Origin: Actinomycetota bacterium | GTDB taxonomy: Bacteria > Actinomycetota > Acidimicrobiia > IMCC26256 > PALSA-555 | NCBI GenBank assembly: GCA_016870355.1 | Contig: VGBR01000001.1 | Span: 438,989 to 502,988, forward strand | Reading direction: 5' to 3' | Length of the DNA stretch: 64,000 bases | Part shown: positions 1 through 64,000 of the stretch, piece after piece | Position numbering within the stretch: position 1 is the first letter of the stretch | How the letters are laid out: the number at the start of each line of letters is the position of its first letter | Position numbers and translations under genes: made by a program | Notes under the pieces: model-generated | What the model saw: only the letters and a program-made list of their open reading frames with translations | The model's database searches: none | Told to the model about the DNA's origin: nothing

Positions 1-480
1 GGGCGTGTCGGGGAGATCACGCACCGCCGACCACGGCATCACGCACGCGCCGGCGTACCGCCAGATCCCGTCGAAGTCGGGGTCATGCTCGTCGAACGCG
101 ACGAGCAACCGGATGCGCTCGCCATCCCAGCCGTCGAAGAGCTCGGTCAGGTCGGGCGCCGTGAGCGCGTCGGCGTTGGTGACGACGATCGGATCGCCTT
201 CGATCCAGTCACGAAGCCGACCGAGCGCGCCCGCGGTTCCCAGCGCCTCGGTGGGCTCGACCGACACGTGCACCGACGGATGGTGCTCGGCCAAGTGGGC
301 CTCCATCTGCTCCCGATGCGCATGCACGTTCACCGCGATCTGCGTCTCATCGAGCCGGATCCGATCGATGGCGTAGTCGAGGAGGGGCCGGTTGCCGACC
401 GGGCACAGCGCCTTCGGGCGCAGCTCGGTCAACGGCTTGAGCCGGGTGCCGTGACCGGCTGCCAGGACGATGCCCTTCAC
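1..480 (-). CDS. Nucleotidyltransferase (sugar-1-phosphate type), 3' end beyond the window
   Basis: The reverse strand reads from a GTG at 480 to the window edge, giving about 160 residues. The N-terminus IVLAAGHGTRLKPLT is the nucleotide-binding signature of NTP transferases (GxGTRxxPLT). It is followed by RPKALCPVGNRPLLDYA and, near residue 100, TNADAL, whose Asp is expected to hold the metal. Such enzymes join NTP to a sugar 1-phosphate in the cytoplasm, for cell-wall or exopolysaccharide precursors; glucose-1-phosphate thymidylyltransferase, GDP-mannose pyrophosphorylase and MurU are all possible relatives and the substrate cannot be read. The C-terminus is missing because the window begins inside the gene. 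Upstream in-frame codons lack ATG, GTG or TTG, which supports the chosen start. Confidence 0.85.
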   Translation of the reverse strand, partial: MKGIVLAAGHGTRLKPLTELRPKALCPVGNRPLLDYAIDRIRLDETQIAVNVHAHREQMEAHLAEHHPSVHVSVEPTEALGTAGALGRLRDWIEGDPIVVTNADALTAPDLTELFDGWDGERIRLLVAFDEHDPDFDGIWRYAGACVMPWSAVRDLPDTP

Positions 481-582
481 CAGCGCAGTGTCACAGACTC
501 GCCTCGAAAAGTCGCAAGGTTGGGTGCGCCCGGGACTCCCTCTTTCCGAAGACCGGCGCCGCCGGTCGGAGGAGGCACCATC

Positions 583-1209
583 ATGGGCAGCACCCGTCGT
601 CTCGTCATCGCCGGAGCCTCGATGCTCGCGGCCCTCGCCATCGCAGTGGGGACTGTCTCGTTGGGCAGCGAGCGGCCCGCCACCGACCTCGGCGACGACC
701 GGGCCCTGGGCACGGACGTCGCGGTGGTCGCTCCGGGCCCATCCGCGCCATCGACCACCGTCGAGGTGCCGGCGCCCGCGGCCGCACCGGATCGCCCCGA
801 CGTGCCGATCCCGGCACCGGACGCGCCCATCGTTCCCGAAGCCGCCGAGCCGCCCGCCGAGGTCCCGATCCCGAGCAACCCCGTGCCGCTGCCGGATCGC
901 AGCGGACCGACGATCTCGAACATCCGGATGTCCGGGTGCAGGGTCATCGCCGACATCACCGACCCGGCTGGGGTCGCGGTCGCGACGCTGTCGTGGACGG
1001 GAGTTCCCGACCCCTCGTTCGGGAAGTTGTGGTTCGAGCAGCCCGGGTCGTCGCGCATGTGGGAGCGCCTCAACGGCACAGGCTGGGAGGGCAGTCGGCA
1101 CTGGCCACACCAGGAGATGGTGTTCACGGTGACCGCCGTTGACAGGACGCTGGTTGGCAACCGCTCGTCAGTGAGCTGGATTGAGAGCGCGTGGGACTAC
1201 CCCTGCTGA
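583..1209 (+). CDS. Membrane-anchored or secreted protein with proline-rich stalk
   Basis: This 208-residue protein starts at ATG 583 behind a good ribosome site (GGAGGAGG, about 568-574); a longer open frame from 85 is antisense to the nucleotidyltransferase and was not used. Residues 1-30 form an uncleaved anchor or signal peptide (MGSTRRLVIAGASMLAALA). Residues about 45-105 are a Pro/Ala/Val-rich stalk with repeated VPIP and PAPDAP units. A compact C-terminal domain of about 100 residues holds two Cys (CRVIAD and the terminal YPC) that could form a disulphide. The plan of anchor, low-complexity stalk and small beta-like domain recurs at 41226. The function is unknown; an extracytoplasmic binding or sensing role is only a guess. 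Confidence 0.7.
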   Translation: MGSTRRLVIAGASMLAALAIAVGTVSLGSERPATDLGDDRALGTDVAVVAPGPSAPSTTVEVPAPAAAPDRPDVPIPAPDAPIVPEAAEPPAEVPIPSNPVPLPDRSGPTISNIRMSGCRVIADITDPAGVAVATLSWTGVPDPSFGKLWFEQPGSSRMWERLNGTGWEGSRHWPHQEMVFTVTAVDRTLVGNRSSVSWIESAWDYPC

Positions 1210-1551
1210 TCGTGGGGGCGCTCGCGCTACCGTCCGGCCGTGTGTCACGACCCTGCACCGCGGGCAGGCGACCCCACGTGAACGATGCGGTCGGCGGGCC
1301 GAGCGTGCCACGTGCTTGGACGTACCTGCTGGCGATGAGGGCTAGGCGTCACGGCTGAGGATCACTCGGGCGCTCCACCCGCGCAGCTCCTCCAACGCCC
1401 ACTGGCCACCACCGGTAGCGACGGCCGCGCGGTAGCGCGCGTGGCGGGCGAACTCGGGCAAGTTGGGCATGAAGCGGGGTACCCCTCGAGAACCGGATGA
1501 AACCGCGTGGTTTCGATCGCGCATGGACGCACCTGCCACGCTTGCGCCCAC
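1210..1551. other. Gene-poor gap before the MMPL gene
   Basis: No convincing gene occupies these 342 bases. TACCGT at 1228-1233 lies 6 nt before a GTG (1240) that opens a 13-codon frame ending at 1281; the same hexamer at the same spacing precedes real genes at 19433 and 41226, so a leaderless micro-ORF or small transcript is possible. On the minus strand a 42-codon frame (1342-1470) exists. No terminator, tRNA or repeat was seen. Confidence 0.4.
1342..1470 (-). CDS. Candidate 42-residue small ORF
   Basis: A reverse-strand ATG at 1470 opens a 42-codon frame beginning MPNLPEFARHARYRA and ending SRDA. GAGGGG stands about 11 nt upstream, a slightly long ribosome-site spacing. The composition is ordinary for this genome (Ala/Arg-rich), so the frame could be chance. 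I recognise no family, and it lies divergent from the MMPL gene. Confidence 0.18.
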   Translation of the reverse strand: MPNLPEFARHARYRAAVATGGGQWALEELRGWSARVILSRDA

Positions 1552-3771
1552 ATGCTCCGACGCATCGCCACCCTGTGCTTTCGTCACCGTCGCCTCACGC
1601 TCGTGGGGTGGCTGGCGTTGGTGATCGGGCTGGGCGCAGTCGCCAACGGAGTGGGCGACGAATTCGTCGAGGGCTTCCGGAACAACAACACCGAGGCTGC
1701 GAAGGCGTCGGCGCTGCTCGAGCGGACCTTCCCCGACCGCGCCGGCGACACCGGCGAGCTCGTCGTGCACTCCGCCGACGGGCTGATCGACGAGTCGACC
1801 GGCAAAGCGCGCCCGGAGGTCGAAGCGCTCATCGACGAGACGCTCGCCCGGATCGACCGACGGCTTGATCTCGTCAGCGGCTCGACGAGTCCCTTCGTTG
1901 ATGAGGGCGCGCGCCAGATCTCACAAGACGCGACCACCGCCTACGCCGAGATCCAGCTGACGACACGGGCGACGGAGCTCCCGGAGGCGGATGCTCGCAC
2001 TGCACTCGACATCGTCGAACGAGCGCGGCGTGATGTGCCCGCTGGCGTGCAGCTCGAGCTCGGTGGCCGAGCGTTCATGATCCAGGAGTTCGGCGGCACG
2101 TCAGAGCTGATCGGAGTTGCCGCCGCGATCCTCATCCTCCTTGTTGCATTCGGGTCCGTGCTCGCGATGGGGCTGCCGATCGCGACCGCGATCTTCGGCA
2201 TTGGCGCGGGCTTCGGGCTCATCACCTTGCTGTCACACCTCAACGTGATGCCCAACTTCACGATTCAGCTCGGCGCGATGCTCGGGCTCGGCGTCGGGAT
2301 CGACTACGCGCTGTTCATCGTCACGCGATTCCGCCAGGCGTTGCACGCGGGGATGGACCCTGAGCACGCGACGGTCCTTGCGCTCGACACCGCAGGGCGT
2401 GCGGTGCTGTTCGCCGGTGCGACGGTGGTGATCTCGCTCTTCGGCCTGTTCCTCATGGGCGTCGACTTCATCGCCGGCCTCGGAATGGGCGCCGCGGCAA
2501 CCGTCCTGATCACGATGCTCGCGTCGGTCACGCTCGTCCCTGCTCTCCTCGGCTTCGTCGGCCACAACATCGATCGGCTGCGCGTGCCGTTCCTGCACCG
2601 CGAGGAGCACGCCACTCGCCAGAGCATCTGGTTCCGGTGGAGCCGCGTGGTGCAGCACCGACCGTGGACGTCTGCCGCTGCCGGACTCGGGATCCTCGTG
2701 CTCATCGCGATCCCGTTCTTCGGGCTTCGTCTCGGCTTCTCCGATGCTGGCAACGGCCCGCCGACCGACACCACTCGGCGCGCGTACGACTTGCTGTCGG
2801 ACGGGTTCGGGCCCGGCTTCAACGGCCCGCTGGTGGTCGCGGCGCGCACGCCCGACGGTCCCGAGTCGCTCGACGGTCTCGGCGAAGCGCTGGCGGACGT
2901 GCCGGGCGTCGCGGCGGTGAGCCCGGTGATCGCCGCGCCCGACGAGCGCTCAGCGCTCATCCAGGTGATCCCGACGACGGCTCCGCAGAGCCGCGCGACC
3001 GAGAGGCTCATCGAGCGAATCCGTGAGGACGTGATCCCGCCCACGGCCCGTGAAGCGAACACGGAGGTGCTCATCGGTGGCATCACCGCCGCGGGTGTCG
3101 ACGTGTCCGAGTATCTGGGCGCGCGGCTGCCGATCTTCATCGGCGGCGTGCTCGGTCTCAGCTTCCTGTTGCTGTTGATGGTGTTCCGGTCAGTGCTGGT
3201 CCCGATCAAGGCCGTGTTGATGAACCTGCTCTCCATCGGCGCGTCGTACGGCGTGATCGTCGCGATCTTCCAATGGGGCTGGTTCGCCGACGCGATCGGT
3301 GTGCAGAGCACCGGACCGATCGAGCCGTTCGTCCCCATGATGATGTTCGCGATCGTGTTCGGGCTCTCGATGGACTACGAGGTGTTTCTGCTCTCTCGCA
3401 TCCGCGAGGAGTACGACCGCAGCGGCGACAACGCGCTCGCCGTCGCCGACGGCCTCGCGGCGACCGCGCGCGTGATCACCGCGGCCGCAGCGATCATGGT
3501 GATGGTGTTCGCGAGCTTCGCGCTCGGTGAGGACCGCGTCGTGAAGGTGTTTGGCATCGGTTTCGCCGCCGCGATCTTCCTCGACGCAACACTCGTGCGC
3601 GTGGTGCTCGTGCCCGCGACGATGGAGTTGCTGGGGAAGGCGAACTGGTGGTTCCCTCGGTGGCTCGAATGGATCCCACGACTGCACGTCGAGCCGCCAG
3701 CCGACCTCGAGGACGAGCTGCGCGCGGTCGTAGCGGGCGAGAGGGTCGCGGTTTCGACTCTTGGCCGCTGA
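1552..3771 (+). CDS. MMPL-family (RND superfamily) transporter
   Basis: This is a 739-residue inner-membrane exporter of the MMPL/RND type. The layout is two repeats, each a transmembrane helix, an extracytoplasmic domain of about 150 residues, then a block of five or six helices. The duplicated intramembrane signatures are visible: GVGIDYALFIVTRFRQ in the first half and GLSMDYEVFLLSRIREEY in the second, with the Asp-Tyr pair expected to carry protons. Relatives export lipids or siderophores, or are of unknown cargo. ATG 1552 (MLRRIATLCFRHRR) is preferred because the first helix begins 12 residues later; GTG 1507 is an alternative. The GNAT gene overlaps its last 11 bases, so the two are probably co-transcribed. 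No lipid-synthesis gene adjoins it, so the cargo is unknown. Confidence 0.88.
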   Translation: MLRRIATLCFRHRRLTLVGWLALVIGLGAVANGVGDEFVEGFRNNNTEAAKASALLERTFPDRAGDTGELVVHSADGLIDESTGKARPEVEALIDETLARIDRRLDLVSGSTSPFVDEGARQISQDATTAYAEIQLTTRATELPEADARTALDIVERARRDVPAGVQLELGGRAFMIQEFGGTSELIGVAAAILILLVAFGSVLAMGLPIATAIFGIGAGFGLITLLSHLNVMPNFTIQLGAMLGLGVGIDYALFIVTRFRQALHAGMDPEHATVLALDTAGRAVLFAGATVVISLFGLFLMGVDFIAGLGMGAAATVLITMLASVTLVPALLGFVGHNIDRLRVPFLHREEHATRQSIWFRWSRVVQHRPWTSAAAGLGILVLIAIPFFGLRLGFSDAGNGPPTDTTRRAYDLLSDGFGPGFNGPLVVAARTPDGPESLDGLGEALADVPGVAAVSPVIAAPDERSALIQVIPTTAPQSRATERLIERIREDVIPPTAREANTEVLIGGITAAGVDVSEYLGARLPIFIGGVLGLSFLLLLMVFRSVLVPIKAVLMNLLSIGASYGVIVAIFQWGWFADAIGVQSTGPIEPFVPMMMFAIVFGLSMDYEVFLLSRIREEYDRSGDNALAVADGLAATARVITAAAAIMVMVFASFALGEDRVVKVFGIGFAAAIFLDATLVRVVLVPATMELLGKANWWFPRWLEWIPRLHVEPPADLEDELRAVVAGERVAVSTLGR

Positions 3772-4561
3772 GGTGGCCGACGAGCTGCTGGGCCGGTTGC
3801 TCGACACGATCCACGGCTACCTCGCGCTGGGGAACGAGGTGATCGACGGACCGCAGGTCTGCTTCGTCCGCAACACCGAGGTCCCGGACGTCTATGACGC
3901 GAACCATGTTCGGTACGTGCGGGCCCGCACGCCGAAGGAGATCGGTGCGGTGCTCGAGCGCGCCGACGAAGTGCTCGCGGCGTCCCGGCACCGTCAGTTC
4001 CTGATCGATCCCGAGACGCCGCCGTCCTTCGAGGCGCGGCTCGCGATGGAGGGCTACGAGTGCAACTTCGAGATGGCGATGGTGCTCGAGGGTGAGCTCA
4101 CCGCGCACCCGACGCCCAGGGGGGTGTCCATCCGTCCGGTGCAGAGCGAGGCGGACTGGGTCGCGCTGGAGAAGCTGTTTCGCGCGAACCACGAGGAGGA
4201 GGGGCGCCGTTCGGATCGTGATGCGCTCTCACCGGAGGTCACGCGCCAGGTGGTGGTGGCGTGCAAGGCGCGGAAGGCCGCCACCTTCTACGTCGCCTCG
4301 ATCCGCGGCACCGACTGTGGGTACTTCTCGTCGTGGCCGGGGACGAACGGGATGGCCAAGGTCGAGGACCTGTTCACCCTGGCCGACTTCCGCCACCGCG
4401 GGATCGCGACCGCGCTCATCCACCACTGCGTCGAAGACGCTCGCGCCCGCGGAGCACGTGAGGTGCAGATCAGCGCCCGCGTCGACGACACGCCGAAAGA
4501 GATGTACGCGGCGCTCGGCTTCCGTCCGCTCGCGGTGCTGCGTTCCTACCTGGTCAGCTGA
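3761..4561 (+). CDS. GNAT-family N-acetyltransferase
   Basis: This 266-residue cytoplasmic acetyltransferase has its GNAT fold in the C-terminal 150 residues. The acetyl-CoA binding motif A is VEDLFTLADFRHRGIATAL (R-x-x-G-x-A), followed by the C-terminal strand ALGFRPLAVLRSYL. The N-terminal 110 residues (YDANHVRYV, FLIDPETPPSF) look like a second, degenerate GNAT-like half, as in two-domain members of the family. The start is TTG 3761, inside the MMPL stop region; GTG 3773 is the alternative. It ends with an 8-bp convergent overlap with the CoA-transferase gene. The acceptor substrate is unknown. Confidence 0.8.
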   Translation: MAAEVADELLGRLLDTIHGYLALGNEVIDGPQVCFVRNTEVPDVYDANHVRYVRARTPKEIGAVLERADEVLAASRHRQFLIDPETPPSFEARLAMEGYECNFEMAMVLEGELTAHPTPRGVSIRPVQSEADWVALEKLFRANHEEEGRRSDRDALSPEVTRQVVVACKARKAATFYVASIRGTDCGYFSSWPGTNGMAKVEDLFTLADFRHRGIATALIHHCVEDARARGAREVQISARVDDTPKEMYAALGFRPLAVLRSYLVS

Positions 4562-5654
4562 GCCAGTCGTGCAGGATCTCGTCGCGATGCTCACCGAGGC
4601 CAGGCGCGACGCCTGACTGAAGGCGGTCGAGATCACCGCGGGCCTCGAGATGCGGGTCGGCGAGGATGTCGCGGACGTCGTTGACCGGCGCGATCGGAAT
4701 GCGGGCGCCGATGAACGCGTCGAGCACATCGGTCCGGTCCTGGGTCGCGATCCAGGCGGCGACGAGCCCGTCGAGCTCATCGGCGACCGCGATGCGCGCG
4801 CGGGCGGAGCCGTAGCGCTCGCGTGCCTCGTCGGTGTCGAGTCCGATGAGCGGGAGCAATCGCCCGACCTGTGCATCGGTGGTGCCTGAGACGGCGACCC
4901 AACGGTCGTCGCGCGTCCGGTACACGTTGCGCGGCACTCCGCCGTGCACGCGGCTGCCGAAGCGTCCGGGTGGCTCACCGCCGGCGGCGGCGTCGTACGT
5001 GGAGATCGTCGCGCCCATCAGCTGGAGGATCGGGTCGTACATCGTCACATCGAGGTGTCGACCCTGTCCTGTAGTGCCGGCGTCGCGGCCCCAGCAGGCG
5101 GCCAACGCGCCGATCACGCCAATGAACGCAGTGAGCGTGTCGCCGACCGCGACCGACGGAAGCATCGGTGGTCCGTCGCGCTCGCCGATCATGTGCGTGA
5201 ACCCGGCGAACGCCTCGGCCAACGTGCCGGCACCGGGCCGACCGGCGTAGGGACCGGTGAGACCGAAGCCGGTCACGGTCACCACCACGATGCGGGGGTT
5301 GATCCGAGCGAGCGTGGCGAAGTCGCAGTGCCAGCGCTCGCGAGTGCGTTCGTCGAGGTTCTCGATGAGCACATCCGCGCCGCCGACGAGCTCCTGGAAG
5401 GTGCCCTGGCCGTCGTCCGCCGTGAGGTCGAGCACGATCGAGCGCTTGTGGCGACCCACCCAGGCCCAGTTGCGCGACACGCCGTCGCGCACCACACCCA
5501 TCGAGCGCATCGGGTCACCATCGGGTGGCTCGACCTTGACGACGTCGGCGCCGAGATCGCCGAGCATCGCGCCGATCTGCGGCGCCGCGTAGAGGGTCGC
5601 GACCTCGAGGACGCGGAGGCCGCGGAGCGGCCCGTCGGGACGAGCCAGGGTCAG
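4554..5654 (-). CDS. CaiB/BaiF family (class III) CoA-transferase, probable CTG start
   Basis: About 366 residues of a class III CoA-transferase, which moves CoA between acyl acids. The N-terminal Rossmann block LRGLRVLEVATLYAAPQ and GADVVKVEPPDGDPMR, and RHKRSIVLDL, are typical. In the loop GPYAGRPGAGTLAEAFAGF the catalytic Asp of formyl-CoA transferase is replaced by Gly; from memory a large subgroup shares this, so activity may differ from the textbook enzyme. No ATG, GTG or TTG lies near the conserved N-terminus; a CTG overlapping the cupin stop (CTGA, 5651-5654) fits the ATGA/GTGA coupling seen across the window. It lies directly behind the cupin gene, so the two form an operon. Confidence 0.8.
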   Translation of the reverse strand: MTLARPDGPLRGLRVLEVATLYAAPQIGAMLGDLGADVVKVEPPDGDPMRSMGVVRDGVSRNWAWVGRHKRSIVLDLTADDGQGTFQELVGGADVLIENLDERTRERWHCDFATLARINPRIVVVTVTGFGLTGPYAGRPGAGTLAEAFAGFTHMIGERDGPPMLPSVAVGDTLTAFIGVIGALAACWGRDAGTTGQGRHLDVTMYDPILQLMGATISTYDAAAGGEPPGRFGSRVHGGVPRNVYRTRDDRWVAVSGTTDAQVGRLLPLIGLDTDEARERYGSARARIAVADELDGLVAAWIATQDRTDVLDAFIGARIPIAPVNDVRDILADPHLEARGDLDRLQSGVAPGLGEHRDEILHDWLS

Positions 5655-5971
5655 TCCTTCAGCTCGACGAGGATCTCCCGGTACGACTTCTTGCCGGTGT
5701 TCTTCGCCGTCTCGACGCCGCCCTTCTTCGTGTAGAAGACGTTGCCGTAGGTGACGTCGCCCTCGACCGTGCCGGGCGGGTACTCGCCGTGCGTGTCTTC
5801 CTCGAAGATGCCGGCGATCTTGTCGCCTTCGAGCTGGATCAAGAGATAGTCGTGATGGTGCTCGTGCAGATCCGACTCCTGACCCGGCTCGAGCGCGAGC
5901 TCCCACACCTTGACCCGGTCGTTCTCGAACAGCAGCTTCGTTGCGACGTCGCCAAAGGTGTGCTCCATCAT
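5651..5971 (-). CDS. Small cupin-domain protein
   Basis: This 106-residue single-domain cupin starts at ATG 5971 or 5968 behind AGGAAGG. The first cupin motif supplies metal ligands in LEPGQESDLHEHHHDYLL (a His cluster), and a second motif follows around PPGTVEGDVTYGNVFY. The C-terminus (KKGGVETAKNTGKKSYREI) resembles small cupins said to regulate or catalyse steps on organic acids. It is translationally coupled to the CoA-transferase. The 5' leader holds a perfect hairpin (5991-6005). It may be an isomerase, dioxygenase or sensor; the reaction cannot be read. An unrelated-looking longer cupin sits at 56275. Confidence 0.75.
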   Translation of the reverse strand: MMEHTFGDVATKLLFENDRVKVWELALEPGQESDLHEHHHDYLLIQLEGDKIAGIFEEDTHGEYPPGTVEGDVTYGNVFYTKKGGVETAKNTGKKSYREILVELKD

Positions 5972-5990
5972 CCTTCCTCGCTTGCTGCGA

Positions 5991-6005
5991 ACGGGGATAC
6001 CCCGT
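5991..6005 (-). promoter_or_regulatory. Hairpin in the leader of the cupin/CoA-transferase operon
   Basis: ACGGGG-TAT-CCCCGT is a perfect 6-bp stem with a 3-nt loop, 20 nt before the cupin start. A second imperfect hairpin with GACACC/GGTGTC arms spans 6029-6061. They could be leader RNA structures or protein sites; no T-run follows, so a terminator is less likely. Confidence 0.35.
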
Positions 6006-6089
6006 CCGCGGTCACTCGCTCGTGGGCAGACACCTGCGCTCGCTTCGCTCGCTCCGGTGTCGCCGTTGGCTTCACGTTCGCATCGTACG

Positions 6090-7112
6090 ATGCGCCGCAT
6101 GACGCGTGCTCGACGGGTCGCGGTGCTGCTCGTGATCCTGGCTGGTGTGGTGCCGACGATCCCGGCGTCTGCCGGTGATCTCGTGCTGCCACCGACCGAG
6201 ACCGCGGCCGAGCGGATCGTCGACGACTACAACGACCGGAACACGCTCAACAACGCGACGCTCGACATCGAAGGTCAGGCCGCGATCGAGGCGCCGCCGA
6301 TCAAGACCATCGACGACGCCACCTTCCGCGAGTACCTGGGCCGCGGCCAGACGACCCTCGACGATCCCTTCACGGTCGATGAGGTCGAGGTGTTCGTGCC
6401 TGAGCAGGACAGCTACCCGCTCGTGTTCGTCGCCTTCGAAGAGATCTCGGCGCCCGACCAGGAGCCGGTCCAGCAGCTCCTCGTGTTCAGCCAGGCGAGT
6501 GCGGATGACGGTTGGAAGGTGACGCACGCGGCGTCGTTCCTGCCCGACGCCGACGTGCCTGAGGTGGCGCGCGACCGCAACGGGCTGGCGAGGATCGTCG
6601 AGGGATCGGACTCCTCCCTCCAGGTGAAGCCAACCAAGCTCGGTCCCAAGCTCGCTCGGCTCTGGCGACGCGTCGCCGACGGTGCCGCCATCTCCAAGCC
6701 GTTCGAGCCGGGCTTGCTGACGACCGAGTCGATCGCGGTGTTCCTCAGCGAGCTCGAGCTGCTGCCCATCAACGAGGCGAACGTCGAGCTCACCTTCGAG
6801 CCGGCCGAGAGCCAACCGCTGTGCTTCGCCGCCGAAGACGACGGCGCGTTGTGCTTCTTCGTGATGTCGTACACGGCGCGGTTGGATCCGGTGAGCGGTG
6901 TCTTCGAGCAACCGGCGACCCGCGAGCCGCTCACCGGACTCGTGCCGCCGGGCGAATACGGGTCGGTGACGTTCGTGCGGAGCGCGATCGTGCTGGCCGC
7001 GGTGCCCAAGCGGGCCAGGCTCGGGCGCGTCGACCTGGTCGGCTTCTACAACGGCCTCATCAGCGCGGAGACCTCACCGCGCGGCGTTGACGCCCCGACC
7101 GACGCCGTCTGA
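6090..7112 (+). CDS. Secreted protein of unknown function
   Basis: This 340-residue protein (337 if ATG 6099 is used) has a classical signal peptide: a basic start (MTRARR), a hydrophobic core VAVLLVILAGVV and a cleavage-like ASA-GD near residue 29. There is no lipobox Cys. The mature part is acidic, rich in Glu, Asp and beta-type segments, with an isolated Cys pair (LCFAAEDDGALCF) that may form a disulphide. No membrane segment follows, so it should be released or held in the envelope. It is divergent from the cupin operon and ends directly against the convergent LLM oxidoreductase gene. I do not recognise a family. Confidence 0.75.
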   Translation: MRRMTRARRVAVLLVILAGVVPTIPASAGDLVLPPTETAAERIVDDYNDRNTLNNATLDIEGQAAIEAPPIKTIDDATFREYLGRGQTTLDDPFTVDEVEVFVPEQDSYPLVFVAFEEISAPDQEPVQQLLVFSQASADDGWKVTHAASFLPDADVPEVARDRNGLARIVEGSDSSLQVKPTKLGPKLARLWRRVADGAAISKPFEPGLLTTESIAVFLSELELLPINEANVELTFEPAESQPLCFAAEDDGALCFFVMSYTARLDPVSGVFEQPATREPLTGLVPPGEYGSVTFVRSAIVLAAVPKRARLGRVDLVGFYNGLISAETSPRGVDAPTDAV

Positions 7113-7991
7113 CTACAGGGCGGAAGCAGCTCCGACGTACGCGTCACCGAGCTCACCGAGCACCCGACGTGCGTTGTCAGGATCGAACGCGAAGCCGGTG
7201 AGCACGACCTGATCCACGCCGGCGTCGCGGTACGCGCTGAGGTGTGACGGTTCGACGGGCTGGAGATACGGACACACGGTCACGTCGATGTCGGCGAGCT
7301 TGCGACCGGCGTCGGTGAGCATGGCCTCGAGTCGCGCGACATGGCTGGCCGCGCTCTCGGGCAGATGGTTGAAGCCGTGCCAGCCGTCGCCGCATTCGGC
7401 GACTCGACGCAGCGCGGGATCAGTCTCCCCACCGAAGTAGATCGGTGGGCCTCCCTCTTGCACCGGCTTCGGGAACATCCGACTTGGCGGCAGCTTGTAC
7501 AGGTCGCCGTCGTACGACGATTCGTCGTCACGCCACAGCGCGCGCATCACTTCGAGGTACTCCCGCGTGCGTGCCGCTCGCTGCTCGAACGGCTCGTGCA
7601 GAACCTCGAACTCCTCGCGCAGCCAGCCGATGCCCACACCGAAGTCGAGACGGCCGCCGGAGAGCCAGTCGAGCGTCGACACCGACTTCGCGGTGTACAC
7701 GGGGTTGCGCTGCGGCACGAGGCACACCGCGGTGCCGAGGCGGATGGTGCTCGTCGCGGCGGCAAGGAACGACAGCGTGGCGAACGGCTCGAGCAATCCC
7801 GAGTCGGGAGGGAGCCCGAGACGACCGTCGTCTGAGTACGGGTACTTCGAGGCGTACTCGTCGAGGAACACGACGTGCTCACCGACCCAGAGCGACGAGA
7901 AGCCCGCGTTCTCGGCGGCCTCGCCGTAGGCCGAGAGGAACTCCGGCGTCGCGATCGGGCTCACATCCGGCAAGAACAGGCCCATGCGCAT
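7113..7991 (-). CDS. LLM-class oxidoreductase, probably F420-dependent
   Basis: This 292-residue TIM-barrel enzyme belongs to the luciferase-like monooxygenase superfamily. Diagnostic blocks are MGLFLPDVSP at the start, GFSSLWVGEHVVF, IRLGTAVCLVPQRNP and GRLDFGVGIGWLREEFEVL. They match actinobacterial members thought to use coenzyme F420 rather than FMN (inference from family, not from a binding assay). ATG 7991 or 7985 fits the conserved start; ATG 8003 would add four residues. It is divergent from the P450 (82 bp apart), so the two may act on related hydrophobic substrates. The substrate is unknown. Confidence 0.83.
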   Translation of the reverse strand: MRMGLFLPDVSPIATPEFLSAYGEAAENAGFSSLWVGEHVVFLDEYASKYPYSDDGRLGLPPDSGLLEPFATLSFLAAATSTIRLGTAVCLVPQRNPVYTAKSVSTLDWLSGGRLDFGVGIGWLREEFEVLHEPFEQRAARTREYLEVMRALWRDDESSYDGDLYKLPPSRMFPKPVQEGGPPIYFGGETDPALRRVAECGDGWHGFNHLPESAASHVARLEAMLTDAGRKLADIDVTVCPYLQPVEPSHLSAYRDAGVDQVVLTGFAFDPDNARRVLGELGDAYVGAASAL

Positions 7992-8073
7992 GGGTGGCAA
8001 CATACCGAGGAACGCAGCGGAGCCGTGGTCGGATGACCGGGACGGCGGAGCGGACCGACCCAAGAAGGTGGAC

Positions 8074-9303
8074 GTGGCTACTTCTGAGTACCCGCTCGGT
8101 GTCGATCTCACCGACCCACAGACGTTCGCCGACGGCATCCCGCACGACGTGTTCGCCCGCCTTCGGCGCGAGGCACCGGTCGCATGGCACTCGGAAGCAA
8201 CGGGCAAGGGGTTCTGGTCGGTGACCCGGCACGCCGACGTCGTCGACGTGAATCGCGAGACCGAGTCGATGTCGAGCGCGCGCTTCGGCAACATGATCTT
8301 CGACAACGAGTCGGCCGAGGATCTCGGCGGTTCGATGCTGGTGAGCATGGACCCGCCGCAGCACACGCGCTATCGACGGCTCGTGAACCGCGGGTTCACG
8401 CCGCGGATGATCAGCCGGCTCGAGGAGTTCATGGAGCAGATCGCGGCGCGCACACTCGACCGCGTGCTGCCTCGCGGCGAAGCCGACTTCGTCGAGGATG
8501 TCGCGGCCGAGCTGCCCATCCAGGTGATCGCCCACCTCATGGGGGTGGGAGAGGCGGAGCGCTCGAAGGTGTTCGAGCTCTCGAACCGGCTGATCGGGTT
8601 CGACGATCCCGAGTACGGCAGCGGCCGGGGCTCGGCCGAAGAGGCCGGCTTCGAGATGTACACGATCGCGAACAAGATCGGGAAGGAGAAGCGCGAGGCG
8701 ATCGACGCAGGCCGGCGCGCCGACGACATCGTGACCGCACTCCTCGAAGCCGAGGTCGACGGCGATCGGCTTTCTGAGCTCGAGTACGACATGTTCTTCC
8801 TGCTCCTCACGGTTGCGGGGAACGAGACCACGCGTACTGCGATCGCGCAAGGAGTGCTGGCGTTCATCGAGCACCCCGAGCAGTGGGAGCGCTTGCGCGA
8901 CGATCGTTCGTTGCTCCCGACTGCGGTCGACGAGATCCTCCGTTACACCACTCCGATCATGCACTTCCGGCGCACGGTGATGGGTGAGCGCGAAGTCGGT
9001 GGTCAGCCGATGCAGGACGGCGAGAAGGTCATCATCTGGTACGCGTCGGCGAACTACGACGAGGACGAGTTTGCGGATCCGCTGCGCTTCGATGTCGGCC
9101 GCACGCCGAACCAGCACGTCACCTTCGGAGGTGGCGGGCCGCACTTCTGCCTCGGAGCCAACCTTGCGCGACTCGAGCTCCGAGTGATGTTCGACGCGCT
9201 GCTCGACCGCATGCCGCTCCCAGAGCTCGCCGCGCCGCCCGACCGTTTGCACTCCAACTTCAACCACGGCCTCAAGCGCATGCCCGTCCGCTGGAAGGTC
9301 TGA
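8074..9303 (+). CDS. Cytochrome P450 (CYP124/125-like)
   Basis: A complete 409-residue soluble bacterial P450. It shows the substrate-access signature MDPPQHTRYRRLVNRGFTPR, the I-helix oxygen-activation motif AGNETTR (about residue 247), the K-helix E-x-x-R in DEILRY, and the heme loop FGGGGPHFCLGANLAR with the thiolate ligand Cys359. In actinobacteria such sequences cluster with CYP124, CYP125 and CYP142, which hydroxylate sterol side chains or branched lipids; a lipid substrate is therefore likely but unproven. GTG 8074 follows AAGAAGG at good spacing; GTG 8068 is also possible. Redox partners are not in the window. A long inverted repeat follows the stop. Confidence 0.9.
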   Translation: MATSEYPLGVDLTDPQTFADGIPHDVFARLRREAPVAWHSEATGKGFWSVTRHADVVDVNRETESMSSARFGNMIFDNESAEDLGGSMLVSMDPPQHTRYRRLVNRGFTPRMISRLEEFMEQIAARTLDRVLPRGEADFVEDVAAELPIQVIAHLMGVGEAERSKVFELSNRLIGFDDPEYGSGRGSAEEAGFEMYTIANKIGKEKREAIDAGRRADDIVTALLEAEVDGDRLSELEYDMFFLLLTVAGNETTRTAIAQGVLAFIEHPEQWERLRDDRSLLPTAVDEILRYTTPIMHFRRTVMGEREVGGQPMQDGEKVIIWYASANYDEDEFADPLRFDVGRTPNQHVTFGGGGPHFCLGANLARLELRVMFDALLDRMPLPELAAPPDRLHSNFNHGLKRMPVRWKV

Positions 9304-9306
9304 ACA

Positions 9307-9363
9307 CAGGATTCTCGGCACGCTGAACAACACAGAGATGGGTTGAACGTGCCGAGAATCCTG
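9307..9363. repeat. Perfect 16-bp inverted repeat between convergent genes
   Basis: CAGGATTCTCGGCACG (9307-9322) is repeated exactly in inverted order at 9348-9363, with a 25-nt spacer. It starts 3 bases after the P450 stop and ends 10 bases before the stop of the convergent nitroreductase. It may be a shared bidirectional terminator, although no T-run is present and the loop is long, or a mobile palindromic element. No second copy was seen in the window. Confidence 0.75.
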
Positions 9364-9373
9364 GAGTGACTGG

Positions 9374-10021
9374 CTACCAGCGATCCCAGTGGGTGACGGC
9401 GTCGACGGGGCGACGGGTGGCTGGCTTGAAGTCAGCGCCGACGGTGTGTGCGACCGGGACGAGCGCGACCTGCGTGATCTCGTCGTAGGGGATGCCGAGG
9501 ATCTCGGCGACCTCCCGCTCCCGCGCGAGATGCACGGTTGTCCACGACGTGCCGAAGCCGCGTGATCGTGCCGCGAGCATGAAGCTCCACACCGCGGGCA
9601 GGATCGACCCGAACGCGGTGGCCTGGATCACGAGCGGCTCACCGTCGTAGCGACCTTCGATGCACGGGATCACGAACGCGGGCACGTCGGCGAGGTGCTC
9701 GAACAGGTAACCCGCCGACGACATCACCTTCTTGTGCGCGGCCTTCTCGTCGTCGGTGTATGTGTGAGCGGGCTTGGGTGGCTTCGGCATCTGCGCGTAG
9801 GCAGTGGCGCCAGCCACCCACTCCTTTGCGATCGCGGCGCGCGTCTCCGCGTCGGTGACCACGACGAAGTGCCAGTCTTGGTTGTTGCCTCCGGTCGGTG
9901 CTTGTAGCGCGAGCTCGAGGCACTCGCGCAGCAGCGCCGGCTCGACCGTTCGAGAGAGGTCGAGCCGGCGCCGCACGGCCCGTGTGGTCGTGAGCACCTC
10001 GTCGACACCGAGCTCGCGCAC
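9374..10021 (-). CDS. Nitroreductase-family flavoprotein
   Basis: About 215 residues of the FMN-dependent nitroreductase fold. The start region LTTTRAVRRRLDLSRTV and the flavin-binding APTGGNNQDWHFVVV are typical, as are GSILPAVWSFMLAARSRGFG and the C-terminal ALVPVAHTVGADFKP. These enzymes reduce nitro, quinone or enone groups with NAD(P)H; the actinobacterial subgroup with APTGGNNQ has mostly unknown substrates. The chosen GTG (10021) lies just before the conserved core; the open frame runs further upstream through a hairpin-rich region that looks non-coding. Repeat copy A stands 18 nt before this start. Confidence 0.82.
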   Translation of the reverse strand: MRELGVDEVLTTTRAVRRRLDLSRTVEPALLRECLELALQAPTGGNNQDWHFVVVTDAETRAAIAKEWVAGATAYAQMPKPPKPAHTYTDDEKAAHKKVMSSAGYLFEHLADVPAFVIPCIEGRYDGEPLVIQATAFGSILPAVWSFMLAARSRGFGTSWTTVHLAREREVAEILGIPYDEITQVALVPVAHTVGADFKPATRRPVDAVTHWDRW

Positions 10022-10038
10022 GGCGCCGAACCTAACTT

Positions 10039-10076
10039 CCCGCTCTCGGCGGCTGCGCCGCCGGGCCGCTCGGGCC
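10039..10076. repeat. 38-nt intergenic hairpin repeat, copy A
   Basis: One of three 38-nt copies in the window (others 24046-24083 and 52831-52868). It begins CCCGCTCTC, forms a stem CGGCGGC-TGC-GCCGCCG, and ends GGGCCGCTCGGGCC. Compared with the other copies the stem bases change on both sides while pairing is kept. It lies 18 nt upstream of the nitroreductase start. Confidence 0.65.
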
Positions 10077-10084
10077 ACGTCTCG

Positions 10085-10111
10085 CCGCGGCGCAGGGTGC
10101 CTGCGCCGCGG
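10085..10111 (-). terminator. Strong hairpin after the glycine-rich membrane protein gene
   Basis: CCGCGGCGCAGG and CCTGCGCCGCGG form a perfect 12-bp stem around a 3-nt GTG loop, 9 bases beyond the stop of the minus-strand gene at 10121. No T-run follows, as is usual in GC-rich actinobacterial terminators. Confidence 0.55.
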
Positions 10112-10120
10112 GCGCTCGAC

Positions 10121-10555
10121 TCAGACGCTGGAGCTGTTGTCGGTGTCGGTGTCCTCGTTGTCCTGCTGGTCGTCGCCGTCGTCGGGCTGCTCACCGTTGC
10201 CGGGGCCGCCGGGACCGATCTGCCCACCAGGGCCACCTTGGCCACCGGGCCCACCCTGGCCACCCGGGCCGTTGAACCCGTCGGGGCCGCCGGGCATCGG
10301 ACAGAACCCACCGCGCTGCCCACCCTCTTCGCCGCCGCCACCCGGGGCGCCGGGAACCCCAGGGGCGTTGCCGGTGCCGCCGTCGGGGGCGTTCTCGATG
10401 TCGGCGACGGGGGCGATGGTCGGGGTGTCGGGACCGCTCGACTCGCCGATCGCGTACCCGGCACCGAACACCAGCAACGCCGCGACTGCCGCGGGCAGCC
10501 AGGTCGGTGTGCTCGACGTGCGGGGCTCGTTCGACGTCGTGTCGTCGTCAGCCAT
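10121..10555 (-). CDS. Single-pass membrane protein with glycine/proline-rich tail
   Basis: This 144-residue protein has a short polar N-terminus (MADDDTTSNEPRTSS), one membrane helix at about residues 19-36 (LPAAVAALLVFGAGYAIG) and a long low-complexity exterior. The exterior holds collagen-like GGPGGQ repeats and an acidic tail (DDGDDQQDNEDTDTD). One Cys sits in GGFCPMPGG. ATG 10555 follows GGAAGG at 5 nt, a clear ribosome site. Such proteins may act as flexible surface spacers; no enzymatic domain is visible and I recognise no family. It stands alone between the phosphotransferase and a strong hairpin. Confidence 0.7.
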   Translation of the reverse strand: MADDDTTSNEPRTSSTPTWLPAAVAALLVFGAGYAIGESSGPDTPTIAPVADIENAPDGGTGNAPGVPGAPGGGGEEGGQRGGFCPMPGGPDGFNGPGGQGGPGGQGGPGGQIGPGGPGNGEQPDDGDDQQDNEDTDTDNSSSV

Positions 10556-10650
10556 GGACCTTCCTTTCGAGTGCGGACCTCGGCAGTGTCGCGAGACGCG
10601 CCTGAACGAAGGCTGAAAAACCTGAGCTTCTCAACATGGCGGAAACGAGC

Positions 10651-11682
10651 TCAGGCGATGCGGCGGAGGAGCTCGGTGATGAGCGGGTTGTCGACCCGGT
10701 ACGACAGGTCGATTGGCTCACCCTTCGCGTGCTGAATGGTCGTGAGCGGTAGCTGGATGCACGCGGCCCGGAAGCCGCCCCACGTCTCGTACCAGTCGAG
10801 ATGCTCGAGGCTGCGCCCGAGGTGCGCTTCGTACTTCGCCACCATGTCGTCGGCCGTGCCGAACCCGGGCAACGGCTTGGCGAACTGCTGCATGATGCGC
10901 TCGAGGAAGAGGTGCCAGCCGAGATCGAGCTCGGGCGGCCCGAGCACCGCCATCTCCCAGTCCATGACCGCACGGATCGACGCGTCGTCCGCATAGATGA
11001 GGTTTCCGAGCCGCGCGTCACCCCACACAAGTCCACGTGACGTCGGTTCGGTTGGCCGGTGCGCGACGCACCACTCGTAGATCGTCTCCAAGACGTCGAA
11101 GCGCTCGCCCTTGCCGGCCCAGTCGAGGTACGCGCGCCAGTAGCCGATCTCCTGCTCGATCGCGCCGGCACCGTGTCTGGGCCGATCGAGGAACGTGAGC
11201 CCAGCCGCGTCGACGTCCACGCGATGGATGCGCGCCATCATCTCCAACCCGGCGTCGAGCACGCGCGCTTGCTCTTGCGCTGCGGCGTCCTTCACCCAGC
11301 CTTCGAAGAGGTAGCCCGGGCGATCGGGCGGGATGCGACCGGCCACGCGCTCCATCACGTAGAAGGGACGACCGAGCACCGACGCGTCCGGCTCGCGCCA
11401 TCGCACGAGCGGAACAGGTACGTCGGACCGCTTCGCCAGCATGTCCAGCACGTCAGCCTGCCGGTCGAGGTCGTAGGTGGGGAAGATGCCGCCACCTTCG
11501 GGTGCGAGCCGCAGCACGAGGTCGTGCTGGGCACCGCTGGCGTCGCGCAGCGCGAGCACGTGCGTCTCGTTCGAGAAGCCACCGTGACCCGGCGTGAGGT
11601 GCGCTTCGAGGTGCATTTCACTCGTGCCCACGCGCTCGGTGAGCCAACGCACGAACCGCTGGACGAGCTCGTTGTCGACCAC
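10651..11682 (-). CDS. Phosphotransferase-family protein (ACAD10/11-like kinase fold)
   Basis: A 343-residue member of the aminoglycoside-phosphotransferase/ACAD10 N-terminal family. Key features are the glycine-rich loop HGGFSNETHVLAL near residue 35, the catalytic loop LVWGDARLGNLIY (Asp and Asn as in the Brenner motif) and the metal-binding AVMDWEMA near residue 240. In animals and actinobacteria this fold phosphorylates hydroxy-acyl-CoA (4-hydroxyacid catabolism) beside acyl-CoA dehydrogenases, which are plentiful here. GTG 11682 is the start, directed by a probable leaderless promoter at 11691-11704. The exact substrate is unknown. Confidence 0.83.
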   Translation of the reverse strand: MVDNELVQRFVRWLTERVGTSEMHLEAHLTPGHGGFSNETHVLALRDASGAQHDLVLRLAPEGGGIFPTYDLDRQADVLDMLAKRSDVPVPLVRWREPDASVLGRPFYVMERVAGRIPPDRPGYLFEGWVKDAAAQEQARVLDAGLEMMARIHRVDVDAAGLTFLDRPRHGAGAIEQEIGYWRAYLDWAGKGERFDVLETIYEWCVAHRPTEPTSRGLVWGDARLGNLIYADDASIRAVMDWEMAVLGPPELDLGWHLFLERIMQQFAKPLPGFGTADDMVAKYEAHLGRSLEHLDWYETWGGFRAACIQLPLTTIQHAKGEPIDLSYRVDNPLITELLRRIA

Positions 11683-11690
11683 GGCGGGGG

Positions 11691-11704
11691 ACCCTATCTA
11701 GGGT
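11691..11704. promoter_or_regulatory. Back-to-back -10 elements in a divergent promoter
   Basis: ACCCTA-TC-TAGGGT is a perfect palindrome. Read rightward, TAGGGT (11699-11704) ends 6 nt before GTG 11711. Read leftward, TAGGGT (11696-11691) ends 8 nt before GTG 11682. Both spacings match the leaderless starts elsewhere in the window. The two -10 boxes are only 2 bp apart, so the promoters should exclude each other. Confidence 0.5.
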
Positions 11705-11710
11705 GCAGCC

Positions 11711-12877
11711 GTGCCCGACCACTCCATCGGCCCGCTCGTCCCGGCCGACGAGACGTTGCTCCATCAAGTCGTCGACACGTTCGCAGTGGTCGGGCCGACC
11801 GACCTCGGGTGGACCGAGAAGATCTGGACCCAAGCGTGCGCACGCGACGGTTCGCTCCAGGTGTCGTTCGGGCTGGGGAAGTACACGAACCGCAACGTGC
11901 TCGACGCGTTCGGTGGCGTGTCCCGCGGGCGCGAGCAGTGGACGGTGCGGGGGAGCCGCGCGCTGACCACGGAGCCCGAGCTCGCCGCGGTCGGGCCGTT
12001 GCGCTACGAGATCGTCACTCCGCTCGACGCGGTGCGGATCGTGCTCGAGCCGAACGACGTGCAGCCAATCGCCTTCGATGTGGTACTGCACGGCGCAGTG
12101 CCGGCGCGCATGGAGGATCGTGAGCTCCTGCGATCACCGAGCGGCACCCGCATCACCAATGACGTAGTGCGCTACCACCAGGCCGGTACGGCAAAGGGGT
12201 GGGTCGAGCTCGACGGTGAGCGCCACGAGATCGCGGCCAACACCTGGATGAGCGCGCGCGACCACTCGTGGGGTGTGCGCACGAACGTGGGTGAACCGCC
12301 CACCGATCTCGAACCCAGCACCTATCCCTCGGATCCCCGCAGCCTCACGAGCTGGTCACCGGTGCTGATGACGCGCGACGACGGAACGAAGTACGTGCTG
12401 TTCCACTACTTCATGGAGACGAACCTTCCTGGGCTGCCGCCCCGGCGGTTGCGTGGTGGGGTCGAGCATCCCGACGGTCGGGAAGAGCCATTCGTCGACG
12501 CCCGCCTCGAAGCGCGCTTCGACGACACGAACCGGCGGTTCCTCGGCGGCACGTTCACGTTCGTGCACGAGGACGGGACGGCTCGACCGGTGTCGTTCAC
12601 CCCGGTGTCCGACACCGGCTTCCATCTCGGTGCTGGCCTGTACTTCGGGCTCGACGGGATGCGCCACGGGATGTGGCGCGGCGAGCTGCACGTCGATGGC
12701 GAGCACTTCGCCGACTGCACCGAGAGCGAGACGGCTCGGCGCATCCATCAGCACCGTGACTGCGTGGTGGCGGTCGACGACCCCGCCGGCGGCGGCACCG
12801 GCATCGGCCCGATGCAGACCATCGCGATCGGCGGCTTCCCCGACTACGGCCTGACCCTCGAGAACACGTTCGTGTGA
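11711..12877 (+). CDS. Uncharacterised lipocalin-like (CrtC/AttH-type) protein
   Basis: A 388-residue soluble protein without signal peptide or membrane segment. The repeated beta-rich pattern with RYEIVTPLDAVRIVLEP, the conserved MSARDHSWGVR and a late FHLGAGLYFGLDG resembles bacterial proteins of the hydroxyneurosporene-dehydratase/AttH fold or DUF7064/7065 type (recalled from memory). Such proteins often sit beside aminoglycoside-phosphotransferase-like genes and acyl-CoA genes, as here, where the kinase-like gene is divergent and shares the promoter. The role could be a hydratase or a lipid or terpenoid binder. The start is GTG 11711, probably leaderless. Confidence 0.65.
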   Translation: MPDHSIGPLVPADETLLHQVVDTFAVVGPTDLGWTEKIWTQACARDGSLQVSFGLGKYTNRNVLDAFGGVSRGREQWTVRGSRALTTEPELAAVGPLRYEIVTPLDAVRIVLEPNDVQPIAFDVVLHGAVPARMEDRELLRSPSGTRITNDVVRYHQAGTAKGWVELDGERHEIAANTWMSARDHSWGVRTNVGEPPTDLEPSTYPSDPRSLTSWSPVLMTRDDGTKYVLFHYFMETNLPGLPPRRLRGGVEHPDGREEPFVDARLEARFDDTNRRFLGGTFTFVHEDGTARPVSFTPVSDTGFHLGAGLYFGLDGMRHGMWRGELHVDGEHFADCTESETARRIHQHRDCVVAVDDPAGGGTGIGPMQTIAIGGFPDYGLTLENTFV

Positions 12878-12921
12878 CCGCGTGCGTCCCTCAGCACGCT
12901 GTCACGCTTCAAAGACGGACG

Positions 12922-14254
12922 TCACAGGGGCCGTGAGTTCGAGGGCCACTCGGGGCGGTAGTAGCCGCGGAAGTGGAGCTCGCCGTCTCGTAGCTCGCGG
13001 ATCGTGAGAAAGTCACCCTTGTAGCCACGGTGGTCGTACTCGGCGAACGTGATGTAGCACGACGGACCACCGTTGGTGCACGGCATCCACTTGATCATCT
13101 CGAGTCCTTGCTTCACGTGCACCGGCGTGGGGATGCGGGCGTTCGCGATGCCCTGCATGGCGACGCGCGCGGTGTCGTACGCGAGTGCAACGACGACGTT
13201 GCGCGTCGTCCGCCCGAAGCGGGCTTCGAATCGCTTGATCATCGCCTCGTAGTTCGGGTTCGCGCCGTCCTCACCGAGCTGGTCGACGCCGTGCCAGCCT
13301 TCGAGACCCTCTGCCCACGCGTTCGAGTTCGAATAGAACATGAACGCGGTGTCCATGATGCGGGGTGGATCCCAGTCGAGCTCCTTGAACGCCTGCGCGT
13401 AGTGGACGTCGAGTAGCCGTAGCCGACGTGCGCGACCGCCTCGGTGCCGAGGTCACGCATCTCGGCGAGTGACTCCTTCATGTTCTTCGGGTTGAAGTCG
13501 AGGACGATTTCCTTGGTGATCTCGAGGCCGAGCTGGAGCGCGGTCCGCCGGAAGTAGTCGGCGTACAGGTCGCTGGCCGACCCCTCCTCCCAGAGGAAGC
13601 CCACCTTCTTGTAGCCCTGCTGGAACAGCCAGTTCGCGCACATGACGGACTCGGTGGGGATGTCGCCGTTCGCAACGGTGAACACGTACTCGCCGTATGC
13701 GCGCGTAGTGCCGGTCCACAGCAGCACCGGCACCTGCGCGGCGTTCGCGTACGGCATCAGCGTCTCGGAGTTGTCGGCGATGAACGGTCCGATGACGACC
13801 ACACAGCCTTCGGCGACCAAGCGCTCGTAGCCGGCGATCAGCTTGCGGAAGTTCTCGCGCGGTAGCCCGCGGGCGTCGACCGTGAAGAGCTCGATCGGGC
13901 GGTTGAAAATGCCCTCGTTCAGTGAGTCTTCGATGGCGAGGATGTAAGGATCGATGCAGTCGGCGAGCAGCTGACCGAGGTCCATGTCGATCAGGAACCC
14001 GATGCGGACCGGCTCGAACGGATCGCTTTGGGTCTGCACGCCCGCCGTCGGCGGGTAGATGACGATGCGCTCGACCGCCTTCTCGCCGACTCGACCGCCG
14101 CCTTCGTGCCAGCGGTTGCCCTGCCACGATCCGAGCTCGGCGGTGTCGACGCCCGACACGACCGTGCTCACCGCGCGATCGGGCTGCGCGACTCCCGGGT
14201 CGACCGGCGCGGGGAACATCCGCTCGGCGTACTTCTTTTCTCCATCTCAGTCAT
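12922..14254 (-). pseudogene. Branched-chain-type ABC substrate-binding protein gene, frameshifted
   Basis: The gene encodes a Leu/Ile/Val-type (Peripla_BP_6) binding protein: VRIGFLIDMDLGQ, VVIGPFIADNSE and KKVGFLWEEGSASDLY in the first part (13420-14219), and KELDWDPPRIMDTA, LEGWHGVDQLGEDG in the last part (12922-13415). The two parts lie in different frames. Around 13417 one base is missing: GGC-TAC-GG then CTA-CTC-GAC continues the family sequence. A second one-base loss, in an A-run at 14236-14239 (minus strand), separates the natural start ATG 14254 (ATGA overlap with the ligase) from the body; ATG 14219 is the alternative start. No signal peptide precedes the domain, so even an intact product would be cytoplasmic. 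It is the last gene of the acyl-CoA operon. Sequencing error and true decay cannot be told apart here. Confidence 0.78.
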
Positions 14255-15726
14255 TGGTCGTCGCTCATTTTCGTGTGCAGGCTCCTTGCAATCTCGAACA
14301 GCCGGCCCTTGAGCACCTTGCCCACCTCGTTGCGGGGAAGCGCGTCGAGGGTCTCGAACCGCACCGGCACCTTCCACGGCCCGAGGTGCTCGCGGCAGTG
14401 CGCCTCGAGCTCGTCGCTGCTCGGCGGCCGCTTGCTGTTCTGAGGGACGATGAACGCCACCGGCACCTCGCCGAGCCGTTCGTCGGTCGCGCCCACGATC
14501 GCGGCTTCGCGCACTCCCACTGCTCCGGCGAGCACCTCTTCCACTTCGGACGGGATCACCTTCATGCCGCCCCGGTTGATCTGCTCCGAGACGCGACCTT
14601 CGACCCACACGAAGTCCTCGTCGTCGACGTGGCCGAGATCGCCGGTGCGGAACCATCCGTCGGCGGTGAGGCGATCGTCGAGCGTCATCTCGGGATCCGC
14701 GTAGCCGGGATGCGCGTCGGAGGTTCGCACCTGGAGCTCGCCGTCGACCGCGCGCACCTCCACTCCAGCATGCGGACGCCCCACGGAACCCAGCTTCTTG
14801 GTACCCCACGCCCGCCAGTCGGCTGCGTTCCACCCGACGATCTCGCCGCCAAGCTCGGTCTGGCCGTACGAGTTGAGGACACCGATCCCGAACTTCTCGT
14901 GGAAGCGCCGGGCCAGGAACGGTGACAGCGGAGCGGTGATCGATCGCACCCATTCGAGCGGAGCCAGCGTGTCGATCTCAGCGGAATCGCACAGCATCGC
15001 GAGCGCGGCGGGCGGGAGCACCACCGACTTCACGCCGTAGTCCGCGACCAGCGCGGCGAACTCGACCGGCTCGAATCGGTTCATCAGCACCACCGGTGCA
15101 CCAACCCGGAAGGCGAAGCACACGTTGTAGATGCCGGCCCACAACGAGAGCGACACCGGAATCAGGTTCGGGGTCGACGACCGCTTCCTCGTGCCTTGAC
15201 CGCGCACCTTCCCGAGCACGCCGTCGAGCAGCGCGAGGACGCTCGAATGCGTGAGCAGCACCGGCTTGGGTGGCCCGGTCGTGCCCGACGTCATCTGCAC
15301 GAGCGCAACGTCTTCGCTCTGCGCGCGCGCCGTCACGTCCACCCGGAACCCCTCGTACGGCTGGTCGAGGGATGCCGCGATCGTGCCGAGCCGCGACCGC
15401 TCTTCGTCAGTGGTGATCACCAAGGCGACGGGGATCATCGAGAGGACACGCGTGACTTCGTCGTCCGTCATGCGGGGGTTCAGTGGCACGTACACGCCGC
15501 CCGCGGCCCAGACTCCGAAGATCGTGGCGATCGTGTCCGCGTCGTTCGGCAGCATCACCGCAACGGACTGCCCACGCACGAACCCGCCGTCACGCAGCCC
15601 GTCGCGCACATTCCCTGCCCGCTCCACGAGCTCGGCGTAGGTCATCTCCTCGTCGCCGGCGTACACCAGCGCTTCGTCTGACTCGTAGCCGTACCGAGGC
15701 GCGAACAGAAGGTCGGCGAGCGTCAC
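14251..15726 (-). CDS. AMP-forming acyl-CoA ligase
   Basis: A 491-residue class I adenylate-forming enzyme that should activate a carboxylic acid to its CoA ester. Motifs occur in order: A3 QMTSGTTGPPKPVLLTH, A5 NSYGQTELGG, A7 GWFRTGDLG, A8 RVSEQINRGGMKVIPSEVEE, and A10 NEVGKVLKGRLFE with the catalytic Lys. GTG 15726 overlaps the upstream crotonase stop (GTGA). With the crotonases and acyl-CoA dehydrogenase of the same operon it would supply the first CoA intermediate. The acid is unknown; the short N-terminus (TLADLLFAP) is unlike long-chain FadD enzymes, which suggests a small or cyclic acid. Confidence 0.9.
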   Translation of the reverse strand: MTLADLLFAPRYGYESDEALVYAGDEEMTYAELVERAGNVRDGLRDGGFVRGQSVAVMLPNDADTIATIFGVWAAGGVYVPLNPRMTDDEVTRVLSMIPVALVITTDEERSRLGTIAASLDQPYEGFRVDVTARAQSEDVALVQMTSGTTGPPKPVLLTHSSVLALLDGVLGKVRGQGTRKRSSTPNLIPVSLSLWAGIYNVCFAFRVGAPVVLMNRFEPVEFAALVADYGVKSVVLPPAALAMLCDSAEIDTLAPLEWVRSITAPLSPFLARRFHEKFGIGVLNSYGQTELGGEIVGWNAADWRAWGTKKLGSVGRPHAGVEVRAVDGELQVRTSDAHPGYADPEMTLDDRLTADGWFRTGDLGHVDDEDFVWVEGRVSEQINRGGMKVIPSEVEEVLAGAVGVREAAIVGATDERLGEVPVAFIVPQNSKRPPSSDELEAHCREHLGPWKVPVRFETLDALPRNEVGKVLKGRLFEIARSLHTKMSDDQ

Positions 15727-16538
15727 GATTCGTGCGTTGGCCCGAGCGGCTGCCACTGCGGGTCGCGCTTCTCGGCGAACGCGCGTGGGCCTTCTTCCTG
15801 ATCGGGGTGGCCCCACATCGACACGAGGTGTTGCGCGCCGGCGCGTGATGCGTCGGTGAGGCCAGCTTCGAGCGCACCCCAGAGCGCCTTCTTGGTCGCG
15901 GCCATGGCCGCGGGCGAGTTCTTGGCGATGGTCTCGCCGAGCTCCTGGGCGCGCTCCCGCAGGCGTTCGGGTGGGTCAACGATCTCGCTGATCATCCCGA
16001 GCTCGTAGGCCCGCTCGACGGTCATCCGCTCGTAGCGACCGACGAACGCCATGCGCATGATGGCTTCGACCGGGACCTTGCGGATCAGGCCGATCGCTTC
16101 GAGTGCAACCACCTGGCCGACGGAGACGTGGGGATCGAAGAACTGTGCGTCCGACGCCGCGATCACGATGTCGGCGTCGGCGACCCAATGGAAGCCGCCG
16201 CCACAACAGATGCCGTTCACCGCGGTGATGACCGGCTTCCAGACGTGCTGGTGCCACGACGTGAAGTGCAGATCCCAATTCTCGACGGACTCCTGATAAC
16301 GCCGCATTCCGACTCCGTCAGAGGCGATCTCGGCCACGTCGACGCCGGTCTGGAACGCTCGACCCTCGCCGGTGTGCACGATCACCCGGACTTCGGGATC
16401 GCGATCGAGCTCCAGCCACGCGTCGCCAAACTCCTCGCGCATCTTGGCGTTCATCGCGTTGAGCTGGTCGGGACGGTTGTTGATGAGCCAACCGACAGGA
16501 CCATGGCGCTCGACGACGAGGTGCTCGTAGTCACTCAT
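15723..16538 (-). CDS. Crotonase (enoyl-CoA hydratase/isomerase) family protein, tandem copy 2
   Basis: A 271-residue crotonase. The oxyanion-hole segments FQTGVDVAEIA and NGICCGGGFHWVADADIVIA are present, but the two Glu of classical enoyl-CoA hydratase are not: the position after GGG is Phe-His, and the second region reads FFDPHVSVGQVVALEA. Hydratase chemistry is therefore doubtful; isomerase, decarboxylase, thioesterase or ring-cleaving chemistry is possible. It is a close paralogue of the gene just upstream, nearly identical in the C-terminal third (KNSPAAMAATKKALWGALE). ATG 16538 overlaps the upstream stop (ATGA), and its own stop overlaps the ligase start. Confidence 0.87.
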   Translation of the reverse strand: MSDYEHLVVERHGPVGWLINNRPDQLNAMNAKMREEFGDAWLELDRDPEVRVIVHTGEGRAFQTGVDVAEIASDGVGMRRYQESVENWDLHFTSWHQHVWKPVITAVNGICCGGGFHWVADADIVIAASDAQFFDPHVSVGQVVALEAIGLIRKVPVEAIMRMAFVGRYERMTVERAYELGMISEIVDPPERLRERAQELGETIAKNSPAAMAATKKALWGALEAGLTDASRAGAQHLVSMWGHPDQEEGPRAFAEKRDPQWQPLGPTHES

Positions 16539-17332
16539 GTGCGTGCCCATTCCGCGTCGCGCCGTTCGGCGAACGCGAGCGGTCCTTCCTCTTGATCGGG
16601 ATGACCCCACATGCCGACGAGGTGCTGTGCACCGGCGCGTGATGCGTCGGTGAGCCCGACTTCGAGCGCGCCCCACAGCGCCTTCTTGGTCGCGGCCATC
16701 GCCGCAGGCGAGTTCTTGGCCACGATCTCTGCAAGTTCCTGGGCGCGCTCTCGCAAACGTTCGGGCGGGTCGACGACCTCGCTGATGATCCCGAGCTGGT
16801 AGGCGCGCGCCGTGTCGATGCGCTCGTGTCGACCGACGAGCGCAATCCGCAGGATCGCCTCCATCGGTGACTTCTGGGCGAGCGTGATCCCTTCGTACGC
16901 GACCACTTGGCCGATCGAGACGTGCGGGTCGAAGAAGGTTGCGTCCGACGACGCGATGACGATGTCGGCGTCGGCGACGAAGTGCAGCCCGCCGCCGGCG
17001 CAGGTGCCGTTGACGGCCGCGATCACCGGCTTCCAGACGCCGCAGTGCCACGACGTGAATCGCAACTTGGCATCCCGCGTGCGTCGGGAGTGCTCGCGCA
17101 GCGCTGCCTTGTCACTCGCGACCTGCGCGACGTCGACACCGGTCTGGAACGAGCGACCTTCGCCCGTGTTGACGATCACCCGCACGTCGGCATCGGCGTC
17201 CAGCTCCCGCCACGCACACTCGAGCTCGTCGAACATGGCCGCGTCCATCGCGTTGCCGGCATCGGGCCGGTCGAACACCAACCACCCGACCGGTCCGTTC
17301 CGTTCGACACGCACGCGGCTGTACTCCGTCAC
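16535..17332 (-). CDS. Crotonase family protein, tandem copy 1
   Basis: This 265-residue protein starts at GTG 17332 in a GTGA overlap with the acyl-CoA dehydrogenase stop. Like its neighbour it keeps the acyl-CoA binding core (SFQTGVDVAQVASDK, NGTCAGGGLHFVADADIV) but lacks both catalytic Glu (GGGLH; DPHVSIGQVVAYEG). Identity to copy 2 is moderate over the first 120 residues and very high from VDPPERLRERAQEL to the end, a gradient that suggests duplication followed by gene conversion. The retained pair may form a hetero-oligomer or handle successive intermediates. Confidence 0.87.
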   Translation of the reverse strand: MTEYSRVRVERNGPVGWLVFDRPDAGNAMDAAMFDELECAWRELDADADVRVIVNTGEGRSFQTGVDVAQVASDKAALREHSRRTRDAKLRFTSWHCGVWKPVIAAVNGTCAGGGLHFVADADIVIASSDATFFDPHVSIGQVVAYEGITLAQKSPMEAILRIALVGRHERIDTARAYQLGIISEVVDPPERLRERAQELAEIVAKNSPAAMAATKKALWGALEVGLTDASRAGAQHLVGMWGHPDQEEGPLAFAERRDAEWART

Positions 17333-18591
17333 GATCGGGGAACCTCGGCCCAGGGTGTGTCCTTGAACGGGTCGGGCTCGCGGGGGAGGCCGAGGACTCG
17401 CTCGCCGACGATGTTGCGGTTCACCTCGCTGGTGCCACCTTCGATGGTGTTCGCCCGGCTGCGCAACATCCCGTGCACCTCGTGGGGGAGCGACGAGTCG
17501 TAGTCGGGCGCGTCGCTCTCCCATGCCAGCGCGTCCATTCCGAGCAGATCGGTCGCCAGCACCTGAAGCCGTTGGTTGACCTCACAGCTGTGGAGCTTGC
17601 CGACGCTGCTACCAGGACCGGGCGGCTTGCCCGCGGCGGCGCCGGCGCGCGCCCGTTGGTTCGTCCACGCGCGGATGCGCTCCTCGGCGTAGAGCCCGGC
17701 CAGGCGCTGTCGCACCATTTGCTCGGCCGAACGGCCGCGCTTGACCGCGAGATCGATCGCGTGCTCGACACCGAGCCCGCCGATGCGGTCGACACCGCCC
17801 GATCCTGCCCCCGCGACCATCTGGCGCTCCGACGAGAGCGTGGCGTTCGCGACCCGCCAGCCGTCACCGACATCACCGACGCGCTGCGACTCGGGGACGC
17901 GCGCCCCGTCGAGGAAGACCTCGTTGAAGTCGGCTTCACCCGTGATGTGGCGGAGCGGCCGGATGTCGACGCCGGGTTGGTCGAGCTCGAGCAGGAAGTA
18001 GGTGATGCCCTTGCGCTTCGTAAGACTGGCATCGGTGCGAGCCAGCATGACGGCGAACTCCGACTCGTGCGCCCAGGTGGTCCACACCTTCTGTCCGGTG
18101 ACGCGCCACTCGTCGCCGTCGAGCTCGGCGCGCGTCGCCAAAGACGCGAGATCCGAGCCGGCTCCCGGCTCGCTGAACAGCTGGCACCAGCGCTCCTCGT
18201 TGCGCACGATCGGCGGCAAGAAGCGCAAGCGTTGCTCCTCGGTGCCATGCGCGAACAACGCGGGTGCGCACAGGTTGAGGCCGAGTGGGTTGAGTCGGCC
18301 GAGGTTGTACGGCGCGAGCGCACCGTCGATCGCGCGCGCAACGTCCAGGCTGACGCCGAGCCCGCCGTACTCCGCGGGCCAGGTCGGTACCACCAGGCCG
18401 GAGGCGCCGAACACCGGGTACCACTGCGCGTACTCCTCGCGGCTGCGCACTGCGCGGATCGCCGCGGCACCACCGCGCTCGCCGGCCTCGCGCCACGCCG
18501 CGGGAACGTGCTCGGTGACCCAGTCGCGCACCGCAGTGACTGCGTCGGCCGCGCTCGTGGACGAGTCGACCGCGAACCGCGTCTCGGTCAT
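17329..18591 (-). CDS. Acyl-CoA dehydrogenase
   Basis: A 420-residue FAD-dependent acyl-CoA dehydrogenase that introduces an alpha-beta double bond and passes electrons to ETF. The N-terminal helical domain leads to VPTWPAEYGGLG, then the signature WCQLFSEPGAGSDLAS and GQKVWTTWAHESEFAVML, and the C-terminal TIEGGTSEVNRNIVGERVLGL. The base position follows the family pattern ANTIEGGTSE, where short-chain enzymes usually carry Glu. ATG 18591 overlaps the upstream crotonase stop (ATGA). The sequence resembles actinobacterial FadE enzymes used on steroid or ring acids; the exact substrate is not assigned. Confidence 0.9.
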   Translation of the reverse strand: MTETRFAVDSSTSAADAVTAVRDWVTEHVPAAWREAGERGGAAAIRAVRSREEYAQWYPVFGASGLVVPTWPAEYGGLGVSLDVARAIDGALAPYNLGRLNPLGLNLCAPALFAHGTEEQRLRFLPPIVRNEERWCQLFSEPGAGSDLASLATRAELDGDEWRVTGQKVWTTWAHESEFAVMLARTDASLTKRKGITYFLLELDQPGVDIRPLRHITGEADFNEVFLDGARVPESQRVGDVGDGWRVANATLSSERQMVAGAGSGGVDRIGGLGVEHAIDLAVKRGRSAEQMVRQRLAGLYAEERIRAWTNQRARAGAAAGKPPGPGSSVGKLHSCEVNQRLQVLATDLLGMDALAWESDAPDYDSSLPHEVHGMLRSRANTIEGGTSEVNRNIVGERVLGLPREPDPFKDTPWAEVPRS

Positions 18592-19391
18592 CGGCCAGAG
18601 AAGCGGGGATCCCGCTTCTCGGCCATCGCGGTGATCCCCTCCTTGAAGTCGTCGGCGCGAGACGACAGCTCCATGGCGAAGCCCTCGTCGGCGAGGTGCT
18701 CGTCGAAGACCTTCGCGGTGCCGCGGTGCACGAGCCACTTGGTGAGGCCGAGCGCGATGGTGGGACCGGACGCCAATCGTTTGACCACCTCGTCGGCGAC
18801 GGCATCGACGTCTGTGCCGTCGACGGCGCGGTAGAAGAGTCCCAACCCCGCGGCGTCCTCGCCGGTCAGCTCGTCGCCGAGCATCAGGATCTCCTTCGCC
18901 CTGGCCACGCCGACCAGCCGGGGGATGAGCCAGGTGCCGCCGCTGTCGGGGGTGAACCCCCGCTTCGCGAACGGCTCCCAGACGCGCGCGTCACGAGCGA
19001 CGACGGTGAAGTCGGCGGCCAGCGCGAGGTGGAGTCCGAGGCCGGCCACCCAGCCGCGCACCGCGCACACGACTGGCACCTGCGTGTCGAGGACGAGAGG
19101 GATGAGTCGGTGCGCCTGCCCGGGCAGGCGACGTTGGATGGATCCGACGCGCGGACGCTGGTCACCCCCGCCGCGGGCCGCGAGGTCGAAGCCGGAGCAG
19201 AAGTCGTCGCCCGCACCGGACAGGAGGATGCATCGCACCGCTTCGTCGTTCTGCGCGGCTTCGAAGTGGCCGATGAGCGCGGCCGCCATGTCGTCATCGA
19301 TGGCGTTCTTGCGCTTGGGTCGGTCGAGCGTGATGCGCAGCACACCATCGCCGAGCGCCACGGCAACTCCGTCGACCGACTCGTAGCTCAT
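18588..19391 (-). CDS. Crotonase family protein (enoyl-CoA hydratase/isomerase)
   Basis: The 267-residue first gene of the six-gene operon that runs to 12922. The crotonase fold shows FCSGFDLAARGG as first oxyanion-hole loop, RGWVAGLGLHLALAADFTVV as second, and FAKRGFTPDSGGTWLIPRL. As in PaaG-type isomerases, an Asp stands in PDSGGT where hydratases carry Glu-Gly, so isomerase activity is possible. ATG 19391 is the start; its promoter must lie in the 41-bp divergent gap shared with the amidohydrolase. Every junction downstream is a 4-bp overlap, so expression should be strictly coupled. Confidence 0.88.
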   Translation of the reverse strand: MSYESVDGVAVALGDGVLRITLDRPKRKNAIDDDMAAALIGHFEAAQNDEAVRCILLSGAGDDFCSGFDLAARGGGDQRPRVGSIQRRLPGQAHRLIPLVLDTQVPVVCAVRGWVAGLGLHLALAADFTVVARDARVWEPFAKRGFTPDSGGTWLIPRLVGVARAKEILMLGDELTGEDAAGLGLFYRAVDGTDVDAVADEVVKRLASGPTIALGLTKWLVHRGTAKVFDEHLADEGFAMELSSRADDFKEGITAMAEKRDPRFSGR

Positions 19392-19398
19392 CCGGACA

Positions 19399-19427
19399 TT
19401 GAACCACCGTTGGGCAGCCGGTACCGT
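19399..19427 (+). promoter_or_regulatory. SigA-type promoter of the amidohydrolase gene
   Basis: TTGAAC (19399-19404), a 17-bp spacer and TACCGT (19422-19427) make a good vegetative promoter. The start GTG 19433 lies 6 bases after the -10 box, so the transcript should be leaderless. The -35 box lies only 8 bp from the divergent crotonase start. Confidence 0.55.
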
Positions 19428-19432
19428 CGTTC

Positions 19433-20722
19433 GTGGTGCGTGCCGACGATCTCATCCTCATCTCGGTCGACGATCACATCTGTGAGCCCGCCGACATGTT
19501 CGACGGGCACGTGCCGGAGAAGTACCGCGACCGCGCGCCACGCGTCGTCGATGAGCCAGACGGGTCGCAGCAGTGGTACTACGGCGACGTCCGCGGTCGG
19601 AACCTCGGGTTGAACGCGGTTGCGGGCAAGCCGCCCGAGATGTTCAACATCAACCCGAGTCGCTACGAGGACATGCGACCGGGGTGCTACGACGTCCACG
19701 AGCGCGTGCGCGACATGTCGGCCGGCGGTCAGCTCGCGGGGCTCAACTTCCCGAACTGGACCGGGTTCTCCGGCCAGGTGCTCAACCTCGGTCCGGATCA
19801 CGAGACAAACCTCGTGATGATCCGCGCGTACAACGACTGGCACGTCGACGAGTGGTGCGGCACCTACCCGGAGCGGTTCATCCCGTGCGGGATCGTCCCG
19901 CTCTTCGACGCCGAGGAAGGCGCCAAAGAGGTCCGGCGGCTCGCGGCCAAGGGTTGTCACGCGATCGCGTTCTCGGAGAACCCCGTCGGCCTCGGGATGC
20001 CGAGCATCCACACCGACGCATGGGATCCGCTGTTCGCCGCGTGCAGCGACGTGGGCACCGTGCTCTGCTGTCACGTCGGCTCATCGTCGAAGAGCGCATC
20101 CACCACTCCCGACGCGCCGCCACCGGTGCCGATGAGCATCTCGTCGACGATGTCGATCTACACGCTCGGCGATCTCCTGTGGGCCGACTTCTGGCACCGC
20201 TTTCCCGGGTTGCGGTTCGCACTCACCGAGGGCGACATCGGTTGGATCCCGTACTTCTTGCAACGAGCCGAGCACACGCTCGACCGTCACAACGGATGGA
20301 TGCAGCACGAATCTCCGCAGGGGAAGTCCCCGACCGAGATCTTCCACGAGCGCATCGTCTGCTGCTTCATCAACGACTCGGTCGGCATCCAGCTGCTCGA
20401 CCGGTTCAACGTCGACAACGTCTGCTGGGAGTCCGACTACCCGCACTCCGACAGCATGTGGCCCAACGCGCCCGAGAAGGCCGAGATGCTGTTCGCCGAC
20501 GTCGACGACGACGTCGTGAACAGGATCACCCACGAGAACGCGATGCGGCACTACAAGTTCGATCCGTTCTCCGTCCGCGCGCGGGAGCAGTGCACGGTCG
20601 GCGCGCTGCGCGACGAGGCCACCGATGTCGACACCGTGACCCGAGTCGGTCGGCTTGCCGACGAGCGTGACGCAGCCGCGTTCCGCAAGATGACCGGCGC
20701 GATCGCCCGCGCTAGCTCCTGA
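19433..20722 (+). CDS. Metal-dependent amidohydrolase (amidohydrolase_2 type)
   Basis: A 429-residue TIM-barrel hydrolase of the group that includes ACMSD-like decarboxylases. The N-terminus ILISVDDHICEPADMF gives a metal-binding Asp-Asp-His variant; the middle has HVGSSSKS, and the C-terminal WESDYPHSDSMWPN carries the conserved Asp. A paralogue at 30805 shares the same opening, RYDQM/RYEDM and DYPHxDxxWP blocks. Such proteins hydrolyse C-N or cleave C-C bonds of aromatic or cyclic compounds. GTG 19433 or 19436 is the start. It is divergent from the acyl-CoA operon and may feed it, but no substrate can be named. Confidence 0.85.
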   Translation: MVRADDLILISVDDHICEPADMFDGHVPEKYRDRAPRVVDEPDGSQQWYYGDVRGRNLGLNAVAGKPPEMFNINPSRYEDMRPGCYDVHERVRDMSAGGQLAGLNFPNWTGFSGQVLNLGPDHETNLVMIRAYNDWHVDEWCGTYPERFIPCGIVPLFDAEEGAKEVRRLAAKGCHAIAFSENPVGLGMPSIHTDAWDPLFAACSDVGTVLCCHVGSSSKSASTTPDAPPPVPMSISSTMSIYTLGDLLWADFWHRFPGLRFALTEGDIGWIPYFLQRAEHTLDRHNGWMQHESPQGKSPTEIFHERIVCCFINDSVGIQLLDRFNVDNVCWESDYPHSDSMWPNAPEKAEMLFADVDDDVVNRITHENAMRHYKFDPFSVRAREQCTVGALRDEATDVDTVTRVGRLADERDAAAFRKMTGAIARASS

Positions 20723-21616
20723 TCAGACGGGTCGTTCGATCCGGCCCGGGAGCAAGTAGCGATAATGGCGCCGACGCAGCACGCGCTGCCAGCTGCGATC
20801 CATGCGCCGAGCGGTCTGCAGCATCCCCCACACGCGCATGTCACGCCGGTAGTAGCGACGGGCTTCCTCGAACGACAGCGGCGGAACGCCCGTGAGCCGC
20901 GCGTTCGCGAGCTCGATCACCGTGGGCACACACTCGTCGAGCCGTTCCTTGAACAGGTTGGCGGCGATGTCGAGGGCGATCGCGCGCGGCTCGAAGAACT
21001 GGTCGAGGATCGAACGAACGAGGAACTTGCGAACCGCGGGCCGGAGCACGGGTGGGAGGAAGGCGACGATCAGCTCGGTGTCGAGGAGGTCGCGGCCGCG
21101 GTCGTCTCGCAGCATCGGTGTCGTGAGGTCGAAGTACACGAGCTCACGGTCGATGCAGGCCCAGTTCGAGAGCTGGGCGTCGATCCCGACCGTCGGCGAC
21201 GACACGGCAAAGACGCGGTCGATGACCGCGTCGATCACCGTCCGTGCTTCCTCGGGGGATGAGCGAGCAAGCACAGCCGGTGCCAACGAGTCCGGCTCGA
21301 GCACCGGCTGGATGACGTAAGCAGTCAGCCGACCGTCGACGGCCGGCACCGCTTCGATCCAACTCTCCAGGACGTCGACTCCCTTGCCCTTCAGCGCGTC
21401 GGCGTAGGTGTGGAAGCGCGTGCGGAACAGCTCGAATCGCTCTACGGAGTCGAACCCGGGCATCCGCTTGCACGCCCACGGGCCGGTCGCATTCGGCCAG
21501 GCCAGCACGCTGGTGATCTCGCCGTAGCCGAGCACATGCAATGCCTGCTGGTCGCCCCCATCGAGCGCCTCTTCGACCGCGCGCTCGAGTGGCGCGCAGT
21601 CGAGCAGCATCGTCAT
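20723..21616 (-). CDS. Conserved protein of unknown function (DUF6206-like)
   Basis: This 297-residue protein starts at ATG 21616, overlapping the aminotransferase stop by 4 bp. Recognisable blocks are LGYGEITSVLAWP, ACKRMPGFDSVERFELF, YVIQPVLEPDSL and SNWACIDRELVYFDLTTPML. The order of a basic nucleotide-pocket-like stretch, a VIQP hinge and a WACID...YFD segment recalls a remote protein-kinase or phosphotransferase fold, but the usual HxD and DFG are not clear. From memory it matches DUF6206, often found beside class III aminotransferases in actinobacteria, as here. It probably modifies the aminotransferase product or substrate. Confidence 0.62.
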   Translation of the reverse strand: MTMLLDCAPLERAVEEALDGGDQQALHVLGYGEITSVLAWPNATGPWACKRMPGFDSVERFELFRTRFHTYADALKGKGVDVLESWIEAVPAVDGRLTAYVIQPVLEPDSLAPAVLARSSPEEARTVIDAVIDRVFAVSSPTVGIDAQLSNWACIDRELVYFDLTTPMLRDDRGRDLLDTELIVAFLPPVLRPAVRKFLVRSILDQFFEPRAIALDIAANLFKERLDECVPTVIELANARLTGVPPLSFEEARRYYRRDMRVWGMLQTARRMDRSWQRVLRRRHYRYLLPGRIERPV

Positions 21617-22833
21617 GACAACGCTCCGACAAGGAGCGACGAGAGCTCGTCGACCTGCTCGTCGTCGAGCGTCAACGGCGGGAGCAGCTGCATCACAGAC
21701 GTGTCGTTGTTGGCGAACACCGCGAACACGCCCGCGTCGATGCACGCCTTGGCGGCCAGCACGCCGGCGCCTTCGTCCGGCCACTTCAGGCCCATGAACA
21801 GCCCGCGTCGCCGGACCGAGCACGCAAGGGTCGTCAGCTCTTTCTCGAGCCGGAGCCCGACGTCTTCGACCCGTTCGAGGAACCCGGGCGCCTCGATCTC
21901 GTCGAGCACCGCGAGCGCGACCGCGCAGCCCAGGTCGGAGCCTCCGTAGGACGAGACGTGCACGAAGGGTTGCTCGTCGTAGAAGCGGTGCACGTCGGCG
22001 GTCATCAAGGTCGCGGCCATCGGGTACAGACCGCCGCCCAGCCCCTTGCCCGTGATCACGACGTCGGGCTGCACGTCATCGTGCTCGTAGCACCACATTC
22101 GGCCCGAGCGCCCGAGACCCGTCTGCACCTCGTCGAGTCCGAACACCGCGCCGCGCGACCGGCATCTCTCGTGCACACCGGCCAGGTACCCCGGCGACGG
22201 GAGTGGCATGCCCAATGTGGCGGGAACCGTCTCGAGCAGCACGAGCGCGGTGTCGTCACCGATCGCGGCATCGATCGCGGCGAGGTCGTCCCACGGTACG
22301 TGCACGAAGCCGGGAAGGTCGAGACCGTACGGCTCGTGGTAGCGCGCATCGGCCGCGCTCGCCGCGAGCCCGGTGTGGCCGTGGTACGAACCGTGGACCG
22401 ACACCACCGTGTGCCGACCAGTGACGGCGACCGCGGTCTTGATCGCGACCTCGATGGCTTCTGACCCCGTAGGGGACAGGACGACACCGTTCAAGCGATC
22501 GTGCGTCGTCGCGGCGAGTCGTTGGGCGAGGGCTGCCTTCCAGCCCGAGACGAGGTGGTGGTTGCCGACGTCCACGTGGTCGAGCGCGTCGCGCAACGCC
22601 TGCACGAGACGCGGATGGCGGTGCCCGAGGTTGAACACACCACCGTTGCAGTGGCAGTTGTAGAAGCGACGCTCGTCGAACGCATCCCAGAAGAACGGCC
22701 CCTCACGTAGGCCGAGCACGATGTCGATGCCGAGCTCCTCGAAGGTCTCGACCTTGCCTCGCGAGATGTGGTCGGCGAACGCGCGCATCGTGTCGGGTCG
22801 ACTCGAGAACGGCTGTGATGGGCGCCCACTCAT
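21613..22833 (-). CDS. Class III PLP-dependent aminotransferase
   Basis: A 406-residue fold-type I aminotransferase of the omega-amino-acid group. Motifs: NCHCNGGVFNLGHRHP (substrate entry), SPTGSEAIEVAIKTA (phosphate site), SVHGSYHGHTGLAAS, FGLDEVQTGLGRSG (Asp for the pyridine nitrogen) and DVVITGKGLGGGLYPMAA (Schiff-base Lys). These enzymes move amino groups to or from non-alpha positions. ATG 22833 gives the usual length. It is coupled to the unknown protein behind it and lies back to back (21 bp) with the class I aminotransferase. Confidence 0.88.
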   Translation of the reverse strand: MSGRPSQPFSSRPDTMRAFADHISRGKVETFEELGIDIVLGLREGPFFWDAFDERRFYNCHCNGGVFNLGHRHPRLVQALRDALDHVDVGNHHLVSGWKAALAQRLAATTHDRLNGVVLSPTGSEAIEVAIKTAVAVTGRHTVVSVHGSYHGHTGLAASAADARYHEPYGLDLPGFVHVPWDDLAAIDAAIGDDTALVLLETVPATLGMPLPSPGYLAGVHERCRSRGAVFGLDEVQTGLGRSGRMWCYEHDDVQPDVVITGKGLGGGLYPMAATLMTADVHRFYDEQPFVHVSSYGGSDLGCAVALAVLDEIEAPGFLERVEDVGLRLEKELTTLACSVRRRGLFMGLKWPDEGAGVLAAKACIDAGVFAVFANNDTSVMQLLPPLTLDDEQVDELSSLLVGALS

Positions 22834-22854
22834 GGTGTTCCTCGTAGGCTCGGA

Positions 22855-24024
22855 GTGGTGGCTGACGGCGATCGTTACCTCACCTCGCGGCTGCGGGGCT
22901 TCGGCGAGACCATCTTCGCCGAGATGTCGGCGCTCGCCGAACGCACCGGCGCGATCAACCTGGGGCAAGGCTTCCCCGACACCGACGGCCCGATCGAGGT
23001 AGCCGAGGCGGCGATCGCGGCCATCCGGGCTGGGCACAACCAGTACCCGCCGGGCCTCGGGATCGCGTCACTCCGCGAGGCGATCGCGGCGCACCAGCAG
23101 CGCTTCTACGACCTCACGTTCGACCCCGATCTCGAGGTCCTGGTGACGACCGGGGCGACCGAAGCGATCGCGGCGACGCTGCTCGCGCTGTGCGATGACG
23201 GCGATGAGGTGGTCACGTTCGAGCCGTACTACGACTCGTACGCGGCGTGCATCGCGATGGCCGGTGCCACCCGTCGCGTCGTGACGCTGCGACCTCCCGA
23301 CTATGGGTTCGATGCCGAAGCGCTGCGCGCTGCCGTCTCGGACAAGACCCGGTTGCTGCTGCTGAACTCGCCCCACAACCCGACCGGCAAGGTGTTCGAT
23401 CGCGACGAGCTCGCGTTGATTGCCGCGCTCTGCGTGGAGCACGATGTGATCGCGGTCACCGACGAGGTGTACGAGCACCTGGTGTTCGACGGCGAGCACG
23501 TGCCGCTCGCGTCATACCCGGGAATGCGGGACCGTACCGTCACGATCTCGTCGGCCGGCAAGACGTTCTCGTTCACGGGTTGGAAGATCGGATGGGTGTG
23601 CGCATCGCCAGTTCTGACCGGCGCGGTGCGCATGGTCAAGCAGTACCTCACCTACGCCACCGGCGCGCCGTTCCAGCATGCGGTCGCAGCCGGCTTGCTG
23701 CTGTCCGACGACTACTACAGCGCGTTCGCCGAGGACCTGCGCAACAAGCGCGACGTGCTGTGTGCCGGTCTCCGAGAGGTTGGGTTCGAGGTGTACGAGC
23801 CCGCCGGCACATACTTCGTCACCACTGACATCCGTCCGTTCGGTGAAGATGACGGCGCGGCGTTCTGTCGGTCACTCCCCGAACGCTGTGGTGTGGTCGC
23901 GGTCCCGAACGTCGTCTTCTACGACGACGCCGACGCCGGTCGGTCGCTGGTGCGCTTCGCGTTCTGCAAGCGACTCGAGGTGCTCGACGAAGCAGTCAGT
24001 CGACTGAAGGCCCTCACTTCGTGA
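22855..24024 (+). CDS. Class I/II aminotransferase (glutamine/kynurenine or DapC-like)
   Basis: A 389-residue PLP enzyme. INLGQGFPDTDGP, HNQYPPGLGIASLREA, NSPHNPTGKVFD and AVTDEVYEHLVFDG lead to the Schiff-base Lys in SSAGKTFSFTGWKIGW (near residue 237). This subgroup contains kynurenine/glutamine transaminase K, MtnE-like enzymes and mycobacterial DapC. The omega-amidase gene 64 bp downstream favours a glutamine-dependent transaminase whose product, 2-oxoglutaramate, the amidase would remove. GTG 22855 or 22858 is the start; TAGGCT at 22845-22850 suits a leaderless promoter. Confidence 0.86.
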   Translation: MVADGDRYLTSRLRGFGETIFAEMSALAERTGAINLGQGFPDTDGPIEVAEAAIAAIRAGHNQYPPGLGIASLREAIAAHQQRFYDLTFDPDLEVLVTTGATEAIAATLLALCDDGDEVVTFEPYYDSYAACIAMAGATRRVVTLRPPDYGFDAEALRAAVSDKTRLLLLNSPHNPTGKVFDRDELALIAALCVEHDVIAVTDEVYEHLVFDGEHVPLASYPGMRDRTVTISSAGKTFSFTGWKIGWVCASPVLTGAVRMVKQYLTYATGAPFQHAVAAGLLLSDDYYSAFAEDLRNKRDVLCAGLREVGFEVYEPAGTYFVTTDIRPFGEDDGAAFCRSLPERCGVVAVPNVVFYDDADAGRSLVRFAFCKRLEVLDEAVSRLKALTS

Positions 24025-24045
24025 GCGCTCTTGCCTTCGTCCACT

Positions 24046-24083
24046 CCCGCCCTTGGCGCCTTCGGCGCCCGGCCGCTCGGGCC
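24046..24083. repeat. 38-nt intergenic hairpin repeat, copy B
   Basis: This copy has the stem GGCGCC-TTC-GGCGCC and the end GGCCGCTCGGGCC, and ends 5 nt before the omega-amidase start. It lies in the opposite orientation to its downstream gene compared with copies A and C. Confidence 0.65.
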
Positions 24084-24088
24084 CTGGC

Positions 24089-24847
24089 ATGAAGGTCGCG
24101 GCGATCCAGCACGACATCATGTGGGAGGACGCGGCCGCCACGTGCGCGCACGTCGATCCGATGATCACGCAGGCTGCCGCCGAGGGCGCGCAGCTCGTGG
24201 TGCTCACCGAGATGTACTCGACCGGCTTCTCGATGGACACCGACACGATCGCCGAGCCGGTCGATGGGCAGAGCACGCAGTTCCTCGTCGATCAGGCGAC
24301 GCGTCACGGCGTGTGGATCGGGGCGTCGTTGCCGGAACGACCGGAAGGTCAGCGGCTGCCGTTCAACCGCTTCGTGCTGGCCGCGCCCGACGGCACGACG
24401 CACCGCTACGCCAAGATCCATCCGTTCACGTACGCACGTGAGCAGGAGCGCTTCGCGGCGGGTGACGAGCACGTGACCGTCGATGTCGACGACACCTCTT
24501 GTTCGCTGTTCGTCTGCTACGACCTTCGCTTCGCCGATGAGTTCTGGGCCGTGGCCGAGCAGACGCACTGCTATCTCGTGGTGGCGAACTGGCCGGAGAG
24601 TCGGCGTGCGCACTGGCGCTCGCTGCTGGTGGCGCGGGCGATCGAGAACCAGGCCTACGTCGTCGGCGTCAACCGCGTTGGGAGCGGGGGCGGGCTCGAC
24701 TACGTGGGGGACAGTCAGATCGTTGACCCATTGGGTGAAGTGCTCGTGGAGGCCACCGGCGAAGAGGCAGTGCTTGTTGCCGACGTCGATCGCGCTCGCG
24801 TCAGAGAAGTGCGCGAGAAGTTCCCGTTCCTGGCCGACCGTCGCTAG
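24089..24847 (+). CDS. Carbon-nitrogen hydrolase, probable omega-amidase
   Basis: A 252-residue nitrilase-superfamily amidase of the YafV/NIT2 type. The Glu-Lys-Cys triad is seen in LVVLTEMYSTGFSMD (Glu), RYAKIHPFTYAREQ (Lys) and LFVCYDLRFADEFW (Cys). The conserved WPESRRAHWRSLLVARAIEN is typical of omega-amidases, which hydrolyse 2-oxoglutaramate and 2-oxosuccinamate. Placed behind a glutamine-type transaminase, it would make that transamination irreversible, for instance in methionine salvage. ATG 24089 follows repeat copy B. It ends in a convergent 4-bp overlap with the dioxygenase gene. Confidence 0.87.
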   Translation: MKVAAIQHDIMWEDAAATCAHVDPMITQAAAEGAQLVVLTEMYSTGFSMDTDTIAEPVDGQSTQFLVDQATRHGVWIGASLPERPEGQRLPFNRFVLAAPDGTTHRYAKIHPFTYAREQERFAAGDEHVTVDVDDTSCSLFVCYDLRFADEFWAVAEQTHCYLVVANWPESRRAHWRSLLVARAIENQAYVVGVNRVGSGGGLDYVGDSQIVDPLGEVLVEATGEEAVLVADVDRARVREVREKFPFLADRR

Positions 24848-25689
24848 CCGCGAGGCGCACCGGTCGCCTCGGCCGCGGACCAACGCTCCGGTTGCCAATG
24901 CGGCCAACGAGGATCGTCTCCCTTGGGGAGATCACCGAGCACGGTGACACGCTGGATGACGCGCCGATCGTCGTAGTCGTTCACCGCGTAGTGCTGGGTG
25001 CTGCGGTTGTCCCAGATCCCGACCGCACCGGGCGTCCACCGATAGCGACATTGGAACTGTGGCTGTTCGGAGAACGAGCAGAGGTACGCCAGCAGCGTGT
25101 CGCTCTCGCTGCGTCGTAGCTGCGGAAAGTGCGATGTGAACTGTCGGTTCACATACAGCGACCGTCGGCCCGTCACGGGATGAACTCGTACCGCGGGGTG
25201 CTCGGCTTGGCGTTCGGGGTGGCCGAAGACGAGAGCGGTGTGCACCGCACTCAGCCCGGCGACCAAGTCGCGGATCGGCTCCGACAGCGCTTCGTAGACG
25301 AGGTGCTGGTTCGAGAAGAGCGTGTCGCCGCCCCGACTCGGGCACGTCACCATGTGAAGGATCGAGCAGAGCGGGGGTGACTCGCTCCATGTGACGTCGG
25401 TGTGCCACACGTCGGCGCGCGCCCCTTGGTCGCCGTCCAGCACCACGATCTCGGGATGCTCGTCGCCGAGCTTCGGGATGAACGGATGGATCTCGATCTC
25501 CCCGAAGCGCCGGGCCAGGGCGATGTGCCCGGCAGGGGAGAGCTGTTGCTCGGGGAGGAACACGACGTGGTGCTCGATGAGCACGCGCTCGAGCGCGGCG
25601 AACTCGTCGTCGTCGAGGTGCTCGAGGTCCAGCCCGCGCACCTCGGCACCCAGCGCGCCCGAGACCGGTGCGACCGAGAGATCAGCCAC
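24844..25689 (-). CDS. TauD/TfdA-family Fe(II)/2-oxoglutarate dioxygenase
   Basis: A 281-residue non-heme iron dioxygenase. The 2-His-1-carboxylate triad is His96-x-Asp98 (VWHTDVTW) and His233 (TQHYAVND), with a C-terminal Arg (DRRVIQRVTV) to hold 2-oxoglutarate. The family hydroxylates taurine, alkyl sulfates, phenoxy acids and related small acids, often releasing sulfite or glyoxylate; which applies here is unclear, as no sulfonate transporter adjoins it. GTG 25689 is the start, 41 bp from the divergent acyl-CoA ligase. Confidence 0.88.
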   Translation of the reverse strand: MADLSVAPVSGALGAEVRGLDLEHLDDDEFAALERVLIEHHVVFLPEQQLSPAGHIALARRFGEIEIHPFIPKLGDEHPEIVVLDGDQGARADVWHTDVTWSESPPLCSILHMVTCPSRGGDTLFSNQHLVYEALSEPIRDLVAGLSAVHTALVFGHPERQAEHPAVRVHPVTGRRSLYVNRQFTSHFPQLRRSESDTLLAYLCSFSEQPQFQCRYRWTPGAVGIWDNRSTQHYAVNDYDDRRVIQRVTVLGDLPKGDDPRWPHWQPERWSAAEATGAPRG

Positions 25690-25713
25690 GGACCGCAGTC
25701 TTGCATCCGCCGA

Positions 25714-25719
25714 TAGCCT
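25714..25719 (+). promoter_or_regulatory. -10 element (TAGCCT) of the acyl-CoA ligase/SDR operon
   Basis: TAGCCT ends 11 nt before ATG 25731. The same hexamer precedes the minus-strand crotonase at 54590. No clear -35 box is seen. Confidence 0.35.
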
Positions 25720-25730
25720 CTGACCTTCGC

Positions 25731-27347
25731 ATGGCCTCCTACAACCTTTCCGAGCTGTTCGAGCTGGTCGCCGACGCGGTGCCCGAGCGTGAGGCCCTCG
25801 TCGCCCACGATCGTCGGGTCACGTTCGCCGAGCTCGAGGCACGTGCCAACCGGCTGGCGCACCATCTGAAGAGCGTCGACCTCGGACACGGGGATCACGT
25901 CGGGCTCCAGCTCCTCAACGGCACTGAGTACGTGGAGGGGATGCTCGCTTGCTACAAGGTGCGCGCGGTGCCGGTGAACGTGAACTACCGGTATGTCGAG
26001 CGCGAGCTCGAGCACCTCTTCGCTGATGCCGATCTCGTGGCGCTCGTGTTCCACCGCCGGTTCGGTCCAGCTGTGAGTGCAGTCGTGTCGAAGCTCCCGA
26101 AGCTCCGGCATCTCATCGTGGTCGAGGACGGAAGCGGCGAGACGGTCCCCGATGGCGCGCTCGACTACGAGACCGTGCTCGCGGATTCGTCGCCCGACCG
26201 CGAGTTCGTCGAGCGCGCTGACGACGACCTGTACCTCTGCTACACGGGCGGCACCACCGGCATGCCGAAGGGCGTGATGTGGACGCACGAGGACATCTTC
26301 TTCGGCGCACTTGGCGGTGGTGATCCGACTCGGATGACACCCATCGAACGACCCGAGGAGATCGTCGAGCGGATCCCCGAGGTGGGCGCGGTGCAGATCG
26401 TGACGCCGCCGTTGATGCACGTAAGCGGCCACTGGTCGACACTCTCGACACTGTTCGCGGGCGGGCGAGCCGTGTACTGCGAGCCCGGCGGCTTCGATCC
26501 CGCCGCGACGCTCGACCTGATCGACCGAGAGAAGGCGAACTTCGTGACGCTCGTCGGCGACGCGATGGTGCGCCCGGTCGTCGACCTCGTGCGAGAGCAG
26601 CCCGGCCGCTGGGACCTCTCGTCGCTCTTGGTCCTCGCGTCAGGCGGCGCGCTGTGCTCGTCGACGACCAAGGAGCTGGCACGCGAAGCCCTGCCCAACG
26701 TGATGATCGTCGACGGGTACGGCTCGACCGAGACGGGTGTGGTCGGCAACGAACGGCGCGAGCCCGGTGGCGACATGCCGTCTTCCGCGCACTTCTCGGT
26801 CGACGACCGCACCGCAGTGCTCGACGACGACCTCAAGCCGGTTGCCGCTGGTTCGGGGGATGTGGGTCGGCTCGCGCGTCGGGGTCGACTCCCGATCGGC
26901 TACTACAACGACCCCGAGAAGACCGCGGCGACCTTCGTCGAGGTCCATGGAGAACGGTGGGCGATGTCGGGCGACTTCGCGCACGTGGAGGCCGACGGCA
27001 CGATCGTCCTGCACGGACGCGGCTCGCTGGCGATCAACACGGGCGGCGAGAAGGTGTTCCCCGAGGAAGTCGAGGCGACGCTCCTCGCGCATCCTGCGGT
27101 GCAGGACACGTTGGTCGTTGGCGTGCCCGACGAACGTTGGGGCGAGCGTGTCGTCGCAGTGGTAGCGCCACGCGACGGGCGCGCGTTGACGCTCGAAGAG
27201 CTCCAGGAGCACTGCCGGGCTGAGCTCGCGGGCTACAAGGTGCCGCGCGAGCTGGTGATGGTCGACCAGGTGCAGCGCGCCCCGAACGGCAAGGCCGACT
27301 ACCGCTGGGCGAAAGAGCAGGCGCTCGCGGCACAGAGTGCGTCGTGA
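25731..27347 (+). CDS. Acyl-CoA synthetase (FadD19-like group)
   Basis: This 538-residue adenylate-forming ligase carries A3 CYTGGTTGMPKGVMWTHEDI (about residue 170), MHVSGHWSTLSTL, A5 IVDGYGSTETG, GYYNDPEKTAATF, A8 GRGSLAINTGGEKVFPEEVE and A10 APNGKADYRW with the catalytic Lys. The MPKGVMW...EDIF form of A3 is common in actinobacterial ligases for branched or steroid side-chain acids. ATG 25731 fits the conserved SYNLSELFELVADAVPE start. It is coupled by a GTGA overlap to the SDR that follows, a pair expected in catabolism of acyl-CoA esters. Confidence 0.88.
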   Translation: MASYNLSELFELVADAVPEREALVAHDRRVTFAELEARANRLAHHLKSVDLGHGDHVGLQLLNGTEYVEGMLACYKVRAVPVNVNYRYVERELEHLFADADLVALVFHRRFGPAVSAVVSKLPKLRHLIVVEDGSGETVPDGALDYETVLADSSPDREFVERADDDLYLCYTGGTTGMPKGVMWTHEDIFFGALGGGDPTRMTPIERPEEIVERIPEVGAVQIVTPPLMHVSGHWSTLSTLFAGGRAVYCEPGGFDPAATLDLIDREKANFVTLVGDAMVRPVVDLVREQPGRWDLSSLLVLASGGALCSSTTKELAREALPNVMIVDGYGSTETGVVGNERREPGGDMPSSAHFSVDDRTAVLDDDLKPVAAGSGDVGRLARRGRLPIGYYNDPEKTAATFVEVHGERWAMSGDFAHVEADGTIVLHGRGSLAINTGGEKVFPEEVEATLLAHPAVQDTLVVGVPDERWGERVVAVVAPRDGRALTLEELQEHCRAELAGYKVPRELVMVDQVQRAPNGKADYRWAKEQALAAQSAS

Positions 27348-28132
27348 CTGAGCGGCTCGGCTCGCCGAGCACGGGTGTGGTCGTGACTGGTGGCGCATCG
27401 GGCATCGGCCGCGCGTGCGCGGTGGCGTTGGCCGAAGTCGGGCGGCCCGTCGCCATCTGGGATCTGGACGGTGACGGTGCCGCCGCTACCGCACAGCAAT
27501 GTGCCGAGCTCGGCGTGAAGAGCCACGCCGCCGCGGTCGACGTGAGCGAGCGTGACCGGATCGAGAACGAAGCCGAACCCACGCTGACTGCATTGGGATC
27601 GGTCGGAGGAATCGTGCACGCGGCCGGGATGGCGCGTCGAGCGTTCCCGGCTGTCATGGATGTGGACACCTGGGACGTCGTCCTCGAGGTCAACCTGCGA
27701 GCGCACGGGCTGATCGTCTCGGTGTTCGTCGAGGAGCTGCAGCGCAACCCGGGCTCCGCCGTCGTCGGCATCGCTTCGATCGAGGGGCTCATCGGCCACG
27801 GGGCGGTTCCGTCGTACACCGCGTCGAAGCACGGGCTGATCGGTCTCACGCGAGCCTTCGCGCACCGGCTCGGTCGCAGTGGTGTCCGCGCGAACGCCGT
27901 GTGCCCGGGGTACATCGCCACGCCGATGCTGCTCCCGACGCTCACCGAACCTGGGTCGCGCGAGCGGCTCGAGCAGACGGTGCCGATGGGTCGACTCGCG
28001 GAGCCCGAGGAGGTCGCGCGGGTGGTGCGGTTCTTGCTCTCGGACGAAGCGAGCTACGTGACCGGCGCCGCGATCGTCGTCGACGGGGGGGTGACGGCCG
28101 CAGGCGGCCAGCAGCTGCCCGAGCTCACCTGA
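27344..28132 (+). CDS. SDR-family NAD(P)-dependent oxidoreductase
   Basis: A 262-residue classical short-chain dehydrogenase. The cofactor loop is TGGASGIGRACAVAL; an acidic IWDLDGDG after the second strand favours NAD(H). The catalytic triad is Ser in GIASIEG and Tyr-x-x-x-Lys in SYTASKHGLIG, and the C-terminal YVTGAAIVVDGGVT is typical. It probably oxidises a hydroxyacyl-CoA or related alcohol made from the ligase product. GTG 27344 overlaps the ligase stop. A 9-bp hairpin follows 29 bases after its stop. Confidence 0.87.
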   Translation: MTERLGSPSTGVVVTGGASGIGRACAVALAEVGRPVAIWDLDGDGAAATAQQCAELGVKSHAAAVDVSERDRIENEAEPTLTALGSVGGIVHAAGMARRAFPAVMDVDTWDVVLEVNLRAHGLIVSVFVEELQRNPGSAVVGIASIEGLIGHGAVPSYTASKHGLIGLTRAFAHRLGRSGVRANAVCPGYIATPMLLPTLTEPGSRERLEQTVPMGRLAEPEEVARVVRFLLSDEASYVTGAAIVVDGGVTAAGGQQLPELT

Positions 28133-28161
28133 ACCCTCGTCGCGCGATCGGCTGGTGCGCC

Positions 28162-28186
28162 CGAGAGGCGCCTTGCCCGCCTCTCG
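28162..28186 (+). terminator. Hairpin after the ligase/SDR operon
   Basis: CGAGAGGCG and CGCCTCTCG form a perfect 9-bp stem with a 7-nt loop, 29 nt downstream of the SDR stop. No T-run is present. About 150 bases without a gene follow before the cydA promoter. Confidence 0.55.
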
Positions 28187-28340
28187 ACAACTGAGACTAG
28201 GGACGGGTCGCGTGGAGGGGGCCGACGGGGGAGGCCTGCTTCCCCATGAGGAACCCGCGGTAGTTGATCCTGCGCTGAGCGTTCGTGCAACCCCGCTCCG
28301 TCACCCTTTCCCTGGGAGAGGTCCGCGTCGAAGCGACTCG

Positions 28341-28346
28341 TAGGCT
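28341..28346 (+). promoter_or_regulatory. -10 element (TAGGCT) of cydAB
   Basis: TAGGCT ends 8 nt before ATG 28355, the spacing of a leaderless start; AGGGG touches the ATG and is too close to act as a ribosome site. TAGGCT also precedes the aminotransferase at 22855. Confidence 0.35.
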
Positions 28347-28354
28347 CGCAGGGG

Positions 28355-29719
28355 ATGGATGCGCTGGTCGCGGTGCTGGGCGCGGAGCCGTCGCAGCTCC
28401 TGCCGGCCCGCACGCAGATGGCGTTCACGCTCGGCTTCCACATCATCCTCGTACCGATGGGCGTGGCCTTCACGTTCATCACACTGCTCGCGCACTACCG
28501 CGGCCTGAAGCACGACGACGAAGACGCGCTGCGGCTCGCGCAGCGGTGGTCGAAGGTCGCGGCGGTGCTGTTCGCGGTCGGCGCGGTGACCGGCACCGTG
28601 CTCACGTTCGAGATGGGCCTGCTGTGGCCGCGCCTCATGGGCAAGTTCGGGGACGCGTACGGGATCCCGTTCGCGATTGAGGGTCTGTTCTTCTTCCTCG
28701 AGGCGATCTTCATCGCCATCTACATCTACGGATGGAAGCGCCTGCCGCGGTGGCCGCACTTCTTCACCGGCATCCCTGTGGTGCTCGCCGGGATCGGGGG
28801 CACGCTCTCGGTCGTCGCAGCCAACGCATGGATGAACACGCCCGACGGATTCACGCTCCGCAACGGCAAGGTGACAGATGTCGACGTGGGTGCGGTCATC
28901 TTCACCGACGCGTTCTGGCACGAGAGCCTTCACATGCTGCTCGCCGCGTACCTCGTCGCCGGCTTCATGGTCGCGTCCGTGTACGCCTACGCAATGCTGC
29001 GCGGGCGGCGCGATCGGCACCACCGGCTCGGGTTCCTGTTCGCGTTCAGCGTCGCCGCGGTGGTGATGCCGCTGCAGATCGTGGTTGGCGACCTGGCCGC
29101 ACGCGAGGTGTTCAAGCAGCAACCGATCAAGTTCGCCGCACAGGAGCTCGTCTACGAGACCCAACGCAACGCACCCGAGGTGATCGGCGGAATCCTCGTC
29201 GACGGCGAGGTGAAGTACGGGATCAAGATCCCGGGCCTGGCGTCGTTCCTCGCCGACTACGACACCAACACCAAGATCATCGGCCTCGAATCGGTGCCCG
29301 AGCGCGACCGTCCACCCGCGAACATCGTTCACCTCGCGTTCAACACCATGGTCGGCATCGCGTTCGCGCTGCTTGCGCTGTCAGCATGGTTCGGCATTGC
29401 CTTGTGGCGGAAGCGCGAGCTGCCGAAGTCCCCGTGGTTCTTGCGCGGTGCGGTTGCGGCCGGCGCCCTGTCGGTGGTGGCGATGGAAGCCGGGTGGGTC
29501 GTCACCGAGGTCGGTCGGCAGCCGTGGGTGATCCAGGGGATCCTTCGCACGGAAGACGCGGTCACTCGTGCCGGCGGGATCTGGATCAGCCTTGCCGTGG
29601 TCGTCGTCCTCTACGCGCTCGTCGGCACGGCGACGATCCTCGTACTGCGCGGGATGGCGCGTCGTTGGCGGACCGCGGATGCCGAAGAGACACCGGTGCC
29701 GTACGGGCCCCGCCCATGA
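28355..29719 (+). CDS. cydA: Cytochrome bd oxidase subunit I
   Basis: This 454-residue polytopic subunit carries the hemes of the quinol oxidase that reduces O2 to water at low oxygen. The heme His stands in AFTLGFHIILVPMG; the conserved Glu is in IPFAIEGLFFFLEAIF; a second His pair in FWHESLHMLLAAYL. The quinol site has KQQPIKFAAQE, and the C-terminal part shows GRQPWVIQGILRTEDAVT. The periplasmic Q-loop is short (IKIPGLASFLADYDTNTKI), which places it nearer the short-loop, CioA-like oxidases than the E. coli long-loop enzyme. It is coupled to cydB by an ATGA overlap. No cydCD genes are nearby. Confidence 0.93.
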   Translation: MDALVAVLGAEPSQLLPARTQMAFTLGFHIILVPMGVAFTFITLLAHYRGLKHDDEDALRLAQRWSKVAAVLFAVGAVTGTVLTFEMGLLWPRLMGKFGDAYGIPFAIEGLFFFLEAIFIAIYIYGWKRLPRWPHFFTGIPVVLAGIGGTLSVVAANAWMNTPDGFTLRNGKVTDVDVGAVIFTDAFWHESLHMLLAAYLVAGFMVASVYAYAMLRGRRDRHHRLGFLFAFSVAAVVMPLQIVVGDLAAREVFKQQPIKFAAQELVYETQRNAPEVIGGILVDGEVKYGIKIPGLASFLADYDTNTKIIGLESVPERDRPPANIVHLAFNTMVGIAFALLALSAWFGIALWRKRELPKSPWFLRGAVAAGALSVVAMEAGWVVTEVGRQPWVIQGILRTEDAVTRAGGIWISLAVVVVLYALVGTATILVLRGMARRWRTADAEETPVPYGPRP

Positions 29720-30720
29720 CCGACGTCGTCGCGGTCGTGCTGTGGTTCGGCGTCACCGCGTACGCACTGTTCGGCGGCGCGGACTTCGGTGCCGGCTTCT
29801 GGGACCTGGTCGCCGGTGGCGAGCAGCGCGGGCGACGGCCACGGGCGCTCATCGACGCCGCGATCGCGCCCGTCTGGGAAGCGAACCACGTGTGGTTGAT
29901 CTTCAGCCTCGTCGTGCTGTGGACGGCGTTCACCGATGCGTTCTCGTCGCTCATGTCGACGTTGTTCGTGCCGCTCACCATCGCCGTGTTCGGGATCGTG
30001 CTGCGGGGGAGCGGCTTCGCGTTCCTGCGCGTGTCGACCCGACTCGGAGCCCGGCGCGTCTACGGAGCAGTGTTCGCGTCATCGTCACTGGTGACGCCGT
30101 TCTTCCTGGGCGCAGTCGCGGGTGGGATCGCCTCGGGTCGGGTGCCAGTCGGCAACGCACGTGGCGGCATCGTCGCGAGCTGGGTGAACCCCACGTCGAT
30201 GCTCGGTGGCGCGCTCGCTGTCATCACGTGCGCCTACCTCAGTGCGACGTTCCTCGTTGCGGAAGCACGCCGCCGTGAAGACGACGAGCTCGAGCAGTAC
30301 TTCCGGGTACGTGCCATCGGCGCCGGCATCGCTGCGGGCGTGATCGCGCTCGGCGGCATCGCCATCCTCGACCCCGACTCACCCCGACTGTTCGACCGGC
30401 TCACGAGCACCGCGCTCCCGCTCGTCGCGCTGTCGGCAGTCTGTGGCATCGGTGCCCTCGTCGCGCTGGTCAGGCGCTGGGTCATCGTCGCCACGGCATT
30501 GGCCGCCGGCGCGGTCGCCACCGTCGTCGGTGGCTGGGGAGTGGCGCAGTACCCGTTCCTGCTCGGCACTCATCTGAAGCTCGAGGCCGCTTCCGCCCCG
30601 GACGCCACTCTGACCGCGGTGCTTGCGGTGTTCGGCGTCGCGGTCGTGACGTGCCTGCCCGCGCTCATCCTCTTGTATCTGCTCGACCAGCGCGGTCGCC
30701 TGGACGTGGCCGAGCACTGA
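29716..30720 (+). CDS. cydB: Cytochrome bd oxidase subunit II
   Basis: This 334-residue membrane subunit stabilises the oxidase. The N-terminus ALFGGADFGAGFWDL and PVWEANHVWLIFSLVVLW are the family signatures, and about eight hydrophobic helices follow. ATG 29716 overlaps the cydA stop. The last helix (LPALILLYLLDQRG) is followed by a short cytoplasmic tail. A strong hairpin lies just after the stop, between this gene and the amidohydrolase. Confidence 0.92.
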   Translation: MTDVVAVVLWFGVTAYALFGGADFGAGFWDLVAGGEQRGRRPRALIDAAIAPVWEANHVWLIFSLVVLWTAFTDAFSSLMSTLFVPLTIAVFGIVLRGSGFAFLRVSTRLGARRVYGAVFASSSLVTPFFLGAVAGGIASGRVPVGNARGGIVASWVNPTSMLGGALAVITCAYLSATFLVAEARRREDDELEQYFRVRAIGAGIAAGVIALGGIAILDPDSPRLFDRLTSTALPLVALSAVCGIGALVALVRRWVIVATALAAGAVATVVGGWGVAQYPFLLGTHLKLEAASAPDATLTAVLAVFGVAVVTCLPALILLYLLDQRGRLDVAEH

Positions 30721-30728
30721 CGCTCCCA

Positions 30729-30769
30729 TTCGGGCGCACAGTGACGCGCCGCGTCACTCGTGGCCCGAA
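30729..30769. terminator. Long hairpin between cydB and the amidohydrolase gene
   Basis: The core AGTGACGCG-C-CGCGTCACT (30740-30758) is a perfect 9-bp inverted repeat with a 1-nt centre, flanked by outer arms TTCGGGC and GCCCGAA. It begins 9 nt after the cydB stop. It may end cydAB transcription, or the near-continuous dyad may be an operator for the promoter at 30791. Confidence 0.5.
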
Positions 30770-30790
30770 CAAGAGGGACTGGGAGTGTCG

Positions 30791-30796
30791 TAGATT
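30791..30796 (+). promoter_or_regulatory. -10 element (TAGATT) of the amidohydrolase cassette
   Basis: TAGATT ends 8 nt before ATG 30805; the identical hexamer directs the mod regulator gene at 44956. A leaderless start is likely, although TTGGGG near the ATG could also pair weakly with rRNA. Confidence 0.4.
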
Positions 30797-30804
30797 CTTG
30801 GGGC

Positions 30805-32004
30805 ATGACCACGACGGCGGACCCGAGCTCGGACCTCTTCCTTCCTGAGCCCGAGCCACGCGAGGTCAAGTACACGATCATCTCGGTGGACGACCACCTC
30901 GTCGAGCCACCGCACATGTTCGAGGGCCGGCTGCCGTCGAAGCTCCAGGACCGCGCGCCGAAGATCATCGAGAACGACAAGGGCCACGAAGTCTGGGAGT
31001 TCGAGGGCCAGCAGCACTTCCAGGTCGGCCAGAACGCGGTGGCCGGCCGCCGCCCCGAGACCGTCAAGATCGAGCCGTTCCGCTACGACCAGATGCGCCG
31101 CGGCTGCTGGGACATCGACGCCCGCATCCGCGACATGGACATCAACGGCGTGTGGGCGTCGGTCAACTTCCCGTCGATGATCACCGGCTTCTGCGGCCGC
31201 GTGTTCTCGCACGCCAAGGACCAGGAGCTCGGGCTCGCCGTCACGCGCGCGTGGAACGACTGGATGTACGAGGAGTGGTGGCAGCCGTATCCGGAGCGCT
31301 CGATCCCGATGGGGATCACGTGGCTGTCGGATCCCGAGATCGGCGCCGAGGAGATCCGGCGCAACGCGGCGCGCGGCTTCACCGCGGTCACACTCCCCGA
31401 GCGACCGCACCGCATCTTCCTGCCGTCGGTCTTCGACACGTACTGGGAGCCGATCATCGCCGCGTGCGCGGAGACCGACACGGTCATCTGCTTGCACGTC
31501 GGCTCTTCGGGGATGTGCGACTTCCCCGAGAAGTGCCCGCCCCTCCAGCTCGGCGCGACGTTGTTCGGGCAGCTGTCGCTGACCGCGTGCGCCGAGTGGG
31601 TGTGGTCGGGTTGGGCCGCGAAGTACCCGAACCTCAAGATCGCGATGTCCGAAGGTGGCATCGGTTGGGTCGGCATGCTCATCGACCGGCTCGACAACAT
31701 CGTCGACCGCTCCGGTTACGGCATGGACGGGTTCGACGGCGTTCGTCCCGCCGACCTGCTGCGTCGGAACTTCTGGTTCTGCACGATCGACGACCCGTCG
31801 ACGATCTCCACGCGTCACGCGATCGGCGTCGACCACATCATGTTCGAGACGGACTACCCACATGGCGACGGCACGTGGCCCGACTCGCAGAAGGTCGTCG
31901 AGAAGTTCTGGGGTGACCTGCCCGTCGACGAGCTGCGCAAGATGCTGCACCAGAACGCAGCCGAGCTGTTCCGCCACCCGTTGCCGGAGCACTGTCTGCC
32001 GTGA
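30805..32004 (+). CDS. Metal-dependent amidohydrolase, second paralogue
   Basis: A 399-residue amidohydrolase_2 enzyme. It shares with the 19433 protein the opening IISVDDHLVEPPHMF, the block LQDRAPKIIE, HVGSSGMCDFPE in the middle and FETDYPHGDGTWPDS at the metal-Asp region. The family hydrolyses or decarboxylates cyclic and aromatic acids using Zn or a similar ion. ATG 30805 is used; the open frame upstream runs through the hairpin and promoter. It heads a three-gene coupled cassette (61-residue protein, then PLP lyase) joined by GTGA and TGATG overlaps. Confidence 0.86.
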   Translation: MTTTADPSSDLFLPEPEPREVKYTIISVDDHLVEPPHMFEGRLPSKLQDRAPKIIENDKGHEVWEFEGQQHFQVGQNAVAGRRPETVKIEPFRYDQMRRGCWDIDARIRDMDINGVWASVNFPSMITGFCGRVFSHAKDQELGLAVTRAWNDWMYEEWWQPYPERSIPMGITWLSDPEIGAEEIRRNAARGFTAVTLPERPHRIFLPSVFDTYWEPIIAACAETDTVICLHVGSSGMCDFPEKCPPLQLGATLFGQLSLTACAEWVWSGWAAKYPNLKIAMSEGGIGWVGMLIDRLDNIVDRSGYGMDGFDGVRPADLLRRNFWFCTIDDPSTISTRHAIGVDHIMFETDYPHGDGTWPDSQKVVEKFWGDLPVDELRKMLHQNAAELFRHPLPEHCLP

Positions 32005-32186
32005 CGGGTCCGTTCGCCGATCCTCGGGTCGACATCGACACGTCGAAGCCCGGGCTCGACGAGATCCCGCCGAAGTCACCCGAGGCGATCGCGGCGGGTT
32101 CCGTCGGCCCGTTCGACCCGGGCGGGATGTCGGAGTACCAGCGCGAGGCCGAGATGCGCCTCGCACAGGAGCACGCGAACGCCTGA
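32001..32186 (+). CDS. 61-residue protein coupled to amidohydrolase and PLP lyase
   Basis: A very small protein starting at GTG 32001 (GTGA overlap) and ending in TGATG with the next gene. It begins MTGPFADPRVDIDTSKPG, has a Pro-rich middle (DEIPPKSPEA) and ends in a probable amphipathic helix (MSEYQREAEMRLAQEHANA). No Cys pair, signal peptide or membrane segment is present. Overlaps on both sides make a chance frame unlikely. It could be a subunit or chaperone for one of the flanking enzymes; I recognise no family. Confidence 0.65.
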   Translation: MTGPFADPRVDIDTSKPGLDEIPPKSPEAIAAGSVGPFDPGGMSEYQREAEMRLAQEHANA

Positions 32187-33403
32187 TGGACCAGGTAGGC
32201 GTGCCGGCGAACGAGCTGCTCGCCGAGCTCGATCGCCGTCGTGCGACCGAGCCCGACGTGCACGGTGCTCGCCTGTTCGGACTGGTCTACCCGACCGGTC
32301 GGGACGACGTCGAAGATCTGGTGCTCGAGGTGCAGCGCCGCTACCTGTTCCACAACGCGCTCAACCCGTTCAAGTTCCCCGAGATTGCCGCGCTCGAGCG
32401 CGAAGTCGTCACGATGACGAGCGATCTCCTGAACTTGTCAGGCGACGGAGGCGGCTCGATGACGTCGGGCGGCACCGAGTCGATCCTGATGTCGATGCTG
32501 GTGAACCGGGAGCGCGCGCGTGCCCGTGGCATCGAACGCCCGCAGATCCTCGCGCCGCACTCGGCGCACCCCGCGTACGCCAAGGCCGCGCACTACTTCG
32601 GGATGGAGCACGTGCAGGTGCCGATCGATGCCGACTGGCGCGCCGACGTCGCTGCGGCCGCGAAGCTCATCGGTCCGTCGACGGCGGTCGTCGTCGCGTC
32701 CGCGTTCACGTACCCGCACGGCGTGATGGACCCGGTCGCCGACCTCGCCGCGCTCGCAGCTGAGCACGGAGCGGGTTGTCACGTCGACGCGTGCATCGGT
32801 GGCTTCGTGCTCCCGTTCCTCGAGCGACTCGGGCACGACGTGCCGCCGTGGGACTTCCGGGTCGATGGCGTGACCGAGATCTCCGCGGACGTGCACAAGT
32901 ACGGCTATGTACCCAAGGGTGCGTCGGTCGTGTTGCACCGTGACGCCGACTGGTCGCAGCACCAGGTGTTCCTCTACGACCAATGGCCTGCCGGAATCTA
33001 CGGATCACCTGCCATCGGGGGTGCGCGGCCTGCCGCGCCGATCGCGGTGGCGTGGGCGGTCATGCGCTACCTCGGTGTTGACGGGTACACCGAGATGATG
33101 CGTGGCGTGATGGAGACGGCGAGTCGTGTGCGCGCGGCCGTCGAGTCGATACCCGAGGTCGAGATCGTCAGTGCGCCGATTGGGCCGGTGCTCTGCATGC
33201 ATTCGGAGAGCATCGACCTGTACGCGGTGGCGGACGTGATGGACGCGAAGGGTTGGAACTTGAACCGCAACGTCGAGCCGCGCGGTGTGCACCTCATGCT
33301 GTCACCCGCGCACGCGAACGTCGTCGACGAGCTGATTGCGGATCTCATCGACGCTGTCGCACACCACGGGACCGCGAAAGACGGCCAAGCTCGCTATTCC
33401 TGA
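32186..33403 (+). CDS. PLP-dependent lyase/decarboxylase (group II, S1P-lyase-like)
   Basis: A 405-residue fold-type I PLP enzyme. GSMTSGGTESILMSMLVNRERA is the substrate and phosphate loop; HVDACIGGFVLPFLE carries the cofactor Asp; ISADVHKYGYVPKGASVVL holds the Schiff-base Lys. The DxHKYGYxPKG form is shared with sphingosine-1-phosphate lyase and group II amino-acid decarboxylases. It could be an aldehyde-lyase on a phosphorylated amino alcohol or a decarboxylase. ATG 32186 overlaps the small gene stop by one base, so it is translated with the cassette. Confidence 0.86.
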   Translation: MDQVGVPANELLAELDRRRATEPDVHGARLFGLVYPTGRDDVEDLVLEVQRRYLFHNALNPFKFPEIAALEREVVTMTSDLLNLSGDGGGSMTSGGTESILMSMLVNRERARARGIERPQILAPHSAHPAYAKAAHYFGMEHVQVPIDADWRADVAAAAKLIGPSTAVVVASAFTYPHGVMDPVADLAALAAEHGAGCHVDACIGGFVLPFLERLGHDVPPWDFRVDGVTEISADVHKYGYVPKGASVVLHRDADWSQHQVFLYDQWPAGIYGSPAIGGARPAAPIAVAWAVMRYLGVDGYTEMMRGVMETASRVRAAVESIPEVEIVSAPIGPVLCMHSESIDLYAVADVMDAKGWNLNRNVEPRGVHLMLSPAHANVVDELIADLIDAVAHHGTAKDGQARYS

Positions 33404-33448
33404 GCTGCCATTCCCGAACCCGGGATTTCGCGTCGATAAGGTGCCGTG

Positions 33449-34390
33449 ATGGCCTCCACCGCTACGCCTGAGCGGACGCGCCGCGCGGCCATGCGCTGGC
33501 ACCGTCGCCGAATCGGGGGCCGTTCGGTGTCGTATCTCGAGGCCGGATCGTCAGGTGGTGACGACCGAGAGACGCGCACGGTCGTGTTCCTGCACGGTTG
33601 GGGGCTCAGCCATCGGGCTTATCGCGGGGCCGTGAAGCGACTGGCCGCGATGGGCGTGCGCGTCCTCGCGCCGGCGATGCCGGGATTCAGCGGCAGCGCC
33701 GGACTCCCCGGCGAGGAGTGCACGCTGGAGGGCTACGCCGAGTGGGTGATCGCGTTCCTCGACGAGCTCGGGGTGGACGAGCCGGTGTTGCTGGTCGGGC
33801 ACTCGTTCGGCGGCGGCGTGTCCATCAAGGTCGCGCACGATCACCCGGGTCGCGTCGGCGCGCTCGTGCTCGTCAACTCGATCGGTGGCGCGGTATGGGC
33901 CGACGACGGCGAGCTCCAGCGACCGATCACGGATCGACCGATTTGGGACTGGGGTCTGCACCTCTGACGCGATCTTCGCGGCGCGATGCAGCTCTCGCGC
34001 GTCCTGCCGGTCGTCTTCACCGAGGCGCTCCCGAACATCGTGCTGGACCCGCGGTCGTTCTGGCGATCGGCGCGCCTGGCTCGCAAGGCCGATCTGACCG
34101 ACGAGCTCGATGCCCTGCGCAAGCGCGGGTTGCCGGTGGTCGTGATCTGGTCGCCCAGGGATCGTGTCGTCACCGATGCATCGGTCGACGCGCTCCGTGA
34201 CGCCCTCGGAAAGGCACCGACGATCTCGGTGCCCGGCGGTCACAGCTGGTTGCTGGCCAACCCCGAGCACTTCGGCGAGGTCATGACGAACGTGGTGCAG
34301 GTGGCGGAACGGGCCCGTTGGCTCGAGCCGGCCGGTTCATTCCGTCGGCGATGGCGCCGCTGGCGCGGCTCGGGAGCAGTCAGCTCCTAG
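33449..34390 (+). pseudogene. Alpha/beta hydrolase gene interrupted by one in-frame TGA
   Basis: Both halves read in one frame. The first (to 33964) holds VVFLHGWGLSHRAY with the oxyanion hole and VGHSFGGGVSIKVAH with the nucleophile Ser (about residue 118). A TGA at 33965-33967 follows WDWGLHL, after which the frame continues RDLRGAMQLSRVLPV and carries the rest of the triad: Asp in WSPRDRVV and His in PGGHSWLL. One base change (for example TCA to TGA) would explain the break. Substrate unknown; ester or epoxide hydrolysis is usual. The start is ATG 33449 (or GTG 33446), with TAAGGT 6 nt upstream. A recent nonsense mutation or a base-calling error is most likely. Confidence 0.8.
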
Positions 34391-34397
34391 CGAGTCG

Positions 34398-34964
34398 TCA
34401 GCTCGTGATCTCGGTGCAGGCGGCTTCGCCGTTGAACGCCGCCACGAGTGCCGGATCATCGAGATTGGTCGCAATCTGGATCGCGCCGTTCACACCTTCG
34501 ATCCCAGCTTCGATCGCGTCCTGCGCCGTGCGCGACTGAGCCACGAACGCCGGCCCGTCGTCGGGCGGGATCGTCTTCACCGTGGAACGCGCGCTCGTGA
34601 GCGCGGTCTGCATGACCTTGACCTGATCGGAGATGACCTTTGCCACGCCCTTGCCGTCGTCGACGGCGGGCGTGCCCGCCTTCTTGAGCTGGCCGAGCAG
34701 CTTGTTCGTCGCCTTGATCGTCGTGCCGATCAGCTTGAGCAATGCCTTCTTGCCGTCGGCTGGCGTGGTTGGCGGCGTCGCCGAGGCCGTCGCCGAGGCC
34801 GTCTCGATCTGCTCGACCCAGTCGCCGAGGCTCGTGCACACCTGGGCGGCCCACTTCGGGGGCTTGGTCTTGGCCGGCGCGGCAGCGCCCGCGGTGGTGA
34901 CGAACGACGTCACCAGCATGGACGTGCCGACGACGGCGAGCGTCAGACCCCGGAACCAGCGCAT
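34398..34964 (-). CDS. Secreted alpha-helical protein of unknown function
   Basis: A 188-residue protein with a signal peptide (MRWFRGLTLAVVGTSMLV, cleavage near AGAAA). The mature part is helical and Lys/Thr/Ala-rich, with ASATASATPP as a short repeat and two widely spaced Cys (AAQVCTSLGDW near the start and EAACTEITS at the end) likely to form a disulphide. No catalytic motif is visible. The start ATG 34964 sits 6 nt after TACGTT on the minus strand. It is divergent from the acyltransferase gene, 17 bp apart. Confidence 0.72.
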   Translation of the reverse strand: MRWFRGLTLAVVGTSMLVTSFVTTAGAAAPAKTKPPKWAAQVCTSLGDWVEQIETASATASATPPTTPADGKKALLKLIGTTIKATNKLLGQLKKAGTPAVDDGKGVAKVISDQVKVMQTALTSARSTVKTIPPDDGPAFVAQSRTAQDAIEAGIEGVNGAIQIATNLDDPALVAAFNGEAACTEITS

Positions 34965-34981
34965 CCGTCCAACGTACCCGC

Positions 34982-37009
34982 GTGACCCACGCGGTCGGGA
35001 AGCGGGCGTCAGACTTGATCCGCTTGGAGGCCCGACGACCCCCTTCCAAACCCTCGGTGTCGGGATCGCCGGAACCCTCTCGTCCGTGCGGGCCGTCACA
35101 GAGCGGACCGTCGATCCCATATCAGCCCGCGCTCGACGGGTTGCGCGCCGTCGCGGTCCTCGCGGTGCTGCTCTACCACGGGGGTGCCACGTGGATGCGC
35201 GGCGGCTTCCTCGGCGTCGACCTCTTCTTCGTGCTGAGCGGATACCTGATCACGACCTTGCTCCTGGTGGAGTGGGGGCGAAGCGGCGACATCGGGCTGC
35301 GCGGCTTCTGGATCCGGCGCGCCCGACGGCTGCTGCCTGCGCTTGCTCTCGTGCTGGTGGGCATTGCCGTGTACGCGTTCGCGGTCGCGCAACGGTCACA
35401 GCTCGAGCAGATCCGCGACGACGGTCTCGCGACGATCGGATACGTCGCCAACTGGCGCTTCATCCTGTCTGACCAGAGCTACTTCGAGCAGTTCGCCGCG
35501 CCGTCGCCGTTCCGGCACATGTGGTCGCTCGCGATCGAAGAGCAGTTCTACTTGCTGTGGCCGTTCCTGGTGCTCGGGCTCCTGCGCTGGCGCGCGCAGC
35601 TCCGCCTCGCGACTCGAGTGTTCGTGGGTGGAGCCGTCGTGTCGTCGCTGCTGATGGCCGTGCTCTACCAACCGGGGCGCGACCCGTCGCGCGTCTACTA
35701 CGGGACCGACACCCGCGCGCAGGCGCTCCTCATCGGTGCCTCGCTCGCGGCGATCCTGCTCCGGCTGCGAACGAGCCGCACCTCCTCCAGAGAGCACAAG
35801 CCCCGTTCCGCACCCTGGGTGCGCGCCGGCCTGGTCGGCGCGGTCGTGCTGCTCGGCATGCTCATCGCGACGAAGGACACCGCTGAGTGGATGTACCGAG
35901 GCGGCTACCTGCTCGCGGCGGTTGCGTGCGCGCTCGTGATCGCCGCGGCGGTGCAGCCCGGCCGCAGCTTCGTGCGTGCCGCACTTTCACCGGAGCCCTT
36001 GCGCTACGTGGGAAAGATCTCGTACGGCCTCTACCTCTGGCACTGGCCGATCTACCTGACCCTCACCGAGGACCGCACCGGGCTCGACGGCACGCCGCTC
36101 CTGCTGACTCGGATCCTCCTGAGCGTCGGCTTCGCCGCCGTGTCGTACCACCTCGTCGAGAGCCCGATTCGCCATGGGCAGTGGCCGTTCCCTGCGCGCC
36201 GCGCGCTCGTGGTCATCCCCGCGACGGCCGCGGTGCTGGCTGCCCTCTTCTTCGTCGTGCCAGTCGTGCGCGGCACGAGCGATGAAGTCGCGGTGGCGTC
36301 GGGGCCGACCACCACGATCCCGGACACGCCGACGGTGGTCCCGGCACGGGTGCTGGTGGTCGGTGACTCGGTGGCCAAGACGCTCGGCGACGGGTTCGAG
36401 CGTGGTGGCAACGCGGCAGGCGTCGAGATCTTCAACCGCGGCCAGCTCGCGTGCGGGCTCGCGCAACATGCAGTCTTGGAGCACGGCGGCGTGTTCAAGC
36501 CGACCGAGGCGACGTGCGACGAGTGGCCGACGGCATGGGAGGGCTACGTCGCGGAGGCAACACCCGTGGTCTCCGTCGTCGCGTTCGACGTGTTCGTCGT
36601 GCAGGACCTCGAGGTCGAGGGTGAGGGGTTGCCGTTCGCGACCGTGAAGTCGGATCGCTACCTCATGGGGCAGCTCACTCGCGGGGTCGACATCCTCCGC
36701 GCGCAGGGCGGGAAGGTCGTGCTGCTCACCGCCCCGTACAACCAGCGACCGGTAGTGGTGGGCCAGCCGTCGAAGTTCGACGAGGACGATCGAAGTCGGA
36801 TCAACCACTGGAACAACCTTCTCGTGGATTTCGTGAAGGACCGCGCTGATGTTGGCGTCACGCTCGTCGACCTCAACGCCTACCTCTCTCCAGATGGTGA
36901 GTACACGAACACCGTCGACGGGGTGGAGCTCCGCTACGACGGGGTCCACTTCAACCCCGACGCCGCCGAGCTGATCTTCCAGTGGCTACTTCCACAGCTC
37001 CCTGCGTAG
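34982..37009 (+). CDS. OafA-type membrane acyltransferase with C-terminal SGNH-like domain
   Basis: A 675-residue, two-domain protein. Residues about 45-400 form the acyltransferase-3 membrane domain: ALDGLRAVAVLAVLLYH (catalytic-type Arg and His), GGFLGVDLFFVLSGYLIT, HMWSLAIEEQFYLLWP, and KISYGLYLWHWPIYLTL. After a Thr/Pro linker the outer domain begins VLVVGDSVAKTLGDGF (block I Ser) and ends with DGVHFNPDAAE (Asp-x-x-His), as in SGNH esterases. Such proteins O-acetylate extracellular polysaccharides, lipids or peptidoglycan. GTG 34982 is the start; the N-terminal 45 residues are unusually polar and may be partly non-coding. A strong terminator overlaps the stop. Confidence 0.87.
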   Translation: MTHAVGKRASDLIRLEARRPPSKPSVSGSPEPSRPCGPSQSGPSIPYQPALDGLRAVAVLAVLLYHGGATWMRGGFLGVDLFFVLSGYLITTLLLVEWGRSGDIGLRGFWIRRARRLLPALALVLVGIAVYAFAVAQRSQLEQIRDDGLATIGYVANWRFILSDQSYFEQFAAPSPFRHMWSLAIEEQFYLLWPFLVLGLLRWRAQLRLATRVFVGGAVVSSLLMAVLYQPGRDPSRVYYGTDTRAQALLIGASLAAILLRLRTSRTSSREHKPRSAPWVRAGLVGAVVLLGMLIATKDTAEWMYRGGYLLAAVACALVIAAAVQPGRSFVRAALSPEPLRYVGKISYGLYLWHWPIYLTLTEDRTGLDGTPLLLTRILLSVGFAAVSYHLVESPIRHGQWPFPARRALVVIPATAAVLAALFFVVPVVRGTSDEVAVASGPTTTIPDTPTVVPARVLVVGDSVAKTLGDGFERGGNAAGVEIFNRGQLACGLAQHAVLEHGGVFKPTEATCDEWPTAWEGYVAEATPVVSVVAFDVFVVQDLEVEGEGLPFATVKSDRYLMGQLTRGVDILRAQGGKVVLLTAPYNQRPVVVGQPSKFDEDDRSRINHWNNLLVDFVKDRADVGVTLVDLNAYLSPDGEYTNTVDGVELRYDGVHFNPDAAELIFQWLLPQLPA

Positions 37010-37038
37010 GCGGGGAGGGCAGGCCCCTCCCCGCCTAC
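37006..37038 (+). terminator. Strong hairpin overlapping the acyltransferase stop codon
   Basis: GTAGGCGGGGAGG (37006-37018) pairs perfectly with CCTCCCCGCCTAC (37026-37038); one more G-C pair leaves a loop of about 5 nt. The TAG stop lies in the left arm. Confidence 0.7.
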
Positions 37039-37151
37039 CCCTCCCCGCGCGACCAATGCCGTGACCAGCGTGTTGAGGGGCGGTCAAGCCGCCCCTCGGG
37101 CGCACCAGCGCAGAGTTCCTCTCGGAGCCGAAGATTCGGCAGACTGGCCAG

Positions 37152-37679
37152 GTGAAGAGATCTCGTCTCGGGTCGCTGCTCCTCGGCATGGTCATCGTGT
37201 GGACGCCGCTGGCCGCCGGTGCGCAAGACGCATCGGGCGTCGGCTTCGGGTCGGTGAGCCCCGGCTCCGGTCCTCCCGGCACCGAGATCAGCTACACGGT
37301 CGCAGGCGCAGCCGACGCCGACAGCGTGTGTCGCGGCTCGAGCGCGTTCCGCACCGAGATCCTTGCGAGCGACGGCGTCCTGCTCGGCACCGGCGGCGAC
37401 ACGGTCGCGGTTCCGCAGACCGCGACGCCAGGACCGGGCTTCGTCCGCCTCATCTGCTACATCGCCGACGCGACGGGCCGCCGCGTGATCCATGGGTTCT
37501 GTGCGTCGTTCGAGATCCTCGCGGCGGGTACCGCCGCGGGCGCGCCCACGGCGTCCGCCGAACCGATCAACGTCCCGTGTCCGGCGTCCGCGCGACTCGT
37601 GGTCAGCCAGGGCTTGCTCGACGCGTCCACCGCGCTCGGTTCTTCCTTCAACCTCATCATCAAGCCGCTCGGCGGATAA
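37152..37679 (+). CDS. Secreted beta-rich protein of unknown function
   Basis: A 175-residue protein with a signal peptide (MKRSRLGSLLLGMVIVW, cleavage near AAGAQ). The mature part begins GVGFGSVSPGSGPPGTEISY, a phrase typical of Ig-like or IPT/TIG beta domains, and contains four Cys (SVCRGSS, RLICYIA, HGFCASF, NVPCPAS) that can pair. No membrane segment or catalytic motif follows. GTG 37152 follows CCAGG only weakly, so a leaderless start is possible. It stands alone between terminator and plsY-like gene. Confidence 0.72.
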   Translation: MKRSRLGSLLLGMVIVWTPLAAGAQDASGVGFGSVSPGSGPPGTEISYTVAGAADADSVCRGSSAFRTEILASDGVLLGTGGDTVAVPQTATPGPGFVRLICYIADATGRRVIHGFCASFEILAAGTAAGAPTASAEPINVPCPASARLVVSQGLLDASTALGSSFNLIIKPLGG

Positions 37680-37721
37680 GGCCGGCGGGGACCACAGGTC
37701 CTCCCCGGTCCAGAATGAGGC

Positions 37722-38330
37722 ATGGCTGACGCGGGGATCCTGCTGCTCGCGTTCCTACTCGGGTCGATCCCCTTCTCCAACTTGGTGGCGAGGTTGGTCA
37801 AAGGGGTGGACCTTCGGGACACCCCGTACGGGACCGTTGGCGGCACTTCGATCTACCGCGTGGCTGGGTTCTGGCCGCTCGCGCTCGCCGGGATCCTCGA
37901 CATGGCCAAGGGCGCACTCGGTCCTCTGCTGGCCGGTGACCACGGCACGCTTGCCGCGCTGGCCGGTGGCGCGGCGGTGATCGGACACAACTGGTCGCCC
38001 TTCCTCGGCGGCAAGGGCGGTCGTGGTGTCGCGCCCGCGCTCGGTGCGCTCGCGGTGACCGCGTGGCCGGGGATGATCGTCCTCCTCGGCAGCATGGTGC
38101 TCGGCAAGGCCGTGCACGAGACGGGACTCGGTGGGTTCGTCGGCAAAGTGGCGCTGACGCCCGTGATCGCGCTCACACATGGTGCGTGTGGTGCGGTCGC
38201 TGGCGGTGCCGTGGCCGTTCCGATGCTGACCAAGCGAGTCCTTGCGAACTCACGACCGCCCACCCCAGGGATCGAGCCGTACGTCCGGCGCTTGTTGTTC
38301 GACCGTGATCCCGACACACCGACGCCGTGA
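37722..38330 (+). CDS. PlsY-like glycerol-3-phosphate acyltransferase
   Basis: A 202-residue polytopic membrane protein of the PlsY family, which uses acyl-phosphate to acylate glycerol 3-phosphate. The three motifs are visible: LLGSIPFSNLVARLVKGVDL at the N-terminus with the following GTVGGTSIYRVAG, the phosphate-binding GHNWSPFLGGKGGRGVAPAL, and a less typical third region (LTPVIALTHG). The GTVGGTSIYR block replaces the usual GSGNIGATN, so the substrate may differ. It is coupled by GTGA to an MFS gene and then to a DegV gene, linking fatty-acid handling to membrane lipid synthesis. Confidence 0.78.
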   Translation: MADAGILLLAFLLGSIPFSNLVARLVKGVDLRDTPYGTVGGTSIYRVAGFWPLALAGILDMAKGALGPLLAGDHGTLAALAGGAAVIGHNWSPFLGGKGGRGVAPALGALAVTAWPGMIVLLGSMVLGKAVHETGLGGFVGKVALTPVIALTHGACGAVAGGAVAVPMLTKRVLANSRPPTPGIEPYVRRLLFDRDPDTPTP

Positions 38331-39553
38331 CGATCGGAGCACTCTCGCGGCGCGGCTTTCGCGACCTGTTCGTCGGGCAGACCATCTCCAGCCTCGGCGA
38401 CTGGATGGCGACGGTCGCGTTCATGGCCCTCACGCTGGAGATCACGGACTCGCCAGCCGCGGTCGGTGGCATCCTCACGTTGCGGTTGCTCCCCGCCGCA
38501 CTCGGTGGGCCGTTGGCGGCGCGTGCCATCCGACACTGGGACCGGCGCCGCACGATGCTCGCCATGGACGTCAGCCGCGCCGGAATCGTCGCGCTCGTGC
38601 CGCTCATCGCCGAGCTGTGGTGGGTATATCTGTGCGCGGTTCTGCTGGAGGTGGCGAGCATCGTCTTCCTTCCCGCGCGCGATGCATCGATCCCCGATCT
38701 GGTCGAACCCGAAGATCTCCCTGTCGCGAACGGCCTCGTGCTCGGCGCGTCGTACGGTTCCATCCCCATCGGGGCTGCGCTCTTCGCCGCACTCACCGCG
38801 ATGTCGTTCGCGGACGCGTTCGACCGTCCCTTCGCGCTCGTGTTCTGGGTCGATGCCGCGTCGTTCCTTGTGTCCTTCCTCTTCATCGCTCGCCTTCATC
38901 AGCTGCGGGCACCAGTCGGTGAGGTGACGACGCCGGACAAGGTCAGGTTTCGCGACGCGTTCCGAATCCCGCTCGTCCGTGCGGTCATGCCCGCCGCGGC
39001 AGCGGTCGCGTTCGGTCTCGGTGCCTTGTTCTCGATGGGCATCGTGTTCGTACGGGTCGTGGTCGACGCTGGCGACGTCGACTTCGGCGTGCTCATTGCG
39101 CTGTTCGGTGTGGGCGCAGCCGGCGGCCTGCTCGTGTTGAGAGCTCGGGTCGGTCATGACCCGGTGCGGGAGACCCGTGCTGGGGTGCTCGCGATCGGCG
39201 TGATCGTGGCGGCGTTCTCGCTGACCGCGTCGATCGGGTTGGCGTTCGTCGGTGCGCTCTTGTTCGGTGGCGCCGCGGCGTTCACGCTCGCCTCGGGCAT
39301 GGGCGCGCTCCAGTCCGATCTCGAAGGCCACGAGCGCGTGCTTGCGTTCGCGGCGTTCCACGTCGTGATCCGCCTCGCGCTCGGGGTCGCAGCCGTGGCC
39401 GCCGGCCTGGTGGGGGAGGCGCTCGGCGACGCCGACGCGGGAGTGATCGGGTCGCTCGAACCGGCCCGCGTTGTGCTTCTGGCATCGGGTCTGCTCGTCT
39501 TGTTGGCGTCGCTGTCGGTGCGCGCCGAGCAAGGCTCAACGGTGTCCGCATGA
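38327..39553 (+). CDS. MFS transporter
   Basis: A 408-residue major facilitator with about twelve helices. The N-terminus FRDLFVGQTISSLGDWMATVAF is characteristic of the EntS/MFS_3 exporter group, and the cytoplasmic loop RAIRHWDRRRTMLAMDVSRA between helices 2 and 3 gives the family RxxDRR pattern. The start GTG 38327 overlaps the plsY-like stop and its own stop overlaps degV. Its placement between two lipid-linked genes suggests a lipophilic substrate such as a lysolipid or fatty acid, which is inference only. Confidence 0.85.
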   Translation: MTIGALSRRGFRDLFVGQTISSLGDWMATVAFMALTLEITDSPAAVGGILTLRLLPAALGGPLAARAIRHWDRRRTMLAMDVSRAGIVALVPLIAELWWVYLCAVLLEVASIVFLPARDASIPDLVEPEDLPVANGLVLGASYGSIPIGAALFAALTAMSFADAFDRPFALVFWVDAASFLVSFLFIARLHQLRAPVGEVTTPDKVRFRDAFRIPLVRAVMPAAAAVAFGLGALFSMGIVFVRVVVDAGDVDFGVLIALFGVGAAGGLLVLRARVGHDPVRETRAGVLAIGVIVAAFSLTASIGLAFVGALLFGGAAAFTLASGMGALQSDLEGHERVLAFAAFHVVIRLALGVAAVAAGLVGEALGDADAGVIGSLEPARVVLLASGLLVLLASLSVRAEQGSTVSA

Positions 39554-40404
39554 CCGTCGCCGTCGTCACCGACAGCGCCGCGGCGCTCCCGGCCTCACTC
39601 GCGCAGCAGCACGACATCGCGGTCGTGCCGATGTGGTTGACGGTCGGCGGGACCTCCGAGCCCGAGGGTCACCGCTCGCTCGAAGAGCTGTTGCAAGAGC
39701 CCGACGTCACGACATCAGCCCCGACGCCCGGAGACTTCGAGGCCGCGATCAAGGAGGCGAGTGCTGCTGCGGACGGTTGCGTGGTGATCACGATCGCGTC
39801 GTCGATGAGCGCGACCTTCCACGCCGCAATCGTGGCCGCCGACGCCGTCGGCGGGCCAATTCGAGTCGTCGACAGCGCGAGCGCCGGCGGAGCACAGGCG
39901 CTCGTGGTGCTCGCCGCCGCGCAAGCCGCTCGAAAGGGGGCGTCGCTCGACGAAGTCGAAGCGCGAGCACGTGCGGTCATCGATCGAGTGCGCCTGATCG
40001 CATCGGTTCCGACGCTCGATCACCTCGTGCGCAGCGGCCGGGTGCCGGGCGTCGCTGGTTGGGCCGGACGGCGGCTCGGCATCAACCCGCTCTTTGAGTT
40101 CCGCGCCGGCAGAGTGAAGCGATTGCGGCCGGCGTTGAGCCGCGACGCGGCCATGGACCGGATCGTCGCGCTCGTGCACAAGTCGCGTCCGGTCCACGAA
40201 GCTGTGACGGATGCTCGGCTGCACGTCGCCGCGTTGCATGCGCTCGCGGTTGACACCGCCAATGATCTACTGGAGCGCATCACCGCACAAGAAGAGCCGA
40301 GCACCGCGTTCGTCGGTGAGTTCGGACCGGTGATGGTGGTCCACACTGGTCCCGGTCTCGCGGGAGTCGCGTGGTGGTGGGAGCAGGTGCCCGCGGGCGG
40401 GTAG
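39550..40404 (+). CDS. DegV-family fatty-acid-binding protein (FakB-like)
   Basis: A 284-residue two-domain DegV protein. VAVVTDSAAALPASL begins the EDD domain, VVPMWLTVGG follows, then TSAPTPGDF and the phosphate-contacting ITIASSMSATFHAA, VVDSASAGGAQ and IASVPTLDHLVRSGRV. DegV proteins bind a fatty acid and present it to FakA kinase, making acyl-phosphate for PlsX/PlsY. No fakA or plsX is in the window, but the coupled plsY-like gene supports that role. ATG 39550 overlaps the MFS stop. It abuts the convergent phosphatase gene. Confidence 0.87.
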   Translation: MTVAVVTDSAAALPASLAQQHDIAVVPMWLTVGGTSEPEGHRSLEELLQEPDVTTSAPTPGDFEAAIKEASAAADGCVVITIASSMSATFHAAIVAADAVGGPIRVVDSASAGGAQALVVLAAAQAARKGASLDEVEARARAVIDRVRLIASVPTLDHLVRSGRVPGVAGWAGRRLGINPLFEFRAGRVKRLRPALSRDAAMDRIVALVHKSRPVHEAVTDARLHVAALHALAVDTANDLLERITAQEEPSTAFVGEFGPVMVVHTGPGLAGVAWWWEQVPAGG

Positions 40405-41148
40405 CTACGCCGCAGCGGCGCGCACGATCTCCTCGCCGAGCTCGGCACGGCACACGACGAGGTCGGGGAGCCACGGGTCGGGCTGGTTGTAGACGAGCGG
40501 AGACCCGTCGAGGCGAGACACGTGAAGACCGGCGGCGGCGGCGACGGCAACCGGTGCCGCGGAGTCCCACTCGTACTGCCCGCCGGCATGCACGTACGCA
40601 TCCACTTCGCCGGTGACGACGGCCATCGTCTTCGCGCCCGCGGACCCCATCCCCACGAGCTCGGCGTTGAGCGCGTCGGCCACGCGGCGCGCGGCCATCG
40701 GAGGCCGGGTGCGGCTGACGACGACGCGAATCTGCTTGCTGGTGGACGCGGGCACCGACGGTGGGGATGCGGTCGAGAGCACGAGATCCTGGGCTGGCAA
40801 CGCGACCGCGCCGACGCGCACACCGTGGTCGCGCTCCCAGAGCGCGACGTGCACGGCCCAGTCGGTGCGACCCGCCTCGGTGAACTCGCGCGTGCCGTCG
40901 AGCGGGTCGATGATCCACACTCGTGATGCGTCGCGCCGGCGCGGATCCTCCGCTGATTCCTCCGAGAGCACCGCGTCGTCGGGATGCTCCTCACGCAGCA
41001 GCGCGAGCAGCTGGCGATTCGCGTTCAGATCGCCGGCGTCACCCAGGGTGTAGCGACGCCAGGCGTCGGAGCTGTCCTGCGCGCGCAGGTCCAACAGGAC
41101 TGCGCCCGCGGATGCGGCGTAGCGCGCCGCGTCGTCGTGATCGCTCAT
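40405..41148 (-). CDS. 3'(2'),5'-bisphosphate nucleotidase / inositol-monophosphatase family (CysQ-like)
   Basis: A 247-residue Mg-dependent, Li-sensitive phosphatase. The metal motifs are LSEESAEDPRR (Glu-Glu), VWIIDPLDGTREFTEAGR (Asp-Pro-x-Asp-Gly-Thr) and YEWDSAAPVAVAAAAGL (Trp-Asp-Ser). The short length and the TREF version of the motif match mycobacterial CysQ, which removes phosphoadenosine phosphate in sulfate assimilation and can also act on fructose-1,6-bisphosphate or inositol phosphates. ATG 41148 is the start. It lies head to head with the surface-protein gene and tail to tail with degV. Confidence 0.85.
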   Translation of the reverse strand: MSDHDDAARYAASAGAVLLDLRAQDSSDAWRRYTLGDAGDLNANRQLLALLREEHPDDAVLSEESAEDPRRRDASRVWIIDPLDGTREFTEAGRTDWAVHVALWERDHGVRVGAVALPAQDLVLSTASPPSVPASTSKQIRVVVSRTRPPMAARRVADALNAELVGMGSAGAKTMAVVTGEVDAYVHAGGQYEWDSAAPVAVAAAAGLHVSRLDGSPLVYNQPDPWLPDLVVCRAELGEEIVRAAAA

Positions 41149-41211
41149 GGGGCGAGCAGTATGCACGACGCCTCCTGCCAGCAGTCGGCTGCACCTGACT
41201 GGCCCGGGCGC

Positions 41212-41217
41212 TACCGT
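41212..41217 (+). promoter_or_regulatory. -10 element (TACCGT) of the Ser/Thr-rich surface protein gene
   Basis: TACCGT ends 8 nt before ATG 41226, and no ribosome site is seen. It is the same hexamer as at 19422 and 1228. Confidence 0.38.
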
Positions 41218-41225
41218 CCCAGGCC

Positions 41226-41879
41226 ATGTCGACGTGGGATCGCGACGCGACGCAGGCCGCTGGCTACGGCGCTGACGCGACGGTTCCGGCCGCCCCCGGC
41301 ACTGGCTCGACTGGCGGTGGGGCCAGTCAACCACCGAGTGGCGGCTGGCAGGCCGGGAATGGTGAAGGTGGAGATGGTGAAGGTGGTGTGCCGCAGGGCG
41401 TCCTCATCGGTGGCGCGATCCTCGTGTTCGGGCTGCTGATCGGCGGGATCATCGCGACCGCGGCGGGCGGTGGGGGCGGCGGAGCAGCGACGACCACGTC
41501 GTCGAGTACCAGCACGTCGACCTCGTCGACGAGCACCTCCACCTCGACCAGCTCGACGACGACCACGACCACCGCAGCGGGTCCTCAGATCCAGTCGCTC
41601 GCGGCAAGCCCGTCACCGGTGGCGTGTCCCGACGGCGGCGGGAACGTGAACGTCACGCTCACCTGGTCGACGGACAAGACGACTGGGGTGTCGCTGCGCG
41701 TCGACGGGACGTCGCTGGGGAGCTTCAGCTCGGACGGGAACGCGGTCGTGCCGTTCTCGTGCCCCGCGACCCAGCACATCTACGTCCTCACCGCGACCGG
41801 CGAGAACGGCGTGCAGCTCCAGCGTCAGGTCATCGTCGCAGGGATCCTTCCCGCCTCGACGACCACGTCGTCGACGTAG
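41226..41879 (+). CDS. Anchored surface protein with Ser/Thr stalk and Ig-like domain
   Basis: A 217-residue protein. A Gly-rich cytoplasmic N-terminus (about 55 residues) is followed by one helix (VLIGGAILVFGLLIGGIIA, about 59-80), a stalk of pure Ser/Thr (about 88-118) that could be glycosylated, and a C-terminal domain of about 80 residues. That domain has two Cys (SPVACPDGG and VPFSCPATQ) and strands VNVTLTWSTDKTTGVSLRVD and HIYVLTATGENGVQLQ, as in small Ig-like folds. It ends in another Thr/Ser tail. The plan matches the gene at 583. Role unknown, perhaps adhesion or an extracytoplasmic sensor. Confidence 0.78.
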   Translation: MSTWDRDATQAAGYGADATVPAAPGTGSTGGGASQPPSGGWQAGNGEGGDGEGGVPQGVLIGGAILVFGLLIGGIIATAAGGGGGGAATTTSSSTSTSTSSTSTSTSTSSTTTTTTAAGPQIQSLAASPSPVACPDGGGNVNVTLTWSTDKTTGVSLRVDGTSLGSFSSDGNAVVPFSCPATQHIYVLTATGENGVQLQRQVIVAGILPASTTTSST

Positions 41880-41895
41880 GAGCGGTGCCGACGCC

Positions 41896-42951
41896 TCAGG
41901 CGGGGAAGAGCGTCACCTCGGCCGCCTTGACGCTCACCCATACGTCGCTTCCTTCTGCGAGGGCGAGCTCGGCGCGCGCAACAGCAGTGATCTCGGCCGT
42001 GATCGGCACCGGTGCATCGACATGCACGCGTGAGCGGTCACCTTCAGGATCGACGTGGCACACGATCCCCTGCCACACGTTGCGGGGCGTGCCCGCTGGT
42101 TGGTTCGCGTGCAACGCGACGGCCTTCGGGTGCACCACCGCGAACGCCGGGCCGTCCAGATGCTCGGTGCTCATGATCACTTCGCCGTTGGCGAGGCGCA
42201 GCCCGTTGGCGCTCGCCTCACCCCGGTAGAGGTTCACGCCCGCAACATCGGCGACGTACCTGGTCTTCGGCTGCTCGCGCACTTCGGTCGGTGTGCCCTC
42301 CTGAGTGACGCCGCCGTCCTCGATCACGATGATCCGATCGGCGAGCGCCATCGCCTCGATCGGGTCGTGGGCGACGACGAGCGCGCTGCCGTCGAACGCG
42401 TCGAGGTGCTTCGCCAACGCCCGTCGCACCTCGGGACGGGTGCTGGCGTCGAGGGCAGTCAGAGGTTCATCGAGCACGAGCAGCCGCGGTTCGGTGGCCA
42501 GCGCGCGGGCCAGCGCGACTCGCTGCGCCTGGCCTCCGGAGAGAGATCGCGGTCGCTCGCGCGCGAGCTCCGCGACATCGAGCTCCTCGAGCCAACAATG
42601 CGCCGCTTGTCGCGCCTGCTTGGTGCCGACGCCGCGTGACCGAGGTCCGAACGCCACGTTCTCGAGCACGGTCAAGTGCGGGAACAGCAAACCGTGCTGG
42701 AACACCGCGCCGATGCGGCGCTGCTCGGGTGGCACCCAAGTGCCGTCGGCTCGGTCGTCGAGCACGGTGTCGTCGAGGACCACGCGACCTTCGTCGAGAT
42801 CGACCAGTCCCATCACGGCGCGCAACGCCGTCGTCTTTCCCGCGCCGTTCGGGCCAAGCAACGCCACCGTCTCGCCATCGGCGACGGTGATCGTCACGTC
42901 ACGCAGCGCGAACCGACCCAGGTCGACGTCCAGGCGTGCGGTGAGAGTCAC
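41896..42951 (-). CDS. modC: Molybdate ABC transporter ATP-binding protein
   Basis: A 351-residue ATPase that drives molybdate uptake through ModB. Walker A GPNGAGKTTALRAV, Q-loop AVFQHGLLFPHLTV, signature RSLSGGQAQRVALARAL, Walker B RLLVLDEPLTALD and the H-loop VVAHDPIEAM are all present. A C-terminal TOBE (Mop-like) domain of about 110 residues (GLRLANGEVIMSTEHLDG onward) is typical of ModC. GTG 42951 gives a GTGA overlap with modB; GTG 42963 is also possible. It is the last gene of the mod operon. Confidence 0.9.
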   Translation of the reverse strand: MTLTARLDVDLGRFALRDVTITVADGETVALLGPNGAGKTTALRAVMGLVDLDEGRVVLDDTVLDDRADGTWVPPEQRRIGAVFQHGLLFPHLTVLENVAFGPRSRGVGTKQARQAAHCWLEELDVAELARERPRSLSGGQAQRVALARALATEPRLLVLDEPLTALDASTRPEVRRALAKHLDAFDGSALVVAHDPIEAMALADRIIVIEDGGVTQEGTPTEVREQPKTRYVADVAGVNLYRGEASANGLRLANGEVIMSTEHLDGPAFAVVHPKAVALHANQPAGTPRNVWQGIVCHVDPEGDRSRVHVDAPVPITAEITAVARAELALAEGSDVWVSVKAAEVTLFPA

Positions 42952-43751
42952 GTGGTCAGCCACCGATCGCGCAGCCCGACGAGCACCGCCACCGACACCG
43001 CGACCAGCACAAGGCTCAGGCCGATGGTGCCGTCGAGATCGCCCGACTCGAAGCGCCCGAAGATCGCCAAGGGCATGGTCTGGGTCTTCCCGACGAAGTT
43101 GCCCGCGAATGTGATCGTGGCGCCGAACTCTCCGATGGCGCGCGCCCAGCTGAGCACCGCACCCGCGATGAGCGCCGGCGCGATGAGCGGCAGCGTCACC
43201 CGGCGGAACACCGTGAACCGCGAGGCGCCGAGCGACGCCGCCGCATCCTCGTAACGGGTGTCGACGGCGCGCAGCGCGCCCTCCACGGCCACGACGAGGA
43301 ACGGCATCGAGACGAACGTCTCGGCGATGATCACGCCGCCGGTCGTGAACGGCAGCCGGATCCCGAACCAGTCATCCAGGTGCTGGCCGATGAAGCCGTT
43401 CCGACCGAAGGCGAGGAAGAGCGCGATCCCACCGACGACAGGCGGGAGCACCATCGGCAAGGTCACGAGCGCTCTCGCGAGTCGCCGGCCGGCGAACTCC
43501 GCGCGGGCCAGCACCCAGGCCAGCGGCACCCCGAACAACACCGAAAGTGCAGTCGCGGCGAGCGAGCAGATCAGCGACAGCTTGAGCGCGTCGACCGTCG
43601 CCTCGGCGGTGAGCTCGTCCCAGAGATCGTCCCACGGCGCCTCGATGAGCATGCCCACGAGGGGCAGCGCGAAGAAGAGGACGGCGAGGAGCGCGACCCC
43701 GCCCGCGAGCAGCGGCGGACCGCGCCGCGCTTGTTGCGTTCGCACTGTCAC
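42948..43751 (-). CDS. modB: Molybdate ABC transporter permease
   Basis: A 267-residue inner-membrane permease with five or six helices. The EAA loop EDAAASLGASRFTVFRRVTLPLIAPALIAGA is visible (residues about 165-195), together with the ModB-typical LPMVLPPVVGGIALFLAFGRNGFIG. It should form a dimer under ModA and with ModC. The start GTG 43751 lies in the second copy of a 20-bp tandem duplication; the first copy holds the modA stop. Before the duplication modA and modB would have overlapped by GTGA. Confidence 0.9.
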   Translation of the reverse strand: MTVRTQQARRGPPLLAGGVALLAVLFFALPLVGMLIEAPWDDLWDELTAEATVDALKLSLICSLAATALSVLFGVPLAWVLARAEFAGRRLARALVTLPMVLPPVVGGIALFLAFGRNGFIGQHLDDWFGIRLPFTTGGVIIAETFVSMPFLVVAVEGALRAVDTRYEDAAASLGASRFTVFRRVTLPLIAPALIAGAVLSWARAIGEFGATITFAGNFVGKTQTMPLAIFGRFESGDLDGTIGLSLVLVAVSVAVLVGLRDRWLTT

Positions 43752-43787
43752 GGTTCCAGGAAGCCGATCACGGTTCCAGGAAGCCAA
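43748..43787. repeat. 20-bp tandem duplication at the modA/modB junction
   Basis: TCACGGTTCCAGGAAGCC occurs at 43748-43765 and again at 43768-43785, period 20, with the two spacer bases differing only once. The unit encodes the end of ModA (GFLEP-stop) on the minus strand. Confidence 0.85.
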
Positions 43788-44550
43788 AGGACCGAAGGAT
43801 CTTCTGGCCCGGCTTCGAGAGCACGTACTTCACGAACGCCTTCGCCCCCGGCCCGTTCACAGCCTCGGCGAGTGACGAGATCGGGTACGTCGCGGTGACG
43901 TTCTCGTCATCGGGGATCTCGACGCCATCCACGTCATCGTCAGCCGCGTTCACGTCGGTGACGTAGACCACCGCCGCGTCGGCTTCGCCCAGTGTCACCT
44001 TCGCGATCGTGTCCTTCGCCGTAGCGCCGGTGGGCACCGTCGGCACCGTGAGCCCAGCGCTCGCGTAGGCCTCGAGCGCGTACTTGCCGCACGGCGCTTC
44101 CGCCGCGCAGAGCACCAGCGTGATGTCGTCACCAAGCGTGTCAGCCAGTGATGCGATCCGCGTTGGATTGTCGGGCGCGACCGCGATCTCGAGCACGTTC
44201 GTCGCGAACACCGCCGGAGAGGCCGCGACATGCTCGCTCTCGACGAGCTTCTCCATGTTCGCTTCGTCGGCCGTCGCGATGACATCGGCCGGCCCGCCCT
44301 GCTGGATCTGGGTCACGAGCATCGACGACGAGCCGAAGTTGAGCAAGACGTCGGCGTTCGGGTGCTTCTTCTCGAACTTGGCTTCGATCTCGGTGAACGC
44401 CTCGGTGAGCGACGATGCGGCGAGCACGGTGATCTCGCCGGCGGCTTTCTTGTGGGGCTGGTGCGCTCCAGCGGGCGATGTGCCAAGTACGACGGCCAGC
44501 GTTGCGCCCACCGCGAGAGCCTGCAGCCTCTTCGATGCGAAACCGTTCAA
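43768..44550 (-). CDS. modA: Molybdate-binding protein
   Basis: A 260-residue secreted binding protein with a signal peptide (RLQALAVGATLAVVLG, cleavage near AGAHQ). The molybdate site residues are expected in TVLAASSLTEAFTEIEAKF (Ser) and LLNFGSSSMLVTQIQQG (Ser), then GGPADVIATADEANM and DAAVVYVTDVNAA. There is no lipobox Cys, so retention in the envelope must come some other way. TTG 44550 is the start, placed by a tandem repeat at the regulator/modA junction. It is followed by modB and modC. Confidence 0.9.
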   Translation of the reverse strand: MNGFASKRLQALAVGATLAVVLGTSPAGAHQPHKKAAGEITVLAASSLTEAFTEIEAKFEKKHPNADVLLNFGSSSMLVTQIQQGGPADVIATADEANMEKLVESEHVAASPAVFATNVLEIAVAPDNPTRIASLADTLGDDITLVLCAAEAPCGKYALEAYASAGLTVPTVPTGATAKDTIAKVTLGEADAAVVYVTDVNAADDDVDGVEIPDDENVTATYPISSLAEAVNGPGAKAFVKYVLSKPGQKILRSFGFLEP

Positions 44551-44570
44551 CGCGGAGCTTTCAACGCGGA
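44546..44570. repeat. 14-bp period direct repeat at the regulator/modA junction
   Basis: TTCAACGCGGA occurs at 44546-44556 and 44560-44570. On the minus strand the first-read copy carries the regulator stop (TTGA) and the next copy carries the modA start TTG, so an ancestral TTGA overlap was probably duplicated. Confidence 0.7.
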
Positions 44571-44956
44571 ACCTCGACGACGACGTTGGTCGCCTTCACG
44601 GCTGCGACGGCGAGCATCCCTGGCTCGAGCCCGAGCTCCTCGACGGACTCGGCGGTCATGAGTGAGACCAGCCGGTGAGGTCCGGCCTGGATCTCCACCT
44701 GCGCGGCGACGGAGTCCTTCACCACTCGGGTGATGATCCCGACGAAGCGGTTGCGGGCCGACTCGGCGACCGCGGTGCCGAGCTCGGGGGCGTGCGTGTG
44801 CGTCGCCGCGTACTGGGCGAGAGACACGCCCTCCACGACCCGGTGCCCGCCCTCGGTGCGACGGGTCGCCAGATCCCCGGCATCGGCGAGGCGCCGGACC
44901 GTGTCGGCACTGACGCCGAGGAGCTCCGCCGCTTCTCCGATCCGAAAGTCGCTCAC
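44561..44956 (-). CDS. Molybdenum-responsive regulator: helix-turn-helix plus Mop domain
   Basis: A 131-residue protein. Residues 1-60 are an excisionase/MerR-type DNA-binding domain (IGEAAELLGVSADTVRRLAD, then RTEGGHRVVEG). Residues about 66-131 form a single Mop domain (NRFVGIITRVVKDSVAAQV, VSLMTAESVEELGLEPGM, AVKATNVVVEVP) that should bind molybdate or tungstate. It resembles small regulators that replace ModE in actinobacteria. It heads the mod operon and probably represses its own promoter at 44957-44994 when molybdate is plentiful. GTG 44956 lies 6 nt after the -10 box. Confidence 0.85.
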   Translation of the reverse strand: MSDFRIGEAAELLGVSADTVRRLADAGDLATRRTEGGHRVVEGVSLAQYAATHTHAPELGTAVAESARNRFVGIITRVVKDSVAAQVEIQAGPHRLVSLMTAESVEELGLEPGMLAVAAVKATNVVVEVPR

Positions 44957-44994
44957 CCGAGGAATCTAGCGAAGAAACCGATGATTTCCTCGGT
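44957..44994 (-). promoter_or_regulatory. Promoter and candidate operator of the mod operon
   Basis: On the minus strand TAGATT (44968-44963) precedes GTG 44956 by 6 nt. An inverted repeat, CCGAGGAATC (44957-44966) and GATTTCCTCGG (44983-44993), flanks and overlaps this -10 box; a smaller dyad ACCGA/TCGGT spans 44977-44994. Binding of the Mop-domain regulator here would block transcription. About 190 gene-free bases follow up to the HNH gene stop, with nothing else seen. Confidence 0.45.
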
Positions 44995-45183
44995 AATACA
45001 CCTAAAAGCATTGCATCTGCGAACTTCAGGAAGCGGAACGGGGTCCCTGGATGAGCCGGACGACCTTCGCCAAGATCGAGCGTGCAGTGTGACGCCGAGA
45101 CGGACTTCTCGAGGACGCCACGACGTCATGCAGCCGCGACGAAGTCAGGCGTGGGTGGCGCGATGAGGAAGTGGAGTCTGGCC

Positions 45184-46335
45184 TCAGGGTGACGGCCCAT
45201 CGTCTGGACCGTCGCGGGATCGGTCATCGTCACGGTGGATCCGTCGCAGGTCACCGGGCACGTCGGGATCACCGACCAGCCGCCACGGTCCGTGCGGCTC
45301 GTAGCCGTGATGGCAGGGCACGCACACCCCGGCCAGCTTCTTGGGGTCGTGGGTGCCACCAGTGCTGCGCGGGTCCATGTGGTGGATCTCGCGCGCCGGC
45401 CGCTCGCACCCTGGGGTGCGGCACTCCCGATCGCGCGCCAGCACGAAGCGGCGCACCTCAGCCGGGATGCTCTCCTGGTCGAGGTCGCTGCTCGGCACGA
45501 GCCCGCCCAGGTCGTCGACGACCTGACGGGTCGCGCGCGGCGGCACGTCGGCGAGGAACTCGGCGAGCCGCCGCTTCGCCACCGCTACACCGTTCGCTTC
45601 CAGCGCGTCCGGATCGTCGGCGCGCACCTGCACCATCACGAGCGGCTTGAAGCTTCCCTTCGTCGCCGGGTCAGCGTCGGCGTAGTTGCGAACGAGGTCC
45701 ATGAACGCATCCGCCATCCGATGGGCACGGGTGTCCCACGGCTGACCGGGTGCGGGCTTCATGCGATCGATCATCCGCTCGAGCACCGCTTCGGCGAGTA
45801 CGCCGTCGATGTCGGGCAGGTCGCCGCGGAACGAGACCATGCCGGCCTCAGGCCGACGCCAGATCGAGAAGTTGCGCGCCTCGATGCGCGCATCGGAGGT
45901 CTCGGTGCTCACCCGGCGAGTCCGGCGGGCCAGTCGCCGCAATTCGCTCGGCGAGCAGCGCTGACCGCGTGCTGCCCACTCCTCGTCAGTGTCGGGTGTG
46001 GCGATCTCCACCACGGGCTCGAGCTGGTCCCACGTGAGCTCGCCCGCGTGCGCGGCTGCTGCGATCGCGGGCTGCTGCTCGAGCGCACGGCCAACTTCGA
46101 CAAGTGAGCGGGCGGTTCGAGCGGAGATCGTCGTGTCTCGGCCGTCGAGCGCTTCGCGCTCGTCGAGCACCCGGGTGATCGCGACTCGTTCGAGGCGCCA
46201 GCGCTGCTCTTCGTCGCCCGCCTCGCCGAGGAGCTTTCGCAGCACGTCGGTAGGGTGGCAGCGGAGATCGTCGACACGCGCGCCGAAGTCGTACGTCGCC
46301 TCTTCTCCGGGGGCGTCCATCGCGGGATCGAACAT
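45184..46335 (-). CDS. HNH endonuclease, DUF222 (13E12-repeat) family, SOS-controlled
   Basis: A 383-residue protein with an N-terminal DUF222 helical region (about residues 40-280; RTARSLVEVGRALEQQP, LVMVQVRADDPDAL) and a C-terminal HNH nuclease: CRTPGCERPAREIHHMDPR, then LAGVCVPCHHGYEPHG, with a Cys4-like Zn frame and the catalytic His-His. ATG 46335 is fixed by the promoter: TTGCAA, 17 bp, TACAAT, then a LexA-type palindrome lying over the start codon. The mycobacterial 13E12 family is known to include LexA-regulated members. The biological job is unknown; mobility, competence or DNA repair have been considered. Confidence 0.9.
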   Translation of the reverse strand: MFDPAMDAPGEEATYDFGARVDDLRCHPTDVLRKLLGEAGDEEQRWRLERVAITRVLDEREALDGRDTTISARTARSLVEVGRALEQQPAIAAAAHAGELTWDQLEPVVEIATPDTDEEWAARGQRCSPSELRRLARRTRRVSTETSDARIEARNFSIWRRPEAGMVSFRGDLPDIDGVLAEAVLERMIDRMKPAPGQPWDTRAHRMADAFMDLVRNYADADPATKGSFKPLVMVQVRADDPDALEANGVAVAKRRLAEFLADVPPRATRQVVDDLGGLVPSSDLDQESIPAEVRRFVLARDRECRTPGCERPAREIHHMDPRSTGGTHDPKKLAGVCVPCHHGYEPHGPWRLVGDPDVPGDLRRIHRDDDRSRDGPDDGPSP

Positions 46336-46343
46336 ACGTTCGA
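46328..46343. promoter_or_regulatory. LexA (SOS) box overlapping the HNH gene start
   Basis: TCGAACATACGTTCGA is a perfect match to the Gram-positive/mycobacterial SOS box (CGAAC-N4-GTTCG). With one more base on each side it is an 18-bp dyad. It covers the ATG (46335-46333) and touches the -10 box, so LexA would block initiation of transcription. Confidence 0.85.
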
Positions 46344-46371
46344 TTGTAGAAGCCCGGTGAGACAGTTGCAA
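46343..46371 (-). promoter_or_regulatory. SigA-type promoter of the HNH gene
   Basis: TTGCAA (46371-46366), an exact 17-bp spacer and TACAAT (46348-46343) form the best vegetative promoter in the window. The transcript would begin at about the ATG, so it should be leaderless. Confidence 0.65.
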
Positions 46372-46454
46372 GTCAGGCCAAATCAGCAGGTCAGAACTGG
46401 TATTTGAGGGATCTGAGCTCGGTTCGCTTGAGCACTTGACCGGTGGGGTAGGTT

Positions 46455-46470
46455 GTTACCAGTCAGTAAC
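46455..46470 (+). promoter_or_regulatory. TetR-type operator before the acyl-CoA dehydrogenase gene
   Basis: GTTAC-CAGTCA-GTAAC is a perfect 5-bp dyad, 42 nt before ATG 46512. It resembles TTAC/GTAA operators of FadR-like TetR regulators. TTGACC at 46436-46441 is a possible -35 box. No regulator gene adjoins it. Confidence 0.45.
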
Positions 46471-46511
46471 TTACGGCGACCAGCCAGCGGCCGGCGCCGA
46501 GGAGGACCCCG

Positions 46512-47726
46512 ATGTCGGACTTCAGCCTCGACCTCAACGAGGACCAGATCCAGATCCAGAAGTGGGTCCACGACTTCGCCGAGGACGTCGTGCGCCCCGT
46601 GGCCGCCGAGTGGGACGAGCGGGAAGAGACCCCGTGGCCGGTGATCGAAGAGGCGGCCAAGATCGGCCTCTACACGCTCGACTTCTTCGCGCAGTGCGCG
46701 GCCGATCCCGCGGGATTGATGCTCGCGCTCGCGAGTGAGGAGCTCGCGTGGGGCGACGCCGGCATCACGCTCTCCGTGCTCGGGAGCACGCTCGCGGTCA
46801 GCGGCATCATCGCCAGCGGCACGCCCGAGCAGCAGGGTGAGTGGCTCCCGCAGTGCTTCGGCACGCCGGACAAGGTCCAGCTCGGCGCGTTCGCTGTCAG
46901 CGAGCCCGACGCCGGCAGCGACGTCTCGAGCCTGCGCACCCGGGCCGAGTACGACGAGAAGTCCGACGAGTGGGTGCTCAACGGCACCAAGACCTGGATC
47001 ACCAACGGCGGCATCGCCGACGTGCACGTGATCGTCGCCGCGGTCGACCCCGAGCTCAAGGGTCGTGGTCACGCGGCCTTCGTGATCGGCCCCGACACGC
47101 CCGGCATCAGCCAGGGCCAGAAGTTCAAGAAGCACGGCATCCGGGCGAGCCACACCGCCGAGGTGATCCTCGACGACTGCCGGATCCCTGGCGCCAACTT
47201 GCTGGGAGGGAAGGACAAGCTCGACCTTCGCCTCGCCCGGGCCCGTGAGGGTGGCAAGACCAAGACTCAAGCCGCGATGAGCACATTCGAGGCCACGAGG
47301 CCGCTCGTCGGCGCGCAGGCCATCGGCATCGCGCGGGCGGCCTACGAGTACTCGCTCGAGTACGCGAAGGAGCGCAAGGCGTTCGGCCGCCCGATCATCG
47401 AGAACCAGGGCATCGCCTTCAAGCTGTCCGACATGAAGATGGAGATCGACGCGGCCCGGCTCCTCGTCTGGCGAGCGTGCTGGATGGCGGCGGTCAAGAA
47501 GCCGTTCGAGTCGGGCGAGGGTTCGATGAGCAAGCTCAAGGCCGGTGAGGTGGCGGTGCACGCGACCGAGGAGGCCATCCAGATCCTCGGGGGCTACGGC
47601 TACACCCGGGACTACCCGGTCGAGCGCTGGCACCGGGACGCCAAGATCTACACGATCTTCGAAGGCACCTCCGAGATCCAGCGCCTGGTGATCGCCCGCG
47701 CCGTTTCAGGGCTTCACATTCCGTGA
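46512..47726 (+). CDS. Acyl-CoA dehydrogenase
   Basis: A 404-residue acyl-CoA dehydrogenase. [20 protein letters not shown] and [19 protein letters not shown] bind flavin; the base Glu is in [20 protein letters not shown], as in short/medium-chain enzymes; [20 protein letters not shown] is the family signature. The strong ribosome site GAGGAGG (6 nt before the ATG) contrasts with the leaderless starts of its neighbours and suggests high expression. Length and motifs fit the central fatty-acid beta-oxidation group. It is preceded by a TetR-type operator and followed by a hairpin. Confidence 0.92.
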
Positions 47727-47736
47727 TCTGAGAGGT

Positions 47737-47764
47737 TCGGCGCCGAGCCCGAAATCGGCGCCGA
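47737..47764 (+). terminator. Paired palindromes after the acyl-CoA dehydrogenase gene
   Basis: The self-complementary decamer TCGGCGCCGA occurs at 47737-47746 and 47755-47764, 8 nt apart, so the RNA can fold into one hairpin. It starts 10 nt after the stop and marks the left border of the integrase remnant. Confidence 0.5.
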
Positions 47765-47783
47765 GGTGAACGACCCGGTGTGA

Positions 47784-48340
47784 GTCGAGACGTCCTGCCG
47801 GGATTACGAGAGCCGGGTCGCCAAGATCGAGGCCGACGCCATCGCGACGACCAACGTGGCGCGGCTCAGCGTGGCCGACGTCGAGCGCTGGCACGCGCGG
47901 ATGCGGAAGACGGCCTTGGGGGAGGCCGCGATTCGTAGCCGGCACGCCGTCCTGCGCGCCGCGCTCGCGCAGGCGGTCCGCTGGGACTGGGTGGGCGTGA
48001 ACGTCGCGAGCCAGACGCGGTTGCGCGGTCCACGGCGCGCGCCGCGCGAGGCGATGAGCGCGGACGACGTTCGTGCGGTGATCGAGGCGGCCCGGGCGCT
48101 CGACCCCGCTGCCGGGCTGGCATTGCGGCTGGCCGCGGTCGCGGGGCTGCGCCCGGCCGAGATCGCCGCGCTGGGACGAGCTCGACGGCGCGCAGCTCAA
48201 GGTCGACAGCAGCGCGTGCCTCGTCCGCGGCGACGGCGAGCCCGTCGTCGAGGACGTGCAGACCAAGCCGGCGAACTCGCGCGTCGTCACGCTCGACGAG
48301 CGGACGGTCGACGAGATCGCGCAGCTGCGCGCCGCGCATC
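47784..48340 (+). pseudogene. Tyrosine integrase remnant, truncated at both ends and frameshifted
   Basis: In frame from 47784 the sequence reads DYESRVAKIEADAIATTN, RLSVADVERWHARMRKTAL and AVLRAALAQAVRWDWV: the SAM-like core-binding domain of phage integrases. Then LALRLAAVAGLRPAEIAAL begins the catalytic domain, including its first Arg. At about 48170 the frame changes (about 4 nt lost) and the reading continues WDELDGAQLKVDSSACLV, VVEDVQTKPANSRVVTLDE and ERTVDEIAQLRAAHQ. It stops dead at about 48335. The arm-binding N-terminus and the rest of the catalytic domain (HxxR, Tyr) are absent. The product must be inactive; it marks a former mobile element or recombination event. Confidence 0.75.
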
Positions 48341-48361
48341 AAGGCCCAGCTCGCGCTCCCG

Positions 48362-49384
48362 TTGCTCCTCATCCACGGTTCCCAGACGCCGGTGGCATCC
48401 AGCATCGGGATCGCCGTGACGGGCGCGGATGCGAGCACGAGCGAGGAGCTCATGCGCAATGCCGACATCGCGATGTACAGCGCCAAGAACGAGGGCAAGG
48501 CGCGGTGTCGGGTCTTCGAGTCGAGCATGCACAGCATCGTGCTGGAACGCGTCGCGCTCCAATCCGATCTCCGTCACGCGATCGAGCGATCGGAGTTGGA
48601 GCTCCACTACCAACCGGTGATCGAGCTCGTGACTGGCCGACCCCTCGGTTTCGAGGCTCTCGTACGTTGGAACCATTTCGAGCGCGGCATGATCCAGCCG
48701 CTCGAGTTCATCGGCCTTGCCGAAGAGACCGGCCTGATCACTCCGATCGGCGACTGGGTGCTCGCCGAGGCGTGCCGGCAGCTGGTGCAGTGGGACGACG
48801 CGGGAGTCACGGACGGACGCTTCGGGATCAGTGTCAACGTCTCCGGTCGGCAGGTTGCGGATGCGGACTTCGTCGACACGATTGCCCGCACCTTGGCCGC
48901 GACCGAGCTCGATCCTCGACGGCTCACGATCGAGCTCACCGAGAGCACGTTGCTCGAAGACGCCGAGGCGACGATCGCTTGGCTGTCGCTGCTCAAGGAG
49001 GTGGGGATCCGGCTCGCGCTCGACGACTTCGGCACGGGCTTCTCGTCACTCAGCTATCTGCGGCGTCTCCCCGTCGACTGCCTGAAGGTCGACGCCTCGT
49101 TCGTGCGGTCGATCAACGAGAGCGGAGGGGGTGGCGAGCTGGCGCTCGCAGTGGTGAACCTGGCACGCACGCTGCGCCTGCGCACGGTCGCCGAGGGCGT
49201 CGAGCACGCGCACCAAGCTGAGTTCCTGACCCGCTCGGGATGTCGATTCGGTCAGGGGTACCACTTCAGCCGCCCGCTGCCTCGAGGGGAGATCCCGGCA
49301 TTCATCCAGGGCGCGTTGCTCGCGCTCAACGGCGGTGACGAGCAGTCCACCGGGGGCGAAGCGCTCACACCCGAGTTGGTGTAG
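48362..49384 (+). CDS. EAL-domain cyclic-di-GMP phosphodiesterase with truncated GGDEF domain
   Basis: Codons similar to the family begin at about 48330 (RIKAQLALPLLLIHGSQTP), directly behind the integrase remnant, so the 5' end is lost; TTG 48362 or an ATG near 48450 may serve as start. Only the last 50 residues of GGDEF remain (SSIGIAVTGAD, NADIAMYSAKNEGKARCR), without the GGDEF motif itself. The EAL domain is complete: PLGFEALVRWNH, ISVNVSGRQ, IELTEST, ALDDFGTGFSS, LKVDASFV, VAEGVEHA and GQGYHFSRPLP keep the metal and catalytic residues. If expressed it should degrade c-di-GMP. Confidence 0.78.
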   Translation: MLLIHGSQTPVASSIGIAVTGADASTSEELMRNADIAMYSAKNEGKARCRVFESSMHSIVLERVALQSDLRHAIERSELELHYQPVIELVTGRPLGFEALVRWNHFERGMIQPLEFIGLAEETGLITPIGDWVLAEACRQLVQWDDAGVTDGRFGISVNVSGRQVADADFVDTIARTLAATELDPRRLTIELTESTLLEDAEATIAWLSLLKEVGIRLALDDFGTGFSSLSYLRRLPVDCLKVDASFVRSINESGGGGELALAVVNLARTLRLRTVAEGVEHAHQAEFLTRSGCRFGQGYHFSRPLPRGEIPAFIQGALLALNGGDEQSTGGEALTPELV

Positions 49385-49440
49385 GCGCCAACGCGAGAGC
49401 CTCCTGACATGCGGGCGGCATGGCGACGTTGGAGCATTGC

Positions 49441-49590
49441 GTGAAGCCGCGCGCCGTCGTCATCGCTCTGGCTCTCGGCATCGGGAGCAGCGTGATCCCG
49501 GCATCTGCGGAGGTCGCGACCCACGCCAAGCCAGCGGGCTCCGATGGTTGTGGCGGCAAGGCCGCGAAGCGCGACGAGCAGCTCCTCCTA
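49441..49590 (+). other. Orphan signal-peptide ORF, possible 5' gene fragment
   Basis: GTG 49441, 7 nt after GGAG, opens VKPRAVVIALALGIGSSVIP followed by ASAEV, a convincing signal peptide with cleavage site, then about 25 polar residues with one Cys (SDGCGGKAAKRD). From 49588 the frame runs antisense through the LLM gene and looks non-coding. It may be the start of a secreted-protein gene whose remainder was lost near the recombination scar. Confidence 0.35.
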
Positions 49591-50499
49591 GAGCGAACGG
49601 AGCAGCTCGCGCGTCCGCTCTCGATCAGGGCTCTTGTACGGCGCGAACTCAGCAGCAATCAGATCGCTGGTGCCGAGATCGGCGAGCGCCGCGATCTGAT
49701 CCCTCACCGACGACTCGTCGCCGACGATAACGACGTCACCGGGTCCTTCGGCTCCCGAACGATCGAGCATTGCCCGGTACGACGGCAACGACCCGTACAT
49801 CTGGAAGATCTTGTTCGCGCGGTCGCGCGCCGCATCGGGGTCGTCGGTGACGCACACCGGCAGAGCGACGACGATGCGGGGAGCCGGTCGGCTCGCGCGC
49901 TCGGCCGCGGCGGTGATCGAAGGCACGATGTGCTCACCGATGCCCTTCGGTCCCGTCATCCAGGTGACCGTTCCGTCGGCAACGGTGCCCGCGAGCTCCA
50001 GCATCTTCGGACCAAGCGCCGCAACGAGGATCGGCATCGGTGTCGACCCTTCGACGGCGACGGGACAGCTCGCGCTCATCGTCTCGCCGGTGAACGACAC
50101 GTTCCCTTCACGGATGAGTGCTGTCAGCACCGTCAGGTACTCGCGCATGTGACGCACCGGCTTCTCGAAGGACAGGCCCCACATCCCTTCGACGACGAGC
50201 TGATGCGAGAGTCCGATGCCCAAGAGCAGGCGGCCGCCGCTGATGGCCTGCGTCGTCATCGCCTGTGCGGCGAGAACCATCGGATGGCGCGGGTACGTGG
50301 GAACGACTGCAGTACCGAGCTCGATCTCGGGCACCTCGCGAGCAACCACGGCGAGCAGCGTGAGTGCGTCGAAGCCGAACACCTGCGGCGCCCAGAAGGT
50401 GGCGAAGCCTTCTTCGTGCACCGTCCGCGCGGCGGCGATGACGTCGTCGGCGGTCTTGCCGGCGAAGTCGCCACCGAAGATCCCGATCTTCATGCTCAT
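49588..50499 (-). CDS. LLM-class flavin/F420-dependent oxidoreductase
   Basis: A 303-residue luciferase-like enzyme. MKIGIFGGDFAGK starts the barrel; FATFWAPQVFGFDALTLLAV, LGTAVVPTYPRHPMVLAAQA and SGGRLLLGIGLSHQLVVEG are the group signatures, followed by GPKMLELAGTVADGTVTWM in the cofactor region. It matches a subgroup annotated as F420-dependent in mycobacteria (from memory, TIGR03564). ATG 50499 or 50493 is the start. It is the last gene of a minus-strand operon with a CoA-transferase and an epimerase (26 bp gap). Substrate unknown. Confidence 0.85.
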   Translation of the reverse strand: MSMKIGIFGGDFAGKTADDVIAAARTVHEEGFATFWAPQVFGFDALTLLAVVAREVPEIELGTAVVPTYPRHPMVLAAQAMTTQAISGGRLLLGIGLSHQLVVEGMWGLSFEKPVRHMREYLTVLTALIREGNVSFTGETMSASCPVAVEGSTPMPILVAALGPKMLELAGTVADGTVTWMTGPKGIGEHIVPSITAAAERASRPAPRIVVALPVCVTDDPDAARDRANKIFQMYGSLPSYRAMLDRSGAEGPGDVVIVGDESSVRDQIAALADLGTSDLIAAEFAPYKSPDRERTRELLRSL

Positions 50500-50524
50500 G
50501 GCAACAGCCAACCACGGCTCCGCG

Positions 50525-51721
50525 TCATGCGACCACTCCGTCGGCCCGCAGTGCATCGATCCGGTCGCCGAGCCCGAGCTCTCGGAGGATCTCGTCGGTG
50601 TGCTGACCGAGATCAGGGGCCGGGATCCCGTGTGAAGCCGGTGTCGCGGTGAACTGCGCGGGGTGACGCGGCTGACGAACGGGACCGACGGTGGGGTGCT
50701 CGGATTCGATGAGCAGACCGATGGCCTCGACGTGAGGATCGGCTGCGAGCTCTTCGGGGCGCACGATGACGCCACACGGAACGCGTTGTGCCTCGAGTCG
50801 CGCCATGGCGTCTTCGGTCGAGAGCTTGGCGGCAGCGGCGTAGCACTGCGCGACGAGCTCGTTCGTGATCTCGCGATGCTTCACACGTTCGCCGATGGTC
50901 GCGACGCGCGGGTCGTCGTAGCCCTCGACGCCGAACGCCTTGCACATGCCGGTGAAGTCGGCGTCCGAGGTCGGCGTGCAGATGCCCCACCCATCGGTGA
51001 ACTGCAACGGCCGGAAGCTCTGCACGAAGCTCGACGGCTGCGAGCCATCGGCCATCATCAGCACCTCGTTGCCGGCGGCATCGACCCAGAGGAACGAAAC
51101 GACGGCGTCGAGCATCGAGAGATGGAGGTGCTGTCCGCCTGAGCCGCGCTCGCGCGCGAGCAGCGCGGCAGTGATCGCCTGAGCGGCGTAGAGCGCGGTG
51201 ACCTTGTCTGCCGCGGTCTGACGAAGGAACTGCGGCTCGCCCGTCTCGGGATCGGCCTGGTTCCCGGCGAATCCGCCGTACGCCTGGATCACCGTGTCGT
51301 AGGCGCTCTTCGGCGCGTAAGGCCCGTCAGGTCCGAAGCCGGAGAGCGACGCGTAGATCAGGTCGGGGTTCTCCTTGCGGAGATCGTCGTAGCCGACGCC
51401 CAAACGATCCACCACGCCGGGTCGGTAGTTCTGCACGACGACGTCGACGTCGCGGGCAAGGCGGTGCACGATGTCGCGGCCTTCGTCGGTGTGGATGTCA
51501 CACGCGATCGATCGCTTGCCTCTGTTGCACATGAGGAACAGCGCGCTCATGCCGTTGACGGACACGCCGACCCAACGGCCGATGTCTCCGATGCCAGGGC
51601 GTTCGACCTTGATGACCTCCGCGCCCTGGTCTGCGAGCAAGGTCGCCGCGTACGGGCCGGTCGCGGCGATTGACATGTCGAGCACGCGCACGCCAGCGAG
51701 CGGTCCGGTTCCTTCGCTCAC
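50525..51721 (-). CDS. CaiB/BaiF family CoA-transferase
   Basis: A 398-residue class III CoA-transferase. LAGVRVLDMSIAATGPYAA and GAEVIKVERPGIGDIGRW open the Rossmann part, and NRGKRSIACDI follows. The catalytic Asp is present (SAYDTVIQAYGGFAG), in contrast to the protein at 4554. GTG 51721 gives a GTGA overlap with the epimerase stop. It should pass CoA from a donor such as succinyl-CoA to an acid handled by the neighbouring LLM enzyme and the SDR/crotonase genes upstream. Confidence 0.88.
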   Translation of the reverse strand: MSEGTGPLAGVRVLDMSIAATGPYAATLLADQGAEVIKVERPGIGDIGRWVGVSVNGMSALFLMCNRGKRSIACDIHTDEGRDIVHRLARDVDVVVQNYRPGVVDRLGVGYDDLRKENPDLIYASLSGFGPDGPYAPKSAYDTVIQAYGGFAGNQADPETGEPQFLRQTAADKVTALYAAQAITAALLARERGSGGQHLHLSMLDAVVSFLWVDAAGNEVLMMADGSQPSSFVQSFRPLQFTDGWGICTPTSDADFTGMCKAFGVEGYDDPRVATIGERVKHREITNELVAQCYAAAAKLSTEDAMARLEAQRVPCGVIVRPEELAADPHVEAIGLLIESEHPTVGPVRQPRHPAQFTATPASHGIPAPDLGQHTDEILRELGLGDRIDALRADGVVA

Positions 51722-52827
51722 GCGTCGAACACCTCCTTCGAGCGGGGACGCCCGCCCGGGCCGCTGTACGCCAGTCCGTAGCCCGGCTCGGTCTTGAACT
51801 CGGCAGCATGGACCACGGCGTCACGCGCGTGTGACCACGCGTCGATCAATCGGTCTTCCGCGGCGTAGTCGAACGGATCGGTGAGCACTTGCTCCTCCAT
51901 CTCGCCTGGTGCATGCGGGTGGTCGGCAAGCCAACGAGCTGTGACGCCGATGGCGTCGCGGGCGGGAATGACATCGCGATAGCCGAGCACCGTCCGCACT
52001 CGCGTGAGGTCCAGCACGCGATGTGTGGGAAGAGGTTGCGCGAGCAGCGGACGTGCTGGAACGGCAAGGTCGAACGGCATCGAGACGATTTCGAAGTGGT
52101 GTCCAAGCGCGGCGGCAACGAGCTCGACCACCTGACGGACGGTGAGCACCTCTTCATCGCCGACGTTGAAGACAAGTCCGGCCGCCGCGTCGGGATTCGC
52201 GACTGCGAGCAGAACCGCATGGGCCAGGTTCTCGGTGAAGCCGTGGTGATGGAGCGTCAGTCCATCGTCGGCGACGACGATCCGATCGCGCCCGTCCAGC
52301 ACCCGGCGCACGATGCACCACTCGCGCGGTGCCAGCTGGAGCGGTCCGTATACGTATGGGTAACGGAAGTGCGCGGCCGTTGGATGGTGCTCGAACACCG
52401 CTTCTTCGGTGCGGACGATTCGATACCCCTTCTCGTCCTCGCCGGGTTCGGTGACCGTCGCGGCATCCTCGGCCACGGGCACTGGCAATCCCGCCGGATC
52501 GTGCAGCCACGGGTTCATCCAGCCCCGGTACGCAGGGACTCCTCCGACTGAGAGGAACTGGCCGGTGCGCCCTTCGAGCAACCGGGCGGCCGCGCGCAAG
52601 CGCCCATACATCACGAGTGTCACGTCGAACGTCGAGGATCCGAGGCCTTCGGCGAGTGATGCCTCGTCGTACGGATCACAGTGGAGGTGCTCGACCTCCG
52701 CTGGCGTCTCGTCTCGTTCGTGCTGCCCGCGATGGAGGATCGTGACCGCGTAGCCGCGGTCGATCAGGCCCCGGACGATCGGCATCCCGGTCGGGCCGGT
52801 CCCGCCGACGACCAAGGCCTTGTCCAC
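51718..52827 (-). CDS. NAD-dependent epimerase/dehydratase family protein
   Basis: A 369-residue extended-SDR protein. The N-terminal nucleotide loop is ALVVGGTGPTGMPIVRGL (GGTGxTG); a YPYVYGP motif appears near residue 165 where epimerases usually hold Tyr-x-x-x-Lys, so the catalytic dyad may be missing or shifted. The C-terminal 60 residues (DYAAEDRLIDAWSHARDAV) are longer than usual. It may be an isoflavone-reductase-like or plant-BAN-like reductase. GTG 52827 starts 3 nt left of repeat copy C. It heads the epimerase, CoA-transferase, LLM operon. Confidence 0.8.
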   Translation of the reverse strand: MDKALVVGGTGPTGMPIVRGLIDRGYAVTILHRGQHERDETPAEVEHLHCDPYDEASLAEGLGSSTFDVTLVMYGRLRAAARLLEGRTGQFLSVGGVPAYRGWMNPWLHDPAGLPVPVAEDAATVTEPGEDEKGYRIVRTEEAVFEHHPTAAHFRYPYVYGPLQLAPREWCIVRRVLDGRDRIVVADDGLTLHHHGFTENLAHAVLLAVANPDAAAGLVFNVGDEEVLTVRQVVELVAAALGHHFEIVSMPFDLAVPARPLLAQPLPTHRVLDLTRVRTVLGYRDVIPARDAIGVTARWLADHPHAPGEMEEQVLTDPFDYAAEDRLIDAWSHARDAVVHAAEFKTEPGYGLAYSGPGGRPRSKEVFDA

Positions 52828-52830
52828 TAT

Positions 52831-52868
52831 CCCGCTCTCGGCGCCTTCGGCGCCGGGCCGCTTGGGCC
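52831..52868. repeat. 38-nt intergenic hairpin repeat, copy C
   Basis: It begins CCCGCTCTC, has the stem GGCGCC-TTC-GGCGCC and ends GGGCCGCTTGGGCC. It stands 3 nt before the epimerase start and 13 nt after the SDR stop, both genes on the minus strand. Confidence 0.65.
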
Positions 52869-52881
52869 GCGCTTGCTCACC

Positions 52882-53769
52882 TCAGGCATCCGGCGTGAAA
52901 GGTCCCTTGCCCATCTGGTCGCGCACGGTCACGACAGGTGGGTTCGTGAGGCTGCGCCGCTGCCAGTTCGCTCCGTCGACCACGAGCGTGTGACCGGAGA
53001 TGAATCGGCCGTACGGGGACGCGAGGAAGGTGGCGGCCCATCCGAGCTCTTGTCGCTGCCCGACGCGCATCGCGGGCTGCGCACTGTCCTTGTCGCTCGT
53101 GCGGTCGAGGTTGCCCTTGATGTCGTCGGTCATGTCCTCGTGCGGGAACAAGCCGGGGACGAGACCGTTCACCTGGATGCCGTAGGGGCCCCACTCGACT
53201 GCCAGGGACTCGGTCAGGTTCTTCACGCCTGCCTTGGCCGCGGCGGAGTGCGCGAAGCCGGGTCCACCCGTCCATGCGTAGCTCGCCCCGACGTTGATGA
53301 TGGATCCGGGCGTCCCAGCAGTGAGGTGCCGACGGGCGAATTCCCGCGCGCACAGGTACGTGCCGTTCAAGGTGATGTCGATCACCGTGCGCCATGCATT
53401 CGGCGACATGTCTTCTGCCGGCACTGGGAAGTTCGCTGCCGCGTTGTTCACCAGCACGCCAGGAAGTCCGAACGCCTGCTCTGCTGCATCGAACGCTCCC
53501 GCCACGCTGTCGGCATCACGGATGTCGCACACGGCTGTCGCAACCGATGCCTGCAAGGCCTCCATGGCTGCGCGGCCAGCGTCGAGATGCTCGTCCTTGC
53601 GGCTCGCGATCACGATCGCGGCACCCAACCGAGCGAACTCCGACGCGATCGCCTTTCCCAGACCAGTTCCACCACCGGTCACGAGGACGCACGTTCCATC
53701 AAACGTGCCCGGCCTCAGGGCCGTCTCGCCTGCCGCGGGTGGGGCGGGGAGCCCGATCGGCTCGGTCAT
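52882..53769 (-). CDS. SDR-family oxidoreductase, 2,4-dienoyl-CoA reductase-like
   Basis: A 295-residue SDR with the loop TGGGTGLGKAIASEF, ASRKDEHLDAG after strand two (NADP-type Arg-Lys) and NNAAANFPVP. At the active site the text reads GPGFAHSAAAKAGVKNL: the Tyr of classical SDRs is replaced by Ser while Lys is kept, as in eukaryotic-type 2,4-dienoyl-CoA reductases and enoyl reductases. A reduction of an unsaturated acyl-CoA is therefore more likely than alcohol oxidation. ATG 53769 is the start. The crotonase gene 41 bp upstream is on the same strand. Confidence 0.82.
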   Translation of the reverse strand: MTEPIGLPAPPAAGETALRPGTFDGTCVLVTGGGTGLGKAIASEFARLGAAIVIASRKDEHLDAGRAAMEALQASVATAVCDIRDADSVAGAFDAAEQAFGLPGVLVNNAAANFPVPAEDMSPNAWRTVIDITLNGTYLCAREFARRHLTAGTPGSIINVGASYAWTGGPGFAHSAAAKAGVKNLTESLAVEWGPYGIQVNGLVPGLFPHEDMTDDIKGNLDRTSDKDSAQPAMRVGQRQELGWAATFLASPYGRFISGHTLVVDGANWQRRSLTNPPVVTVRDQMGKGPFTPDA

Positions 53770-53810
53770 CCAGCTCTCCGCTCTTGCGGCTGCACCGCGG
53801 CACCCACCTC

Positions 53811-54590
53811 TCAGCTCCCGGTGTACCGCGGCGCGCGTTCTGCTTCGCGCGCGGCCTTCATCTCGGCGATGTCGTCGCTGCGATTGATGAACGTCTGGTA
53901 GATCACTTCGTCGGCCATGGAGCTGCGGATCTGTGGCAGCGCGAGGTGCCTGATCACTTCGCGCGCCATCTTGATCGTGACCGCCGGTGCGGCCGCGATC
54001 TGCTCGGCGATCTCGCGTACCGTCGCATCGAGCTCGTCGGCGGGCACGACGCGGCTGACAATGCCGTGTGTGAGTGCTTCGTCAGCAGTCAGCACCCGAC
54101 CGGTGAGCACCATGTCGCTCACAACTCCGTGGCCGCACATCTCATAGAGCACCGCGACGCCACCGGTGTCTGGGATCACGCCGTATGTCGTCTCGGGCAG
54201 ACGGAACTTGGCGTCTTCGCTCGCGACCCTGAGATCACACAGCAGCGCGCGCTGGAAGGAACCGCCCATCACCCAGCCTTTGCACGCGGCGATCACGACC
54301 GCGTCGAGCTCCCAGAGCTGCTGGATCCCGCGGTGGCCGCGGCGCATGAGCTCGTGGTGCGACAGCTCGACCTTGAGGTTGCCGATGGAGCCGACGTCAC
54401 GCCCTGACGAGAACGACCTGCCTTCCCCGCGCCAGATCACCGCGCGCACCTCTGGATGCTGCTTGAGCTCGGTGAGGATCTCGAACAGCCGTAGATCCAT
54501 GTCGTCGTCGAAGGCGTTGTGCTTGTCGGGGTTGTCGTTCGTGATGGTGGCGACGGCCCCGTCGATGCTCAGATGTACCCGCTCGATCAC
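53811..54590 (-). CDS. Crotonase family protein
   Basis: A 259-residue crotonase. The first oxyanion loop is SFSSGRDVGSIG; the second is KGWVMGGSFQRALLCDLRVA, where the first catalytic Glu is replaced by Phe-Gln. The second Glu is kept in RLPETTYGVIPDTGG, so an isomerase-type mechanism is possible. GTG 54590 is 7 nt after TAGCCT, a leaderless start. It is divergent from another crotonase and lies upstream of the dienoyl-reductase-like SDR, a sensible pair for unsaturated acyl-CoA handling. Confidence 0.86.
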   Translation of the reverse strand: MIERVHLSIDGAVATITNDNPDKHNAFDDDMDLRLFEILTELKQHPEVRAVIWRGEGRSFSSGRDVGSIGNLKVELSHHELMRRGHRGIQQLWELDAVVIAACKGWVMGGSFQRALLCDLRVASEDAKFRLPETTYGVIPDTGGVAVLYEMCGHGVVSDMVLTGRVLTADEALTHGIVSRVVPADELDATVREIAEQIAAAPAVTIKMAREVIRHLALPQIRSSMADEVIYQTFINRSDDIAEMKAAREAERAPRYTGS

Positions 54591-54597
54591 GGCGCAG

Positions 54598-54624
54598 AGG
54601 CTACCGATACGCCGCAGGTACCCT
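54598..54624. promoter_or_regulatory. Divergent -10 elements between two crotonase genes
   Basis: TAGCCT on the minus strand (54603-54598) ends 7 nt before GTG 54590. TACCCT on the plus strand (54619-54624) ends 9 nt before GTG 54634. Neither gene has a clear ribosome site. Confidence 0.42.
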
Positions 54625-54633
54625 GCCCCGCTG

Positions 54634-55455
54634 GTGGGCTACGAGGACATCCGCTTCGAGCAGAGCGACGGGGTCGCGGTCATCACGCTGGATCGACCAG
54701 CGACGAGGAACGCCTTCACCGGTCGCATGGGCGTCGAGCTCGGCGACGCCTATCGGCACTGCGACGTGGACGACGATGTGCGCGTCGTCGTCTTGACGGG
54801 GACGCCGCCGGCCTTCTGCGCGGGTGCTGACCTCTCGCGCGGCGCCGACACGTTCACCGGCACAGGGGAGGCTCGCTCGCGCGAGTCGTTCACCGCCGCC
54901 GGCATCGATCCGCCCGCGTTCGCGATCCGCAAGCCGGTGGTCGCGGCCGTGAATGGTCACGCGATCGGCATCGGGCTCACCATCGCACTCCAATGCGACC
55001 TGCGCTTCATCGCCGAGGATGGCAAGTACGGCATCGTGCAAGTGCGGCGCGGGATGCTCGGCGACGCGTACTCCCACTGGACGCTCCCGCGCATCGCTGG
55101 TCTCGCCAACGCTGCTGACGTGTTGTTGACTGGGCGCATGTTCGATGGTCGGGAGGCTCAGACCATGGGTCTGGCGAGTCGCTGCCTCCCCGCCGACGAG
55201 GTGCTGCCGACCGCGTTGGAGGTTGCGCACGACATCGCAATCAATGCCGCTCCGGTCTCGGTTGCGGTCAGCAAGCGGCTTCTCTGGAAGTCGTTCGACC
55301 TCACGCCCCCCGAGATCGAGCAGCTCGAGAGCGCGCTGCATCTGCATCTGATGGAAGGACCAGACGTTCGCGAGGGTCCGGTTGCATTCCTCGAAGAGCG
55401 TGCGCCGGAGTGGAAGCAACGAGTGTCTACCGACTTCCCCGACTGGCACTCCTGA
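54634..55455 (+). CDS. Enoyl-CoA hydratase/isomerase family protein
   Basis: A 273-residue crotonase. DGVAVITLDRPATRNAFTGR, PPAFCAGADLSRGAD and NGHAIGIGLTIALQCDLRFI are the standard blocks; YGIVQVRRGMLGDAYSHW lacks both classical Glu. The C-terminal helix reads LEERAPEWKQRVSTDFPDW. GTG 54634 is preferred to earlier starts, which run antisense to the divergent crotonase. The stop is joined to the SDR start by TGATG. With the SDR, cupin and LLM genes it forms a four-gene plus-strand run. Confidence 0.86.
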   Translation: MGYEDIRFEQSDGVAVITLDRPATRNAFTGRMGVELGDAYRHCDVDDDVRVVVLTGTPPAFCAGADLSRGADTFTGTGEARSRESFTAAGIDPPAFAIRKPVVAAVNGHAIGIGLTIALQCDLRFIAEDGKYGIVQVRRGMLGDAYSHWTLPRIAGLANAADVLLTGRMFDGREAQTMGLASRCLPADEVLPTALEVAHDIAINAAPVSVAVSKRLLWKSFDLTPPEIEQLESALHLHLMEGPDVREGPVAFLEERAPEWKQRVSTDFPDWHS

Positions 55456-56225
55456 TGGACCGTGAAGGACTCCGCACGCTGTTCGACCTGTCAGATCGGG
55501 TGGCGATCGTCACCGGCGGCACGCGCGGGATCGGACGCGCGATCGCCGAAGGGTTCGTGGCTGCCGGCGCGAAGGTCGTCGTCGCGAGCCGCAAAGCTGA
55601 CGCGTGTGCCGAGACCGAAGCGCATCTGACGGCGATGGGCGGAGATGCGCTCGGTGTGCCGACGCACATGGGTGACCTCAACGACCTGGCTGCGCTGGTC
55701 GGCCGAACGGTCGACCACTACGGGCGATTCGACATCGTGGTGAACAATGCCGCGACCCCACTGACCATGCCGATCGGTGAGTTCACGCCGGAGGCGTGGC
55801 AGAAGTCGTTCGACGTCAATCTGCGTGGCCCTGTGTTCCTCGTGCAATCGGCACTGCCGCACCTGGAGGCGAGCCCTTGCGCGGCGGTCGTGAACGTGCT
55901 GTCGGCGGGCGCGTTTTTGTTCTCACCAAACGTCTCGATGTACGCAGCGGCGAAGGCCGCGATGATGTCGTTCACGAGAGCGATGGCCGCCGACTTCGCC
56001 GGTCGGGAGATCCGGGTGAACGCCCTCGCGCCCGGGAGCGTCGACACCGACATGATGCGCAACAACACTGAGGAAGCGCAGGCGCGCATGACAGCGGCGA
56101 GCCATCAGGCACGCACGGCCTCACCCGATGAGATGGTGGGGCCGGCACTGTTCCTCGCATCGGACGCGTCGAGCTTCATGACCGGGCAAGTGCTGATCGT
56201 CGACGGTGGTCTCGTTCCGCACTGA
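55455..56225 (+). CDS. SDR-family oxidoreductase (3-hydroxyacyl/ketoacyl type)
   Basis: A 256-residue classical SDR. VTGGTRGIGRAIAEGF binds the cofactor, and VASRKADACAETE with Arg-Lys favours NADP(H). NNAATPL, Ser in NVLSAGAF and Tyr-x-x-x-Lys in SMYAAAKAAMMSFTRA give the complete triad, and FMTGQVLIVDGGLVPH closes the fold. Coupled to the crotonase by a one-base overlap, it may oxidise or reduce the hydroxy/keto form of the same acyl-CoA. ATG 55455 is the start. Confidence 0.88.
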   Translation: MDREGLRTLFDLSDRVAIVTGGTRGIGRAIAEGFVAAGAKVVVASRKADACAETEAHLTAMGGDALGVPTHMGDLNDLAALVGRTVDHYGRFDIVVNNAATPLTMPIGEFTPEAWQKSFDVNLRGPVFLVQSALPHLEASPCAAVVNVLSAGAFLFSPNVSMYAAAKAAMMSFTRAMAADFAGREIRVNALAPGSVDTDMMRNNTEEAQARMTAASHQARTASPDEMVGPALFLASDASSFMTGQVLIVDGGLVPH

Positions 56226-56274
56226 CCCGCGAAGTGGCAGGCTTCGCGCCGACTACGAAAGCAAGGAGCGTTCG

Positions 56275-56739
56275 ATGGCCGGTGGTCCGCGATTCCGTCA
56301 CCTCGACGACCTGAAGTGGCAGGAAGTCCGACGCCAGCAGCATGGCGACAAGACCGTGTCGGTCTTCGAGAAGTGGCCGGAGTTCTCGGAGCGGTATCTC
56401 ACGGTCTACGCCAAGTACGAGCCCGGGATGATGGTGCACAAGCACGGGCACAACAGCGATCACGTCGTGTTCGTGATCGAAGGCGACCTCATGTGTGGCG
56501 ACGTCCATTGCCCGGCTGGCACGCACATCGCACTCGACCAGGGCGATTCCTTTGGTCCGTTCATCGCTGGACCAGAAGGCGCGGTGTTGTTCGAGATCAT
56601 GATGGGCGACCCGCGCTCGTTCGCGGCTGACCCCGAAGGCTGGGAACGACTCCTCGCCGAGAAGGGTGTCGAGCAGCTTCCGAACCCACCGATCGACATG
56701 CCCGACTGGCTCGAGGACACGCGCACGTTGCCGGCATGA
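56275..56739 (+). CDS. Cupin-domain protein
   Basis: A 154-residue single-domain cupin starting at ATG 56275, 7 nt after AAGGAG. Metal-binding motif 1 is GMMVHKHGHNSDHVVFVIEG and motif 2 is CPAGTHIALDQGDSFGPFIAG with a Pro-Phe pair; the remaining 55 residues are a helical tail (PEGWERLLAEKGVEQLPNPP). The two-His-x-His pattern suggests a metal site of the dioxygenase or isomerase kind. It overlaps the LLM gene by ATGA and could act on the same compound. The reaction is not assignable. Confidence 0.8.
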   Translation: MAGGPRFRHLDDLKWQEVRRQQHGDKTVSVFEKWPEFSERYLTVYAKYEPGMMVHKHGHNSDHVVFVIEGDLMCGDVHCPAGTHIALDQGDSFGPFIAGPEGAVLFEIMMGDPRSFAADPEGWERLLAEKGVEQLPNPPIDMPDWLEDTRTLPA

Positions 56740-57689
56740 CGCCTTCCACCATCCCTTTTGGGCACGGCTCGGTCTCGCTGCGCCTCTACCCGCACAACGA
56801 GCTGGTTGCCTCGGAGATCGTCGAAGAGCTGCGCACGCAGGCCGCGCTCGGCGCCGCGCATGGCTTCGACGGGGTGATGACGAGCGAGCACCACGCTGGG
56901 TTCCACGGCTATCTGCCAAACCCACTCCAAGCCGCAGGATGGTGCCTCGAAGCCATGGAGATGGGGTGGGCGGCGCCGTCACCGTTGCTCCTGCCGCTGC
57001 GTCCGGCGGCGTTGGTCGCGGAGGAGGTGGCGTGGCTTGCGGCGCGCTTCCCGGGGCGAGTTGGGATCGGCGTCGCCTCGGGTGCGTTGCAAGACGACTT
57101 TGCCGTGATGGGGCTGACGATGCACCACCTCGCCGAGCGCTTCACCGAAGGCCTCGAAGCGATCGTCGCGATGCTCTCGGGTTCCGATCCAGGCGCGCTT
57201 GCTGGTGACCCCGCCATCGACGCGTGCGTCGACAGTCCGATTCCCGTCATCAGTGCCGCAATGGGATTCACGGCGGTGCGTCGGGCCGCGGCCTTGGGTG
57301 TGGGGATCCTCTTCGACTCGCTCTCACTCGCCGAACGGTGCCGCGAGCTCGCCGACGCCTACCGAGAAGCCGGCGGCAAAGGACCAGTGATCCTCATCCG
57401 GCGCGCGTGGCTCGGTGAACCACCACAAGAGAAGGTCGACCAGCAGCTCGACGTGTACCGGGGCTACTCAGCTCGGTCGGCGATGCTGCACTGGGGCGGC
57501 AACGAACTCATCGGCTCGTCCGACGCGAACGAGATTGCCGAGGGACTGGCCGACGTTGCGAGCCGGGCGGGCGCAGACGCGATGAACATCCGCATCCACG
57601 TGCCCGATGTGCCGCGTGAAGCGGTGCGCGATCAGATCGCCGGGCTCGGTGACGAGGTGCTGCCGCTACTCCGCAAGCAGCTCAACTAG
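56736..57689 (+). CDS. LLM-class flavin-dependent oxidoreductase
   Basis: A 317-residue luciferase-like enzyme. SLRLYPHNELVASEIVEEL, GFDGVMTSEHHAGFHGYLPN and the active-site-near LLLPLRPAALVAEEVAWLAARFPGRV (two overlapping segments) belong to the group with the SEHH motif, where a His contacts the flavin or F420. GRVGIGVASGALQDDFAVMG follows. ATG 56736 overlaps the cupin stop, and the TAG stop overlaps the convergent sulfatase stop (CTAG). It is the third LLM enzyme in the window, not closely similar to the others. Confidence 0.84.
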   Translation: MTPSTIPFGHGSVSLRLYPHNELVASEIVEELRTQAALGAAHGFDGVMTSEHHAGFHGYLPNPLQAAGWCLEAMEMGWAAPSPLLLPLRPAALVAEEVAWLAARFPGRVGIGVASGALQDDFAVMGLTMHHLAERFTEGLEAIVAMLSGSDPGALAGDPAIDACVDSPIPVISAAMGFTAVRRAAALGVGILFDSLSLAERCRELADAYREAGGKGPVILIRRAWLGEPPQEKVDQQLDVYRGYSARSAMLHWGGNELIGSSDANEIAEGLADVASRAGADAMNIRIHVPDVPREAVRDQIAGLGDEVLPLLRKQLN

Positions 57690-59200
57690 CGAGCGAATGC
57701 GTTCTTCGGTGGGTACGCGCCGAAGGTCGCGAGATGCTTCCCGATCCCGCTGGTGAACGCGTCGATGTACGCGAGCTTGCGCACCAAGTAGCTGCGCGTC
57801 TCCTTCGGGTCGAGGTAGAGGTTGTAGAGACGACCGTACGGATAGCGCTGGGTCACGCCCTCGAAACCACCCTGGCTGTGCACGTCGTGGTCGTCGTCGG
57901 AGATCGACGCGAGCATCAGCTTGTACTCGCCGACGCGCAACGCCGAGAACTGGTTGAGCAGCCAGTAGTACTGGTACTTCCGATGTGACAACGCCTGCGG
58001 TGAGATCAGGAACGACGTCTGGTCGACGCCGTCGATGAACCGATCTGCGGGCACCGCATCCGATCCCGCGAGCGTCAACGCGGTGGGAAGCAGGTCGGTG
58101 AACGCGAACAAGCCATCCGAAGCGCCGCCGGCCTCGATCATCCCTGGCCACGAGAAGATCCCTGGGACGCGGACACCGCCCTCCCATGTCGATCCCTTGG
58201 CACACCGGAAGGGTGTATACGCCGCGTCGGGCCACGTCTCCAGGTTCGGACCGTTGTCCGAAGACACGAACACGAGGGTGTGCTCGAGCTGACCGCTCTC
58301 ACGCAGTGCGTCCACGAGCCTGCCGACGATGTCATCCAGCTCGATGAGCGTGTCCTTGTAGGGGTGCTTGGCCGGTGACGCACCGAGATAGCGCTCGAGC
58401 GGGTAGTTGTCGAAGTGCGCGCCGCGCGTGCAGTGGTAGAGGAACCAGGGTTGCGATGCGTCGGACATCCGGCGGATGAAGTCGACCGAGTACGCCGCCC
58501 ACTTGTCGTCGAGCGTCGAGAGCACGGGAATCGTGACTTCCTCCACGTCTTCGAGCTCACCGCCCTTGGTGCCGTGGACGAAGCAGCGGTTGAACGGCTG
58601 GTTCTCTATCCATTCGGTGCGCGCCTCGGAGTACACGACCTCGGGAAAGAACGCGGGATCGCGCCACTCGCTGTACATGTCAGACACCGACAGGAACCCG
58701 TAGAAGTCGTCGAAGCCGACGCGCTGCGGCTGCGACGCCTGGTTCTCGCCCATGTGCCACTTGCCGACGGCTTGCGTCGTGTACCCGGCCTCGCTGAGCA
58801 GCTGCGACAACGTGATCTCGCCCTCGAGCCCACCTCGCTCGCCGTACATCGGCGGTCGCAACAGCCCGTGGCGCATCGGCAGCCGGCCGGTGAGCAGCGA
58901 CGCGCGCGACGGGCTGCACGAGGGCTCCGAGTAGCACGAGGTGAGCAGCAGGCCATCTCGGGCCAGCCGGTCGATGTTGGGCGTCGGCGCGCCGACCGCG
59001 ATGCCGCCGCCGTAGCAACCGAAGTCACCCCACCCCACGTCGTCGAACATGATGACGAGGAGGTTCGGACGGCAACCGTACGTCTTGACGTACTCGTCGA
59101 GGCGCGCCAGCGCGGCATTGGATTGCTCTTCATGCGCGAAGACGGGCTCACGGTGCGGGGCGACCTCGACGGTTGGTGTTGCGATCGTGTCGAACGACAT
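57686..59200 (-). CDS. Sulfatase (type I, formylglycine), apparently cytoplasmic
   Basis: A 504-residue alkaline-phosphatase-fold sulfatase. The formylglycine site is Cys95 in SEPSCSPSRASLLTGR (CxPSR). Metal ligands are Asp53-Asp54 in IMFDDVGWGDFGCYGGG and the Asp-Asn in VSSDNGPNLET; QAVGKWHMGENQ supplies Lys and His. The N-terminus (MSFDTIATPTVEVAPH) shows no signal peptide, unlike most sulfatases, although an in-frame hydrophobic extension (VAAVSLAGLSA) exists from 59236. ATG 59200 lies 5 nt after the Gfo/Idh stop. It hydrolyses a sulfate ester; with aldo-keto reductase and dehydrogenase neighbours a sulfated sugar or alcohol is plausible. No sulfatase-maturing enzyme is in the window. Confidence 0.88.
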   Translation of the reverse strand: MSFDTIATPTVEVAPHREPVFAHEEQSNAALARLDEYVKTYGCRPNLLVIMFDDVGWGDFGCYGGGIAVGAPTPNIDRLARDGLLLTSCYSEPSCSPSRASLLTGRLPMRHGLLRPPMYGERGGLEGEITLSQLLSEAGYTTQAVGKWHMGENQASQPQRVGFDDFYGFLSVSDMYSEWRDPAFFPEVVYSEARTEWIENQPFNRCFVHGTKGGELEDVEEVTIPVLSTLDDKWAAYSVDFIRRMSDASQPWFLYHCTRGAHFDNYPLERYLGASPAKHPYKDTLIELDDIVGRLVDALRESGQLEHTLVFVSSDNGPNLETWPDAAYTPFRCAKGSTWEGGVRVPGIFSWPGMIEAGGASDGLFAFTDLLPTALTLAGSDAVPADRFIDGVDQTSFLISPQALSHRKYQYYWLLNQFSALRVGEYKLMLASISDDDHDVHSQGGFEGVTQRYPYGRLYNLYLDPKETRSYLVRKLAYIDAFTSGIGKHLATFGAYPPKNAFAR

Positions 59201-59205
59201 GGCGC

Positions 59206-60318
59206 TCAGCCCTGCGAGGGATACGGCGGCCACCACGGTGGCGACACCGATCCCTCGATCGTTGCGGGGTCGACCGGACGTCGTTCGTTCGATGCTTCGT
59301 ACACCGCGAACACGAGCTGGAGCGTCTGGATCGCGAGGTCGGCGTCCATGTTTGGCTGCGTACCCGCCAACATCGAGTCGACGAAGTGCTTCGACGCGCC
59401 CGACATGGCGCTGGTCCAGCTGGCGTCGAGATCGCCGAACGACGTGGTGGATCCGTCCGCTCGGTAAAGCACCAACGGCGGGAGGTCCAGCATCTGTCCG
59501 GTGTAGCGAGTCACCCAGATGAAGCCGTCCGATCCCTGGATCTCGAAGAACTCATCGGCACCGAAGAACTCGCTGCGCATGAACATGTTCGGTGCGTACG
59601 TCACCTCCATGAGGCCGAGGAGGTCGTCGCGTTCGTACTCCCAGAACGCGGCGGTCGGCGCCTCGAAGAACAGCGGGCCTTGCCGAACCACCGCTTGCAC
59701 ACTCCGGATCCTCTGGTCACCCAGCCAGATTGCCGCCGCGTACTTGTGCCACACATCGTCGAACAGATGCCCGGCGGGACTGAGCTCGTTGAACCGCCAG
59801 ATGTAGCCCTCGACCTCGAGCGAGTCTCCGAACGTCGAGTTCGTGTGCCCGCCGACGAGCGTCTTCACCCGGATCATGTTTGGAGTTCCGATCGCGCCCC
59901 CGGCGATCAGCTCGCGCGCCTTGATGAGCGGCGGATAGTGCAGCGCGCACTCGCTCACCCGAAAGACGACGCCCGCCTTGTTGGCGGCTTCGACCATCTC
60001 GCGCGCCTCAGCAACTGAGTTTGCGATTGGCTTCTGGCAGGAGATGTGCTTTCCGGCTTGCGCAGCCGCGACCACATGGTCGCGGTGCATATGGGTAGGA
60101 GTAAGGATCTCGACCGCGTCGATCCCGTCGTCCGCGAGCAGCTTGTCGAGGTCGGTGTAGACCTTCGGCACACCCCATTCCTCTGCGACACGCACGGCCT
60201 TCTCTTCGCGCGGCTCGCACAGCGCGACGACGTCACAGTCCGGGTGATCGAGGTAACCCTGCGCGTTGAGCGGCGCGATGTTCCCGATGCCGACGATCCC
60301 CAGCCGCAACCGATCCAT
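59206..60318 (-). CDS. Gfo/Idh/MocA-family oxidoreductase
   Basis: A 370-residue NAD(P)-dependent dehydrogenase of the glucose-fructose oxidoreductase/inositol dehydrogenase family. LRLGIVGIGNIAPLNAQGYL is the Rossmann loop, EILTPTHMHRDHVVAAAQAG and ISCQKPIA (the EKP motif with Gln for Glu) follow, and the C-terminal half is the beta-sheet substrate domain. It oxidises a sugar, cyclitol or related polyol. ATG 60318 is used. It sits between the TetR and sulfatase genes on the same strand (15-bp and 5-bp gaps). Confidence 0.88.
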   Translation of the reverse strand: MDRLRLGIVGIGNIAPLNAQGYLDHPDCDVVALCEPREEKAVRVAEEWGVPKVYTDLDKLLADDGIDAVEILTPTHMHRDHVVAAAQAGKHISCQKPIANSVAEAREMVEAANKAGVVFRVSECALHYPPLIKARELIAGGAIGTPNMIRVKTLVGGHTNSTFGDSLEVEGYIWRFNELSPAGHLFDDVWHKYAAAIWLGDQRIRSVQAVVRQGPLFFEAPTAAFWEYERDDLLGLMEVTYAPNMFMRSEFFGADEFFEIQGSDGFIWVTRYTGQMLDLPPLVLYRADGSTTSFGDLDASWTSAMSGASKHFVDSMLAGTQPNMDADLAIQTLQLVFAVYEASNERRPVDPATIEGSVSPPWWPPYPSQG

Positions 60319-60333
60319 GGCGGGGAACAGTAC

Positions 60334-60942
60334 TCAGGAGCGGGCGACGGTCTCCTCGGCGCGCACACCACGCAAGCCGAACCAGACGAGCTCGCTGACC
60401 CAGCGCGCCAAGATCGCCGGATCCGCGCCGCCGCTCAACGCGTCGCGGCTCGTGGCCTCGGCGATCCCGATGAGTGCGTGCGCGAGCACCCGGCGGTGCT
60501 CAGTCGTGCCATCGATCTCGATCAGCTGGCTGATCGCATCGGCCGACTCGTCGAGCACGCGCTCGACGATCTCGGCGAACTCACTGTCATTTCTCGCCGA
60601 CGCGCCGAACAAGACGCGGAACGCCCCCTCGTTTGCCGACACGAAGCGGAAGTACGCGGCGAACCCCTCCTCGACGCGCTCCCGGCCGGTGTGCGCAGCG
60701 GAGGTCGCGGTGGCGAGCTCGCGAAGCAGCTGGTGACCGACGTCGTCGAGGAGCTCGACGAACAGCGCCCGCTTCGACGGGAAGTGTTGGTAGAGGACCG
60801 GCTTGGTGACACCCGCGGCCGCCGCGACGTCCTCCATTGAGGTCGCGTGAAACCCGTTGTCCGCGAACTGCGCGCAAGCCACGTCGAGCAGCTGACGTCG
60901 GCGTTGCTCGGCGGGGAGCCGCGTCGCCGGGGACCGACTCAT
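60334..60942 (-). CDS. TetR-family transcriptional regulator
   Basis: A 202-residue regulator. Residues about 10-60 form the TetR helix-turn-helix: RRRQLLDVACAQFADNGF, SMEDVAAAAGVTKPVLYQHF and SKRALFVELL. The C-terminal ligand domain has FGASARNDSEFAEIVERVL, common in regulators of acyl-CoA or steroid genes. ATG 60942 overlaps the aldo-keto reductase stop (ATGA), so it is translated within the operon it probably controls, with sulfatase and Gfo/Idh genes behind it. A near-palindrome at 61970-61985 is a candidate operator. Confidence 0.88.
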   Translation of the reverse strand: MSRSPATRLPAEQRRRQLLDVACAQFADNGFHATSMEDVAAAAGVTKPVLYQHFPSKRALFVELLDDVGHQLLRELATATSAAHTGRERVEEGFAAYFRFVSANEGAFRVLFGASARNDSEFAEIVERVLDESADAISQLIEIDGTTEHRRVLAHALIGIAEATSRDALSGGADPAILARWVSELVWFGLRGVRAEETVARS

Positions 60943-61943
60943 GCGCTCGACTTGAGCGGCATCTCGTAGCGATCCTCGTGGTCGAAGTTGCGTGACCAGA
61001 GGTCATCGAGCGCGGACTTCTCGTCGGCGGTGAGTGGCACCTCGGACGCGGCGGTGTACTCATGGATCTCGTCGACGGTCACGAAGGTCGGCAGCACCGT
61101 CGCGAATGCAGGTTTCGCGAGGATGCCCGCGACCGCCGCCTGACCGATGGTGCGTCCGGACTCCCAGAGGAACGCCAGGGTCTCGGCCTTCTCGAAGTTG
61201 TCGAGCATGTTCTCGCGGTTGCGATGCGCGCGGTGGTCGCCCTCGGGGAACACCGTGTCGGGTGTGACCTTGCCGGACAAGGTGTCCGAAGCGTGAGGCA
61301 CACGAGAGATGAGCGAGACGCGACCCTCGGCCACGTTCGGCTCCGCGGCGAAGGTGAGACCGGGCTCCTGCTCCAGGATGTTGAAGACGGTCTGGAGTGA
61401 GGCGATCGGCCGCGACTGCACGGATTCGAGACCTTCGTCGACCCAGCCGATGGCTGGGCCGAGGGCCACGCCGAGCTCGCGAATCTTGCCTTCCGTCTTG
61501 AGGCGCTCGAGTTCTTCCCACAGTGCGTCGTCGCGGACGGGCTCGATCCTCACGTTGTGCAGCTGGTACAGGTCGATGTGATCGGTTCGCAGCCGCGTGA
61601 GCGAATCCTCTAGCTGTCGGCGAATCGACTCCGGCCGCCAGTCCTGGGGCCGCTCAGACTGACCGGGGAACTTCCGAGGCGCGTCGATGTCGTAGCCACA
61701 CTTCGTGGTGAGCACGAGCTCGTCGCGATGCGACTTCAGGATGTCGACGAGCAAGGTCTCTCCGACGCCCTCGCTGCCGTAGACGGGTGCGGTGTCGATG
61801 AACGTGATGCCCGCGTCGAGCGCCGCGTGCAGCATCCCCTGCTTGTCCTCGACCTTGCCCCACCAATCGCTGGCGAGCGTCCAGGTTCCGAACCCGATCT
61901 CGGAAACCTCGAGGTCCGTCTCACCGAATCGGCGGTAACGCAT
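60939..61943 (-). CDS. Aldo-keto reductase
   Basis: A 334-residue AKR of the general bacterial (YhdN/AKR11-like) type. The N-terminus MRYRRFGETDLEVSEIGFGT is diagnostic. The catalytic tetrad is Asp in TFIDTAPVYGSEGVGE, Tyr in the same block, Lys in LVLTTKCGYD and His in IDLYQLHNVR; GVALGPAIGWVD lies in the NADP site region. AGGAG lies 8 nt before ATG 61943. It reduces a carbonyl, or oxidises a sugar or alcohol, with NADP. It heads the operon with TetR, Gfo/Idh and sulfatase. Confidence 0.88.
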   Translation of the reverse strand: MRYRRFGETDLEVSEIGFGTWTLASDWWGKVEDKQGMLHAALDAGITFIDTAPVYGSEGVGETLLVDILKSHRDELVLTTKCGYDIDAPRKFPGQSERPQDWRPESIRRQLEDSLTRLRTDHIDLYQLHNVRIEPVRDDALWEELERLKTEGKIRELGVALGPAIGWVDEGLESVQSRPIASLQTVFNILEQEPGLTFAAEPNVAEGRVSLISRVPHASDTLSGKVTPDTVFPEGDHRAHRNRENMLDNFEKAETLAFLWESGRTIGQAAVAGILAKPAFATVLPTFVTVDEIHEYTAASEVPLTADEKSALDDLWSRNFDHEDRYEMPLKSSA

Positions 61944-61969
61944 CGCGCGTCTCCTCTCACCTTCTACGT

Positions 61970-61985
61970 CACACCGTACGTGGTG
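61970..61985. promoter_or_regulatory. Near-palindrome upstream of the AKR-TetR operon
   Basis: CACACCGTACGTGGTG is palindromic at 12 of 16 positions around CGTACG, 26 nt before ATG 61943. It could be an operator for the TetR protein of this operon. On the minus strand it contains TACGGT, a possible -10 box. Confidence 0.28.
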
Positions 61986-62007
61986 CTCTCGGCGGGCGGC
62001 GAACTGC

Positions 62008-62277
62008 TCAATGCCGCGGGGCAGGACCTCCACGATCCTCACGTTCGGCGGCGCGAATCCCGTAGCCGAGCACCATCGGAAGTGGCAGCACCACGATGGC
62101 TGTGCCGAGTGCGGCGATGGTGACCACCACAGTCCAGCCCGGAAAGTCGCTGGCGACCCCAATCGCGAAGACGATGGCCGCGATCAACAGTGCACCGAAT
62201 CCCACTCGCTGCGCGATGCCGACCGCTCGAGCGATGCGTGCTCGGCGCTCACGAACGGGATCCGCCGGCTCGCTCAC
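62008..62277 (-). CDS. Small membrane protein with two helices
   Basis: An 89-residue protein starting at GTG 62277, overlapping the glycosyltransferase stop by GTGA. After a basic N-terminus (DPVRERRARIARAVG) two hydrophobic segments follow: VGFGALLIAAIVFAIGV and TVVVTIAALGTAIVVLPLP, then a short polar tail. No catalytic residue is visible. It is co-translated with the glycosyltransferase and could assist it or be a simple membrane protein of envelope assembly. Confidence 0.65.
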   Translation of the reverse strand: MSEPADPVRERRARIARAVGIAQRVGFGALLIAAIVFAIGVASDFPGWTVVVTIAALGTAIVVLPLPMVLGYGIRAAEREDRGGPAPRH

Positions 62278-63353
62278 CACTCTTCCCAACCTACCGCTGC
62301 GAATGCATCCCGCAATCGAGCGGGAAGGTCGTTGAGGTCGAAGTGCTTGCGAAGAAACTCGCGGTTGGCGTCGTCATCGCGTAACGAAGGATCACGAACG
62401 ACTTCGGCAACGCGACCGGGATCGTCGATCGAAAGGAGGTTCAGTCCGAGGTCGATGAGCTCGTCGAGCACTGGATAGTGCGCGACGACGACGGGTTTGC
62501 CAGCGACCGTCGCTTCGATGACCGGGTTTCCGAAGCCTTCCCAGCTCGATGGGAACACGACGACATCGGCCGCGGCGTAGGCGTCCTCAGGCCGCGCGGC
62601 GCGGCCTTCGGTCACCGGGAGTCCTGCTGACGCCACGAGCTCCTCGAGCTCGGGGCCGTACCCATCCTCGGCCGGGCCGGTGAGCCAGAACTGAACGGAG
62701 CGGGTGCCGACGTGTGCTTGCAGCGCCTGGGCGAACGCGATGCCGCGTTGCACCTCTTTTCTAGGGATGGCGCGCGTGGGTTGGAGCACGACGAGGTGGT
62801 CGGGCTGGAACCCCAGCGACGCCCGCGTGCCGGCGCGATCACCTTGTGGCGGTTGGAGATCGAAGGCGTTGCGGACGAGATGCGCTTCGATGCCCCGTTG
62901 CTCGAGTGCATGCGCCGCCAACCGGTTGATGGTGATGTGCAACGAGTTGGTTCGCTGCGGCGGGAAGCCTTGGAGATGCGCGAGGTGTGGGCGCTCCCAC
63001 GGAAGGTCGTGATGGTGGAACACGACGCGTCCTTCATACGCCGACAGCACCTCAGCGGCGATCGTGGACGCCTCGAGGTTGAGCGGTAGGGAGCACAGGT
63101 TCTCGACCACCACGACATCAGCGCCAGCTATCGACGCTGCAAGCGCATCGGGCTCCACTCGCGCCCCCGGAACTGGTGTGATCGCGAGGAAGGGGAGCCA
63201 GGTGTCATCGGGTCGTAACCCATCGACGAGCTCGCCAGCGATCCGACGGACGTTGAAGCCAAGCTCGTGAAACGCCCATTCCCACTTGCGCGCTTCGACG
63301 GAGACGCCGTCGACCCCACCCAGACGAAACGAGATGAACGCCGCGCCTGGCAT
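62274..63353 (-). CDS. Glycosyltransferase, GT4-like (GT-B fold)
   Basis: About 359 residues. The N-terminal acceptor domain begins AAFISFRLGGVDGVSVEARK; the donor domain has VLQPTRAIPRKEVQRGIAFA, FWLTGPAEDGYGPELEELV and the GT4 signature VVVFPSSWEGFGNPVIEATVAGKPVVV (segments of FPSSWEGFGNP and EATVAGKP), with the Glu-x7-Glu pattern present. It transfers a sugar from a nucleotide donor in the cytoplasm, perhaps onto a lipid or glycan of the envelope, or mannosylglycerate-like solutes. ATG 63353 is preferred to TTG 63359. Confidence 0.84.
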   Translation of the reverse strand: MPGAAFISFRLGGVDGVSVEARKWEWAFHELGFNVRRIAGELVDGLRPDDTWLPFLAITPVPGARVEPDALAASIAGADVVVVENLCSLPLNLEASTIAAEVLSAYEGRVVFHHHDLPWERPHLAHLQGFPPQRTNSLHITINRLAAHALEQRGIEAHLVRNAFDLQPPQGDRAGTRASLGFQPDHLVVLQPTRAIPRKEVQRGIAFAQALQAHVGTRSVQFWLTGPAEDGYGPELEELVASAGLPVTEGRAARPEDAYAAADVVVFPSSWEGFGNPVIEATVAGKPVVVAHYPVLDELIDLGLNLLSIDDPGRVAEVVRDPSLRDDDANREFLRKHFDLNDLPARLRDAFAAVGWEEW

Positions 63354-63395
63354 GACCAAGAGTCTTAGTCCAAGGCGCCGATGCCGACGCCGGGC

Positions 63396-63998
63396 TCAGC
63401 GTTCCCCGCGCTCCTGCGCGAGATGCGGCAGCCGGCGGTTCACACCGTCGAGCACCGCGCGCACCATTGCATCGTCGGGGTGCTGTCGAACGAGTGCAGA
63501 TCCGCACAAGCGAAGCTCATACGGCGGGTTGACGCTCACCAACGTGACGACTGCGACTTCGTCGACGCCGACGCGCACCTTTTCGGCGGCTTCGATGTCG
63601 ACACCTTGAATCCGGCCGAGCTGCTCGAGCGCGTCAATCGTTGCGGCGGCTACCAGACGTGCACGCGTTGCCGCAGCGATGGACCCCTCGGAGTAGCCGG
63701 TGGCTTCGTCGTCGCCGACGCGAAGCGACACCCGCACCGTGATTCGAGAGCCGGAGACGTGCGAGTCCACTGCCATGATCCGCGGTCGCACGACCACGGT
63801 GGGCGCGAAGGCCGCAGCCGTCTCCTCTTCATCGGGACTGAGCTGCACCACCGAGACGATGCGCCGGTCAACGTCGAGTCCAAACGAGGCCAACGCCACG
63901 GACTGGACGTCCCGCACGACCTGCTTGGCGTGCTTTCCGGTGTGGGCGAGGACGTGAACCTCGACCGGCCGATCCATGCTGTCGCCCACGATCCGCAC
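63396..63998 (-). CDS. Conserved protein of unknown function, possibly continuing beyond the window
   Basis: A 200-residue frame from GTG 63998 (or ATG 63977) to 63396. Text such as HTGKHAKQVVRDVQSVALAS, GLDVDRRIVSVVQL and YELRLCGSALVRQHPDDAM shows two repeated halves of an alpha/beta pattern: each holds strands followed by AAATIDALEQL-like helices. This suggests a duplicated small domain used for binding. No signal peptide, membrane helix or catalytic motif is seen. The natural start may lie past position 64000. I recognise no family. Confidence 0.55.
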   Translation of the reverse strand: MRIVGDSMDRPVEVHVLAHTGKHAKQVVRDVQSVALASFGLDVDRRIVSVVQLSPDEEETAAAFAPTVVVRPRIMAVDSHVSGSRITVRVSLRVGDDEATGYSEGSIAAATRARLVAAATIDALEQLGRIQGVDIEAAEKVRVGVDEVAVVTLVSVNPPYELRLCGSALVRQHPDDAMVRAVLDGVNRRLPHLAQERGER

Positions 63999-64000
63999 GG

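What the first reader, a model, noticed from the sequence alone, without database searches (positions are those of the whole stretch)
47784..49384. Integrase remnant fused to a decapitated GGDEF-EAL gene
Seen: an integrase segment (core-binding domain and first catalytic Arg) runs out at about 48335 in one frame, and at the same place a GGDEF gene resumes about 70 residues after its motif in another frame, then continues as an intact EAL domain. Neither gene has its other part nearby. This looks like a recombination or deletion scar that turned a dual GGDEF-EAL protein into a possible EAL-only phosphodiesterase. An assembly chimera is the main alternative.
Basis: partly seen in the sequence, partly recalled or inferred. 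Interest (0 to 1): 0.65.

Follow-up and report, generated by a model that had tools for sequence, protein, structure and literature searches.

The report
Integrase relic joined to truncated GGDEF-EAL gene
A dead fragment of a mobile-element integrase, stuck where its relatives insert at the tail of an acyl-CoA dehydrogenase gene, has been joined by a deletion to the back half of a signalling gene; the scar is probably real but ordinary, though it led to a repeatedly used insertion site for mobile elements in this bacterial class.

Summary
The junction exists. A tyrosine-recombinase relic (about 47760-48336) lies directly downstream of an intact acyl-CoA dehydrogenase gene (ACAD, 46512-47726) and abuts the last 55 residues or so of a GGDEF domain plus a complete EAL domain (to 49384). 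No fused protein is encoded.

A same-genus genome (G003, Baikal-deep-G33) has the intact orthologue (TM-PAS-GGDEF-EAL, 79-82% identical), followed, two genes further on, by the same downstream genes. G001 has ACAD and those downstream genes 7 kb apart in the same orientation. Full-length relatives of the integrase sit right after ACAD in 11 of 14 genomes of the class that carry them; in five, a 60-95 bp ACAD-tail direct repeat lies downstream on the same contig. The locus looks like attL of a decayed mobilizable element; one microhomology-type deletion removed the rest of the element and the GGDEF gene's front 600 codons. A chimera is unlikely but unexcluded without reads. EAL-only activity is possible, not shown. 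The ACAD 3'-end attachment site is the more interesting by-product.

The parts
46512..47726 (+). Acyl-CoA dehydrogenase gene, intact (404 aa); its last ~80 bp are the attachment site (attL) of the integrase family
   Evidence: Pfam ACAD domains; orthologous DNA in most relatives searched; direct repeats of this tail downstream of integrases in G176, G391, G347, G057, G020
47645..47731 (+). Inferred attL core (ACAD 3' end, encodes [25 protein letters not shown], plus the first bases after the stop)
   Evidence: Boundaries from the direct repeats of relatives; the tip ATTCCGTGATCT differs from genus-mates (ATCGACTGACG) and resembles integrase-bearing genomes, but also some integrase-free ones
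47760..48174 (+). Integrase (tyrosine recombinase) relic, first segment, frame 0: core-binding domain to first catalytic Arg; start codon and ~62 N-terminal codons missing; in-frame TGA at 47781-47783
48175..48336 (+). Integrase relic, second segment, frame 1 (DELDGAQLKVDSS...TVDEIAQLRAA); catalytic HxxR / H / Tyr part missing
   Evidence: GC 0.75 over 47750-48249 versus about 0.65-0.70 around
48329..48337 (.). Deletion junction; GC-rich overlap (about 6-8 nt) compatible with both flanks; no resemblance to the att core
   Evidence: DNA alignment to G003; att-core score below the window background mean
48335..48505 (+). C-terminal remnant of the GGDEF domain (from 17 residues after the GGDEF motif; motif itself absent)
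48563..49276 (+). Complete EAL domain with all catalytic motifs
   Evidence: Pfam EAL 2-236/236; alignment to solved MorA 4rnh
48452..49384 (+). Most plausible surviving open frame (ATG 48452 preceded by GAGGAG, 310 codons); earliest possible start is TTG 48362
49588..50487 (-). Luciferase-like monooxygenase gene (start codon not fixed; may lie further upstream), downstream synteny anchor (with CoA-transferase 50525-51721, 51718-52827, 52882-53769)
   Evidence: Pfam Bac_luciferase; same order next to intact GGDEF-EAL in G003; CoA-transferase block 7 kb from ACAD in G001

Best explanation
The locus is the remains of an integrative, probably mobilizable, element that inserted by its tyrosine recombinase into the 3' end of an acyl-CoA dehydrogenase gene, restoring the ACAD reading frame. 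The integrase then decayed (5' deletion, TGA stop, frameshift), and an illegitimate deletion at a short GC-rich overlap joined the middle of the integrase to the middle of a chromosomal TM-PAS-GGDEF-EAL gene lying downstream. The deletion removed the integrase catalytic end, the rest of the element with its attR, and about 600 codons of the GGDEF-EAL gene. Shown: anatomy, homology, synteny, att repeats in relatives. Inferred: order of events, deletion mechanism. What survives is an EAL domain with intact active-site residues that might be made as a ~310-aa EAL-only phosphodiesterase by read-through from ACAD, or might be a young pseudogene.
For: Intact orthologue of the EAL part at G003:C50, 79-82% identical, in a 954-codon frame with PAS, GGDEF and EAL, upstream of the same LLM / CoA-transferase / epimerase / SDR genes. 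ACAD and the CoA-transferase cluster 7 kb apart, same orientation, on one contig of G001. Homologous integrases directly after ACAD in G012, G016, G051, G057, G020, G176, G391, G347, G162, G302, G355. ACAD-tail direct repeats of 60-95 bp, mostly 95-98% identical, 6-14 kb downstream in G176 (single 4.97-Mb contig), G391, G347, G057, G020. ACAD tail occurs once in this genome; the missing GGDEF N-terminus is absent from it. Several independent integrase lesions. dN/dS of the EAL part 0.147.
Against: No reads were available, so a local misassembly at 48329-48337 is not formally excluded. No genome shows the ancestral state (element plus intact GGDEF-EAL between ACAD and LLM) on one contig. In G003 the contig ends before ACAD, and it has two more genes (DUF2252-like, PhoD-like by eye) between EAL and LLM; G001 lacks GGDEF-EAL and LLM in the interval. 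The dN/dS covers mostly the time before the deletion, so it does not show that the truncated gene is now under selection; P to F in the conserved RWxHP motif may be early decay.
Confidence: 0.85

Rival explanations
1. Assembly chimera or collapsed local misassembly in a metagenome-assembled genome: the contig wrongly joins two sequences at 48335.
For: The genome is in 31 contigs; no reads available; in G003, G016 and G002 contigs end close to ACAD or the integrase, showing the region can be hard to assemble.
Against: Both flanks belong at this chromosomal place by synteny with G001 and G003; the missing halves are not found elsewhere in the assembly (ACAD tail single); the integrase was already broken by lesions away from the junction.
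Confidence: 0.08
2. Compatible with the scar: the EAL remnant is today a functional EAL-only c-di-GMP phosphodiesterase, kept because losing the sensor and cyclase halves was useful.
For: Complete EAL domain and catalytic residues; no stop or frameshift in 347 codons; dN/dS 0.147, and no excess of amino-acid changes on this branch versus G003 (10 vs 13 and 4 vs 7 with the two outgroups); a possible start ATG 48452 with GAGGAG upstream. The genome has one other full EAL domain.
Against: No evidence of expression; ATG spacing to the GAGGAG is short (3 nt); P to F in the conserved RWxHP motif; frames of this G+C-rich DNA stay open by chance for hundreds of codons.
Confidence: 0.35
3. The integrase itself made the deletion by site-specific recombination between att and an att-like site inside GGDEF.
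For: The integrase family acts at this locus.
Against: The break lies inside the integrase coding region, not at an att site; the att core aligns to the junction no better than to random window segments (score 14 versus mean 15.1).
Confidence: 0.03

Closest known systems
Integrative and mobilizable elements / genomic islands with an integrase that insert in a protein-coding gene (SGI1 at trmE 3' end, PMC8409611; dusA-targeting islands at the dusA 5' end, PMC4482086; PAISt at bacA 3' end, PMC4057263)
   Same: Integrase gene at one end next to the target gene, direct repeats of the target end at both element ends, target gene kept whole, relaxase or cargo inside (TrwC relaxase in G176).
   Different: Target is the ACAD 3' end encoding the conserved FEGT..IQ motif, including ACAD paralogues only 36-37% identical to the window's; in the window only a broken integrase piece is left.
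Prophage prophiT49-3 of Mycobacterium abscessus, attB-21 in a fadE acyl-CoA dehydrogenase gene (PMC9934374)
   Same: An acyl-CoA dehydrogenase gene as attachment site.
   Different: Serine integrase, site near position 280 of the 1140-bp gene, probably inactivating it; here a tyrosine recombinase family uses the 3' end and keeps the gene whole.
GGDEF-EAL dual proteins such as MorA (4rnh)
   Same: EAL domain and the joining end of GGDEF align along their whole length.
   Different: The GGDEF motif, PAS and membrane part are deleted in the window.

Membership tests
ACAD-targeting tyrosine-recombinase element (as relic) | Integrase homologous to the family | tested here: met
   61-65% aa identity to full-length members
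ACAD-targeting tyrosine-recombinase element (as relic) | Integrase directly downstream of ACAD 3' end, same strand | tested here: met
   window 47726 -> about 47760; relatives mostly 74-110 nt from stop to integrase start
ACAD-targeting tyrosine-recombinase element (as relic) | Second copy of the ACAD tail (attR) downstream | tested here: not met
   Single copy in this genome; present in G176, G391, G347, G057, G020. Hence a relic, not an element
ACAD-targeting tyrosine-recombinase element (as relic) | Complete catalytic set R..HxxR..H/W..Y | tested here: not met
   Only the first Arg region remains
Dual GGDEF-EAL protein | GGDEF active-site motif | tested here: not met
   Homology starts 17 residues after the motif
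EAL c-di-GMP phosphodiesterase | Full EAL domain | tested here: met
   Pfam PF00563 2-236/236
EAL c-di-GMP phosphodiesterase | Catalytic motifs (EAL, N of VNVS, E of ELTES, DDFGTG, K of LKVD, E of AEGVE, Q of QGY) | tested here: met
   Alignment with MorA 4rnh
EAL c-di-GMP phosphodiesterase | Translated from a usable start | tested here: inconclusive
   TTG 48362 without SD; ATG 48452 with GAGGAG 3 nt upstream
EAL c-di-GMP phosphodiesterase | Enzyme activity | not testable with these tools
   needs purified protein

The most novel reading that the evidence does not exclude
A clade of tyrosine recombinases, found in several families of this bacterial class and beyond the window's order, uses the 3' end of acyl-CoA dehydrogenase genes (the DNA encoding the conserved FEGT..IQ motif) as attachment site, hits different ACAD paralogues, and builds tandem att-bounded arrays, including two ~0.9-kb units each carrying a near-identical Fic/Doc-type gene (G057). 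The window is a decayed member that lost its end together with the front of its chromosomal neighbour.
Probability: 0.8. Interest if true: 0.5.

Novelty: new member of a known kind. Interest (0 to 1): 0.33.

Why it matters
The scar itself is an ordinary example of how a decayed mobile element and a nearby deletion can strip the sensor and cyclase halves from a c-di-GMP enzyme, leaving a possible phosphodiesterase. The wider observation, a metabolic-gene end rather than a tRNA reused as an insertion hotspot by an integrase clade, gives a handle for mapping mobile elements in poorly cultured actinobacterial lineages, where islands away from tRNA genes are easily missed.

Tried and rejected
(1) tRNA as target: no tRNA found near the junction or downstream of ACAD in relatives. 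(2) The C-terminal integrase half on contig C12 (39261-39488) as the missing partner: it overlaps the relic's region and reads as a different integrase by eye. (3) GGDEF N-terminus moved elsewhere in the genome: not found. (4) att-like core at the junction: not above background. (6) A first dN/dS run used one outgroup on the wrong strand; repeated correctly. (7) Literature searches for ACAD 3' ends as attB found only a serine-integrase prophage in a fadE gene; most subscription papers are not in the library. (8) No structure was predicted: the full-length Pfam match and the alignment to solved EAL domains already answered whether the domain is complete.

Full report
Setting. The window is G000:C1:438989-502988 of a 2.8-Mb, 31-contig genome. 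The closest named relative is the Acidimicrobiia metagenome genome Baikal-deep-G33 (G003; the same locus is L107, SHVJ01000074.1).

What is there. From left to right: an HNH-type gene (45184-46371, minus), an intact acyl-CoA dehydrogenase (ACAD, 46512-47726, plus), an integrase piece, a GGDEF tail with a whole EAL domain ending at 49384 (plus), then a luciferase-like monooxygenase (LLM), a CoA-transferase, an epimerase-like gene, an SDR and an enoyl-CoA hydratase-like gene, all on minus (names of the last four genes from the translations by eye).

The integrase is a relic. Against full-length relatives (367 aa in G012) the window lacks about 62 N-terminal codons, has TGA at 47781 where G016 has Trp (EVNDPV*VETSCRDY versus EVNDSVWSEATRRDY), shifts frame near 48174 (AAL[RW]DEL, a 5-nt loss by my reading), and ends at LRAA (48336), before the HxxR, H and Tyr part. 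It is G+C-richer than its surroundings (0.75).

The GGDEF-EAL part. Its best relative, G003:C50, is 79-82% identical and sits in a 954-codon frame with a membrane-like N-terminus, PAS, GGDEF and EAL. DNA homology to G003 begins at 48329-48337, at GC-rich sequence compatible with both flanks, and the first matched residues (RIK / RLK) are 17 residues after GGDEF. The 587 residues before that point have no orthologue in G000; the other hits are weaker paralogous GGDEF or EAL proteins.

Why a deletion and not a chimera. G003 has intact GGDEF-EAL, then two genes, then LLM-CoA-transferase-epimerase-SDR in the same order and orientation as the window. G001 has, on one contig, an ABC-type gene, ACAD, 7 kb of other genes, then the CoA-transferase-epimerase-SDR-hydratase block, again in the window's orientation. 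So ACAD and the CoA-transferase side are chromosomal neighbours in the genus, GGDEF-EAL lies on that side in G003, and a deletion between them gives the window. Reads would still be the direct test.

Why an integrase is there at all. DNA similarity to the relic turned up just after ACAD in genomes of other families. A protein search of the order (58 genomes) and an even sample of the class (395 genomes) gave 14 genomes with close integrases; 11 have it directly downstream of an ACAD gene, a twelfth (G035) shows an ACAD tail at the contig end, and two more distant ones (G002, 49%; G106, 42%) do not. In three (G347, G302, G355) the ACAD is a paralogue only 36-37% identical to the window's, but with the same integrase position.

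Attachment sites. In G176 (single 4.97-Mb contig), G391, G347, G057 and G020 the last 60-95 bp of ACAD are repeated downstream of the integrase, mostly at 95-98% identity, at 14, 10.6, 8.4, 9 and 5.7 kb; G057 and G020 carry further copies, in G057 at spacings near 0.9 kb. In G176, G391, G057 and G020 the repeat begins sharply about 80 bp before the ACAD stop (in G347 nearer to it) and ends near it. That is attL/attR geometry in which the element restores the 3' end of its target. G012 has two ACAD-tail copies on another contig. A TrwC-type relaxase lies inside the repeats in G176, a near-identical 885-aa protein in G391 and relaxase-like frames in G057, so these look like mobilizable elements. 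Two of the small units of G057 carry a near-identical Fic/Doc-family gene.

The window as attL. Its ACAD tail occurs once in the genome, so attR has gone. The last codons and the bases after the stop (ATTCCGTGATCT) differ from same-genus G001 and G002 (ATCGACTGACG) and resemble integrase-bearing genomes, though some integrase-free ones look alike; this is suggestive only.

The surviving EAL. All catalytic motifs align with MorA. dN/dS to G003 is 0.147 at dS 0.89; changes are not enriched on the window branch (10 versus 13, and 4 versus 7, with two outgroups), but P to F in the conserved RWxHP motif is unusual. The earliest start codon in frame is TTG 48362; ATG 48452 has GAGGAG 3 nt upstream. 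Transcription could come from ACAD read-through (inference). I give an active EAL-only protein about one chance in three.

Mechanism of the deletion. The break lies inside coding sequence of both genes and has no att-like core, so illegitimate recombination at a short GC-rich overlap is the likeliest route; this step is inferred, because the parental sequences are not held.

Verdict. The finding is real with corrected details, its interpretation holds, and it is ordinary in kind. The by-product, ACAD 3' ends as a recurrent attachment site for a tyrosine-recombinase clade, appears undescribed in the library searched, where only a serine-integrase prophage in the body of a fadE gene was found (PMC9934374).

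Noticed in passing
L187/L188 (G057:C12), about 10.7-13.5 kb in the ACAD orientation, starting at 691000 and counting down: Tandem ACAD-tail repeats about 0.9 kb apart bound small units; two carry a near-identical 132-aa Fic/Doc-family gene, and a nucleotidyltransferase-like frame lies just beyond: an array of att-bounded toxin-type cassettes.
   Followed up: partly
L189 (G020:C78:115179-116105) and window 47727-47760: In both G020 and the window the integrase has lost its N-terminal 50-62 codons right beside the ACAD stop, an apparently recurrent 5' deletion; G051 and G302 integrases are frameshifted too.
   Followed up: partly
window 49385-49587: Short open stretch with a signal-peptide-like sequence (VKPRAVVIALALGIGSSVIPASAEVATHAKPAG) running into the monooxygenase 3' end, where G003 has two whole genes; perhaps a second deletion scar.
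   Followed up: no
G000:C12:26052-26579, 39261-39488 and C11:42160-42636: Other tyrosine recombinases in this genome, one a partial copy (profile 93-168); unrelated to the ACAD-targeting family by eye.
   Followed up: partly
window 28539-28629: ARAGORN reports a tRNA-like gene with a four-base anticodon (cgcg), probably a false or degenerate tRNA.
   Followed up: no
L067 (G001:C54): Between ACAD and the CoA-transferase block G001 holds an Hsp70-like gene and two dynamin-like GTPase genes (by eye), so this interval is a variable region in the genus.
   Followed up: no
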